A stretch of DNA of 45,960 nt from Candidatus Gastranaerophilales bacterium (GTDB lineage: Bacteria; Cyanobacteriota; Vampirovibrionia; Gastranaerophilales; Gastranaerophilaceae). Below the pieces are notes generated by a model. That model saw nothing but the letters and a program-made list of their open reading frames with translations, had not been told where the DNA came from and ran no database searches. Positions 1-45,960 of the stretch are shown here, one piece after another (the first letter of the stretch is position 1; every line of letters begins with the position of its first letter). The stretch covers positions 1-45,960 of the forward strand of contig CALUQH010000038.1 of the NCBI GenBank assembly GCA_944322885.1, in the 5' to 3' direction. The position numbers were made by a program, and so were the translations under genes.

Positions 1-63
1 TGTTCGGGCGGTGCCGGCAGTAAGTGCACTCTCAAAACGGTAAGACCTATAAAATTCTTCTAA
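1..63 (+). CDS. C-terminal tail of an unknown gene cut by the window edge
   Basis: Reading from base 1 in frame 1 gives 20 codons with no stop, then TAA at 61-63. The peptide is rich in Gly, Ser, Cys and Lys, with two Cys seven residues apart, and ends KTVRPIKFF. I do not recognise the family. That this is a real gene end is inferred from the open frame, the somewhat higher GC than the following spacer, and the strong hairpin about 50 bases downstream that would terminate it. It converges with recR. It could also be a chance open frame in a structured non-coding region. Confidence 0.35.
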   Translation, partial: CSGGAGSKCTLKTVRPIKFF

Positions 64-110
64 TCTCTAATTGCTCTTAGTATCACAACTATAAAATTAG
101 GGTCTTGAAG

Positions 111-147
111 GCAAATAGCAATCCTTAAATAAGGATTGCTATTTTGC
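111..147. terminator. Bidirectional hairpin terminator between the left-edge gene and recR
   Basis: Bases 111-126 pair with 131-147 around an AAAT loop; the core AATAGCAATCCTT pairs perfectly with AAGGATTGCTATT. Short A and T runs flank the stem on the two sides, so it can serve both the rightward transcript from the edge and the leftward recR transcript, which ends at 160. Confidence 0.75.
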
Positions 148-159
148 AGTGATAAACAT

Positions 160-756
160 TTAAAGTTCACGCCTGCCCTCAATCGCTTTTGCAATTGTTA
201 TTTCATCTGCGTATTCCAAATCAGCCCCGACAGGTAGCCCAAATGCAATACGCGAAATTTTAATCCCGAAAGGCTTTATCAATTTGCTAAGGTACAGGCT
301 TGTAGCTTCCCCCTCAACTGATGGACTCAAGGCAAGAATAATTTCTTTTACATTTTCGTCAGTAAGCCTGTTTAATAATTCTTTTATTCTGATATCATCG
401 GCTCCTATACCGTCCATAGGTGAGATTAAACCTTGTAAAACATGATACAGCCCTTTGTATTCGTTTGTTTTTTCAATTGCAATTAAGTCTTTTGTTTCTG
501 CTACAACACAAATTGTAGATTTATCTCTCTGGGGTGAACTGCATATTTCGCACGGACTGCTTGATGACATATTAAAACAAATTTCGCATGTTTTTGTATT
601 CTGTTTTGCATCAATCATGCTTTGTGCAAATTTTTCCACCTCTGTTAATGGCATTCTAAGTAAATAGAATGCCATTCTTTGAGCTGATTTTGGTCCTACC
701 GAAGGAAACTTTTGGAAGTGTTCGATAAGAGCAGCTATTGATTTGGGGTAAATCAT
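160..756 (-). CDS. recR: Recombination mediator protein RecR
   Basis: RecR works with RecO (and RecF) in the cytoplasm to load RecA onto single-stranded DNA at gaps during repair. The 198-residue length is typical. An N-terminal helix-hairpin-helix region (KFPSVGPKSAQRMAF, about residues 16-30) precedes a C4 zinc site (C57, C60, C69, C72) and a Toprim domain from about residue 80, starting at VVAETKDLIAIE; LSPSVEGEATSLYL follows within it. The start codon overlaps the stop of the upstream ybaB gene by one base (TAATG), so the pair is translationally coupled. ybaB-recR pairing is very common in bacteria; the dnaX gene that often precedes ybaB is absent here. Assignment is secure. Confidence 0.97.
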   Translation of the reverse strand: MIYPKSIAALIEHFQKFPSVGPKSAQRMAFYLLRMPLTEVEKFAQSMIDAKQNTKTCEICFNMSSSSPCEICSSPQRDKSTICVVAETKDLIAIEKTNEYKGLYHVLQGLISPMDGIGADDIRIKELLNRLTDENVKEIILALSPSVEGEATSLYLSKLIKPFGIKISRIAFGLPVGADLEYADEITIAKAIEGRREL

Positions 757-1091
757 TAGAAGTTTAACCCCGGAATATTAATTCCGCCTGTTACGGCTTT
801 CATTTTGGTTTCCATTTCTTTTGAAGCTTTATCGCTTGCATCAAAAATTGCCGTAGAAATTACGTCTTCCAACATTTCAATCATTTCAGGATCCACGGAA
901 TCCGGTGCATCAGGATTAATTGCTTCCGCAGAAAGCGAAATAGATTTAAATTTTCCCTGTCCGTCGCATACAACTTTTACTGCACCGCCGGCTGCTTCTC
1001 CGGTAATTTCTGTTTTTGCAAGCTCTGCCTGCGTATCTTTCAGCTTTTGCTGCAAGCTTTGAGCCTGCTTCATCATTTGCATAATGTTCAT
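756..1091 (-). CDS. ybaB: YbaB/EbfC family nucleoid-associated DNA-binding protein
   Basis: This small dimeric DNA-binding protein coats the nucleoid and is linked to recombinational repair through its usual neighbour recR. It has 111 residues (the family is about 100-115). The N-terminal helix MQMMKQAQSLQQKLKDTQAE is the usual amphipathic segment, followed by the GEAAGGAVKVVCDGQGKFKSI core characteristic of the family. A good ribosome binding site (AGGAGAG) lies 6-7 bases before the ATG. Its stop codon overlaps the recR start. The promoter should lie in the 60-base AT-rich gap shared with the divergent metalloprotease gene. Confidence 0.95.
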   Translation of the reverse strand: MNIMQMMKQAQSLQQKLKDTQAELAKTEITGEAAGGAVKVVCDGQGKFKSISLSAEAINPDAPDSVDPEMIEMLEDVISTAIFDASDKASKEMETKMKAVTGGINIPGLNF

Positions 1092-1140
1092 AAATTTCTC
1101 TCCTAAGTCTTAAAATATAGCTTTTCTATAACATTTATTA

Positions 1141-1146
1141 TATAAT
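1141..1146 (+). promoter_or_regulatory. -10 element of the metalloprotease gene, implying a nearly leaderless mRNA
   Basis: A consensus TATAAT sits only six bases before the ATG at 1153. No purine-rich ribosome binding site lies in the preceding 30 bases. A start of transcription 6-7 bases after the -10 box would fall on the A of the start codon. No clear -35 box is seen. Confidence 0.4.
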
Positions 1147-1152
1147 AAAAAT

Positions 1153-1932
1153 ATGCAAAAGTACACTTATGTTGCTGAATCTTTAAAAAACGGAAAAATT
1201 ATGCGCTGGACTTTTATGCCGTTAAAAGTTTTTATTGCGCCTATGAAGTTTTATTCGAAACAAGGACAGGAATATAAGTACAGACAGATGGTTTTGCGTG
1301 CTCTTGATGAATGGCAGAAAGCTACAAAAGGCAGAGTCGCTTTTAAAGTTGTCAATAATCTTCTGGAGTCAAATGTTAATGTTGAATGGAAAAGAGTTGA
1401 GCGTAAGGCCCTCGGACATTGTTATTTTAATTATGATGGCTCAAACAGATTATACAGTGCAGAGGTCGCAATAGGATTAACAGAAGGGCTCGTTCACGCC
1501 GATTATATGGATGAAGGCGAGGTATATCATACTATTCTGCATGAAATAGGCCATGCAATAGGTTTAGGTCATAGTCATAATCCTGCTGATATTATGTATA
1601 CACCTCACCAGAAAGGTATTAATTCTGTTTCGAAGGGTGATGTATTAACTGTTAACTGGCTTTATACACTTCCGCAGGGAGCTACAACTGCAGAAGTTTC
1701 TTCAAAGTACAATATTGGCGGGAGCAATTTGGATGAAATTATTGCTAAGTTTATTGATAAAAAATCCCCAACGGAGTTTGAAAAAGTTAAAGCCTCTGTA
1801 AAGCTTCCCAAAAGAGACTTGCTGGAAGAACAGGAGGCTATTGCAAACCTGAGAAAATATCATATGGCTCTTCAAAATGTGCAAATTTCAGAAGATATGA
1901 AAAAATTTTTTTTTAATAAGAAAAATCGCTGA
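1153..1932 (+). CDS. Matrixin-like (M10-type) zinc metalloprotease
   Basis: Predicted zinc endopeptidase. Residues 130-140 read HEIGHAIGLGH, the full HExGHxxGxxH zinc-binding signature of metzincins, followed by a Met-turn candidate at D146-I-M148-Y. The upstream part (MRWTFMPLKVFIAP, about residues 17-30, then a W-containing helix) resembles the start of matrixin catalytic domains. There is no signal peptide or propeptide with a cysteine switch, so export is not shown by the sequence; it may act in the cytoplasm or use another route. The C-terminal 80 residues are charged and unassigned, and the last codons sit on A6/T9 runs. The gene is divergent from ybaB and is followed by a separate promoter for accD. 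Substrate unknown. Confidence 0.8.
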   Translation: MQKYTYVAESLKNGKIMRWTFMPLKVFIAPMKFYSKQGQEYKYRQMVLRALDEWQKATKGRVAFKVVNNLLESNVNVEWKRVERKALGHCYFNYDGSNRLYSAEVAIGLTEGLVHADYMDEGEVYHTILHEIGHAIGLGHSHNPADIMYTPHQKGINSVSKGDVLTVNWLYTLPQGATTAEVSSKYNIGGSNLDEIIAKFIDKKSPTEFEKVKASVKLPKRDLLEEQEAIANLRKYHMALQNVQISEDMKKFFFNKKNR

Positions 1933-1944
1933 TTTTGTAAAAAA

Positions 1945-1972
1945 TTGCCATTAAATTTTTTTAGAGTATAAT
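1945..1972 (+). promoter_or_regulatory. Promoter of the accD-accA-prmA-kdsB operon
   Basis: TTGCCA at 1945-1950 and TATAAT at 1967-1972 are separated by 16 bases. This lies 43 bases before accD and would drive the operon through kdsB. Confidence 0.6.
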
Positions 1973-2014
1973 AAGTTTGTAATTTAAAAGATTTTTCAAG
2001 GGATATATAAAATT

Positions 2015-2887
2015 ATGACAGTACAAGATTGGTTTGAAAAACGTAAACAGGCTCAAATTCAGCGTCGTGAACTTGAGGGTAGAGTTGAACTGGATATGGA
2101 TCCTAATTTGTGGACAAAATGCGTTCACTGTGATGCTCAGTTGTTAAAAGAAGATTTAGAAAAAAATGATATGGTTTGTCCTTTGTGCGATTATCATTTT
2201 AGAATAAATGCAAGAACCCGTATCAAGCAGTTATTTGATGAAAATTCATTTGAAGAACTTTTTGCGGATATAAAACCCACTGATCCTCTTGAATTTGTTG
2301 ATACTGAGAGTTATAAAGACAGATTAAAAAAGGCTCATGATAAAACCGGTCTTGATGATGCGGTGATAACCGGTATTGCTGATATTAAAGGCAATAAAGT
2401 CGCAGCTGCTGTTATGGATTTTGATTTCATGGGCGGTTCAATGGGTAGTGTTGTCGGTGAAAAGGTTACGAGAATTATTGAGAAAGCAATTGAGCTGCGT
2501 CTTCCTGTTCTTGCAATTACATCTTCGGGCGGTGCCAGAATGCAGGAAAGTGCTTTGAGTTTGATGCAGATGGCTAAAACTTCTTGTGCAGTATCAAGAC
2601 TTGATGACGAAGGTCTTTTGTATATAAATCTTTTAACAGAACCTACGTTTGGCGGTGTTACTGCAAGTTTTGGGATGCTAGGCGATATTATTGTTGCAGA
2701 ACAGGGCGCAAGAATAGGTTTTGCAGGTCGCCGCGTTATTGAACAAACAATCAGGCAGAAACTTCCTTCTGATTTCCAGACAGCGGAGTATTTGCTTAAA
2801 TACGGTCAGGTTGATGTTGTTTCTTCACGTAAAAATTTACGTGATACTCTGGCTAAAATTTTAGAAATGCATAAAGTTGAGCGATAA
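2015..2887 (+). CDS. accD: Acetyl-CoA carboxylase carboxyltransferase subunit beta
   Basis: AccD and AccA form the carboxyltransferase that moves the carboxyl group from biotin on the carrier protein to acetyl-CoA, giving malonyl-CoA for fatty acid synthesis. The 290-residue protein has the N-terminal zinc ribbon (C36, C39, C55, C58) and the crotonase-like carboxyltransferase core, including the TSSGGARMQES segment and FGGVTASFGMLGD. It ends 15 bases before accA, so the two subunits are co-transcribed. A biotin ligase gene lies about 35 kb away in this window; accB and accC are not present. Confidence 0.97.
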   Translation: MTVQDWFEKRKQAQIQRRELEGRVELDMDPNLWTKCVHCDAQLLKEDLEKNDMVCPLCDYHFRINARTRIKQLFDENSFEELFADIKPTDPLEFVDTESYKDRLKKAHDKTGLDDAVITGIADIKGNKVAAAVMDFDFMGGSMGSVVGEKVTRIIEKAIELRLPVLAITSSGGARMQESALSLMQMAKTSCAVSRLDDEGLLYINLLTEPTFGGVTASFGMLGDIIVAEQGARIGFAGRRVIEQTIRQKLPSDFQTAEYLLKYGQVDVVSSRKNLRDTLAKILEMHKVER

Positions 2888-2902
2888 GAGGATTTTATAA
2901 AT

Positions 2903-3859
2903 ATGACAGCAGTTTTGGATTTTGAAAAACCGATTTTGGAAATTCAGGAAAAGATTGAAGAATTAAAAAAAATAAGTTTGGAGTCAGGCATGGATCTAGA
3001 TAAGGAAATTGAAACTTTCGAGCAGCAGGCGGAAGATTACAGAAGAGAACTTTACTCAAATCTTAAACCGTCACAAAAATTGCAGATTGCAAGACACCCT
3101 GAAAGACCTAATTTTCTTGATTATGTAAACCATATTTGTGAAGATTTTGTAGAACTCCACGGCGACAGAGAAGGTATGGATGACAGAGCTATAATCGGCG
3201 GTCTTGGAAAGATTGAAGGAAAGCCTGTTATGATTATCGGTACAATGAAGGGTAAATCAACAAAGGAAAACCTTGAATATAACTTCGGAATGCCGCAGCC
3301 TCAAGGTTACAGAAAGGCATTAAGACTATTTAAGCATGCAAATAAATTTAATATTCCTATAGTAACTTTAATTGATACTCCGGGGGCATATCCTGGGATA
3401 AGTGCCGAAGAAACTAATCAGGGCGGAGCTATTGCAGTTAATTTGCGAGATATGGCAAAATTGGAAGTTCCTGTTATAGCGATTATTACAGGTGAAGGGT
3501 GTTCTGGCGGGGCTTTAGGTCTTGCAGTTGCAAATAAAGTATTCTTGCTTGAACATGCTTATTATACTGTCATTTCGCCTGAAGGATGTGCTTCTATATT
3601 GTGGAGAGATGCTTCAAAAGCTTCAGACGCTGCAGACGCTTTGAAGATTACTGCTCCGGACTTGATGAAATTTGATATTATAGATGGTGAGATAAAAGAA
3701 CCAGTTGGCGGTGCTCATACTAATTATGATGAAATTTCGGCTAATATGAAAAAGACTATCCTTGACAGCCTTGACGAACTTTCAAAGCTTTCTCCTGCTG
3801 ATTTGAAAAAACAAAGACATGACAAGTTTAGAAAAATGGGTACATTTTTGGAATGCTAG
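2903..3859 (+). CDS. accA: Acetyl-CoA carboxylase carboxyltransferase subunit alpha
   Basis: Partner of AccD in the carboxyltransferase half-reaction that makes malonyl-CoA. Length 318 residues is normal for the family. An N-terminal helical region leads to the family core: PERPNFLDYVNHICEDFVELHGDR, the glycine-rich TLIDTPGAYPG segment, then GEGCSGGALGLAV and SPEGCASILWRDASKA, which build the acyl-CoA site. The gene lies in the same operon as accD, with prmA starting at or just after its stop codon. The adjacent accD-accA layout differs from E. coli, where the two genes are apart. Confidence 0.97.
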   Translation: MTAVLDFEKPILEIQEKIEELKKISLESGMDLDKEIETFEQQAEDYRRELYSNLKPSQKLQIARHPERPNFLDYVNHICEDFVELHGDREGMDDRAIIGGLGKIEGKPVMIIGTMKGKSTKENLEYNFGMPQPQGYRKALRLFKHANKFNIPIVTLIDTPGAYPGISAEETNQGGAIAVNLRDMAKLEVPVIAIITGEGCSGGALGLAVANKVFLLEHAYYTVISPEGCASILWRDASKASDAADALKITAPDLMKFDIIDGEIKEPVGGAHTNYDEISANMKKTILDSLDELSKLSPADLKKQRHDKFRKMGTFLEC

Positions 3860-3867
3860 AGGGCAGG

Positions 3868-4779
3868 ATGTCAGAAAGACAAGCTGTTTATACTGAGTTA
3901 CAAATTAAAATAAATCCGGCAATTGAGGATGTTGCTTCTGAGTTTTTTTTCGAGAATTTGCCATGTGAGGGTGTTGTTCTTGCAGAAGAAGCTTATAAAG
4001 ATTTGGAAATGATATCTTCAACGGAAGGTACTTTGAAAGTATTTCTCACAAGTGTGCCTGAAAATCTTGAACAAATTATAAAAAATGAGCGCGAACTTTT
4101 AAAATCACGCGGACTTTCTGATGAAGAATTAGGTAGTTGGGATTTTGCCGTATCATGCAAGCCAAATGAAGATTGGTCAAGAAAATGGAAGGAAAAATGG
4201 GATATAACACGTGTTACGGATAAGATAGTTATTGTCCCTGACTGGCTTGAGTATTCGCCTAAACCTCAGGAGGTTGTAATAAGATTGGAGCCGGGTTGCG
4301 CTTTTGGAACTGGAACTCACCAGACAACACAGCTATGTATGAAAGCAATAGAAAAATATATGCAAAAAGGTGCAAGAGTTGCTGATATTGGAACTGGTTC
4401 CGGAATTCTTGCTATTTGTGCTAAAAAATTCGGTGCATCTTATGTATACGGTTGTGATAATGATGAAACAGTTATTGATGTCGCAAGAGAAAATGCCTTA
4501 AAAAATAATACTGAATGTACTTTTGAATTAAATACGGCTGATAAAATTATTGAAAAATTTGATTTCGTACTTGCAAATATTTTACATAATGTTCTTGCAG
4601 AAATTATGGGAGATTTGAAAAATATTATGAATAACGGAGCAATTATGGTTCTGTCGGGAATTTTAGACGAGAAAAAGCCAATTGTAATTGACGCAATTAA
4701 TAAGTTTAATTTAGAACTTATAGAAGAATCTCATCAGGAGCAATGGGCTGCTTTGATTGTTAGAAGAAAGTTGGGATAG
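3868..4779 (+). CDS. prmA: Ribosomal protein L11 methyltransferase
   Basis: SAM-dependent enzyme that methylates ribosomal protein L11. The family-specific segment GCAFGTGTHQTT is followed by the SAM-binding DIGTGSGILAI loop and LANILHNVL, which matches the catalytic N-[AP]-N-I motif region of PrmA. I place the start at 3868 (protein beginning MSERQ, 303 residues), because GAGGG sits five bases before it. An upstream in-frame ATG at 3853 overlaps the accA stop but has no ribosome binding site. The gene is in the acc operon, and the next gene begins one base after its stop. Confidence 0.92.
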   Translation: MSERQAVYTELQIKINPAIEDVASEFFFENLPCEGVVLAEEAYKDLEMISSTEGTLKVFLTSVPENLEQIIKNERELLKSRGLSDEELGSWDFAVSCKPNEDWSRKWKEKWDITRVTDKIVIVPDWLEYSPKPQEVVIRLEPGCAFGTGTHQTTQLCMKAIEKYMQKGARVADIGTGSGILAICAKKFGASYVYGCDNDETVIDVARENALKNNTECTFELNTADKIIEKFDFVLANILHNVLAEIMGDLKNIMNNGAIMVLSGILDEKKPIVIDAINKFNLELIEESHQEQWAALIVRRKLG

Positions 4780-4780
4780 G

Positions 4781-5272
4781 ATGAGATCATTATTATCATC
4801 TCCGCATTTTTGGGGAATTTTAACATTATTGATTGCCGTTGCAACAATTGCAGGTGGAGTGTTGCTTCTTAAATATTCTTACAGGTTGATTTTGACGGAA
4901 GATTACGGTAAGTTAAACAATAAATTTGGATTGCCCTTAAAATCAATTGATATAATGATTAAACGTGTCCCACTACCTAAATTTATTTGCTTTTTTGGGG
5001 TTCGTTACATTGAGCTTAACGCACCTGACACAGGGAAAGTTGATATTTATGATGATAAAATTGTTTTTAGCACTCAAAACTATGCACTTGTAATAAATAC
5101 AAAGGATCCGGATTTTACAAAGAAAGTGTATGTAGAACAGCCTTATGTAACTTTATCAAATTTTGAAGGGGAGCTTCCCGAAAACGGCTCTCCCATAGGG
5201 TTAGAAATTATTTTAACCGATGAACTTAATGAATTAATTAAAAATATAATCAGGAGTAATCAAAATGTCTAA
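4781..5272 (+). CDS. Single-pass membrane protein of unknown function
   Basis: The predicted protein has 163 residues. Residues about 10-32 form one hydrophobic segment (GILTLLIAVATIAGGVLLL), after which the chain is soluble and mixed alpha/beta in character. I do not recognise a family. ATG at 4781 is chosen over a TTG at 4757 that lies inside prmA. The gene starts directly after the prmA stop and overlaps kdsB by eight bases, so it belongs to the acc-kdsB operon. A role in envelope biogenesis is only an inference from the neighbouring kdsB and the membrane anchor. Confidence 0.75.
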   Translation: MRSLLSSPHFWGILTLLIAVATIAGGVLLLKYSYRLILTEDYGKLNNKFGLPLKSIDIMIKRVPLPKFICFFGVRYIELNAPDTGKVDIYDDKIVFSTQNYALVINTKDPDFTKKVYVEQPYVTLSNFEGELPENGSPIGLEIILTDELNELIKNIIRSNQNV

Positions 5273-5996
5273 AACTGCAATAATTATACCGGCCCGCTAT
5301 GGCTCATCAAGACTTGAAGGTAAACCGCTTTTAAAAGTTGCCGAAAAACCTATTATTCAATGGGTTTATGAAAAGGCTCAGCAGTCAAAACTTGCTGATA
5401 TTATTATTGTCGCAACAGATGATGAGAGAATTTTTAATGCAGTAAAGGCTTTTGGTGGCAATGTTGAAATGACATCAGTTGAACATAAGTGCGGCTCTGA
5501 CAGGATAAAAGAAGTTGTTATGCGTCATCCTGAAATTTCTTATATTGTAAACCTTCAGGGGGATGAACCTCTGATAAAACCTGAAAGTATTGATGAAGTT
5601 ATAAAAAATGTAAAAGAGGATTTAAATGCGGATATTTCGACATTGATAAGGGAAATTACTGCTGAAGAGGCAGAAAATCCGAATTTGGTAAAATGTGTTG
5701 TTGATAACTATGGTTTTGCAATGTATTTTTCCCGTTCAAAAATCCCGTTTGAAAGAAATATCGGAAAAAGTCTATTCTATGGCCACCTCGGGATTTACGG
5801 TTACAAGCGTGAAGCTTTAATAAAAATGACAGAACTTCCTCAATCTTCCTACGAGCAGGCAGAAAGTCTTGAACAGCTTAGAGCTTTACAAAATGGTATG
5901 AAAATTAAAACTTCAAAAGTTGATTTTATACCTGTTGGAATTGATACTATTGAAGATCTTGAGCAGTTTAAAAATATTATAGCTAAGACTGTATAA
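5265..5996 (+). CDS. kdsB: 3-deoxy-manno-octulosonate cytidylyltransferase (CMP-KDO synthetase)
   Basis: KdsB activates KDO with CTP to give CMP-KDO, the donor for the inner core of lipopolysaccharide, in the cytoplasm. The 243-residue protein shows the nucleotide-binding start IIPARYGSSRLEGKPL, the substrate loop GSDRIKEV, and LQGDEPLI, which carries a metal-binding Asp. Presence of the gene argues for a diderm cell with KDO-containing LPS. A good site (AGGAG) precedes the ATG at 5265, inside the 3' end of the preceding gene. Its 3' end overlaps the convergent XRE gene by 14 bases. KDO synthesis and transfer genes are not in the window. Confidence 0.95.
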   Translation: MSKTAIIIPARYGSSRLEGKPLLKVAEKPIIQWVYEKAQQSKLADIIIVATDDERIFNAVKAFGGNVEMTSVEHKCGSDRIKEVVMRHPEISYIVNLQGDEPLIKPESIDEVIKNVKEDLNADISTLIREITAEEAENPNLVKCVVDNYGFAMYFSRSKIPFERNIGKSLFYGHLGIYGYKREALIKMTELPQSSYEQAESLEQLRALQNGMKIKTSKVDFIPVGIDTIEDLEQFKNIIAKTV

Positions 5997-6207
5997 ATAA
6001 TTTGCTAGGGTTTACGTGGAACAAGTTTGCAATTTTTAAAAGCATATTCAAGCTGACTTTTTCTTTTCGATTTTCAACCCTGCTGATGAATTCTCTGGAA
6101 CAGCTTAATTTTTCAGCCATAGATTCTTGAGAGAGTTTGGCAGATGTTCTTAGCTTTTTAATATTGTGTGAAATAATCTCGTAGTATTTTTTCTCTTTAT
6201 TATCCAT
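5983..6207 (-). CDS. Small XRE-family helix-turn-helix regulator
   Basis: A 74-residue protein consisting almost only of a Cro/CI-type DNA-binding domain: IKKLRTSAKLSQESMAEKLS followed by SREFISRVENRKEKVSLNMLLKIANLF is the classic helix 2-turn-helix 3 pattern. There is no effector domain, so it may respond to its own concentration or to a partner. No ribosome binding site is evident. Its gene converges on kdsB with a 14-base overlap and is divergent from the rpaB-like gene, with a 250-base AT-rich gap between them that contains an inverted repeat (6267-6290) as a possible operator. Targets unknown. Confidence 0.85.
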   Translation of the reverse strand: MDNKEKKYYEIISHNIKKLRTSAKLSQESMAEKLSCSREFISRVENRKEKVSLNMLLKIANLFHVNPSKLFIQS

Positions 6208-6266
6208 ATTATTATTAAAACTTTATATTAGAATTAAAGCTATGAAGAAATACATCACTTTATTGT

Positions 6267-6290
6267 CTAATTTTTCAATTAGGTTAATTG
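6267..6290. promoter_or_regulatory. Overlapping inverted repeats, possible operator of the XRE gene
   Basis: CTAATT (6267-6272) pairs with AATTAG (6277-6282), and CAATTA (6276-6281) pairs with TAATTG (6285-6290). The nested symmetry lies about 60-80 bases upstream of the XRE start. AT-rich sequence makes such repeats easy by chance, so this is tentative. Confidence 0.25.
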
Positions 6291-6383
6291 AATAAAATTT
6301 TGAAAAAAAGTACTTGCAATTTTTTAAAAATTAAATTAATATATAGATACAAATATTAAAATAAATTTAAAAAAATAAATATT

Positions 6384-6411
6384 TTGTAATATTTTGTGTT
6401 TATGATATATT
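6384..6411 (+). promoter_or_regulatory. Promoter of the RpaB-like regulator
   Basis: TTGTAA (6384-6389) and TATATT (6406-6411) are separated by 16 bases, with TGA directly before the -10 box (extended -10). The leader to the ATG at 6458 would be about 40 bases and contains AAGGA. Confidence 0.5.
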
Positions 6412-6457
6412 ATTTGTTAATGGTGTTAGATTATTTGAACAAAGGAAATTAAAGACT

Positions 6458-7207
6458 ATGACTGAAAATGCAGAAATGCCTAATGAAACAGAAGATCGCC
6501 AGAGAATACTTTTAGCTGATGACGAAGCTAGTATACGCAGGATATTGGAAACAAGATTGAAAATGACCGGTTATGATGTATATACGGCTCAAGATGGAGA
6601 AGAAGCTGTTAATGCTTTTAATAAGTATAATCCTGATTTGGTTGTTCTTGACGTTATGATGCCTAAAATGGATGGTTATGGCGTGACAAGAGAAATAAGA
6701 AGAACTTCTGATGTACCAATTATTATACTTACAGCGCTCGGTGATGTATCTGAAAGAATTACAGGTTTAGAATTAGGTGCAGATGATTATGTTATAAAAC
6801 CATTTAGCCCGAAGGAATTGGAAGCTCGTGTAAAAGCCGTTTTAAGACGTACAAATAACCGTGAAACCGTTACCCCGGCTGGTAAAGTAACTAAAAATGT
6901 GATTACTACTGGCAATATCAAAATTGATACGGCTCGCAGACAAGTTTTCAGAAAAAACGAAAGAATTCGTTTAACGGGCATGGAATTCAGCTTGTTGGAA
7001 TTGCTTGTTAATAATTCAGGTCAAGCTTTTTCAAGAAATGAAATTTTACAGCATGTGTGGGCATATCCGCCTGATCACAGAATTGATACAAGAGTTGTGG
7101 ACGTTCATATATCAAGACTTCGTTCTAAGCTTGAAACAGATCCTGCCAATCCGGAATTAATTCTTACGGCTCGCGGAATCGGATATATGTTTCAGCGCAT
7201 AAGCTAA
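6458..7207 (+). CDS. rpaB: OmpR-family response regulator resembling cyanobacterial RpaB
   Basis: Two-component DNA-binding regulator of 249 residues. The receiver domain shows the acidic pair D21-D22, the phosphoacceptor D65 in VVLDVMMPKMDGYG, T92 and K114 (YVIKPFSPKEL). A winged-helix output domain follows (GMEFSLLELLVNNSGQ to the DTRVVDVHISRLRSKLE recognition region). The N-terminal receiver sequence and the spacing match cyanobacterial RpaB more than generic PhoB or OmpR as far as I can judge by eye. In Cyanobacteria, RpaB is essential and controls light-stress genes; here there is no photosynthesis gene nearby, so its role must differ. No histidine kinase is adjacent. A terminator follows directly. 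Confidence 0.88.
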   Translation: MTENAEMPNETEDRQRILLADDEASIRRILETRLKMTGYDVYTAQDGEEAVNAFNKYNPDLVVLDVMMPKMDGYGVTREIRRTSDVPIIILTALGDVSERITGLELGADDYVIKPFSPKELEARVKAVLRRTNNRETVTPAGKVTKNVITTGNIKIDTARRQVFRKNERIRLTGMEFSLLELLVNNSGQAFSRNEILQHVWAYPPDHRIDTRVVDVHISRLRSKLETDPANPELILTARGIGYMFQRIS

Positions 7208-7221
7208 ATAAAATTAATATA

Positions 7222-7252
7222 AAAAATTCCGTCTTAGAGGGCGGAATTTTTT
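7222..7252 (+). terminator. Rho-independent terminator after the RpaB-like gene
   Basis: AAAATTCCG pairs with CGGAATTTT around a TCTTAGAGGG loop, ending in a T run. It begins 15 bases after the stop codon. Confidence 0.8.
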
Positions 7253-7262
7253 ATATTTAGTC

Positions 7263-7290
7263 TTGATTTAGATAATGTTTATGCTATTAT
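7263..7290 (+). promoter_or_regulatory. Promoter of tRNA-His
   Basis: TTGATT (7263-7268) and TATTAT (7285-7290) are 16 bases apart, with a TG two bases before the -10 box. The tRNA begins 16 bases after the box. Confidence 0.6.
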
Positions 7291-7305
7291 AGAAAAGTAG
7301 CAAGT

Positions 7306-7382
7306 GGCGTCTGTCGTCAAGTGGTTAAGACCTCGGATTGTGGTTCCGATATGCATGGGTTCGAATCCCATCAGACGCCCCA
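7306..7382 (+). tRNA. tRNA-His (anticodon GTG)
   Basis: A complete cloverleaf can be drawn. The acceptor stem GCGTCTG (7307-7313) pairs with CAGACGC (7372-7378). The anticodon loop holds GTG within CGGATTGTGGTTCCG. The T arm is ATGGG-TTCGAAT-CCCAT. G at 7306 is the histidine-specific extra G-1, facing discriminator C73 at 7379. CCA is encoded at 7380-7382. It stands alone, with its own promoter and terminator. Confidence 0.97.
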
Positions 7383-7392
7383 TTTTTGAAAA

Positions 7393-7416
7393 CTCTCCTA
7401 ATGGAGAGCTTTTTTA
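7393..7416 (+). terminator. Terminator after tRNA-His
   Basis: CTCTCC (7393-7398) pairs with GGAGAG (7403-7408) around TAAT, followed by C and a T run. It begins ten bases after the encoded CCA. Confidence 0.85.
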
Positions 7417-7461
7417 TGCGCATGTTGAGGGGGAGAATCCATTAAGGCTGGCCTTTAATAA

Positions 7462-7488
7462 TTGTTGAAATATTGGAAAATTCAACAA
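7462..7488. repeat. Inverted repeat in the gap between tRNA-His and the next gene
   Basis: TTGTTGAA (7462-7469) pairs with TTCAACAA (7481-7488) around an 11-base loop. It is about 85 bases past the stop of the minus-strand gene ending at 7575 and could be a weak terminator for it, though no clean T run follows. A second imperfect repeat (ATTAAGGC with GCCTTTAAT) lies just left, at 7441-7459. Confidence 0.3.
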
Positions 7489-7574
7489 CTACAGCAAATG
7501 TTCATGAATAAATAAATGTATAATATATATAAATTTATTACAATTAATAAAAAGATTTTTTTATAATTATACAA

Positions 7575-7889
7575 TTAACGAAGTTTTTCAATAACTAATC
7601 TGCCGCGAAATTTACCTAATTTTTTCGCATTTTCAACTAATCTAGCAGCAAACCCTTCAGTCCATTCTGACGACGGTACGTGCTTAATAGAATCGATTTG
7701 AGATGCATACTCTTTTTCAAGTTTCAATTGAAAAATATCGTGGTTTAAACTATCAATTTTTGCCTTAAGTTGTGTGTTTTCTTGTTCCACTTTATTCAAC
7801 TTTCTATTAGAACCTACCAATTTGGCACTGCCTACAACTACAGAAGCTGCAATAAGCGAGCCACCAATTACTTTTAATACTCTATTCAT
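7575..7889 (-). CDS. Small membrane-anchored coiled-coil protein, unknown function
   Basis: A 104-residue protein. The first about 25 residues (VLKVIGGSLIAASVVVGSAKL) are hydrophobic and small-residue rich, fitting a membrane anchor. Residues about 30-60 form a heptad-like coiled coil (NRKLNKVEQENTQLKAKIDS). A basic tail ends RGRLVIEKLR. I know no family. It is a single gene with its own surroundings. The start has a purine-rich GGGAAAAAT stretch before the ATG, which is a fair ribosome binding site. Function cannot be inferred from context. Confidence 0.7.
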   Translation of the reverse strand: MNRVLKVIGGSLIAASVVVGSAKLVGSNRKLNKVEQENTQLKAKIDSLNHDIFQLKLEKEYASQIDSIKHVPSSEWTEGFAARLVENAKKLGKFRGRLVIEKLR

Positions 7890-7953
7890 AATTTTTCCCT
7901 TATTCTTTACACATTGTATTATAAAATCTATAAAAAAAAAATTTGCTACTTTG

Positions 7954-8409
7954 TTATTTTTTATAATATTTTTCGATGTTTAATAACTTCTTTTTTATCC
8001 CTAACCCGCCGGCATAGCCGGTTAAATCGCCGTTTGTACCGATTACTCTGTGACAGGGAATGATTATTGCTATCGGATTTTTGTTATTTGCCATACCGAC
8101 AGCCCTGCATGCCTTTTCATTCCCTATTGCTTTTGCAATATCTTTATAAGTACGGGTTTCTCCATACGGAATTTTTTGAAGTTCCTGCCATACCTTCATT
8201 TGAAATGGAGTTCCCGCAGGGAAAAGTGGTATATCAAATGTTTTACGTTTCCTGTTAATGTATTCTTTAAGCTCTTTGTATGTTTGTTTAATCAGTGAAG
8301 TTTCTTTTATATCGCAGTTGAGTTCTTTGAATGAAATATTTGTAATTTGTTCGTTTTCTTCGGCAATAAATATTTTTCCGATATCTGTTTGATAAGAATA
8401 TTGATGCAT
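7954..8409 (-). CDS. ogt: Methylated-DNA-[protein]-cysteine S-methyltransferase
   Basis: Suicide repair protein that takes the methyl or alkyl group from O6-alkylguanine in DNA onto its own cysteine. The active-site motif IPCHRV places the acceptor at C119. The helix-turn-helix segment with the arginine finger (GNEKACRAVGMANNKNP) precedes it, and GYAGGLGIKKKLL follows, as is usual. The 151-residue length corresponds to a one-domain Ogt/MGMT without an Ada regulatory part. Its start overlaps the stop of the upstream dedA-like gene by one base, so they are coupled; this pairing has no obvious functional logic. Confidence 0.94.
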   Translation of the reverse strand: MHQYSYQTDIGKIFIAEENEQITNISFKELNCDIKETSLIKQTYKELKEYINRKRKTFDIPLFPAGTPFQMKVWQELQKIPYGETRTYKDIAKAIGNEKACRAVGMANNKNPIAIIIPCHRVIGTNGDLTGYAGGLGIKKKLLNIEKYYKK

Positions 8410-9035
8410 TATGATTCCTTCAAATGCTTTATGTGTTTATAAACGTATAAAGACCCTAAAATGACAAAAATAAGGACAATTGCAATATCAAATTTGTGCC
8501 ATATGTGTTTAAATGCTTCCATATTCTGTCCCATCTTTACCCCGACATATATTAGAACATAACTCCATACAAGCGAACCTAAAAATGTCAGAGTAAAGAA
8601 TATTCGCTTTTTAGCTTTTAAAATTCCTGCTGGGAGTGAAATAAATGTTCTTACAACAGGGAGCATTCTGCATAAGAAAAATGCCCAGTCACCGTATTTT
8701 TCAACCCATTTGTCGGCTTCTTCAAGATCTTTGTGTGAAATAAGAAAATATTTTCCGTATTTTTCAACAAATTTTCTTCCGCCGAAGTACCCTAAATAAT
8801 ATGAAGGGATTGAGCCAAGAACACATCCGAATGCACCTGCAAGAGCCGCAACATGAAAATTCATTTCTCCTTTACTTACAATATAGCCCGCAAAAGGTAA
8901 AATAGCTTCGCTTGGCAGCGGAATATTGCAGGATTCTATTGCCATTAAAAGACTGATTCCCCAAGGCCCCATAACTGTTATTATATGCTCTATAAAGCTT
9001 ATTAAATATCCCAAAATTGAATTTATAATTTCCAT
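8409..9035 (-). CDS. DedA family membrane protein
   Basis: Integral inner-membrane protein of 208 residues with about five hydrophobic segments. It shows the family hallmarks: ESCNIPLPSEAILPFAG near residue 34, the G-x3-G-x3-YYLGYFGGRKF stretch, and FLCRMLPVVRTFISLPAGI, the conserved R-x3-PxxR region. DedA proteins act as lipid carriers or scramblases (undecaprenyl phosphate or phosphatidylethanolamine) and support proton-motive force and envelope integrity; which lipid is moved here cannot be read off. A ribosome binding site (GAGAGG) precedes the ATG. It is the first gene of a two-gene unit with ogt and is divergent from pilin-like gene 1. Confidence 0.92.
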   Translation of the reverse strand: MEIINSILGYLISFIEHIITVMGPWGISLLMAIESCNIPLPSEAILPFAGYIVSKGEMNFHVAALAGAFGCVLGSIPSYYLGYFGGRKFVEKYGKYFLISHKDLEEADKWVEKYGDWAFFLCRMLPVVRTFISLPAGILKAKKRIFFTLTFLGSLVWSYVLIYVGVKMGQNMEAFKHIWHKFDIAIVLIFVILGSLYVYKHIKHLKES

Positions 9036-9093
9036 AATTCCTCTCTCTTTACTTATTATAATTTTATCAAAAATATTGCTTTTGAGTATTATG

Positions 9094-9122
9094 TTGATAA
9101 TATTATTTACATCTGTTATAAT
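9094..9122 (+). promoter_or_regulatory. Strong promoter of pilin-like gene 1
   Basis: TTGATA (9094-9099) and TATAAT (9117-9122) are exactly 17 bases apart, with TG two bases before the -10 box. This is the best promoter match I found in the window and stands 31 bases before the ATG at 9153. Confidence 0.75.
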
Positions 9123-9152
9123 AAAAATATTAATATTGAAAGGAGAGGTCGG

Positions 9153-9937
9153 ATGAAAAAAGATTTTAAAAACGTCGGGGGGGGGGCACTCTAAGCTCTA
9201 AATCTGCCTTTACCCTTGCAGAAGTTTTAATTACGCTTGGTATTATAGGTGTTGTTGCTGCTATGACTTTGCCAGCCCTGATAAATAATAAGGGAAATAA
9301 AGAATTACAGGTTCAATTTAAAAAGGCATACTCTGAAGCGGCACAGGTGGCGCAACGGTTTTATGCTGAAGAGGGAATATCTATTTCGGAGTATTCTCGT
9401 TCAGCAGGGGTGAAAGCCACAATGGAAAAATTTTTGAGTTACTATAAAGGTTTTACAAAGGTCTCTGATTTTACTTATAATGATTATGATGAAGAAACCG
9501 GACTATATAAAACTCCTTATAAGTTGTATCCCCTATCTGGAAATTCAAGTGTAAAACCGGTTTGTGATGTAAGTGGTTATAGGGCTGATGCGGGAGGAAG
9601 GATGTTTTTGTTAAATGATCCTCCACATAATGCCAATGAAAATGGTCCAATTTTGTGTATTGATATAAATGGTGAAAAATTGCCGAATAGATATGGTAAG
9701 GATTTTTTCTTATTTTTATTTACAACAGATGGTTCTCTAATCCCAATGGGTGCTTCTCATAAGAATAATATTACGAGTTCAAATTATGGGGGAAATTTTT
9801 CGGTTACAGGCTCCGATTTTTGTAAAAATACAAATAGTTCTTCTAATCAATATGCCTGTGCATATTATGCCTTAGCCGATATTCACCCGCAAAATACAGG
9901 AAAAACTTATTGGAAAGATTTTATAAATGAGAGATAA
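9153..9937 (+). CDS. Prepilin-like protein 1, out of frame at a G10 tract (phase-off or assembly frameshift)
   Basis: Type IV pilin/type II pseudopilin-like protein. ATG at 9153 has an ideal ribosome binding site (AAAGGAGAGG) and starts MKKDFKNV, then runs into ten G at 9177-9186. As written, translation stops after 13 codons. One more G (or two fewer) joins the frame to SKSA-FTLAEVLITLG, the processing site and hydrophobic helix of a prepilin, giving about 261 residues. No ATG, GTG or TTG start exists in the pilin frame before the helix; the first in-frame ATG (9263) lies past the hydrophobic core. The C-terminal globular part has IDINGEKLPNRYGKDFF, a motif shared with the other two pilin-like proteins here, and several Cys. 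It may be surface-exposed or part of a secretion or pilus machine. Confidence 0.8.
9177..9186 (+). repeat. Ten-base poly-G tract in a prepilin leader
   Basis: Ten consecutive G in an AT-rich region, within codons 9-12 of pilin-like gene 1. The length is one base short of keeping the frame (11 would be in frame, as would 8). Such tracts mutate by slipped-strand mispairing. Confidence 0.85.
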
Positions 9938-9939
9938 TT

Positions 9940-10632
9940 TTAATTATATTTTAAACATGTGCTTTGTAAAATATTTCTGTCTATTTCGTTAAAATTTTTG
10001 ATAATTTGAGAAACGGCAGGAATATTTTTATAAAGTTCTGCACTCTCCATAGATGCCATTGCAATAATTTTACCTATGTGAGCAGCTCTTGCGGATTCTA
10101 TCCCTGATACGGCATCTTCGACAACTATACAATCTTGCGGAGTTAATTCAAGTTTTTGTGCTGCTTTGATATAAATGTCCGGAGCTGGTTTGCCGGGGAT
10201 TGTGCCGTCTGCGTAGACAATTTTGTCTATGTCAAACCATTTCTCAAGCTGAAATTCTTCAATATAAAAATCAACATTATCTTTTTCGGACATTGTTGCA
10301 ATTGTACGCGGAATATTTTCTTCTTTCAAAAGATTAAGAAAATCAACGGCACCAGGTGCAAGCACAGTGTTTTTGTAATCTTGCCTGCACATTTCACGGT
10401 AAACGGCTTCTTTTTCTTTTGCCAATTCTTCGACCATTTCGGGCGACGGGCGTCTACCGATTAAATACGCAATAATATCTTCATTTGTTCTTCCAAACAT
10501 ATAATCGCGCATTTCTTTATCCGTAAAAGGTTCTTTACGTAGCCGTTTTGAAAATTCCCGCCATGCTTCAAGATGTTTTTCCGAATCAAAAAACAATGTT
10601 CCGTTAAAATCAAAAATTATACCTTTATACAT
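9940..10632 (-). CDS. HAD superfamily hydrolase (beta-phosphoglucomutase/phosphatase-like)
   Basis: Cytoplasmic HAD enzyme of 230 residues with a C1 cap between motifs I and II. Motif I reads FDFNGTLF with nucleophile D8. The residue two on, normally the Asp acting as general acid/base, is N10. Motif II is the T in TIATMSEKD, motif III is K in GKPAPDIYIKAA, and motif IV is VVEDAVSGIESARAA. The Asn in motif I is unusual for a phosphatase and leaves the substrate unclear; a sugar phosphate is plausible by family. It is convergent with pilin-like gene 1 (two-base gap) and lies eight bases downstream of a TPR gene on the same strand. Confidence 0.85.
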   Translation of the reverse strand: MYKGIIFDFNGTLFFDSEKHLEAWREFSKRLRKEPFTDKEMRDYMFGRTNEDIIAYLIGRRPSPEMVEELAKEKEAVYREMCRQDYKNTVLAPGAVDFLNLLKEENIPRTIATMSEKDNVDFYIEEFQLEKWFDIDKIVYADGTIPGKPAPDIYIKAAQKLELTPQDCIVVEDAVSGIESARAAHIGKIIAMASMESAELYKNIPAVSQIIKNFNEIDRNILQSTCLKYN

Positions 10633-10640
10633 TTATGCCT

Positions 10641-11267
10641 CTATATCTGATTTTCAATTAATTTGTTGTAGTAGTCTAAATAAATTTGTGCCTGTTTTGG
10701 TTTATTTTGCTGCTTGTATACATAAGCAAGATTGTAATGAAAATCCGCAACTGTATTTTTTAAATCAATAGCTGTCAAAAGTTCATATTTAGCTTTTCCG
10801 TATTTCCCTAATTTTATATATGCACATCCGAGATTATAATGAGCGTAGGCATATTCAGGTTTAAGCTTTATTACTTTTTTATACTGTTCTATTGCCATAT
10901 TGGGACGGCCATCCTGCAGGTATATATTACCTAAATTGTAATAAGCTTTATAAAATGTTTCATCAACCTGAATCGCTTTATTATACATAAAAATGGCTTC
11001 ATCAATTTTTCCCTGATCCTGAAGGATATTTCCGAGGAGAAGCCAATTTTGCGCGGTTCTTTCTTCTTCCGGAATGCTTAAAAATAAATTGAAAGCACTT
11101 TTTATGTCATTTTCTGCATACAAAACATTTGCCTGATTTGTGATGTTCTGAGATTGCTCGGATTGAATAATTGAACTTACTTCTTTTTTTTGTTCCCACG
11201 GCATTGCAGCAAATGCTAAATTTGTGCTCAAAGTTGTTATGAGTATTGTATAGAAAAATCTTCTCAT
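10641..11267 (-). CDS. Exported TPR-repeat protein
   Basis: The 208-residue protein begins with a Sec signal peptide (MRRFFYTILITTLSTNLAFA, cleavage likely just after AFA or AFAA), so the mature form is periplasmic or extracytoplasmic. The mature part holds about four to five tetratricopeptide repeats; clear ones are AQNWLLLGNILQDQGKIDEA, YKAYYNLGNIYLQDGRPNMA and YAYAHYNLGCAYIKLGKYGK. TPRs mediate protein contacts, so this is probably a scaffold in an envelope complex. It is transcribed with the downstream HAD gene (eight-base gap). A promoter should lie in the 190-base gap to its right. No specific partner can be named. Confidence 0.85.
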   Translation of the reverse strand: MRRFFYTILITTLSTNLAFAAMPWEQKKEVSSIIQSEQSQNITNQANVLYAENDIKSAFNLFLSIPEEERTAQNWLLLGNILQDQGKIDEAIFMYNKAIQVDETFYKAYYNLGNIYLQDGRPNMAIEQYKKVIKLKPEYAYAHYNLGCAYIKLGKYGKAKYELLTAIDLKNTVADFHYNLAYVYKQQNKPKQAQIYLDYYNKLIENQI

Positions 11268-11309
11268 AAGAGGATTATAGAATAAATTGAAAAAAATATC
11301 CAGAATAAT

Positions 11310-11338
11310 TTGACTTTTTTTATAAATGATTCATATTG
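11310..11338 (+). promoter_or_regulatory. Promoter of a candidate small RNA
   Basis: TTGACT (11310-11315) and TATTGT (11333-11338) are exactly 17 bases apart on the plus strand in a gap where both flanking genes are on the minus strand. Confidence 0.45.
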
Positions 11339-11344
11339 TTATTG

Positions 11345-11407
11345 ATGTCTCTTTTACTGATTTAATACCCGCATTTTTGACTCCTTGATGCGGGTATTCT
11401 TTTTTTA
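11345..11407 (+). ncRNA. Candidate short RNA ending in a strong terminator
   Basis: A promoter-like sequence ends at 11338. From about 11345 the sequence runs 19 bases and then forms a perfect 11-bp hairpin, AATACCCGCAT (11364-11374) with ATGCGGGTATT (11388-11398), loop 13 bases, followed by C and seven T. No open frame of note lies inside, and no plus-strand gene is upstream that would need a terminator, so a free-standing 60-65 base RNA is the simplest reading. The 13-base single-stranded loop could be a seed. Expression is not shown. Confidence 0.4.
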
Positions 11408-11410
11408 TTA

Positions 11411-11436
11411 AAAAAAAGGCTGATATTACTCAGCCT
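11411..11436 (-). terminator. Terminator of the low-complexity membrane protein gene
   Basis: Read on the minus strand, AGGCTGA (11436-11430) pairs with TCAGCCT (11423-11417) around six bases, followed by a T run. It lies about 25 bases after the stop at 11461. Confidence 0.75.
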
Positions 11437-11460
11437 CTACTACACTTTCACACTACTATA

Positions 11461-12312
11461 TTATATTTTGGGTAAATTTTTTGTTAATCCGAGAGCAGCC
11501 ATTGTGCCTACTGCAGCACCTGCAAGTATTCCCCAGAATGTTTTGCTTTTTGCTCCGGTTTTAATTCCTTTCCAGATTAAGCTTGCAGATGCGAGTGCGC
11601 CTCCGCCAATTACTGCTCCGCCTACGATATTTCCTGCGAATTTTTTTGCATTTTCGGCTCTACCTACAGGCTGACCTGTTAGTTCGGAAATATTTTCTTC
11701 TGCAGTTTTGCCATCAGCAAATCCGAATGTTAATGTTTGCAAGAAACCTTGAGTAAATGAATCTCTGCCGTATTTTCTGATGTCTTCATGAATAGATACA
11801 CCTGTGCATTGTTTATATAAGCTTGAAGCTCTATTAGCTACGTCTTTTTCATTAGCATTGGCTCCGTACAGGTTTCTTACACTGTCTTTAAAATCTTTAT
11901 ATGCCTGTATAATTTGTTCCTGTTCATTTTGCATAATCTTTTCATGTAATAACCCTGCTTGTTTAGCAATACCTTCTTCAGGAGCGTTGAGTCTCAGGTT
12001 TGCATTTCGCATTTTTTGCTGATAATTAACCTGATTGTCAATCATGAAGTCCTGATATTTTTGGTAGTTTTTGTAGTAGTCTTCATAATTGTATCCGCCA
12101 CCGCTAAATGTCGGCATAAACGGCATCATTCCACCCATTCCTCCCGGGTATGCACCGAAGATGCTTGCATTCATACTAAGCATCGGATCCATCCCCATCA
12201 TCGCCGGCGGATAGACATCTAATCCTGTCAAGTCATTCAGTGCTATTTGATTATTGTACAGGTTCGGATATAATCCGTATAATCCTGCAGCAGCCATATT
12301 GAAACCTGACAT
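11461..12312 (-). CDS. Low-complexity Met/Gly/Tyr/Asn-rich protein with C-terminal glycine-rich membrane segments
   Basis: A 283-residue protein I cannot assign. The first about 80 residues are rich in Met, Gly, Pro, Tyr and Asn (stretches such as GAYPGGMGGMMPFMP), and a YNYEDYYKNYQKYQDF tyrosine run follows. Residues about 95-205 are helical and charged. The last about 70 residues contain two glycine/alanine-rich hydrophobic segments (NIVGGAVIGGGALASASLIW and FWGILAGAAVGTMAALGL) like glycine-zipper helices. There is no signal peptide. A full ribosome binding site (GGAGG) precedes the ATG and a terminator follows, so it is a monocistronic, probably well-expressed gene. It may be a membrane-interacting or pore-like protein; that is inference. 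Confidence 0.75.
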   Translation of the reverse strand: MSGFNMAAAGLYGLYPNLYNNQIALNDLTGLDVYPPAMMGMDPMLSMNASIFGAYPGGMGGMMPFMPTFSGGGYNYEDYYKNYQKYQDFMIDNQVNYQQKMRNANLRLNAPEEGIAKQAGLLHEKIMQNEQEQIIQAYKDFKDSVRNLYGANANEKDVANRASSLYKQCTGVSIHEDIRKYGRDSFTQGFLQTLTFGFADGKTAEENISELTGQPVGRAENAKKFAGNIVGGAVIGGGALASASLIWKGIKTGAKSKTFWGILAGAAVGTMAALGLTKNLPKI

Positions 12313-12475
12313 AACCTAACCTCCAAATTGAATTTTAACCTACCTTACTTATATAAAAACTTTTTAGTTAAAGAAATTGCCTTTTTAATGAAATAAATGT
12401 TACAATTTCGTAACAATAGTGTATTGCTTTTTTCTTTAGAAACCTGTAATATGCTTATATAATGAGGTATAGCGG

Positions 12476-13582
12476 TTGAAAAAGTTTTTTTCAGGATTAT
12501 TTACTTTATTGATAATTGCGGCTATAGGTGCTGCAGTATATTTTTATCCGCACTTTTTCCAAAGGCAAATAGATAAAGTTCAGGGCATGTATTATGTTCA
12601 TAAGGGGGATAAGGCTTTAAAAAAGCAAAAACTACAAAAGGCCATCGAATATTATAACAGAGCTGTTGCGTTATACCCCGGTCATTACGGTGCCTGGTAT
12701 AATCTAGGTAATCTATATGTAATTTATGAAGATTATTATTCTGCTGTTGATGCTTATGAAAAAGCTTTTGAATATAATCCAAAAATGATTATTGCCAGAA
12801 TGAATTTCGGAATTGTTTCTGCGGAAAAACTTGGGGATTTTGACGGTGCAATTAACCAGTATGACGAAATTATAAAAACTAAAAGACATCTTCTTTCTAT
12901 TCCGTTTGTTTACAGCAACAGAAAAAGTTATAAAGTTAACAAGGGGCTTGCATATTACAATAAAGGTGTTGCATACAAACAAAAGTCAATTTTTCTTAAT
13001 GATGAGTATGAAATGCGCAGACAATATCTTTTAAAGGCATTAACCGCTTATAAAGAAGCCTGTAAAATTTTGAAGAAAGATTATGATGCGAGATACAATC
13101 TCGCTTTGACTTATCATCTTCTCGGTGATTATCAGGAAGCAGGGCTTGCCTACTGCAAAGCAATTGAACTTGCTCCTATGAATTATGAGGCACATTATAA
13201 TCTGGCTATACTTTTAAGACATTTAAAATATTACAAAGAATCTTTTGAAGAACTTGAAAAAGCAACAACACTTATTACAAATTCAGGCGGAAATACAAAC
13301 AGACAGAGATACATTTTTGATGTCATGAATGACGTTACCAGAACAATTCTTGCTAATTCTAACAGTGATTTGATAGATAAAATAAGTGATGATAAAGAAG
13401 AAAAACATCCGACCGTAACCTATATTAACGGAAAAATTGTGTTGACGGATGAACTTGATAATGCAATTATAAAAAACTTTAAAGTTTGCGGTTCTAAAGA
13501 AATTTTTCAGGAAGATATTGATGGAGATTATAACGAATTTGATAATGTAAGATACAATGTAAATGTTCCCGGGGTTGAATAA
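12476..13582 (+). CDS. Membrane-anchored TPR-repeat protein
   Basis: The 368-residue protein has an N-terminal transmembrane anchor (SGLFTLLIIAAIGAAVYFYP) and then at least five TPR units, the clearest being KAIEYYNRAVALYPGHYGAW, YYSAVDAYEKAFEYNPKMI, YDARYNLALTYHLLGDYQEA and YEAHYNLAILLRHLKYYKES. The C-terminal 90 residues are acidic and lack repeats. The start is a TTG at 12476 with GAGG eight bases upstream; no in-frame ATG gives the anchor. The TPR part probably faces the periplasm and acts as an assembly scaffold. Its stop codon directly abuts the stop of the convergent permease gene with no gap. Confidence 0.82.
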   Translation: MKKFFSGLFTLLIIAAIGAAVYFYPHFFQRQIDKVQGMYYVHKGDKALKKQKLQKAIEYYNRAVALYPGHYGAWYNLGNLYVIYEDYYSAVDAYEKAFEYNPKMIIARMNFGIVSAEKLGDFDGAINQYDEIIKTKRHLLSIPFVYSNRKSYKVNKGLAYYNKGVAYKQKSIFLNDEYEMRRQYLLKALTAYKEACKILKKDYDARYNLALTYHLLGDYQEAGLAYCKAIELAPMNYEAHYNLAILLRHLKYYKESFEELEKATTLITNSGGNTNRQRYIFDVMNDVTRTILANSNSDLIDKISDDKEEKHPTVTYINGKIVLTDELDNAIIKNFKVCGSKEIFQEDIDGDYNEFDNVRYNVNVPGVE

Positions 13583-14428
13583 TTAACCTTTTACTGCCCC
13601 TTCGTTTTCTCCTGAGATAAAATATCTTTGCATTGCGAGGAAAAATATTAAAATCGGAATAGTAGAAAGAATTGAACCTGCCGCAATAAATCGCCAGTTT
13701 GAGCTGAACATTCCCTGGAGGTTATTAACTCCGACAGGCAGTGTATACATAGCTTCTTTGGTAAGCACGATACTCGGCCACAAAAATTCGCCCCATGAAC
13801 CGATAAAGGTAAATATTGCAAGAACTGCGAGCGACGGTTTTACCATTGGCATAAGAACTTTCCAGAATACCTGCCATACATTACAGCCGTCAACGATTGC
13901 AGCTTCTTCCATTTCTCTCGGAATCCCAAGGAATGCCTGACGCATTAAAAATATTCCGAATGCGTTTACTGCAAACGGCATAATTAATCCCATAAATCCC
14001 GCAAAATTGCTTACAGTATCAATAAGATGCAATTTTATTGTAATAAGATAAACCGGAAGCATAATTGCCTGAAAAGGTATCATAATTGTTGCAAGTACCG
14101 CAAAAAATGTTATTTTTTTGCCCTTAAACTCCATTCTTGCAAGAGGATAGCCAGCCATAGCCGACAATATTAAATTTAAAATAACAGTTCCGCCCGCAAC
14201 AATCATACTGTTTATAAAATATCCGATAAAATCAACTTTATCCCAGACTCCCGAATAGTTTGCCCATGTAAAATCTGATGGTATTATCTGCGGCGGGTAA
14301 GCAAAAATATTTTCGCTGTTCCCTTTTAATGAAGTTGATATTAACCATATAAATGGGAAAATTGATAAAAGCGAAACAGAAATTAATATAATATGTGCAT
14401 ATAGATTTTTAAATTTTATTCCTTTCAA
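13583..14428 (-). CDS. ABC transporter permease, sugar type (MalG/UgpE-like)
   Basis: Inner-membrane permease of 281 residues with about six transmembrane helices. The cytoplasmic EAA loop EEAAIVDGCNVWQVFWKVLMP, which docks the ATPase, is clear near residue 190. PLARMEFKG and the C-terminal FFLAMQRYFISG are typical of the carbohydrate-uptake CUT1 group. The start is TTG with AAAGG seven bases upstream. It forms a pair with the preceding permease (16-base gap). The substrate-binding protein and ATPase of the system are not in the window, so the substrate (sugar, glycerol phosphate or similar) is unknown. Confidence 0.9.
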   Translation of the reverse strand: MKGIKFKNLYAHIILISVSLLSIFPFIWLISTSLKGNSENIFAYPPQIIPSDFTWANYSGVWDKVDFIGYFINSMIVAGGTVILNLILSAMAGYPLARMEFKGKKITFFAVLATIMIPFQAIMLPVYLITIKLHLIDTVSNFAGFMGLIMPFAVNAFGIFLMRQAFLGIPREMEEAAIVDGCNVWQVFWKVLMPMVKPSLAVLAIFTFIGSWGEFLWPSIVLTKEAMYTLPVGVNNLQGMFSSNWRFIAAGSILSTIPILIFFLAMQRYFISGENEGAVKG

Positions 14429-14444
14429 ATTTTAAACCTTTCAA

Positions 14445-15317
14445 TTAAATTTGATATTTATTTCTTTCAAAACATAATATATTTATTAAAGAAAATACCA
14501 TTACAATTAGAAGAAGTACAACTGCCATCGCAGATGCAAAACCTAAATCAAGGTTTTCAAATGCTCTTTCATAAATATAATAAACTATTGTTTTGCTAGA
14601 ATTTAAAGGGCCGCCCTTTGTCATAACATAAATTTCCGCAAAAACTTTCATTGCCGATATCGCGCTTATTGTAGTTACAAGTGCAATTGTAGGCATTATA
14701 TGTGGAACTGTGACCGTTAAATGTTTTGTCAAAAAATTTGCCCCATCAATTTCGCATGCTTCGTATAATTCCTTGGGAACACTCATCAGAGCTGCCAGAT
14801 AAATTATCATATAATACCCTATCCCTTTCCATATTGTTACAATAATAACCGAATACAGGGCATATTTGGGATCTGTGAGCCAGCCTATAGATTCAAAGCC
14901 GAGTGAAGTTACAATATAATTTAATATTCCCTGATCAGCATACAACCATTTAAAAGCAATAGCCGCAACAACAATCGATACAATTACCGGAAGATAAATA
15001 AGTATTTTATATAAAGTTACCCCTTTAATTTTTTGATTAATCAATATTGCAAGAAACAGCGGTAATATCGCAAGCACAGGCACCGCCACAAACAAATATA
15101 TAAATGTGTTCCACATAACTTTATAAAATACCGGATTGTTAAAAAGTTTAATGTAGTTATCTATGCCTATAAACACTGGATTATATATATCTTTTGAATA
15201 ATCCAGAAAACTTAAAGCAAATGTCTGGAAAAACGGAATAAAAAAGAATATTACAAGCACAATTGCAGCAGGTAACAGAAATAAATAAGGAGCTAATTTC
15301 CCGTAATATTTAAACAT
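14445..15317 (-). CDS. ABC transporter permease, sugar type (MalF/UgpA-like)
   Basis: Partner of the MalG-like permease; the two would form the membrane channel of a CUT1-type importer. It has 290 residues and about six transmembrane helices. The N-terminal LAPYLFLLPAAIVLVIFFFIP, the FIGIDNYIKLFNNPVF stretch and the EAA loop YEACEIDGANFLTKHLTVTVP are family hallmarks. No ribosome binding site is evident before the ATG. Upstream lies a universal stress protein gene on the same strand, 39 bases away. No solute-binding lipoprotein or MsiK/MalK-type ATPase is nearby, so it depends on parts encoded elsewhere. Confidence 0.9.
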   Translation of the reverse strand: MFKYYGKLAPYLFLLPAAIVLVIFFFIPFFQTFALSFLDYSKDIYNPVFIGIDNYIKLFNNPVFYKVMWNTFIYLFVAVPVLAILPLFLAILINQKIKGVTLYKILIYLPVIVSIVVAAIAFKWLYADQGILNYIVTSLGFESIGWLTDPKYALYSVIIVTIWKGIGYYMIIYLAALMSVPKELYEACEIDGANFLTKHLTVTVPHIMPTIALVTTISAISAMKVFAEIYVMTKGGPLNSSKTIVYYIYERAFENLDLGFASAMAVVLLLIVMVFSLINILCFERNKYQI

Positions 15318-15356
15318 AGATTAATTATTACACTATTTCAATATCCGGTCAAGATT

Positions 15357-16220
15357 TTAATTTTTACATCTTACAAGCCATATGTCGCTCACTACATTTT
15401 CAAGAACACGTTTGCTTACAGAGCCTGTTAAAAATCTGTCTAATTTTGATTTGTTTTTTGAACCGAGTACAATTAAATCTATTTCGTTTATCCGTGCGTA
15501 GTCTATTATTTTTTGTGCTGGAATGCCCGTAAGTATTGTTGTTTCTTTTACATTGATTCTGTGTTGATCAAGTAGCGTCTGTATATCTTTGATTGCACTT
15601 GCCGCATAAATCTGCTGCTGCTTCTGAATTTCCAAAAGCCAGTTTGTATCAAGTGTACCGTCTAAAAATAACAGATTAGGATCTTCATTTACCATACAAA
15701 TATAAATTTCTTTATCTTCAAGTTTCATTTCCGGAAGTATTTCACTGATTATTTCAAGTGAGCATTTGGTTCCGTCTGTTGTTAAAAGAAGTTTTTTCTT
15801 TTTATTTTCTTCTTTTGCGATATAATCTGATATTTTGCTGTTGTTGATAATTTCCTGCGACACAGAACCCAGCCATTTTTGAATTCCTTTTTTGCCGTGC
15901 GAACCCATCAAAATTAAATCATAATTTTCTAATTCTGATTGCTCAATAATGCTATCAATTGCAGAACCGCAGCTTTTTATGCGTTTGCCTGTTTCAAGCC
16001 CTAGTTTTTTTATTTCTTCTTCAGCGTAATCAAGTATTGTATCGGCGACATTAGCACAGGAGTATGTAAAATTTTCCTCTTCAATGGTTATTTCTTCCGG
16101 CAGAAAGCTCCAGTCAATGACGCATATTGTATCAATAATCGCATTTTTTATCCAGGCTGATATATTATGCAGAGCATTAAAACTTATTTTAGAACCGTCT
16201 GTACAAAATAATATTCTCAT
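15357..16220 (-). CDS. Tandem universal stress protein (two UspA domains)
   Basis: Cytoplasmic nucleotide-binding protein of 287 residues made of two UspA folds. The first (about 1-140) starts RILFCTDGSKISFNAL and keeps the ATP-binding G-x2-G-x9-G-S pattern in GSHGKKGIQKWLGSVSQ. The second (about 142-287) starts KKLLLTTDGTKCSLE and ends with GSKNKSKLDRFLTGSVSKRV, where the second glycine of the motif is lost, so ATP binding there is less certain. Tandem Usp proteins respond to starvation or redox stress. It is the first gene of a minus-strand run with the two permeases and is divergent from a sigma factor gene. Confidence 0.9.
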   Translation of the reverse strand: MRILFCTDGSKISFNALHNISAWIKNAIIDTICVIDWSFLPEEITIEEENFTYSCANVADTILDYAEEEIKKLGLETGKRIKSCGSAIDSIIEQSELENYDLILMGSHGKKGIQKWLGSVSQEIINNSKISDYIAKEENKKKKLLLTTDGTKCSLEIISEILPEMKLEDKEIYICMVNEDPNLLFLDGTLDTNWLLEIQKQQQIYAASAIKDIQTLLDQHRINVKETTILTGIPAQKIIDYARINEIDLIVLGSKNKSKLDRFLTGSVSKRVLENVVSDIWLVRCKN

Positions 16221-16354
16221 AATTTCTCCTTATATTTTTTGTTTTTCTATATATATAATTTATGTTAAGGAAAATTACATTGTCTGGTATTCTATATTTT
16301 TTTCTGTTATTATGTTTTTACGGGAAATGTTTTTATAGGAATAATGTTATAGTT

Positions 16355-16975
16355 ATGTCATCACAACAAGATGTTAAACAAAAAATTAATCTAAGGGATT
16401 ACAAAGTTTTAATTGAAACAATAGCCAAGGTAGAATATCAAAAATTTTCGACTTCGCATCTTATTGATTTACCGGAACTTATTAATATTGGTAATCATAC
16501 TTTATATATTTTATTTAAAAACAATTCTCCAGACAGCTTTAACAGTACATACCTTTCCACTGCAATTAAGTGGGCTATAAGAAACGAAGTCAGACGAAGG
16601 TATAAATGGTATTCTTTAAAAAATAAAAAGCAGCAAAATCTTGATGAAGAAGACGGTAATATAAGAGAAGAAGTTTATAAAACTATTCTTTCAATTGACG
16701 AGATGCAGGATGCAGAGGTTCCAACGCAGATTAAAGCTGAGGATAAAACCCCTGAGGAGTGCATTGAACTTACAGAATTGAAAGCTGAGATTATTGAATC
16801 TATGAAAAAACTTCCCCAGAGAGAAAGAGAACTTATTGAATACAAATTTTTTAAAGATATGAAACTGCGGGAAATTGCGGAGGAGTTTAACATTTCTCAG
16901 TCGCGTATTTCTCGTATTATTCAGTCGGGGTTAGATAAAATTAAAAGGGACTTGAAAAGGCAGGGGATTATTTAG
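16355..16975 (+). CDS. Sigma-70 family RNA polymerase sigma factor (alternative)
   Basis: Alternative sigma factor of about 206 residues. Region 2 can be seen as [17 protein letters not shown] followed by [19 protein letters not shown], the helix that opens and reads the -10 element. Region 4 is the C-terminal [14 protein letters not shown]-x6[20 protein letters not shown] helix-turn-helix that reads -35. I start it at ATG 16355 (MSSQQDVK). An upstream in-frame ATG at 16262 would add a hydrophobic stretch unlike any sigma factor and has no ribosome binding site; 16355 also lacks a strong one. Its stop overlaps the GTG start of gcvPB by one base, heading a long operon. No anti-sigma gene is adjacent. 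Confidence 0.82.
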
Positions 16976-18399
16976 TGAAAACTATTTTTGAAAAGGATAA
17001 AGGCGTATCAGGTATATGCCTTTGTGATGAACAAGAAAATTTAGATTTTATTTCGGACAGTTTTAAACGAAAATTGCCTTTAGACTTGCCAAATGTAAGT
17101 GAATTGGAGGCACTAAGACACTATAAAGAACTTTCGGATAGAAATTTCTGTATAGAAAAGGGTTTTTATCCTTTGGGCTCCTGTACAATGAAATATAATC
17201 CCAAGGTTAATGAACTTCTTGCATCGTTGGAAGGTTTTGCAAATCTGCACCCGCTGAATGATGATGCAGATTGTCAGGGCGCTTTAGAGCTTATGTATAA
17301 CCTTCAAGAAGCTTTAAAAGAAGTTACAGGTATGGATGCAATTACATTACAGCCTGCGGCAGGGGCACAAGGTGAACTTACCGGCATGATGATTATAAAA
17401 AAATATTTTGAAGTAAAAGGTGAAAACAGGACAAAAGTTATAATTCCTGATTCTGCACACGGAACAAACCCTGCAAGCGCTCATCTTTGCGGATTTGATA
17501 TTGTTCCGGTAAGGTCGAATGATAAAGGGCAGGTCGATATTGAAGCACTAAAAGAACTTGTTGACAGTGATGTAGCTGCAATAATGATGACTAATCCAAA
17601 TACTCTTGGAATTTTTGAAGCAGATGTACTTGAAATTTCAAAAATTATGCATGAAAACGGCTCTTTACTCTATTATGACGGTGCTAATTTTAACGCAATA
17701 ATGGGTTATACAAATCCTAAGTTAATGGGGTTTGACGTTGTTCATTTAAATTTACACAAAACATTTTCGACTCCCCATGGCGGCGGCGGGCCGGGAGCAG
17801 GTCCTGTAGGTGTTGTTGATAGCTTAAAAGATTTTTTGCCCTCACCTGTTGTTGATTTTGACGGTAAAAAGTATTTTAAAAATTATAATATAAAACATTC
17901 TATTGGCAGTGTAAAAGCTTTTTACGGTAATTTTTCTGTTCTTGTTAAAGCTTATGCGTATATTCTTATGATGGGGCAGAATTTAAAAGAAGCAAGCGAA
18001 AATGCTGTCTTGAATGCTAATTATTTGAAGGAAAAGCTTAAAGGTGCTTATTTGCTGCCTTATGACGAACCTTGCATGCATGAATTTGTATTGTCAGGTG
18101 ATAAACAGAAACAAAACGGGGTTTCTACACTTCATATTGCAAAAGCACTAATGGATGAAAATACCCATCCGCCGACTGTGTATTTCCCGCTGATTGTGCA
18201 TGAAGCTATCATGGTTGAGCCTACAGAGTCAGAAACTAAGGATGTGCTGGATGATTTTGTCAGAGTTATGTTAAAAATTGCGGATGAAGCTGAAACAAAT
18301 CCGGAAAAGGTTAAGTCGGCTCCGCATACTACTCCCGTAAAAAGGATTGATGAAACATTGGCTGCTCGTCATCCTAACTTAAAATTTGTACAAGAATAA
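16975..18399 (+). CDS. gcvPB: Glycine dehydrogenase (aminomethyl-transferring) subunit 2
   Basis: C-terminal half of the split P protein of the glycine cleavage system, which decarboxylates glycine with PLP and passes the aminomethyl group to the H protein lipoyl arm. The 474-residue length fits. The PLP lysine is K262 in [20 protein letters not shown]. Other family stretches are [25 protein letters not shown] and [12 protein letters not shown]. It starts with GTG, coupled to the sigma gene stop. The other parts (gcvPA, gcvT, gcvH) are not in the window, which is unusual because gcvPA usually directly precedes gcvPB. Confidence 0.95.
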
Positions 18400-18414
18400 A
18401 AAGAGAATTAAGCC

Positions 18415-19566
18415 ATGAATAAAGAAAATAAAAAATTAAAAGTCGCATTTCCCCATATGGGAACAGTATATATTGCCTGGTCGGCAGCATTAAAAAAAAT
18501 AGGTGTTGAACCTTTTGTCCCGCCATATACAAGTAAGAAAACTTTGTCACTCGGAACAAAACATTCGCCGGAAGCAATTTGTCTGCCATATAAATTAATT
18601 TTGGGTAACTTTATTGAGGCGATAGAGGGCGGTACTGATTATGTCGCAATGATATCTTCTCCTGGCTGCTGCCGTTTGGGGGAATACGGAAACTGTATAA
18701 AAAATGCTCTTACGGATTTGGGTTATCACACAAAATATATTGAATTGACTCTTTATGACGGGTTAAAAGGGATGTATGATTTTCTGAAAGCTATAAGCGG
18801 AAAGAATGATCCTATATTGTTTGCCAGAGCTATCAATATTGCAATCAGAAAAGTTTTTGTCCTTGATGATCTGGAAAATCTTTTATCTTACTACAGAGCA
18901 AGAGAAATAAATTTTGGCGACGCTGAAAAACATTATAATAAGGCTCTGCAGATGATTAAGGATGCTGATAATACCAGAAAGTTAAAAAAAGCAAAAAAAC
19001 TGGCTTTTGAAGAGATGAAAAAAACTCAGATTGCCCCTAAAAAAGAGGTTTTGCATGTTGATTTGACAGGTGAAATTTATCTTGTTTGCGATGAATTTTC
19101 AAATCAAAATATAACAAGGGAACTGGGTAAAATGGGTGTACAGACTCGCAGAAGTCTTACAATAAGCAGTTTCTTAAAAGATGCTATTATTCCAAAAGTT
19201 TTCAGAAAAGGAGAAACACATCTTCAAAGAGCTTTTAGAATGGCTAAACCTTATCTTATGAGAGATATCGGCGGTGATTCGCTTGAATGTGTTTCAGATG
19301 TTGCATATGCAGATGAAAGAGGAATTGACGGTATTATACATATAAGTCCGTTTACCTGTATGCCTGAAATTATGTCACAGAATATTTTCCCTGCAATGAG
19401 AGAAAACTGTGATATTCCTATTTTGCCCTTAATTATGGACGAACAGACTGGAAAAGCCGGATATCTTACTAGACTGGAAGCTTTTGTAGATTTAATGAAA
19501 CGAAGAAAAAGAAAGCTTTCGGCAAATGCCTCTGTAGAAGAAAAATTGGAAGAACTTATTAAGTAA
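18415..19566 (+). CDS. Acyl-CoA dehydratase activase-related protein (DUF2229 type), copy A
   Basis: The 383-residue protein resembles the iron-sulfur, dehydratase-like part found next to or fused to (R)-2-hydroxyacyl-CoA dehydratase activases in anaerobes. Visible features are EAICLPYKLILGN, the SSPGCCRLGEYGNC cysteine cluster, ISPFTCMPEIMSQN and the family end DEQTGKAGYLTRLEAFVDL. The conserved Cys suggest a [4Fe-4S] cluster. The ASKHA-type ATPase activase domain is absent. The reaction is unknown. It lies 15 bases after gcvPB. A paralogue with the same closing motif is encoded at 24898-25974 on the other strand. The name describes relationship, not tested function. Confidence 0.8.
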   Translation: MNKENKKLKVAFPHMGTVYIAWSAALKKIGVEPFVPPYTSKKTLSLGTKHSPEAICLPYKLILGNFIEAIEGGTDYVAMISSPGCCRLGEYGNCIKNALTDLGYHTKYIELTLYDGLKGMYDFLKAISGKNDPILFARAINIAIRKVFVLDDLENLLSYYRAREINFGDAEKHYNKALQMIKDADNTRKLKKAKKLAFEEMKKTQIAPKKEVLHVDLTGEIYLVCDEFSNQNITRELGKMGVQTRRSLTISSFLKDAIIPKVFRKGETHLQRAFRMAKPYLMRDIGGDSLECVSDVAYADERGIDGIIHISPFTCMPEIMSQNIFPAMRENCDIPILPLIMDEQTGKAGYLTRLEAFVDLMKRRKRKLSANASVEEKLEELIK

Positions 19567-19609
19567 GAATGATATTTACATTGTTCATTAATTGAGGTTT
19601 TAATTTAGT

Positions 19610-20473
19610 ATGAGAAAATTGTTTAAAGATGCCGCTAAAATCACAAATTATAATTTAATTTTAACTATTCCGTTAATTATATTTATAAAAATATTGGATT
19701 TATATTCTTTGTATTCAAAATATACTGTAGATTCTGTCCTGAAATTTGTACTTGCTTCCATTACGGTTCTTTTCATGTTCGGGGTCTTTTGTGCAGGCTG
19801 GTTTTATATGGTTGAAGGTGCAATTAATCTATCCAAAAAAGTTTTTGTTTTGGATGAGGACAGAGCAAAAGCTACTTTAAATTTATTTAAGACAATACCT
19901 GACGGAGTCGGCAAATTTTTCTTATCTTTTGTCGGTGTATATGTAATTTTCTTTTTCATTCAGGTTATAGCAACTCCGCTGGTGTATTTTTTAGGGGCAA
20001 ACATTATCGGTTCTCTGGATGATGCTTCAATGCAGAGTCTGCAGCAAACTGTAATGGATCCGGCAGTTGCATCAAATCAGGGTATGGCATCTTTTATCGA
20101 TAAATTAACTCCTGAGCAAATTGTATTTTTCGGTAAGTGGAGTCTTTTGTTTATGGTTGTAACTTCGATAATTATGTATTTATTGATGTTATGGATTCCT
20201 GAAATTATTTATAACACGAATAATCCGTTAGTTGCATTGTGGCGTTCTGTTGTAAAACTATTCAAAGACTTCTTTACATCGTTCAGATTATATATTTCTT
20301 TGTGGCTTATGGGGTTTGCATTATTGTTTATAAATACGTTTGCAGTCATAAATCCTGTTGCATATATAATTATGAGTATTGCTCTTTTTTATTTTTCTGT
20401 TTATTTTGTTGTCCTTATTTTCTTATATTACGACAGAACCTTTATGGTAAGGGCAGACGATGTTAAAGAATAA
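19610..20473 (+). CDS. Multi-pass membrane protein of unknown function
   Basis: A 287-residue protein with about six predicted transmembrane segments, among them LILTIPLIIFIKILDLY, FVLASITVLFMFGVFCAGWF, FLSFVGVYVIFFFIQVIATP, and the paired C-terminal helices LWLMGFALLFINTFAVI and YIIMSIALFYFSVYFVVLIF. The middle has a soluble loop of about 50 residues rich in Gln, Ser and Asp. I recognise no catalytic motif. It sits between the dehydratase-activase-like gene and miaA, overlapping miaA by 14 bases, so the run is co-transcribed. A GAGG sequence stands 13-14 bases before the ATG, which is further than usual. Confidence 0.8.
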   Translation: MRKLFKDAAKITNYNLILTIPLIIFIKILDLYSLYSKYTVDSVLKFVLASITVLFMFGVFCAGWFYMVEGAINLSKKVFVLDEDRAKATLNLFKTIPDGVGKFFLSFVGVYVIFFFIQVIATPLVYFLGANIIGSLDDASMQSLQQTVMDPAVASNQGMASFIDKLTPEQIVFFGKWSLLFMVVTSIIMYLLMLWIPEIIYNTNNPLVALWRSVVKLFKDFFTSFRLYISLWLMGFALLFINTFAVINPVAYIIMSIALFYFSVYFVVLIFLYYDRTFMVRADDVKE

Positions 20474-21329
20474 GGTAATAGCCGTTGTCGGTCCAACTGC
20501 CAGCGGAAAAACTTTATATGCCCTGGAACTTGCACAAAAACTTGGCGGAGAAATAATATCTGCTGACTCAAGACTTGTTTATAAAGGCTTAAATATCGGG
20601 ACTGCAAAACCTTCTGCTGAAGAACAATGCTTAATTCCGCATTATATGATTGATATTGTAGAGCCGGAAGTAGATTACTCGGCGGGATTGTTTGTAAAAG
20701 ATGCTAAAAAATGTATAGATGATATTTTATCCCGCGGGAAAGTCCCAATTATTGCAGGTGGAACCGGTCTTTATTTTAGATTGTTGTTGGAAAATTATGA
20801 CCTGCCTGATACAAAGCCTGATTATGAGCTGAGAAAAGAACTCTCTAAATTGGATTTTAAAGATTTATATAATATTTTGAAAGAACTTGATGCTGAAGCT
20901 GCTAACATAATAAATGAAAACGATAAGCGTCGTGCAATAAGATTCATAGAGGTAATTAAACAAACGCAAGTTCCGCTGTCAAAGGCTCGTGGTTTTAAAG
21001 AGCCTGAGTATGACGTTGAATGGATAGGCCTAAATTTTCCGAGAGAAGAATTGTATAAAAGAATTAATACACGTGTTGACTTAATGATTGAGCAGGGGCT
21101 CGTTGAGGAAACAAAAAATCTGCTTGAAAAGCATGGACGGATTTCTAATGTAACGGATACTATAGGATACAGGGAAATTATTGCTTATCTCGATAATGCC
21201 ATGACTTTAGAAGAAGCCATAGATAAATTGAAACAAAATACAAGGAATTATGCGAAACGGCAGTTGACATGGTTCAGAAAAAATCCTGAAATAAAATGGA
21301 ATTGTTATCCGGAACGCAGATTAAAATAA
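20460..21329 (+). CDS. miaA: tRNA dimethylallyltransferase
   Basis: MiaA transfers a dimethylallyl group from DMAPP to A37 of tRNAs reading UNN codons. The P-loop GPTASGKT is at residues 11-18. The DSRLVYKGLNIGTAKP segment follows (in many homologues DSMQVY), then the HYMIDIVEP, GGTGLYFRLLLENYDLP and IGYREIIAYL motifs and the C-terminal RNYAKRQLTWFRK tRNA-binding stretch. The length of 289 residues is slightly short of the usual 300-310 but complete. Its start lies inside the preceding membrane protein gene. Confidence 0.96.
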   Translation: MLKNKVIAVVGPTASGKTLYALELAQKLGGEIISADSRLVYKGLNIGTAKPSAEEQCLIPHYMIDIVEPEVDYSAGLFVKDAKKCIDDILSRGKVPIIAGGTGLYFRLLLENYDLPDTKPDYELRKELSKLDFKDLYNILKELDAEAANIINENDKRRAIRFIEVIKQTQVPLSKARGFKEPEYDVEWIGLNFPREELYKRINTRVDLMIEQGLVEETKNLLEKHGRISNVTDTIGYREIIAYLDNAMTLEEAIDKLKQNTRNYAKRQLTWFRKNPEIKWNCYPERRLK

Positions 21330-21392
21330 TTCTTTTTAAAGATGAAAAATTTTCTTTATTATGTTACAATTCTCTCAAAAGAGGGTTATGTG

Positions 21393-24300
21393 ATGAGAAA
21401 TTTTTTTAAATATTTAGGGATAACAGTTTTATCATTAATTTTGCTGCTTTATATTTTATTTTTAGCTGCGCCTTTAATCTTATCGGGGATTGCAAATTCA
21501 TACAGTACTCAAATATCAAAAATAATTGAGGACTCATGCGGTTTTAAGCTGAAAATAGATGATATTAAAATTCTTACAACTCCGAAGTTAACAGCTGGCG
21601 TTTATGCCGGACATATTGAAGCGGCTATGCCTGACGGCCAACAATTTTTGATGGTTGATAATGTTCAGGGAAAAATTTCTTTATTGCCGTTAATTATTCG
21701 TAAGATTGAAATTGATATGATTGGCGCAGATAATATTAATTTGAATTTGAAAGTAAAAAAAGACGGAAAATTTTTGCTTGAAGATTTCATCCCTAAGGCA
21801 AATGAAGATAAAACTCCTGAACAGCCGGAGATAGTTTCTTTGCCTTTCGGGCTGAAGCTGTCAAATCATTTGCCGGATATCAGAGTAAATAATTATAATA
21901 TCTCGTTTATTGATGCTGTAACTGATAAATCTTATTCAATAAGCGGTGAAAAATTCTCTATAAAAGATTTTATTCTCAATAAAAAAATAAAAGTTTACGC
22001 AATAGGGCAGGTTATGCTTGATGACAGAGTACAATTCAATTATGATTTGAATTTGTATAACAAAGTTATGCCTGATTTGGATTTAAATGATTTGATTTTT
22101 TCTGCATCAAAGGAAGAAACTGCAAAAACTCAGCCTGTTAGTATTAATATAATTAGTGTCTTAAAAAATATATATTATAATCAATTTAGTGCAAATATTA
22201 CAGCTGATTTAAAAACTTCAGGTACATTTGATGATATTAAGATAAACGGTTCTGCTGCTGTCTCTGAGATGGGGCTGGCTGTAAAACAGAAAAAACTTCC
22301 TGCTAGTAATATCGATATGAAATTCAGCGGTAATAAAATATATATGTATTCTAAATTGTATTCTGCGGATAATGAAATTACTGAATTAACAGGTGATTTT
22401 AAGACCGGTAAATCTCCAAAAATTGATTTGAATTGTAAATCAAATGCCCGTTTTAACAGTATATTGCGTATACTTGACAGTATTGCGGAATCATTTGGGT
22501 ATAAGGATTTAAACACATTAACTGCAACCGGTTCAATTGATGCTGATTTTACTCTGAAATCAGACCTTAAAAAGATTGAATCCTCGGGATATTTAAGAAT
22601 TAATCCTTCATCATTTTCATATAAACTTTACAATATTTTTGTCAATGATGTTATTGCTGATATTGATTTTTCTAACAATATGGTTAATATAAAAGATGCC
22701 GGACTGTCAATATTGGGACATCCTCTGAAGATTTCCGGGACTTTAACCCCTGAAGCTGTTGCAGATATAAATATTATTGCTGATAGGTTACAAATAAAAG
22801 GTTTACTGCTTGCTCTCGGGCAGGTCCAATTATTAAAAGATAACGATATCAAATCAGGAACACTTACGCTTAACGCATTGTTAAAAGGCCGTTTAGACAG
22901 AATTGTTCCGACAGTAAAACTATCTATTGATAATATTAATATAAAAAACAGTCCTGCTAATACATCAGTTAAGTTAGCTTCTGCAAACGTTGATTTAACA
23001 ACTGACGGCAAAAAAATGAGCGGTTCCGTTAAGGCTTCGAATGCAAGTGTTATTAATCCTGTGGCAACTGCTTCTATGCCCGAGGCACAAATTACATTCG
23101 GCAATAAAGATATAATTATTGACAATTCGGATGTTTACCTTAACAATTCAAAAATAGCTGTTACAGGTAAAGTTTCGGATTATATGTCTGATAAGTTGAA
23201 ATTTACTATAAATGCGAATGGTAATATTATCTCATCAGATATCAAGTCAATGATACCCGCTGATTTAAGAAAAGATATTGCCGCAAAAGGTTCTTTGCCT
23301 CTTGCAATATCTATATCTGGGGATACAAATTCTCAGGATATAAAATTTTCTCTTGACGCGAATTCATCAAATTATGTTTCTGTTCTCAATGTCAGCCAGC
23401 TAAGCGGAAAATCTGTTTCTATCAAGGGTAATGTAAAACTTGCGGGGGATGCACTAAAGTTCTCCGATACAGGTATTTTTGCAAACAATGAGGGAATTGT
23501 ATATTTAAAGGGTAACGTAAGTGATTTGTATAATTCTCAAAAATTAGGCTTAAAAATTTCTTTGCCTTCAAAAATATCAATGGAAATTCCGGGATTCAAA
23601 AAATCTAAACTTGATGCTTTCGGTGATGTTAATGTTTCCGGTATGCTTATGAATCCCCATTTGTCGGGCAATATTCAAATTCCAGTAATAAATATTCCTG
23701 ATATGCTTATAAGTTTAAATGATATGTCAGTATCGCTAAACGGCCCTATTTTAAAAGGGAAGGGAACTTTAATGAAATTTGTCTCAGGCGGAATTGTTGC
23801 TGAAAATCTGGCCGCTGATTTCAGTCTGTTAAATAACGTATTTTATTTAAAAAATATATCAGGCGATGCTTTTGAAGGGAAAATTAAGGGTGATGTTTCA
23901 TACAATATTGCAAACGGGAAGATTGGAGTTAATTTTTCAGGCACGGAACTAAATGCGGAAAAAGCAATTGCCGGTGCTGCAGGATTAAAAAATGCTCTGT
24001 CCGGAAAATTAGACTTCAATGCTGATGTTACTTTACATGGAACGACTGAAGCAGAAATGATGAAAAACCTGAAAGGTAAAGTTGCTTTCAATGTAAAAGA
24101 TGGCAGTCTCGGAAATATAGGACGTTTTGAAAACTTTCTTTTGGCTGATAATCTTCAGTCGAATAGCATAATCAAAGCTGCTGTAAATTCAGTTTCGGCT
24201 TTGCCGACGGTTAAGAATACTGCAGAGTTTAAAACAATTTCGGGAAATCTGACATTTAATAATGGGTGGGCTAAACTTAATCCGATTAAAACATCAGGTC

Positions 24301-24866
24301 CTTCAATGGCTTATTATATAACGGGCCAATATAACCTTTTAAATGCAACGGCTAATGTGATTATTCTCGGTCGAATTTCCGCGGAGGTTGTAAGCCTGCT
24401 GGGACCTTTAGGGGACTTATCGGTGTCAAAACTTACTTCTTATATCCCAAAATTCGGGACGTTAACCGGAAACATTATTAACGCAGTGACCTCTGATCCG
24501 AAAAATGAAAATATTGCAGCTATCCCTCAGTTGTCATCGGGTAATACTAATTATAAAGATTTTAAGGTCGTATTTAATGGCGGTGTTGAAACTAATAGTT
24601 CTGTAAAATCATTTAAATGGCTGTCTAAATGTGATACTTCAGCACTTGAACAACCAACCGTGAAGGAACAGGTTCAGCAGACAAAACAGGCTGTACAGGA
24701 TGCAGTGCAGCAGAAAATTGATGATATAAACGCTAAAAGAGAAGCTCAGAAACAGTCTGCGCAGGAAGCAAATCAGCAAATGAAAGACGCTGTTCAAGGG
24801 CTTAAAAATTTGTTTAAAAATAATAATAATCAAGAAACTGTAGAAACAAATGAAGTCTCAAATTAA
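21393..24866 (+). CDS. Large AsmA-like envelope protein
   Basis: This 1157-residue protein has one N-terminal membrane anchor (YLGITVLSLILLLYILFLAAP) and a long, beta-rich periplasmic body. AsmA/TamB-type proteins form hydrophobic grooves that bridge the periplasm and move phospholipids to the outer membrane. The C-terminal third carries the AsmA hallmark, a KGKVAFNVKDGSLGNIGRFE segment followed by SGNLTFNNGWAKLNPIKTSG and YNLLNATANVIILGRIS. The last 80 residues are a Gln/Lys-rich coiled coil. I start at ATG 21393, which has GAGGG seven bases upstream; an earlier in-frame ATG at 21342 lacks a site. It ends the sigma-gcvPB-miaA run and fits the LPS-bearing envelope implied by kdsB. Confidence 0.85.
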   Translation: MRNFFKYLGITVLSLILLLYILFLAAPLILSGIANSYSTQISKIIEDSCGFKLKIDDIKILTTPKLTAGVYAGHIEAAMPDGQQFLMVDNVQGKISLLPLIIRKIEIDMIGADNINLNLKVKKDGKFLLEDFIPKANEDKTPEQPEIVSLPFGLKLSNHLPDIRVNNYNISFIDAVTDKSYSISGEKFSIKDFILNKKIKVYAIGQVMLDDRVQFNYDLNLYNKVMPDLDLNDLIFSASKEETAKTQPVSINIISVLKNIYYNQFSANITADLKTSGTFDDIKINGSAAVSEMGLAVKQKKLPASNIDMKFSGNKIYMYSKLYSADNEITELTGDFKTGKSPKIDLNCKSNARFNSILRILDSIAESFGYKDLNTLTATGSIDADFTLKSDLKKIESSGYLRINPSSFSYKLYNIFVNDVIADIDFSNNMVNIKDAGLSILGHPLKISGTLTPEAVADINIIADRLQIKGLLLALGQVQLLKDNDIKSGTLTLNALLKGRLDRIVPTVKLSIDNINIKNSPANTSVKLASANVDLTTDGKKMSGSVKASNASVINPVATASMPEAQITFGNKDIIIDNSDVYLNNSKIAVTGKVSDYMSDKLKFTINANGNIISSDIKSMIPADLRKDIAAKGSLPLAISISGDTNSQDIKFSLDANSSNYVSVLNVSQLSGKSVSIKGNVKLAGDALKFSDTGIFANNEGIVYLKGNVSDLYNSQKLGLKISLPSKISMEIPGFKKSKLDAFGDVNVSGMLMNPHLSGNIQIPVINIPDMLISLNDMSVSLNGPILKGKGTLMKFVSGGIVAENLAADFSLLNNVFYLKNISGDAFEGKIKGDVSYNIANGKIGVNFSGTELNAEKAIAGAAGLKNALSGKLDFNADVTLHGTTEAEMMKNLKGKVAFNVKDGSLGNIGRFENFLLADNLQSNSIIKAAVNSVSALPTVKNTAEFKTISGNLTFNNGWAKLNPIKTSGPSMAYYITGQYNLLNATANVIILGRISAEVVSLLGPLGDLSVSKLTSYIPKFGTLTGNIINAVTSDPKNENIAAIPQLSSGNTNYKDFKVVFNGGVETNSSVKSFKWLSKCDTSALEQPTVKEQVQQTKQAVQDAVQQKIDDINAKREAQKQSAQEANQQMKDAVQGLKNLFKNNNNQETVETNEVSN

Positions 24867-24879
24867 GAGCCTTCATTTG
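24845..24879. terminator. Hairpin between convergent AsmA-like and dehydratase-activase-like genes
   Basis: ACAAATGAAG (24845-24854) pairs with CTTCATTTGT (24870-24879), and CTC with GAG inside. The AsmA-like stop codon lies in the loop. T runs on either side are weak, so efficiency is uncertain. Confidence 0.5.
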
Positions 24880-24897
24880 TATTTAAAAAGCGTAAAT

Positions 24898-25974
24898 TTA
24901 TTTCTTTGTTTCAATATAATTAGTATTCGGGATGTATGAATTTTCCCCGTTAATTTCAATTTTGTCAAGAATTTTTGCACGTTTTTTACGGAAAAGCATA
25001 TCTACAAATGCTTCCAAACGAGTAATAAACCCGGCCTCACCCGTCTGCTCATCTATAGTTAAATTAAGAAGCGGTTTATTAAAACGTTTTGCACGTCTTG
25101 TAATTCTTTCTACCATTAACGAGTCCGGTCCGCATCCAAAAGCTGTCAGTGTTATGAGACCGTCAATTTTCATATCTTTAAGGTAATGGCCTGCTGCACC
25201 GGTCATTTCTCGTTCGTTTGCCCAGTACATATCCTCACGGAGAGCTTTAATGCCGTCATCCATTTGTTCGTTAGATAACTGGAGTGCAGAATAAACTCTT
25301 ACATCCATTTTTTCAAGTTTATCAAATATCTTCATGGAAGTTCTTTCATCAAAAATATTGTATCCATGCGATATCAAAGCAATTGAAATCGGAAATTCTT
25401 TTGTCTGATTTTCTATAAATACTTTTCCCTGAAGAGCATAATTCATGGCTTTTTTATAGCTCATTCCAGATTTAGACATAATATGGAAGTTATTGTATGT
25501 CCTCCATCCGGCTTTTGAAGCTTTTTTTATTCTTTCCATATCAGTTATACCGAATGGTTCAGCCATTTCTCTTAGAAAGTCATAAAGCCCGTGATTTTTT
25601 TCAGATTTATCAAGAGTTGCTTCAATCATAGTGAAATCTTTTTTTACGACATTTCTGACTAAATCGGGCAGACCTCTGATTTTAGAGCAGTTATAAATTT
25701 TTGGAGCAATTGACTGAATTGACGGAACAAGAATTTTATCAACACCTTTGTCAATTAAATTAAGAACATGCCCGATATAAACTTTTATCGGAAGGCAAGT
25801 TTCAGTTACAACAAGAGCTGAGCCGCGTGTCATTGTCTCTTTTGTAGTAACATCTGATAAAACTATTTTAATTCCGAGATCAGTAAAAAAACCGTAATAA
25901 AACGGATAGTTATGATAAAAAGACATTCCTCTCGGGATACCTATTGTCATTTCATTATTTTTATTATTTTCCAC
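24898..25974 (-). CDS. Acyl-CoA dehydratase activase-related protein (DUF2229 type), copy B
   Basis: The 358-residue protein is related to the product at 18415-19566, sharing TETCLPIKVYIGHVL near the start, a Cys near residue 114 (KIYNCSKIRG), LTAFGCGPDSLM and the closing DEQTGEAGFITRLEAFVDML. The conserved Cys suggest an iron-sulfur protein of the 2-hydroxyacyl-CoA dehydratase/activase group; no ATPase domain is present. The start is GTG at 25974 with AGGGG upstream. It is a single gene between convergent asmA-like and divergent rsmE. Two such genes within 8 kb, both without an activase partner in view, point to a shared but unknown anaerobic function. Confidence 0.78.
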   Translation of the reverse strand: MENNKNNEMTIGIPRGMSFYHNYPFYYGFFTDLGIKIVLSDVTTKETMTRGSALVVTETCLPIKVYIGHVLNLIDKGVDKILVPSIQSIAPKIYNCSKIRGLPDLVRNVVKKDFTMIEATLDKSEKNHGLYDFLREMAEPFGITDMERIKKASKAGWRTYNNFHIMSKSGMSYKKAMNYALQGKVFIENQTKEFPISIALISHGYNIFDERTSMKIFDKLEKMDVRVYSALQLSNEQMDDGIKALREDMYWANEREMTGAAGHYLKDMKIDGLITLTAFGCGPDSLMVERITRRAKRFNKPLLNLTIDEQTGEAGFITRLEAFVDMLFRKKRAKILDKIEINGENSYIPNTNYIETKK

Positions 25975-26103
25975 GATTATAAATCCCCTTTGCTACTTTT
26001 ATAATACTTCAAAATTAAATTTTTTGCTATTTTTTTATTTAAAATGTTACATAATAGATAATATGTTTATGATAAAATCTATAGAGAGGAGTTTAATAAC
26101 TTA

Positions 26104-26853
26104 ATGCCACATTTTTTTATAAATTCAAAAGAGGTTAGTAATAATAAAATAGTTATTTCTGATAAAGAAAATTACAACCATCTTGCAAAATCTTTAAGAA
26201 TAAAAAAAGGCGAAAAATTGTTGTTGATTGACGAAAAACAAATTCAATACGAAACTGTTGTTGAATGTGTTACAAACAAGGAGATAACGGTTTATGTCGA
26301 AAATAGTTATAAATCTTCTCGCAGCCTTGATTTTAGATTATATCTTGGACAGAGCCCGCTTAGAAGCAATGCTCAATCAATTATTATCGAAAAAGCAACA
26401 GAGCTCGGTGCAGATGGTGTGTATCCTCTTTTTACTGATAATTGTGCTCTTAATAAGTCAGTTATCGAAAAGAAAATTGATAAATGGCAAAGAATTATGT
26501 ATGAGGCTTCTAAGCAATGTGAAAGGGCCTGTATCCCGCAATGTTTTCAACCGTCATCTCTTGAAGATATAATTAAGCTAAAATGTTCGGGAGTTAAAGT
26601 TATAGCTTTTTGTGAGAGGCTTTCATCTAAAACTTTGCACGAATATTGTATGGAAAACCCTATACAAAAAAATGATAAAATTCTTGTTATTATAGGTCCG
26701 GAAGGCGGTTTTTCCGACAGAGAATTTGAGATGTTCAAAGATAATAATATTCCTATGTTAACGCTCGGGAATTTGATATTAAAGGCTGAAACCGCTGTTA
26801 TTGTCGCTTTAGGAAATTTAATTTATGAATTCGAAAATTACGGAAAAAATTAA
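26104..26853 (+). CDS. rsmE: 16S rRNA (uracil1498-N3)-methyltransferase
   Basis: SPOUT-class enzyme that methylates N3 of U1498 in 16S rRNA. The N-terminal PUA-like domain (FINSKEVSNN to about residue 70) is followed by the knotted SAM-binding domain with KATELGADGVYPLFTD, the IIGPEGGFSDREFEMF motif and the closing LTLGNLILKAETAVIVAL. The 249-residue length is typical. GAGGAG lies upstream. The 3' end overlaps the next gene by 29 bases. The pairing with prmA-type genes seen in other bacteria is not kept here (prmA is 22 kb away). Confidence 0.95.
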   Translation: MPHFFINSKEVSNNKIVISDKENYNHLAKSLRIKKGEKLLLIDEKQIQYETVVECVTNKEITVYVENSYKSSRSLDFRLYLGQSPLRSNAQSIIIEKATELGADGVYPLFTDNCALNKSVIEKKIDKWQRIMYEASKQCERACIPQCFQPSSLEDIIKLKCSGVKVIAFCERLSSKTLHEYCMENPIQKNDKILVIIGPEGGFSDREFEMFKDNNIPMLTLGNLILKAETAVIVALGNLIYEFENYGKN

Positions 26854-28228
26854 ATCTGATACTATTTTATCTAAGATAATTACTGAATTTGACAATAAAA
26901 TTTATCTTGTAGGCGGTGCTGTACGTGATTTTTTGACTGATAAAGAAACTACGGACAGAGATATTATTGTAATGGATGAGGATGCCGGAAAATTTGCCTT
27001 AAAACTTGCAGATATTTTTGATGCGACTTTTGTTCCGTTAGATGAAGAAAATAAAATTTACAGACTTGTTTTTCCTGACAAAGTCAATTATATAGATGTG
27101 ACAAATCCTGTCGGCGGAACAATTGAAAAAGATTTAATGAGAAGGGATTTAACAATAAATGCGATAGCTGTTGATATCAGAACCTGTGAGGTTGTTGATA
27201 TTTCCGGCGGTATAACGGATATTTACAATAAATGTTTGAATTATGTAAATGAACATAATTTTGAAGATGATCCGTTAAGACTTCTAAGGGTGTATAGATT
27301 TCAAGCTGCTCTGGGATTTGAGCTGGCTCCTGAAACTATACATGCAATCTGTAAATATGCTATTCTTATTCATAAACCTGCGGTTGAAAGAATAAATTAT
27401 GAAATTTTGAAATTATTCAGCGGAAAATATGCTTCAACCGCTCTTGAAAATATGAATAAAACCTGGATTTTGGAAGAAATATTCCCGTTTGTTAAGGAAT
27501 TAAAACAGGTTCCGCCTAATTCTCATCATCATCTTGATTTATTTCATCATTCGATTGAGACAGTCAGGCAAATTCAAAATTTGTATGAAAATTCGGATGA
27601 TGAAGTTAAAAATCATCTTGAAAAAGTTGATTTTGGCGGGTTTACAAGACTCGCTCATCTAAAACTGGCAGGTTTTATGCACGATATTGGTAAATTTTCT
27701 ACCTGGACGATTGAAGAAGGAAAACATCGATTCATAAAACACGATGATGTCGGCGCAAAACTGTCCGTTAAATATTTAAAGGATTTACATTTTTCGAACA
27801 GACAGATTGACTATATTTCTTCGATGATTAAATATCATATTTATCCTTCGCATGTTATGACTTCTCCTCAGATTACCGAAAAAATTATGATGCGTTATGT
27901 CCGTAAAATGGATATAAATTCTATAGATGCAATAATTCTCGCTCAGGCAGACAGACTTTCTGCTAGAGGGCCGGAAATTACTGATGAAATTGTAGAACGT
28001 AATATAAGTTCTTTAAATATGCTTTTGAAATTTTATTTGGAAGCAAGAGAAAATTTGAAACCTTTACCAAAGCTTTTGAGCGGAGATGAGGTTATGGAGA
28101 TACTTAACATTAAGCCATCCCCAAGGCTTGGCGAAATTATGAACGCATTGCATGAAGCTCAAATCTCTGGAGATGTTCTTACACGCGAGCATGCTGTAGA
28201 TTTTGTAAAAAGCTTGTATAGTATATAA
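26825..28228 (+). CDS. cca: CCA-adding enzyme/poly(A) polymerase family with HD domain
   Basis: Class II nucleotidyltransferase that builds or repairs the 3' CCA end of tRNA. Residues about 25-150 show LVGGAVRDFLTDKETTDRDI, where GG-x-VRD and D-x-D form the catalytic head, then RRDLTINAIAVD and the FEDDPLRLLRVYRFQAALGF motif. An HD phosphohydrolase domain follows (LAGFMHDIGKF, then IKYHIYP). It may have CCA- or only A-adding specificity; sequence by eye does not decide. It may mainly do repair, since the one tRNA gene here encodes its own CCA. It overlaps rsmE by 29 bases. Confidence 0.92.
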   Translation: MNSKITEKIKSDTILSKIITEFDNKIYLVGGAVRDFLTDKETTDRDIIVMDEDAGKFALKLADIFDATFVPLDEENKIYRLVFPDKVNYIDVTNPVGGTIEKDLMRRDLTINAIAVDIRTCEVVDISGGITDIYNKCLNYVNEHNFEDDPLRLLRVYRFQAALGFELAPETIHAICKYAILIHKPAVERINYEILKLFSGKYASTALENMNKTWILEEIFPFVKELKQVPPNSHHHLDLFHHSIETVRQIQNLYENSDDEVKNHLEKVDFGGFTRLAHLKLAGFMHDIGKFSTWTIEEGKHRFIKHDDVGAKLSVKYLKDLHFSNRQIDYISSMIKYHIYPSHVMTSPQITEKIMMRYVRKMDINSIDAIILAQADRLSARGPEITDEIVERNISSLNMLLKFYLEARENLKPLPKLLSGDEVMEILNIKPSPRLGEIMNALHEAQISGDVLTREHAVDFVKSLYSI

Positions 28229-28515
28229 AAATGATATATTTTTATAAAAAATAAGCGTAATTGTTACAATTATTTACAAAATTTTTATAAAAATTTTTCT
28301 TAAATTTTTTACTTTTTACATATTTTTTTTAGAAATCTTACATGTTGTTTAAATTTTTTTATTTAAAATATTTAATTTTTAAATAAAAATCCAAAATTCA
28401 ATCTTAATATCTCCTTTACAATTGACATAACAAGCGCAATTTTTTTTTTGCCCTGCTTTTAATATTATTGTGTCATTGATATAATAGGTGTGTAGTTTTA
28501 AGACCAGACATTATT
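28229..28515 (+). promoter_or_regulatory. Very AT-rich gap with an extended -10 promoter at 28477-28485
   Basis: This 287-base gap is almost all A/T with several T runs, one of ten T at 28440-28449. TATAAT at 28480-28485 is preceded by TG one base away (extended -10), 30 bases before the ATG at 28516; there is no good -35 box at the right distance. A TTGACA at 28422 is too far away to pair with it. I see no RNA gene. Confidence 0.45.
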
Positions 28516-30276
28516 ATGATTGATAAATTAAGATTAGGTAATTTAGAAGATAACAGATATACCCCCCGTGAACAAAAAGGGAAAGGTCATGAAAACCACC
28601 GGCAAACACCGTCATTTGGCGGATTAGGCGACGGTTTAATTAATGCTGTTCAATTGTGTGAAAAATACCCTATGGTGAATGTTTCGGCGCTTGATTTGTC
28701 AACTGCAATTATTCCAAGAACTGTTATTGAAACAAAAGAATCAAACGGACATGCAGGATTTGAGGCATTTAGACGCGAATCATCCGGTTTGATTGTAAAC
28801 TGTTTAATTCCAAGTTTTATAGTAATGGGAGTTGCTCAGCTGATTAAGCGTCCTATTATGGGTAGTTTTAAAAAGTCTAATCTTATTAATACCTGGGCAA
28901 ATAGTGATGCAATAGATAAAATTCATAAATTTTATAGTGATGCTCAAGGTGCATCCCAACGTGAAAGAGTTTATAATACATTCAGAAACCAACTATCTAG
29001 TATTTCCGGTATTGACGGTTATAAGGAAAGAAAATTTGCTGATATATTTAATTTGACAACTGATAGTCGCGGAAAAACAGTTGTAGGCAATGAAAAGATA
29101 AGAACGGCTTTAGACAACCTGACTGATGCTGTTATGTCTGAAAAGTTTGATAAGAAACTTGTTAAAAAAGCATACAATTCAATAATTGAAGAAACACATA
29201 TCGCTGAAAATATTAAATTTAAGGGCGATAAGGGCTACTTCGCAAATGATTTGGAATCTGTTTGCGATGATACTGTAAAAATGTTAAGAGGCGTTGTTAA
29301 AGAAAATATCACAAGTCCGGAAAAACTTTCAGAGTATTTCAAACGTGCTAAGAAGCTTGTAAATTATAAGAGTGCGGGTGGTCTTGCTTTAATTATTCCT
29401 CTGGCAATATCCATGCAGCCTATAAACAGATGGATTACTCATAAGACATCAGGTCAAAAAGGTGCTCCTATTTATAAAGATTTTGGAAAGCAGAAAGAAC
29501 ACAGAGAACTTACTCCTAAAGAAAAAGCTGCGCTTTTGTCTCAAAAATTTGTTTCGGTAGCTTCAATGATAGGTGTGTGCGCTCTTTCTATGGTAATGGA
29601 TAAACCGTCATTAAAAATGTTCCAATTTAAAGGATTATTTCCGACAATGGATCAGGCAAGAATTATTTCAACTGCAACTTTTGCAAGCCGTATGGCTTCT
29701 GCAGAGGATGTAAATGAATTAAGAGAAGCAACTGTGCGTGACATTGCAACTTTTGCAAGTTTGTATTTCTTAGGAGATTACGTTGCAAAAGGCATAGCTT
29801 CGTTCTTGGAAAGAATGCCAAACAACAAGGGAGTTCATCTTATAAATCATACAGGAAAAGCTTTAGATAATAATGCTAATGTATTTAAAAAGTTGTGGCA
29901 TTGGGCTAAACATACATCTTTAAAATCATCGGATGAATTAGTTACGGTTAAAGATAAACGTTTACGAACAATATGCCAGATTGGAAATATTGCCTTCTCA
30001 TTGCTTGCTTTAGGCGTATTTATTCCGCTATATACAAGGTCAAAGACAAATAAAAAACATGCGGAAGAACTTGCAAGAATGAATGCTGAAAAAAATAAAA
30101 ATTCTGACTCCTCTGATACTTTGGAATCCGTAAATTCAGCGTCAACAACCGGTTCTCTCTCTTATACAGGGAATTCACAGACTTCAGTTCGAACATCGTT
30201 TGATGAATTTTCAAAATCAGCCTTTAAAAGTAAGCAGTCTTTAAAAGATATTTACATCAGGAGTAACATAAAATGA
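28516..30276 (+). CDS. Membrane-associated protein of an unassigned tandem family, copy A
   Basis: This 586-residue protein has no signal peptide. It opens with a charged 35-residue segment and the short motif TPSFGGLGDG, followed by SALDLSTAIIPRTVIE and several scattered hydrophobic helices (LIVNCLIPSFIVMGVAQLI, GGLALIIPLAISMQPINRW, IGNIAFSLLALGVFIPL). The C-terminal 70 residues are Ser/Thr-rich and disordered. It is clearly paralogous to the next gene: PRT, RRE-SG, MQPIN, FKGL-PT-DQ and ASRM-x6-ELRE-x2-V blocks recur in order. The ATG is preceded by no strong ribosome binding site. The two genes overlap by four bases (ATGA). I know no function; likely lineage-specific. Confidence 0.8.
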   Translation: MIDKLRLGNLEDNRYTPREQKGKGHENHRQTPSFGGLGDGLINAVQLCEKYPMVNVSALDLSTAIIPRTVIETKESNGHAGFEAFRRESSGLIVNCLIPSFIVMGVAQLIKRPIMGSFKKSNLINTWANSDAIDKIHKFYSDAQGASQRERVYNTFRNQLSSISGIDGYKERKFADIFNLTTDSRGKTVVGNEKIRTALDNLTDAVMSEKFDKKLVKKAYNSIIEETHIAENIKFKGDKGYFANDLESVCDDTVKMLRGVVKENITSPEKLSEYFKRAKKLVNYKSAGGLALIIPLAISMQPINRWITHKTSGQKGAPIYKDFGKQKEHRELTPKEKAALLSQKFVSVASMIGVCALSMVMDKPSLKMFQFKGLFPTMDQARIISTATFASRMASAEDVNELREATVRDIATFASLYFLGDYVAKGIASFLERMPNNKGVHLINHTGKALDNNANVFKKLWHWAKHTSLKSSDELVTVKDKRLRTICQIGNIAFSLLALGVFIPLYTRSKTNKKHAEELARMNAEKNKNSDSSDTLESVNSASTTGSLSYTGNSQTSVRTSFDEFSKSAFKSKQSLKDIYIRSNIK

Positions 30277-31955
30277 AAATACAGCCGATAATACCCCAAA
30301 TAAAAGAAAATAAAGAACATAATAATACCAATACAAGTAATATAAAATTTACAGGTGCTTTTGATGCCTTCACTCTTGGCTTGCGTTTTTTGGAAACAAA
30401 TCAGGCGTGGGGTGCTAATGCTGTTGACTTGGGCTCAATGGTTATACCAAGAACAACAATTGATTTTGTAAACAGAGGCCCTGCTGCCGGTATGGAAACG
30501 GGAAGAAGAGAAGCTTCCGGAACAATCAACCATTCCTTGGTAGGTATTTACGGTACTGTTGCAGGTCTTGCTCTTGCTGCAGCATTGAATAATAAATACG
30601 GTATTAAGGCTCATAAGATTTTTGTCGATGACGAAACGCTTGATATACTCGGTAAAGCTTGGGATAAACAGGTTAAAGCAAACAATGCTTCTCCGCTGAA
30701 TGCTTACTTAACGGATGTATTCAGCGCTGCAAAAACCCGTATTGGAGATGACTGGATAAGTATTCCAAAGGATAAAATTGATAATATAGTTCAAAAGTTC
30801 TCTAAAGAGTTGTCTGATAAAAATGCTCCTGTTACGATTTCAAAGGATTTGAAGGCTTATGCCCAATCAGTTATTACACATGCTACAGGTTCTGAAACTA
30901 ATTTTAGACTAGCAGATAAACATCATACGGTAACTTTATCAAATATGTTAGACAGTGTGTATAATGTTTCAAGAACTTTCGTTACTGATAAAGTCGGAAA
31001 TGAGTTCAAATTAAGCAAGGATATAAATACAAATAAATTTATTGGTGCTTTAAAGAAAATGAACTTGCACCGTTCTATGTTAGGTTTGGGAATTGCGGCT
31101 GCTATCGGAATGTCTATTCAGCCGTTAAATATATATTTAACAAAAAAGAAAACTGGCAGTGACGGCTTTGTCGGTGTGGAAGGCAGACAAAAAGACAACT
31201 CGGCAGGTTTTTGGGGAATGAAGGCCGTAACTTCTGCTATATTTGGAGGTGGAATTCTTGCTTCAATCGGTATGAAAGACGGTCTTAAAGGCATGATGAA
31301 AAAAATTCAGTTTAAGGGCCTTGTTCCGACACTGGATCAGTTCAAATTTATTTACGGTGTAACTATTATGTCAAGATTTATGGCAGCACGTGATAAAGAT
31401 GAACTTAGAGAATCTGCCGTAAAAGATGTGCTTGGATTCTTTAACTGGCTTATTTTAGGTAATTTCGTCGCAAAAATTACGGCAAATTCTATGGATAAGT
31501 CACTTTTAAATTACAGCGAAAAAGAACATGGTAAAGGGGTTGTTAAAAAGATATTGAATGCCCCGATGAAAACGCGTGATGAAGTTTTACACAGCGGATT
31601 AAAAGCTGCCGGTATTGACGCTGTTGAAAACGGTAAAGCTTTAACATTTAAACAGATGCTTAAAAAACTTTCTTCTTCTCAGGTATCGGAGGCTGTACGC
31701 AAAGAAACTAAAGGTAAATTGAGAGTATTGAGTATTGCACAAGTTGCAGGCTACTTGTACTCAGGTCTGGTGCTTGGTGTTGGTATCCCAAAACTCAATA
31801 TATATATGACTAATAAATCGGAAGCAAAACGTAAGGCAAAATTGGAGGCTCAAAAGAATTCTACTTCTCAAAATAATCAGCAGGCAGGAACGGCTGATCA
31901 GTATCAATCTATGATGAAGCCTGAAAATTTAGCTTTTTTGAGCAGTCAAATGTAA
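30273..31955 (+). CDS. Membrane-associated protein of an unassigned tandem family, copy B
   Basis: The 560-residue paralogue of the preceding gene, overlapping its stop by ATGA. The N terminus has a polar leader and then IKFTGAFDAF, comparable to PSFGG in copy A. The shared order is AVDLGSMVIPRTTIDF, RREASGTINHSLVGIYG, AAAIGMSIQPLNIYL, FKGLVPTLDQFKFIYG, SRFMAARDKDELRESAVKDV and a final hydrophobic helix (VAGYLYSGLVLGVGIP). The C-terminal about 40 residues are Gln/Ser-rich. A GGAG sequence precedes the start. Co-translation suggests the two products work in one complex, perhaps as a heterodimer; this is inference. It is convergent with pilin-like gene 2 at a six-base gap. Confidence 0.8.
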   Translation: MKIQPIIPQIKENKEHNNTNTSNIKFTGAFDAFTLGLRFLETNQAWGANAVDLGSMVIPRTTIDFVNRGPAAGMETGRREASGTINHSLVGIYGTVAGLALAAALNNKYGIKAHKIFVDDETLDILGKAWDKQVKANNASPLNAYLTDVFSAAKTRIGDDWISIPKDKIDNIVQKFSKELSDKNAPVTISKDLKAYAQSVITHATGSETNFRLADKHHTVTLSNMLDSVYNVSRTFVTDKVGNEFKLSKDINTNKFIGALKKMNLHRSMLGLGIAAAIGMSIQPLNIYLTKKKTGSDGFVGVEGRQKDNSAGFWGMKAVTSAIFGGGILASIGMKDGLKGMMKKIQFKGLVPTLDQFKFIYGVTIMSRFMAARDKDELRESAVKDVLGFFNWLILGNFVAKITANSMDKSLLNYSEKEHGKGVVKKILNAPMKTRDEVLHSGLKAAGIDAVENGKALTFKQMLKKLSSSQVSEAVRKETKGKLRVLSIAQVAGYLYSGLVLGVGIPKLNIYMTNKSEAKRKAKLEAQKNSTSQNNQQAGTADQYQSMMKPENLAFLSSQM

Positions 31956-31961
31956 GCTTTT

Positions 31962-32704
31962 TTATAGACGTTTAGGATAATCTTTTGGAAATTCATACTG
32001 ATTTTCTTCAAGTAGCATTGTGCAACTGTGTGCGTTATCACCGCCTTTTGAGCATTGTTTAAGAAAATCCTCTCTTGTCTGATATTCTGTTCCATCCGGC
32101 ATACAGTAATATGCTCTGACCTGTTTGCTTTTGTTGTTACAGCCTCCATTTTTACAGAGAATAAAAGCATATATGTCACGTCCGAGTTCATTCGGATTTT
32201 TTTCTCCGTTTATATCGTAATAGATGTCATAGCAAAATCCTATTTTTACACTCATCTGTGAACCGTCGACAAAGCGTAAAGTTGCCATATTTTTATTAAG
32301 CAGCTGTCTTTTTTCTATTTCAAAACTTTTTACGTAAGGTTTAATATAAGTATTTAAAAAATCAAACGCAGAATCAGAACTCTCCATCTCACCTATACTC
32401 CAGCCTTCTCTGGGACCGTAATCAGCTTCTGCATAAATAAGAGTCTGATTTATAGCAGATATAAATTTTTTTAATCTGGAGCTTGCTTCTTGTTTTTTAG
32501 TATTTTGTATAACCGCAGGTATTGTAAGTGCTGCAACAATACCTATTATCCCGAGCGTAATCAGTACTTCAGCAAGTGTAAAGCCAAATTTATCCAAATG
32601 ATGTGTTATATCACTATTACTTCTTAAGTAAATAGACTTATTCAAATCCCCTGCTATATTTGACTTTTCGGGGGGGGGGCAATTCTAAGCTTTCTATTAT
32701 ACAT
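31962..32704 (-). CDS. Prepilin-like protein 2, out of frame at a C10 tract (phase-off or assembly frameshift)
   Basis: Prepilin-like gene at the end of the ATP synthase operon. ATG at 32704 has a perfect AGGAGGT eight bases upstream and reads MYNRKLRI, then ten C (32679-32670). As written, the frame ends after 16 codons. One extra C would give a run of prolines and join the frame leading to DKFG-FTLAEVLITLG, a canonical prepilin site with a leader of about 40 residues, total about 247. An internal TTG at 32645 with AGGGG nearby could start a shorter leader, so the off state may not be complete. The globular part has YDINGEKNPNELGRDIYAF and about eight Cys. It starts only 23 bases after the gamma subunit stop, with no promoter of its own evident. 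Confidence 0.8.
32670..32679 (-). repeat. Ten-base poly-C tract (gene strand) in a second prepilin leader
   Basis: Ten consecutive C on the coding strand, codons 9-12 of pilin-like gene 2; one base short of keeping the frame. On the strand carrying C, AGCTTAGA lies shortly before and GA directly after the tract, as also on the C strand of the tract at 9177-9186. Confidence 0.85.
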
Positions 32705-32727
32705 ATATTATTACCTCCTAAAATTTA

Positions 32728-33660
32728 TCATCCTAATTGAGCATTTGCTCCGGAAACAACCTCAATGATTTCCTGAGTAATAGCAAATTGTCTTGTCTTA
32801 TTGTATACAACAGATAATTCATTAATCATCTTTTCCGCATTATTTGTAGCTGCGGACATCGCGGTCATTCTGCTTGCCAGTTCGCTTGCCTGTGCCTCAA
32901 GCAATGACTGATAAAGGATATTTGTCATATACATTGGTACAACTTTTTGTAAAATACTATGCATATTGGGAACAAATTCCATTAAAGGATCCAATACATT
33001 ATCATGTAATTTTTCTCTATCATCATTTAATCCCTTTAACGGTAAAATATCCCAATTTTCAACAAAATAGCTCATCATATTTTTAAAACGTGTTGTAATG
33101 ACTTCAATTTTGTCTATTTGACGGGAAACAAAATACTCTGCTATATCTTCAATAATCAGACTAGCTCCCTCCGGAGTCGGTGAATTTGCAGCTTCAAAGT
33201 AACTTTTGGCAATTTCACAATTTAGTTCCCTGCATTTTCTTTTAAGAGAGGAAACACCCTTTTGACCAACTACGAATAAAACAGTATTTATACCATGATT
33301 TTTATAATCAGTTATTGTTTGAATTGTTCTTCTGATAATATTTGCATTATAAGCTCCTGCAAGTCCCTTATTTGAGGTGATTACCAGAAGTCCTACCGTT
33401 TTAATTTCTCTGACCTGTAAAAGTTCAGGATAATTATCGATAGCTGATTTAATTTTCAGCCCCTGAGCACTGTAATTCCCTACAGAATCAAGCAGTTTTT
33501 TGAACATGGAAACAAGTTCCGCTGTAAAAGGACGTGACAATTTAACAGTATTTTCCGCCCTTTTTACCTTTGCAGCCGCAACCATTTTCATTGCCCTTGT
33601 AATTTTTTGTGTGCTCTGGACACTCTGTATTCTGTTTTTTATATCTTTCAAGTTAGCCAT
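32728..33660 (-). CDS. atpG: F-type ATP synthase gamma subunit
   Basis: Central rotor shaft of F1 (called AtpC in Cyanobacteria). The 310-residue protein has the N- and C-terminal helices that enter the alpha3beta3 ring: NIQ-like start LKDIKNRIQSVQSTQKITRAMKMVAAAK and end NELSVVYNKTRQFAITQEIIEVVSGA. VITSNKGLAGAYN is the conserved Rossmann start. It is the last atp gene of the operon. A 95-base gap separates it from atpA, larger than the other gaps, and an inverted repeat (TTTGTA 33663-33668 with TACAAA 33677-33682) sits directly before the ATG, where no clear ribosome binding site is seen. beta and epsilon genes do not follow. Confidence 0.96.
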   Translation of the reverse strand: MANLKDIKNRIQSVQSTQKITRAMKMVAAAKVKRAENTVKLSRPFTAELVSMFKKLLDSVGNYSAQGLKIKSAIDNYPELLQVREIKTVGLLVITSNKGLAGAYNANIIRRTIQTITDYKNHGINTVLFVVGQKGVSSLKRKCRELNCEIAKSYFEAANSPTPEGASLIIEDIAEYFVSRQIDKIEVITTRFKNMMSYFVENWDILPLKGLNDDREKLHDNVLDPLMEFVPNMHSILQKVVPMYMTNILYQSLLEAQASELASRMTAMSAATNNAEKMINELSVVYNKTRQFAITQEIIEVVSGANAQLG

Positions 33661-33755
33661 TGTTTGTACCGTAGCTTACAAATGCTTTCGAGGTGTTTGT
33701 ATTACAACTTTTATTCTTGCACCTGTTTCGCTTTATAAACTGTTCCTTTCTTAGC

Positions 33756-35829
<2,074 letters not shown>

Positions 35830-35833
35830 GGAA

Positions 35834-36337
35834 CTATACCTTATCTAAATTTTCAATGCTTTCGTCAATATATTTGCTGTGCAGTTCAGGATTATTTTCA
35901 AGCATGTTTTTTATATGCTCCTGAGCAAGCGCAACTGATGACTTTAATGTTTTTTTCGACATTTTTGCAGAAAGTGTTTTTTCTTCTGCTGTAACTACTC
36001 TTTCGATATTTTTTTCAATTAATTTTACCTGTGCTTCAGTATTTTCAGATATTTGTTTTGAAATACCATCTGCTCTTTGTGAAGCCTCTTTTAATCTGCT
36101 TTTTATATCATCGTCGATATGTTCAATTGCTTTTTGGGCATCTGCCAGTTTATTTTTTGCATTTTCCTGTTCTTTTTTTGCATTTTCAATCGTATTTACA
36201 ATATCCAGTCTTATTTTTTCAATAGTATCGGCAAGATTTATTTTCTTAAACAATATTGCAAAAATAAGTAAAAGAACAACAAAATTAAATGTATTTGATT
36301 CTACTATTAGATTCCAAAAATTCAGCAATTCATTCAT
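35834..36337 (-). CDS. atpF: F-type ATP synthase b subunit
   Basis: Peripheral stalk subunit of 167 residues with one N-terminal transmembrane helix (TFNFVVLLLIFAILFKK) and a long right-handed coiled coil thereafter, rich in Lys, Glu and Ala. It is the second of two adjacent b-type genes (the b' gene precedes it by one base). The two different proteins would form a b/b' heterodimer, as in Cyanobacteria and other photosynthetic bacteria, rather than the b2 homodimer of E. coli. Confidence 0.93.
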   Translation of the reverse strand: MNELLNFWNLIVESNTFNFVVLLLIFAILFKKINLADTIEKIRLDIVNTIENAKKEQENAKNKLADAQKAIEHIDDDIKSRLKEASQRADGISKQISENTEAQVKLIEKNIERVVTAEEKTLSAKMSKKTLKSSVALAQEHIKNMLENNPELHSKYIDESIENLDKV

Positions 36338-36338
36338 A

Positions 36339-36806
36339 TTAATTTAGTATCCTGTTAATAAGTTCATTGTCGGCATTTTCGATTTTGACATCCATACCGA
36401 GTACTTTTGAAGAGATTACTTCTGCCAGATCTTTAACTTTCGTTTTAAGTTCTTCTGTATATTGTTGTGCTTCTGATTGAAGATTTGATTTGGCAGAAGT
36501 TATTTCTTCCATTGATTTTTGTTTTGCTTCTCCTGTTTTAGCTCTGGAATTTTCGTTAGCCTGATTAACTTTATCGGCAACAAGCTTTTTAGCATCTGCG
36601 ACAGATTTATTTAATCTATCATCTCTGTCCTTTAAAATTGCATCAGCTTTATTGCTTGAATTTAAGGCGTCGTTTTTGGTTTCATCCAAATATTTTTGTC
36701 TTTCGCAAATTACCCTTCCAAGCGGTTTATAAAATATAATATTCATAATAATTGTGAATATTATGAAGCTGATTGCTGATACTAAAAATGTTGCGTTAAA
36801 TTCCAT
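36339..36806 (-). CDS. F-type ATP synthase b' subunit
   Basis: Second peripheral stalk protein of 155 residues. The transmembrane helix FLVSAISFIIFTIIMNIIFY is followed by KPLGRVICERQKYLDETKND, closely matching the FYKPL-x3-ER pattern of cyanobacterial b' (there named AtpG), and then a long coiled coil. It lies directly after the c-ring gene and before atpF, its position in cyanobacterial operons. A duplicated b gene is an inherited feature here, not a recent duplication: the two b proteins are very different. Confidence 0.92.
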   Translation of the reverse strand: MEFNATFLVSAISFIIFTIIMNIIFYKPLGRVICERQKYLDETKNDALNSSNKADAILKDRDDRLNKSVADAKKLVADKVNQANENSRAKTGEAKQKSMEEITSAKSNLQSEAQQYTEELKTKVKDLAEVISSKVLGMDVKIENADNELINRILN

Positions 36807-36820
36807 TGCATATTCTCCGA

Positions 36821-37060
36821 TTATTTACCCAACAGCAAGAATGCGATAACGAATGCATACAATGCACAAGCTTCGGATAAAGCGGCACCGAGTAAGAAGA
36901 ACCCGAATGCTTTCCCTGCAACTTCCGGCTGTCTTGAAACTGCATCCATCAAACCTTTTGTAGCAAAACCGATACCAAGTCCTGCGCCTACTGCGCCAAA
37001 ACCGATTGCAATACCTGCACCTAAATGTGCCATTTGTGAAATTGAAGCTGTGTCTACCAT
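36821..37060 (-). CDS. atpE: F-type ATP synthase c subunit
   Basis: Ring-forming proteolipid of 79 residues: two transmembrane hairpin helices joined by the polar loop SRQPEV. The first helix has the GAGLGIGFATKG glycine pattern. The ion-binding carboxylate in helix 2 is E63 (ALSEACALYAF). Sodium-type rings have Gln in helix 1 and Ser or Thr directly after this Glu; here these are Ile30 and Ala64, so proton coupling is expected. The Cys after the Ala is uncommon. It follows atpB by 37 bases, with a good ribosome binding site (AAGGAG). Confidence 0.96.
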   Translation of the reverse strand: MVDTASISQMAHLGAGIAIGFGAVGAGLGIGFATKGLMDAVSRQPEVAGKAFGFFLLGAALSEACALYAFVIAFLLLGK

Positions 37061-37097
37061 TTTTTTCTCCTTTATTTAAATACTTTTTCTAAAGTAA

Positions 37098-37787
37098 CTA
37101 ATGTTCTCCTGTAGCTGAACCAATATAAGCGATTGTCAGCATCATAAATACGGTTGCCTGAATAAATGCAACCAGAATTTCAAACAGCATAATCGGCAGC
37201 GGCAAGAAATATGCCAATCCGCCCAGAGCTATTGAAACAAGTATTTCTCCTGCAAATATATTTGCAAAAAGTCGGATTGCAAGACTTAGAGGTCTTGTAA
37301 ACATTTCCAAAAGTTCAACCAGTGCCATAACAATACCTGTAAAGCTTAGTTCATGCAAAAAGAATTTATGACCTTTTGCCCGAATTCCCATAAATACATA
37401 GTAAACTAAGACAATTATTGCCATGGCGGCGGTCAAATTAATATCATTTGTCGGGGAAGCAAGTTCTCCGCCGTTTTTTAAATGAATAATTCTTAAAGGA
37501 AGCTGTCCCATAAGGTTAGCTGTTACAATAAACAGAAACAAAGATGCAACCAGCGGAACATGCTGCCTGTTTTCATTTTCTACCATAGTGTCAAGAGTAC
37601 CGTAGAAAAATTTCATAATTCCTTCCGATACTGCCTGAAGTTTTCCCGGAACAAGGGATAAATGTCTTGTTGCCATAATCGCAAGTATTATAACAACGGC
37701 CATTGCAAACCACATAGTAAAAATTGTATCAAGATTTAAAGATACAGCATGCCCTGCAATATTTAATGTGTAAACCCAATGTTCCAT
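37098..37787 (-). CDS. atpB: F-type ATP synthase a subunit
   Basis: Stator membrane subunit holding the ion half-channels, 229 residues and five to six hydrophobic helices. The essential arginine is R172 in TRPLSLAIRLFANIFAGEIL, and the last helix has FIQATVFMMLTIAYIG. It is the first gene of the operon; atpI, which often precedes it, is not here, as a divergent birA follows the promoter region. GGGAGAG precedes the ATG. Confidence 0.97.
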   Translation of the reverse strand: MEHWVYTLNIAGHAVSLNLDTIFTMWFAMAVVIILAIMATRHLSLVPGKLQAVSEGIMKFFYGTLDTMVENENRQHVPLVASLFLFIVTANLMGQLPLRIIHLKNGGELASPTNDINLTAAMAIIVLVYYVFMGIRAKGHKFFLHELSFTGIVMALVELLEMFTRPLSLAIRLFANIFAGEILVSIALGGLAYFLPLPIMLFEILVAFIQATVFMMLTIAYIGSATGEH

Positions 37788-37811
37788 AAATTTCTCTCCC
37801 TTATGTAATTT

Positions 37812-37839
37812 ATTGTAACTCGTAAAAAAAAAATCGCAA
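37812..37839 (-). promoter_or_regulatory. Promoter of the ATP synthase operon
   Basis: On the minus strand, TTGCGA (37839-37834) and TACAAT (37817-37812) are 16 bases apart, with a T run filling the spacer. The leader to atpB would be about 18 bases. Pilin-like gene 2 would also be read from here. Confidence 0.55.
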
Positions 37840-37847
37840 ATTTTTTT

Positions 37848-37876
37848 TTGTTTATTCTAAAATGATTGTATATTGT
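37848..37876 (+). promoter_or_regulatory. Promoter of birA
   Basis: TTGTTT (37848-37853) and TATTGT (37871-37876) are 17 bases apart, divergent from the atp promoter. The transcript would start about ten bases before the ATG, just before GGGGA. Confidence 0.45.
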
Positions 37877-37893
37877 AGCTATTATGGGGATAT

Positions 37894-38619
37894 ATGAATA
37901 TAATTTATTTAGATAAAATTAATTCAACAAATTTATATGCAAAAGAAAATATTGATAAAATTTCCGATAAAAGTGTAATTTCTGCAAAATCACAATACTC
38001 TGGCCGCGGACGTTTTAACAGAAATTGGATTGACTTAGGAGAAGGAAATCTGTTTATTTCAATTGTTTTAAAGCCTTCCTCCGAGTTAAGACCTATTTAT
38101 TCAAATCTTACACAGTATATGTCTGTGATACTGTGCAGAATTTTCGAAGAATACGGACTTAATCCTGAGATAAAATGGCCCAATGATGTGCTGATACGGG
38201 GTGCTAAAATTTCCGGAATTCTTTGTGAGTCGGTAATTCATGGCAGTAGCTTAAAAGGATTGATTCTTGGTGTCGGTGTTAACATAAATGCTGATAAGGA
38301 TTCACTTTTACTTGTTAAAGATAAAAAAGTGACGGCATTAAATGTTGAGCTTGAACGAGATTATGAGGATAATGAGCTTTTCTTGAATAAGCTTTTATTT
38401 GAATTTTTCAAGTATTATGACAAATTTTTAGAGGGCGGGTTTCTTTTTATTAAAAATGAATATACCGAAAGGTGTAAATTTTTAAATAAAGAAATTAATG
38501 TTAAATTGCCTGACGGATTTATTAAGGGAAAGGCTTGCGGGTTTACTGATTCCGGTGAACTGATTTTAAAAAATAGAGATGGTAGGATTATTTTGTCTGC
38601 CGGTGATATATTCATTTAA
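37894..38619 (+). CDS. birA: Biotin-[acetyl-CoA-carboxylase] ligase
   Basis: Cytoplasmic enzyme that makes biotinyl-AMP and attaches biotin to the carrier protein of acetyl-CoA carboxylase, so it serves the accA/accD enzyme encoded here. The 241-residue protein has the biotin-binding GRGRFNRNW motif near residue 45, IKWPNDVLIRGAKISGIL with the catalytic Lys, and the GVGVNINAD segment. The N-terminal repressor helix-turn-helix of E. coli BirA is missing, so it is a ligase only. Its stop overlaps that of the convergent 115-residue gene by four bases. Confidence 0.95.
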   Translation: MNIIYLDKINSTNLYAKENIDKISDKSVISAKSQYSGRGRFNRNWIDLGEGNLFISIVLKPSSELRPIYSNLTQYMSVILCRIFEEYGLNPEIKWPNDVLIRGAKISGILCESVIHGSSLKGLILGVGVNINADKDSLLLVKDKKVTALNVELERDYEDNELFLNKLLFEFFKYYDKFLEGGFLFIKNEYTERCKFLNKEINVKLPDGFIKGKACGFTDSGELILKNRDGRIILSAGDIFI

Positions 38620-38963
38620 ACTATTATATCAATATTTTCCCCGTATTTTTCAAGAAATGGTTTTACGTAATCAGCAAGTTCCGGTTTTGTAATATCAGGA
38701 TTATGTTTAATATGTGCTTGAATATTTTCTATATCTTTTGCCAGTTCAGGATAATTCTTCATTACGGCTTCTCTTACTTTAAGTGCATAATACCTGTATC
38801 CTCTGTGCCCCACAAATTTAACTTCAGGGTAGAGGTCTTTAGTGACCCTTTTCATGCCTTCTGTCCCAACACTTTCAAAGTTTTTTAAAAGTAAGGATTC
38901 AAATAGTTTGCTTGTTTTGGTCTGAGCCGTAAAAGATGTATTATCGATTTTTGCTATTTTCAT
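38616..38963 (-). CDS. Small protein of unknown function
   Basis: A 115-residue, soluble, helix-rich protein without a known motif. It opens MKIAKIDNTSFTAQTK, where a short lead and an SFTA sequence recall the KFTG and SFGG openings of the tandem proteins at 28516-31955. The centre is basic and Tyr-rich (VGHRGYRYYALKVREAV) and the end acidic. No ribosome binding site is obvious. It shares its stop codon region with birA in a TTAA overlap. Coding nature is supported by length and composition only. Confidence 0.6.
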   Translation of the reverse strand: MKIAKIDNTSFTAQTKTSKLFESLLLKNFESVGTEGMKRVTKDLYPEVKFVGHRGYRYYALKVREAVMKNYPELAKDIENIQAHIKHNPDITKPELADYVKPFLEKYGENIDIIV

Positions 38964-39044
38964 ATTTTCTAGAAAAGTACTGAAAAAAATTTTTTGCTAT
39001 TTTAAGCATGCTGAAATATAATAAAGATAACAGGAGATATGTAT

Positions 39045-39629
39045 ATGAAAAAATTGGCGGTTCTTGGTTCTGCTTCGGGACAAAATTTAAGAGCAATTGT
39101 AAAATATTTTGAAAATAAAGATGTTTTAATTACAGCTGTTTCCGATATTGAAAATTCCGATTTTATATCTGATGCAAAAAATATGAAAATTGATTGGAAA
39201 TTTTTACCCTTCGAGCAAAATTTTGAATATTTTTCATCACATGATTTTGATTTAATCGCCTTATCTGACTACAGAAAGCAGTTAAAAAGTGATGTTTTGG
39301 AACTTGGTAAATTTATAAGTATACATCCGTCGCTTCTTCCTTCTTTTAAGGGGCCTGATGCAATTAACAGGGCTTTCTTTTCAGGTGTTAAAGTGTCGGG
39401 TGTGACTGTGCATTTGATAAATGAAGATATTGATAACGGTAAAATAATAGCTCAATACCCAGTTTTAATCGAGAATTTAACTCATTATGACGAGTTTGAA
39501 AGGGAAATACATGCCCTTGAAGATTTATTATATCCGATAGTAATTGATAAATTGTTAAATAATCAGGTTTTTGATTTTTCTGATTTGATTCGGTCGGGCG
39601 GCTGCGGCGGATGTTCGGGTTGTCATTAA
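39045..39629 (+). CDS. PurN-like formyltransferase with a cysteine-rich tail
   Basis: The 194-residue protein resembles phosphoribosylglycinamide formyltransferase, which adds a formyl group from 10-formyl-THF in purine synthesis. GSASGQNLRAIVKYF corresponds to the PurN start, IHPSLLPSFKGPDAINRAF to the active-site loop and NEDIDNGKIIAQ to the catalytic Asp region. The usual Asn-His-Asp triad is S92-H94-D130, so the Asn is replaced. The C terminus, GGCGGCSGCH, carries three Cys and one His and is foreign to PurN; it may bind metal. I start at ATG 39045, eight bases after AGGAG (an ATG at 39039 is too close). It may be PurN or a paralogue with another substrate. The stop overlaps the convergent XRE gene. 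Confidence 0.75.
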   Translation: MKKLAVLGSASGQNLRAIVKYFENKDVLITAVSDIENSDFISDAKNMKIDWKFLPFEQNFEYFSSHDFDLIALSDYRKQLKSDVLELGKFISIHPSLLPSFKGPDAINRAFFSGVKVSGVTVHLINEDIDNGKIIAQYPVLIENLTHYDEFEREIHALEDLLYPIVIDKLLNNQVFDFSDLIRSGGCGGCSGCH

Positions 39630-39838
39630 AACTTTGTTAATTCTGAGACTGTTGTGTCTAAAGCTGCTGCAATTTCAATAAGTGTGTCAAGCGAAGGTTT
39701 GGAAAAAGCAACTTCAATTTTCCCCATAAAATTTAGGCTGATATTCATTTTATCGGCTAATTGCTGCTGGGTAAGCTTTAATTCTTTTCGCCTATTTTTA
39801 ATATTTTGTCCTAATTTTTTGTAGAACACCGAATTCAT
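39626..39838 (-). CDS. XRE-family regulator facing pilin-like gene 3
   Basis: A 70-residue single-domain repressor-type protein: LGQNIKNRRKELKLTQQQLADKMNISLNFMGKIE holds the helix-turn-helix, followed by SLDTLIEIAAALDTTVSEL. The start codon itself overlaps the first of four TACGTA sites (39838-39890), and no ribosome binding site precedes it, so transcription may start at or very near the ATG. The arrangement suggests autoregulation and control of the divergent pilin-like gene. The 3' end overlaps the PurN-like gene in a TTAA. Confidence 0.85.
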   Translation of the reverse strand: MNSVFYKKLGQNIKNRRKELKLTQQQLADKMNISLNFMGKIEVAFSKPSLDTLIEIAAALDTTVSELTKF

Positions 39839-39892
39839 ACGTACAGTTTATACGTAAATATTTATTAATTATACGTACTGATAATACGTAAA
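39837..39892. promoter_or_regulatory. Four-site TACGTA operator between the XRE gene and pilin-like gene 3
   Basis: Perfect 6-bp palindromes TACGTA start at 39838, 39851, 39872 and 39885. Spacing is 13, 21 and 13, so they form two like pairs 34 bases apart; each pair reads ATACGTAC-N5-ATACGTAAAT. The right pair covers the -35 region of the pilin promoter; the left pair covers the XRE gene start. A TATAAT for the XRE gene lies between the pairs on the minus strand (39873-39868). Confidence 0.7.
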
Positions 39893-39898
39893 TTATGG

Positions 39899-39904
39899 TA
39901 TAAT
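39899..39904 (+). promoter_or_regulatory. -10 element of pilin-like gene 3
   Basis: TATAAT stands 26 bases before the ATG at 39931. At 17 bases upstream, where -35 would be, lies TACTGA within the TACGTA operator, so repressor binding would block it. Confidence 0.6.
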
Positions 39905-39930
39905 TTTTTCTGTTGAAAGGAGAGTGTAAT

Positions 39931-40620
39931 ATGAAAAAGAACGCATTTACGCTTGCAGAAGTATTAATAACTCTTGGTATAATAGGTGTTGTTGCGGCTA
40001 TAACCATGCCTGCTATTATTGCGGATAAGCGAGCTAAAGAACTTGAAGATTCTTTAAAGAAAAATATATCGGTTATTCAACAGGCGCTGATTAGGGCTTC
40101 TATCGATGAAGGCGAGCTTCTTACTCCTTTGAACCAGGAAAATAGAGAACTAAAACCAAAATTAATGAAGTATATGAATGTTTTGAAAGATTGCGGATTG
40201 GGAACCGAATTTGGTTCATGTGTTCCAAACCAGATGTCGGTTGAGGATGCCTCTGCAACTTATAAAACTTATAATAAATCCCGTGATATTAATACTACGG
40301 TTCTGGACGACGGCCAGTTTATATTAACGGACGGTAGTATGATAATCATTGAAAATAATCATTTTATATTTGATGGTCGTTATAGAATTTATATATCGGT
40401 TGATGTCAACGGGTTTCAGAGGGGACCGAATGCTTGGGGCCATGATTTGTTTACTTTTGAGATTGATGATAACGGGAAACTTATTCCGATGGGAGCTGAT
40501 GGAACTTACTTTTCAAATGAAAATGTTTACTGTTCAAGTACTTCATCAAATGCAGAAAATGGTATAGGATGTACATTCAAAGCATTGACTGAACCGAATT
40601 ATTTTAAAAATCTTCCTTAA
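39931..40620 (+). CDS. Prepilin-like protein 3 (intact)
   Basis: Type IV pilin/pseudopilin-like protein of 229 residues with a short leader MKKNA before FTLAEVLITLGIIGVVAA; cleavage would be between A5 and F6 (Ala instead of the usual Gly). The globular domain includes SVDVNGFQRGPNAWGHDLF, matching the D-x-NG-x4-PN-x2-G-x-D motif of the other two pilin-like proteins in the window. AAAGGAGAG precedes the ATG. Unlike them, it has no homopolymer and is open throughout, which makes it a useful reference for the broken copies. It is probably controlled by the neighbouring XRE protein. Whether it builds a pilus, a secretion pseudopilus or a DNA-uptake fibre cannot be told. Confidence 0.88.
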   Translation: MKKNAFTLAEVLITLGIIGVVAAITMPAIIADKRAKELEDSLKKNISVIQQALIRASIDEGELLTPLNQENRELKPKLMKYMNVLKDCGLGTEFGSCVPNQMSVEDASATYKTYNKSRDINTTVLDDGQFILTDGSMIIIENNHFIFDGRYRIYISVDVNGFQRGPNAWGHDLFTFEIDDNGKLIPMGADGTYFSNENVYCSSTSSNAENGIGCTFKALTEPNYFKNLP

Positions 40621-40682
40621 ATTTGTAGACTGAAATTTCCTCTTGATGTATAATATTACATGTCAAAAAAGGGGGTTAGGTC

Positions 40683-41918
40683 ATGTCCATTGATGATGCG
40701 TTAGTTATGATTTTAGCAGGCGGTGAAGGAAAGAGATTATATCCTTTGACAAAAGACAGGGCAAAGCCTGCTGTTCCGTTCGGGGGAAGGTACAGAATTA
40801 TTGATTTCGTACTGAATAATTTTATTAATTCGGGGTTCTTTAAGATAAAAGTTTTAACGCAATACAAATCTGACTCTTTAAATAAACATATAACAAGAGG
40901 CTGGGCGCTTTCGCCTTTTTTAAATCAATATGTTGATCTTGCGCCGGCTCAGATGAGAACAGGATCCGACTGGTATTTAGGGACTGCTGATGCTATTTTC
41001 CAAAATGTTTTTCATATAACTGATGAAGATCCTGACTATGTATGTATTTTTGGCGGAGATCATATTTACAAAATGGATGTATCTCAGATGCTTGATTACC
41101 ATAAAGCAAAGGGGGCTGATTTATCTATTTCAGCAATACCGATTCCTATTCAGGAAGCACATGAGTTCGGGATTATAGAAGTGGATGATGATTGGAAATT
41201 GATTAATTTTATTGAAAAACCTAAGGACAAGCCAAAGTCAATTCCCGGAAATCCTGACATGTGTCTTGCTTCTATGGGAAATTATATATTTAATAAGGAT
41301 GTTTTGCTTGATGCTTTAAATCGTGATGAGCAAATTAAAGATTCAAGCCATGATTTTGGCAAGAATGTTATTCCGATGTTGTTAAAAGAAGGTAAAAAGA
41401 TATATATTTATAATTTCAATGATAATTCATTTCCGGGAATGACAGATACTGAACGCGGTTACTGGAGAGATGTCGGAAGTATCGATGCTTATTGGCAGGC
41501 AAATATGGATTTGCTGGCTTATGACCCTGAACTTAATTTATATTCACAGGACTGGCCTTTAAGAACGTTTAATTATAATTATCCTCCCGCAAAATTTATT
41601 TGGGCGGAAGGTGAACGTGTAGGCATGGCAACAAATTCCATGGTATCTGAAGGTTGTATTGTTTCGGGTGCCGGCCTTTCAAGGTGTGTTCTTTCGCCTA
41701 AGGTTAAAGTGAACAGTTATTCGCAGATTTCGGAAAGTATATTAATGGAAAATGTTGAAATAGGCCGCTATTCAAAAATTAAGCGTGCAATTATTGATAA
41801 AAATGTTGTAGTTCCGCCTAATACACGAATCGGATTTAATCGTGAAGATGACGAAAGACGCGGATTTCATGTTTCTGCTGGCGGTGTAACTGTTGTTCCG
41901 AAAGGCGCAAAATTATAG
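40683..41918 (+). CDS. glgC: Glucose-1-phosphate adenylyltransferase
   Basis: GlgC makes ADP-glucose from ATP and glucose-1-phosphate, the committed step of glycogen synthesis. The 411-residue protein has the nucleotide-binding LAGGEGKRLYPLTKDRAKPAV start, GTADAIFQN, FGGDHIYKMD with the catalytic Asp, and IEKPKDKP, followed by a C-terminal left-handed beta-helix (from about residue 300). A purine-rich GGGGGTTAGG precedes the ATG, and a TATAAT lies at 40649-40654. No glgA or glgB is adjacent. It implies glycogen storage. Confidence 0.96.
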   Translation: MSIDDALVMILAGGEGKRLYPLTKDRAKPAVPFGGRYRIIDFVLNNFINSGFFKIKVLTQYKSDSLNKHITRGWALSPFLNQYVDLAPAQMRTGSDWYLGTADAIFQNVFHITDEDPDYVCIFGGDHIYKMDVSQMLDYHKAKGADLSISAIPIPIQEAHEFGIIEVDDDWKLINFIEKPKDKPKSIPGNPDMCLASMGNYIFNKDVLLDALNRDEQIKDSSHDFGKNVIPMLLKEGKKIYIYNFNDNSFPGMTDTERGYWRDVGSIDAYWQANMDLLAYDPELNLYSQDWPLRTFNYNYPPAKFIWAEGERVGMATNSMVSEGCIVSGAGLSRCVLSPKVKVNSYSQISESILMENVEIGRYSKIKRAIIDKNVVVPPNTRIGFNREDDERRGFHVSAGGVTVVPKGAKL

Positions 41919-42036
41919 GGTAGCAATTTTAATATATTTGATTTATTATACTGTAGCCATTGTAAATCTTTTTTAATATATAGGATTTTTCTGGCAATTT
42001 TCAACCTTTACTATTTTTATAGACTTGGGTAGTAAT

Positions 42037-42615
42037 ATGGTATTATACAGCATAAAATCTTCTATTTTAAATGCCCCGTTGTGTGCGCGTGCAGCGGTTT
42101 CCATGCGTTCAATCAAACAAAAAGGATTGGACATGATTCCGAATGCACAATTTTCTAATGAAAAATTTTTATATCATTTAAAAGACATAGGTAAAAATTT
42201 TTCATCTGATAAGCAGCGTCTGGCGCTGGGGGTTACTGCTCTTGCTACCCAGCCGTTTATTGATGCTCATAACAAAAGAGTTGATGAAGAAACGCGGAAG
42301 GTGTCTGTAGCTCGTACGGTTGCAAAGATTATTGCAGGTACTCTGACCGGATTTTTAATAAGGTATGGTTGTATAAAATCTATTAAGGCATTTTCACAAA
42401 TACCCGGAAAGGGGGTTCCTAAATATAAAACCATTTTTACACCTAAGGGAGTTAAGGATAATACAACTGACGCATTTGACCAATATAGAAATGCGATGGG
42501 GACTGTTGTAGCTCTGGGAATTATGGTGTTTACAAACTTTTTGATAGATGCACCGTTAACCAAATTTCTGACAAATACCTTTGTAAAACATCAGAAAATG
42601 GAGGATAAAAAGTAA
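42037..42615 (+). CDS. Small membrane protein, unassigned, first of a coupled pair
   Basis: A 192-residue protein (ATG 42037 preferred; a TTG at 42025 is in frame). Two to three hydrophobic segments are visible: TVAKIIAGTLTGFLIRYG and VVALGIMVFTNFLIDAPLT, plus the weaker ALGVTALATQPFID. There is no signal peptide; the N terminus is basic. The stop and the start of the next gene overlap by one base (TAATG). I recognise no family. The pattern of moderately hydrophobic helices and a polar C-terminal tail is similar in style to the tandem proteins at 28516-31955, though I cannot show homology. Confidence 0.7.
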   Translation: MVLYSIKSSILNAPLCARAAVSMRSIKQKGLDMIPNAQFSNEKFLYHLKDIGKNFSSDKQRLALGVTALATQPFIDAHNKRVDEETRKVSVARTVAKIIAGTLTGFLIRYGCIKSIKAFSQIPGKGVPKYKTIFTPKGVKDNTTDAFDQYRNAMGTVVALGIMVFTNFLIDAPLTKFLTNTFVKHQKMEDKK

Positions 42616-43259
42616 TGGCTAATTTATTCTCCAACTTTAAATCTGTTATGTATAAAAATTACGGGGAAAATCCCGGTAAGATGCTTGTTCATACCGGTGT
42701 TTTAGGGTGGATTTTATCTGCCATGGCACAGGTAAGCGCCGTAGTTTTTAATGATAAAATTTCAAAGGAACAAAAATCTTTCTTAATTCCTCAGGAAATA
42801 GCAGATGCTGCTATAAATATTGTTTCTTACTATGTAATAACAAGTTCATTTAAAAATCTTGCGTCAAAGCTCGTTTCCACCGGAAAATTATCAACATCAA
42901 AAATAAGAAATTATATAAAATCTAAAAAAGTAAATCCTGCTGAATATATAGGAAAATTAAACACAAATATAGAAAAAGATTTTCCGGAAATCAAGGGTGA
43001 TTATAAAGCATTTAAAAATGGTGTTGATGTGGTTGCCAGTACTGTAGGTTCAATTATTTCCTGCAACATTGTTACACCGATTTTAAGGAATGAATATGCC
43101 GCTCAAAAACAAAAAGAGGCTATTTTAAGAATGCATGGAAAACGGCAGAAGAATGAAAATAACGATGTAAAAGGTTTAAAACAGCCTTCGAAACTTTCTA
43201 TGGATAATTATATAAGAATTGCTTCAATGAAATATCCTTCTTCCGGTTTAAAAGTATAA
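42615..43259 (+). CDS. Small membrane protein, unassigned, second of a coupled pair
   Basis: A 214-residue protein with about four mildly hydrophobic stretches (MLVHTGVLGWILSAMAQVSA, IADAAINIVSYYVITSSF, VDVVASTVGSIISCNIVTP) and a basic, charged C-terminal 50 residues ending MKYPSSGLKV. No motif is known to me. Its start is coupled to the preceding stop, and a GGAGG-like purine run (AAAATGGAGG) precedes it. It overlaps the convergent anti-sigma gene by 12 bases. The pair probably forms a membrane complex; function unknown. Confidence 0.7.
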   Translation: MANLFSNFKSVMYKNYGENPGKMLVHTGVLGWILSAMAQVSAVVFNDKISKEQKSFLIPQEIADAAINIVSYYVITSSFKNLASKLVSTGKLSTSKIRNYIKSKKVNPAEYIGKLNTNIEKDFPEIKGDYKAFKNGVDVVASTVGSIISCNIVTPILRNEYAAQKQKEAILRMHGKRQKNENNDVKGLKQPSKLSMDNYIRIASMKYPSSGLKV

Positions 43260-43784
43260 GATACTTATTATTCCCGCCACTATACAGGTTATCATTGCAA
43301 AAAAGCTTATTACAAGAGTGAAAAACGGGTCTAATTTTTTTTCTTGAATATCTTCATGTTTAATCTGTGAGATTATGCTTTTTGAATAATCATTTTTTAA
43401 ATCATTTTTTGTTTTTTCAAAAGATGAATGAAGAAGTTTTTTAAATGTATAAATATTTTCTAAATCTTGTCTTGCAAGCGGATTAGATATTGCTATTTTT
43501 TTTATTTTTATATTCTCAAAATCGTTGAGTTCGTTATCTATGTATGCTGAAAGATTATTCCTGAAATCCTCGTATTGCTTATTTGCATAAGGATTTTCAA
43601 TTTCTTTATTTTGTATATCCATAAATTTGTTAATCATATTTTTCATTTTTAAGTACTTTTCAAGACATGACGGGCATGATTCAAGGTGTAATCTAATATA
43701 TTCGGATAACTTTTCGCTTAATTTATCTTCAACATAAAAGCTTAAAAGTGCACTGACCTGTTCACATGTAAGTTGATGTTGCAT
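43248..43784 (-). CDS. Membrane-bound zinc anti-sigma factor
   Basis: The 178-residue protein has the ZAS zinc motif H33-x3-C37-x2-C40 with C7 upstream, within an N-terminal helical domain that would clamp the sigma factor. A long soluble linker leads to one C-terminal transmembrane helix (FTLVISFFAMITCIVAGIIS). The gene lies 16 bases after the ECF sigma gene, the usual arrangement, so it should hold that sigma at the membrane until a redox or envelope signal or proteolysis frees it. Topology: sigma-binding part in the cytoplasm, almost nothing in the periplasm. Confidence 0.88.
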   Translation of the reverse strand: MQHQLTCEQVSALLSFYVEDKLSEKLSEYIRLHLESCPSCLEKYLKMKNMINKFMDIQNKEIENPYANKQYEDFRNNLSAYIDNELNDFENIKIKKIAISNPLARQDLENIYTFKKLLHSSFEKTKNDLKNDYSKSIISQIKHEDIQEKKLDPFFTLVISFFAMITCIVAGIISILYF

Positions 43785-43800
43785 ATTTTTATTTTCTCCT

Positions 43801-44394
43801 TTATATGTAGGCTTTTAAATCTTCCTGTAATTTATTTCTGGCCCTTGCAATTCTGGATTTAACCGTTCCGATACTAGAATGGGTTGCCTCTGCAATTTCT
43901 TCATAGCTGAGACCCTGAAATTCCCTTAAAATAATTGCAACTCTAAATTGTTCTGGGAGGGAAAGTATTGCATTTTTTATAATTTTTTCAAGCTCAGAAG
44001 ATATACATTTTTCCGATGGTTTACACTTTTTATCGAGAAGCTGGAGTTTTATTGGCGGGGTGTCCTCTGTTTCCTCATCAAGTGATATTGTGTCTGCTTT
44101 TTTTTGAGTTTTTCTCAGTTCATCATAAAAAAGATTTGTTACTATTTGGTTAAGCCAGCTTTTAAACAGTTTTGGATTTTTAAGACTTTGTATATTTTTG
44201 GCAACGCGTAAAAGTGCTTCTTGAGTCAGGTCCGCTACATTTTCCTGCCCTTTGCAAAGGTATGAAAATGCTGCAAAGACATTTTTTTGCTCGCGTTTTA
44301 TTAATTCTTCCAGAGCTTTAAAATCGTTTTGCTGCGACAAAACAACAAGTTCTTCCAAAGGCATTTTCTTATATTGCAATTTATTGCCTGACAT
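43801..44394 (-). CDS. ECF-type RNA polymerase sigma factor (RpoE/SigW-like)
   Basis: Extracytoplasmic-function sigma factor of 197 residues. Region 2 is visible as ADLTQEALLRVAKNI and LFKSWLNQIVTNLFYDELRK; region 4 as LPEQFRVAIILREFQGLSYE followed by the SSIGTVKSRIARARNKL helix-turn-helix. I start it at ATG 44394 (MSGNK), which has AAGGAG upstream; an extension to 44448 has none. Its anti-sigma factor follows. Autoregulation is usual for such pairs. An inverted repeat lies about 60-80 bases upstream. Confidence 0.92.
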   Translation of the reverse strand: MSGNKLQYKKMPLEELVVLSQQNDFKALEELIKREQKNVFAAFSYLCKGQENVADLTQEALLRVAKNIQSLKNPKLFKSWLNQIVTNLFYDELRKTQKKADTISLDEETEDTPPIKLQLLDKKCKPSEKCISSELEKIIKNAILSLPEQFRVAIILREFQGLSYEEIAEATHSSIGTVKSRIARARNKLQEDLKAYI

Positions 44395-44452
44395 AAACTT
44401 CTCCTTACAACTATAGTAAGAAATTTTTATCAGGAAATACTCATTCATTAAT

Positions 44453-44472
44453 ATATAACCGACAGGTTATAT
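44453..44472. repeat. Perfect inverted repeat between leuC and the ECF sigma gene
   Basis: ATATAACC (44453-44460) pairs with GGTTATAT (44465-44472) around GACA. On the plus strand a T run follows, but no plus-strand gene ends here; on the minus strand no T run follows. It may be an operator upstream of the sigma gene or a weak leuC terminator. Confidence 0.4.
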
Positions 44473-44492
44473 TTTTTTTATGATAATTATAA

Positions 44493-45734
44493 TTATTCTG
44501 CACTTATATATCCGCGTATTGCAGTATAAGCCGCAACATAAGGTGATGCCAGATAAATAAAGCCCTTTGTATTGCCCATTCTTCCCTGAAAGTTTCTGTT
44601 TTGAGTTGCAAGGCAAACTTCACCATCAGCAAGTGTTCCGGCATGAACTCCTACGCATGGCCCGCATCCGGGTGGTAAAATTGCGGCATTTGCTTCAACA
44701 AATGTTGATATCAAACCTTCATCAAGCGCCTGAAGATATATATCTTTTGATGCAGGGCATATCAGCATTCTTACATCCGGATTAACTTTTTTATCTTTCA
44801 GTATTTGTGCAACAATTCTTAAATCTTCAATCCTTCCGTTAGTGCATGTGCCGACAAAGACCTGATCGACTTTTATGTCTTTAAGCTCTGAAGCCGGTTT
44901 TGTATTATCAACTGTATGCGGGCAGGATACTGTATGAACTATATCTTCCGCATTGATTTTTATGACTTTTTCATATATTGCATCTTCATCTGGTTTAATA
45001 CTTTTAAATTTATCTTCACGTCCGTGGGATTTTAAAAATTCTTTTGTTTTTTCATCTGCAACAAAAAGTCCGGCTTTTGCCCCTGCTTCAACGGCCATGT
45101 TTGCAAGGGTAAACCGTTCGGACATACTCATATTTTCAATTGTATCCCCGCAAAATTCCAGAGCTTTATATGTTGCTCCGTCTGCGCCTATCATACCGAT
45201 AAGATGAAGCATCAAATCTTTTGAGCAGATACCCTCTTTAAATTTTCCTGTGACTTCTATTTTGTAAGTTGCGGGAACTTTTAACCACGTTTTTCCCAGT
45301 GCCATTGCAACTGCAATATCTGTGGAGCCCATTCCCGTTGCAAAAGCTCCCAATGCACCTGATGTACAAGTATGTGAGTCGGCTCCCACAAGAATTTCTC
45401 CAGGATTTACAAATGTTTCTATAAGCCTTTGGTGGCAAACTCCGGCTCCAACATCAGAGAGAACTGCGCCGTATTCTTTAGAAAAATCGCGTAAAACGGT
45501 GTGTGTGTTAGAGAGTTCTTTTCTCGGGCTTGGGGAAGCATGGTCTATAAACAATATTGTTCTTTTGGGATTGTTTAGTTTGTCTTTCCCCAGTTTTTTA
45601 AATTCCTGAACCGTTAAAGGTCCCGTGCCGTCTTGCACTGCACAAACATCGACTTGTGCAATAACAAGTTCCCCTGCTTTAACTTTTTTCCCTGCGTGTT
45701 CCGAAATAATTTTTTCTGCTAAAGTTTGCCCCAT
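44493..45734 (-). CDS. leuC: 3-isopropylmalate dehydratase large subunit
   Basis: Aconitase-family enzyme that isomerises 2- to 3-isopropylmalate in leucine synthesis, together with the small subunit LeuD. The 413-residue length fits the shorter LeuC/homoaconitase group. Cluster ligands are C297 (VGTCTNGR), C357 and C360 (PPGCGPCVG). Early motifs HASPSPRKELSNTH and VGADSHTCTSGALGAF are present. AGGAGGG precedes the ATG. leuD and other leu genes are not in the window; the next gene on the strand is the unrelated ECF sigma. A related enzyme of another 2-oxoacid pathway is possible by sequence. Confidence 0.9.
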   Translation of the reverse strand: MGQTLAEKIISEHAGKKVKAGELVIAQVDVCAVQDGTGPLTVQEFKKLGKDKLNNPKRTILFIDHASPSPRKELSNTHTVLRDFSKEYGAVLSDVGAGVCHQRLIETFVNPGEILVGADSHTCTSGALGAFATGMGSTDIAVAMALGKTWLKVPATYKIEVTGKFKEGICSKDLMLHLIGMIGADGATYKALEFCGDTIENMSMSERFTLANMAVEAGAKAGLFVADEKTKEFLKSHGREDKFKSIKPDEDAIYEKVIKINAEDIVHTVSCPHTVDNTKPASELKDIKVDQVFVGTCTNGRIEDLRIVAQILKDKKVNPDVRMLICPASKDIYLQALDEGLISTFVEANAAILPPGCGPCVGVHAGTLADGEVCLATQNRNFQGRMGNTKGFIYLASPYVAAYTAIRGYISAE

Positions 45735-45770
45735 AAAACCCTCCTGTCTTTTTTATATTACCATAAATAA

Positions 45771-45796
45771 AAAAAAAACGACCAATTTGGTCGTTA
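45771..45796 (-). terminator. Hairpin terminator just upstream of leuC
   Basis: On the minus strand, AACGACC (45795-45789) pairs with GGTCGTT (45783-45777) with a short loop, followed by nine or more T. It stands only about 40 bases before the leuC ATG. It either ends a transcript entering from the right or acts as a leader terminator of leuC. Confidence 0.7.
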
Positions 45797-45960
45797 GATT
45801 AAAGGGGAAAGGAAACAAAAATATAAAAATTAAATATAAAAATTTTTCTTAATGCGCGGCAGGCTCTTCTTAAGTAAAGACTTTGTGAGTTTTGTCCGCG
45901 CCTTGTTTGTGGGATGTAGCGGTAACGTTCCTTATCCGAAAGTTTTGAAAGTAGATTCTG
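45797..45960. other. Right-edge segment: GC-rich island, possible structured RNA or partial gene
   Basis: After a purine/AT run, bases 45852-45960 are clearly richer in GC than other gaps. GCGCGG (45854-45859) pairs with CCGCGC (45896-45901). On the plus strand an ATG at 45852 opens a frame that stays open to the edge and contains ALFVGCSGN, which looks like a lipoprotein signal end, but no ribosome binding site precedes it. The minus strand is also open in one frame through 45960. I cannot decide between an RNA leading to the terminator at 45771-45796 and a truncated gene. Confidence 0.3.

Follow-up and report, generated by a model that had tools for sequence, protein, structure and literature searches.

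The window analysed here is a 45,960-nt stretch of Candidatus Gastranaerophilales bacterium (GCA_944322885.1, contig CALUQH010000038.1), in which a prepilin gene lies on the plus strand at a DedA-HAD junction (9036-9939). A sigma-70-type promoter, TTGATA-17-TATAAT, is located at 9094-9122, with the -35 hexamer at 9094-9099 and the -10 hexamer, preceded by TG, at 9117-9122. It is followed by a ribosome binding site, AAGGAG (9140-9145), 7 nt upstream of the ATG at 9153. A run of ten G (9177-9186) interrupts the leader, with the G on the leading (G-rich) strand, and in this state the start codon opens only a short ORF of 13 codons, MKKDFKNVGGGAL (9153-9194, stop TAA at 9192-9194). These elements, from promoter to early closure, had been listed in an earlier note on this DNA and are read directly in the sequence.

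With 11 G, or with 8, the frame reads MKKDFKNVGGGGTLSSKSA and then, past the cleavage site, FTLAEVLITLGIIGVVAAMTLP and onwards as far as 9937. Tracts of G8 and G11 give products of 260 and 261 aa, whereas G9, G10 and G12 give 13-16 aa; the opening at 11 G had been foreseen in the earlier note, and 8 G works too. The shifted frame has the cleavage motif SA/FTLAEVLITLG (the slash marks the cut) and a hydrophobic N-terminal helix, as do type IV prepilins and pseudopilins, and its mature pilin-like part, beginning with FTLAEVLITLG, covers 9209-9937. As had also been claimed, no start precedes the helix in this frame: in the unaltered DNA, the earliest in-frame start is the ATG at 9263, inside the N-terminal helix. 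Like a contingency locus, the gene therefore combines a slippable repeat within the ORF with a single length class that yields the full product.

Structure prediction gave a helix at residues 4-56 followed by a strand-rich domain (model pLDDT 79), a predicted layout that is pilin-like in its long helix and strands. Compared with solved structures, this model had no significant match, and no solved relative was found. The [GA]/FTLAEVLITLG motif and the long N-terminal helix are shared with prepilin-type proteins of PF07963/TIGR02532 (with DUF6613 in the second copy described below), a very large family with 80 matches in the source genome.

This second copy, assigned to PF07963 and DUF6613, is encoded on the minus strand of the window (31962-32704, ATG at 32704-32702) and adjoins ATP synthase genes. 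Its tract is a G10 on the plus strand (32670-32679) that the gene reads as C10 (KLRIAPPPK); ten C put the frame out, and C11 or C8 would be needed to restore it. As for the first gene, the DedA-HAD junction is without a prepilin gene in five other species and contains a different one in another. No syntenic ortholog of the window gene was found among the compared genomes, and a homologue with 73% identity lies at another location behind an unrelated leader.

Tract-bearing prepilin genes in the genome and the genus

The source genome (1.86 Mb in 40 contigs, about 34% GC) contains 66 G tracts of at least 9 nt, against about 0.4 expected when calculated from base composition. The DNA around all 66 was examined. 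About 58 of them lie shortly 3' of an ATG with a ribosome site, at a spacing of some 18-90 nt, and ahead of a prepilin frame FTLAEVLITLG. The tract is read as G in about 60% of the genes (leader ...GGGG...) and as C in 40% (leader ...ELRIAPPPEK or ALRVPPPP). The same arrangement was found in two further species, G007 and G019, which were sampled in part.

Within the genus, for which one genome per species and the stretches around tracts were sampled with automatically chosen start codons, PF07963 matches range from 16 to 144 per genome. Tract number rises with prepilin gene number (rank correlation 0.68, or 0.87 without G022). The tract-poor species G022 and G013 have plain prepilin leaders of few codons; G022 (loci L326-L337) has 128 prepilin matches, yet only 4 G-tracts and short ordinary leaders, and is a natural contrast species for working out the requirements of the tract system. 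Other families of Gastranaerophilales have 0-6 such tracts per genome. The titles listed for the 108 stretches found to bear the DNA core described in the next section are Gastranaerophilales, uncultured bacterium MAGs and, in one case, Fusobacterium sp. CAG:439. The last (L202, FR900478.1) carries the same element and prepilins and is probably a misnamed Gastranaerophilales genome. The literature on Melainabacteria, Gastranaerophilales and Vampirovibrionia yielded no report of phase variation of this kind.

Over 23 species, 1125 of 1380 tracts (82%) are G10 and 98 are G11. The G/C runs form an isolated peak at exactly 10 (46 tracts in the stretches counted, with none of length 7), and hardly any measure 7 or 8 nt; A/T runs, by contrast, fall off smoothly. 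The spread of lengths across loci that is usual for contingency loci, without strictly defining them, is not seen here, and the earlier expectation of mixed lengths of 9-12 did not hold, as tracts across species are almost all exactly 10. A mismatch-repair defect was considered as the cause of slippage and is not supported: MutS was found in 23 of 24 species, and there is therefore no general repair defect raising slippage. In G002 and G006 (loci L162-L191 and L108), polysaccharide and radical-SAM type genes carry G tracts of about 9-15 that follow an A, T or C and show no clear replication polarity; these are ordinary contingency loci beside the prepilin set.

The frame register is just as uniform. 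Among 237 distinct prepilin tracts from about 20 species (G002 excluded), a shift of +1 (or -2) would open 210 and one of -1 (or +2) would open 14, while 13 are already in frame. Under random frames, the chance of finding only 13 on is P = 2e-25, although this and the other script probabilities for frame states overstate the evidence because the counts include related paralogs, which are not independent. The +1 shift is needed by 208 of the 216 G10/C10 tracts, and seven of the eight C11 tracts are on. In G002, prepilin tracts are 12-16 long, and all ten are off, nine of them needing -1. Both interrupted tracts, which are unable to slip (GGGTGGGTGGGGGG in L301 and GGGGAGGGGG in L125), are in frame.

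One ortholog pair differs in state, being C10 and off in G007 but C11 and on in G016; the two copies share 93.5% identity across about 600 nt, and the sole indel in a 480-nt alignment is the tract. A tract length that differs between close relatives with an intact gene, another mark of contingency loci, is thus found in this family pair and not for the window gene. For 32 off/off prepilin pairs, the median dN/dS past the conserved N-terminus was 0.13. Judged by this ratio, the mature prepilin frames are under purifying selection, though nearly all DNA copies are off. The earlier proposal of a contingency locus for a pilin-like protein is borne out by this ratio and by the C10-off/C11-on pair in so far as it concerns a functional out-of-frame gene. 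The locus is, however, not a lone one, with about 58 such genes in this genome and hundreds across the genus. Two features add to that proposal: nearly all copies share the +1 register, and the tract is a DNA element of fixed replication polarity.

Strand polarity and a shared DNA core

The strand bearing the G run is constant within contigs, whichever direction the gene takes: in three genomes, 138 adjacent tract pairs include 4 sign switches. Both polarity switches of G007 coincide with two GC-skew sign changes, at about 315-335 kb on C1 and 616-632 kb on C2, and across three genomes the G run lies on the G-rich strand in 65 of 78 stretches. As an origin marker, dnaA was not located at a polarity switch, and GC skew was taken as the marker of replication direction in its place. 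The constant G strand and its agreement with GC skew therefore place the G run on the leading strand.

A DNA core of about 23 bp, TC-G10-CR-(n)-RGCT, is common to both reading directions; its copy in the window is TC-G10-CACTCTAAGCT (9175-9197, plus strand). On the G strand, the tract is flanked by TC or GC on the 5' side and by C[AG] on the 3' side, with C immediately before it in 135 of 137 cases and immediately after it in 127. The motif [AG]GCT follows 5-16 nt 3' of the tract in 79 of 90 and 38 of 47 members of the two reading-direction classes, compared with 0 and 3 occurrences of AGCT on the opposite side. A flank matrix built on one reading class scores the other at 6.8 bits, as opposed to -2.5 for shuffles. 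Leaders of the same type have flanks that resemble each other more closely inside one genome than across different genomes.

A tree of 134 mature proteins requires about 29 changes of leader type, at least 13 of them forced by well-supported branches, and polarity is retained throughout. Leaders thus act as modules bound to place and strand and not to the mature gene.

Proposed phase variation and alternative readings

We favour, with moderate confidence and on the strength of sequence comparison, the reading that the prepilin gene of the window is phase-variable by slipped strands and belongs to a genome-wide default-off set. This reading best accounts for the C10/C11 ortholog pair, the interrupted tracts that are in frame and the purifying selection, and it agrees best with a known case in Bifidobacterium. 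The tract would slip by one nucleotide during replication, and ten would be the length to which tracts return, so that a frame opening at 11 (or 8) would be closed in the majority of cells and open in a small fraction. Off-by-one prepilin genes probably flicker on in only a few cells at any moment; given about 58 of them, a cell might show a small random subset of pilin-like proteins, in a sparse and combinatorial display. The leader could carry the switch without cost to the mature protein, since it is presumably cut off by a prepilin peptidase. The fixed G strand suggests that tract growth or stability depends on fork direction; slippage, growth or upkeep of the tract may vary with the strand copied by the fork, which would keep the G strand always leading. 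If true, this uncultured gut lineage has a very large phase-variable repertoire, all of it drawn from one protein family, and its duty cycle depends on how the reading frame is registered against the resting length of the tract. Because the G run is so strictly tied to the replication strand, it also becomes possible to test what determines the length at which G tracts rest, and how stable they are, in cells with mismatch repair. Reference annotations of Gastranaerophilales genomes likely omit or truncate dozens of surface proteins.

The nearest known case is that of the sortase-pilus genes bbr_0113 and bbr_1889 of Bifidobacterium breve UCC2003, which carry a G10/G11 tract early in the gene; at the annotated length there are two ORFs, joined by one-base slippage that was measured in vivo (PMC9187656). 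B. breve, too, is a gut commensal, and its G10/G11 tract likewise lies inside a pilin gene, near the beginning. It has, however, one or two clusters per genome encoding sortase pili, whereas here about 58 dispersed single prepilin genes are alike in tract length, register, flank motif and replication polarity. In Campylobacter jejuni, poly-G/C tracts range from 8 to 11 and are heterogeneous at most loci (PMC6097035), and two reports give about 30 poly-G/C genes per genome with combinatorial on/off states (PMC6097035; PMC4965091). Those are mostly other kinds of surface genes, while the present set is one protein family, 82% exactly 10 and about 95% off. In Neisseria gonorrhoeae, a G4 structure initiates the gene conversion by which silent cassettes vary pilE (PMC3547852). 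The likeness lies in G-rich DNA beside a pilin gene, an important strand orientation and many pilin variants per genome. Antigenic variation of the pilE type, which involves a G-quadruplex motif with several G runs next to a single expressed gene together with incomplete silent copies, was nevertheless rejected, as here a single uninterrupted G10 run lies inside the leader and the copies are complete genes, each with its own ribosome binding site and ATG.

The conserved C on either border of the tract and the conserved RGCT flank are not predicted by slippage by itself, and the length distribution (1125 of 1380 at G10) is narrower than at textbook phase-variable loci. We put forward, tentatively and as a possibility we would not bet on, that the core is a sequence-specific, polarised element of about 23 bp (TC-G10-CR-n-RGCT), templated or recognised by a protein, and that a dedicated process installs it or maintains it at exactly ten leading-strand G, which would set the default-off duty cycle of the pilin repertoire in either transcription direction.

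The main rival to slipped-strand phase variation is slippage of RNA polymerase. Here the DNA would stay at G10/C10, some transcripts would gain an eleventh G or C, and every pilin would be made constantly at a low level. The exact length of 10 preserved across species, the uniform +1 register in both reading directions and a dN/dS of 0.13 despite nearly all DNA copies being off would all fit. It leaves unaccounted for, however, both a leading-strand G run irrespective of transcription direction and the C11-on/C10-off ortholog pair, and the G002 tracts, 12-16 long, nearly all need -1 and not +1; on balance we consider it improbable. We regard as unlikely a further reading, in which the core is a small DNA element inserted or rewritten at forks (on the lagging-strand template) from a template that sets length, flanks and polarity, with frame switching as a secondary effect. 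It would explain the core common to both reading directions (6.8 bits against -2.5 for shuffles), the C before and after the tract (135 and 127 of 137), the isolated length peak at 10 and the forced leader-type changes, at least 13, each with correct polarity. However, neither a template nor an enzyme nor a target duplication was found, the core is absent from the viral contigs searched, and the flanks differ between copies and, where common, may partly reflect descent.

Programmed -1 ribosomal frameshifting on the G or C run is less credible still, even though G GGG GGG and C CCC CCC permit re-pairing after a -1 slip and -1 is the shift required in nearly all copies. No enrichment of RNA structure was seen 3' of the tract (mean z 0.12 and 0.00), the flanks are common at the DNA level in inverted orientation and not as RNA signals, and replication polarity is unaccounted for. 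A collapse of one base during sequencing or assembly, with a true length of 11, would yield an identical off-by-one everywhere, but is very improbable: five non-prepilin genes of the source genome carry the tract within their frame and are open at exactly G10/C10, and would be disrupted were one G missing throughout, G8, G9, G11 and C11 tracts are resolved within the same assemblies, and contig names of the SPAdes and MEGAHIT type in G007 and G019 indicate short reads. That the window gene is a decaying pseudogene, which the earlier note had already argued against, is hardly conceivable despite its closed reference frame, given the intact promoter, ribosome binding site and frame of 224+ aa, the dN/dS of 0.13 for family off/off pairs and hundreds of paralogs in the same state.

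At the DedA-HAD junction of G021 (L301), a pure G run is replaced by GGGTGGGTGGGGGG in the prepilin leader; this sequence is G4-like and, by eye, similar to the gonococcal pilE motif. A second leader class in G007 (for example L073:906 and L077:6669) has its ATG 84 nt upstream of the tract, exactly 63 nt (21 codons) more than in the short class. Many long prepilin leaders (L019, L037, L045, L064 and others) contain in-frame dispersed repeats between the tract and FTLAEV, such as ...RGQAVISEQSSRKNKFLPLIGKVRMGF... or CHSEGAYPKESSQLLKGKAGLLRQKSRND..., which resemble palindromic elements inserted in frame into the portion removed from the protein.
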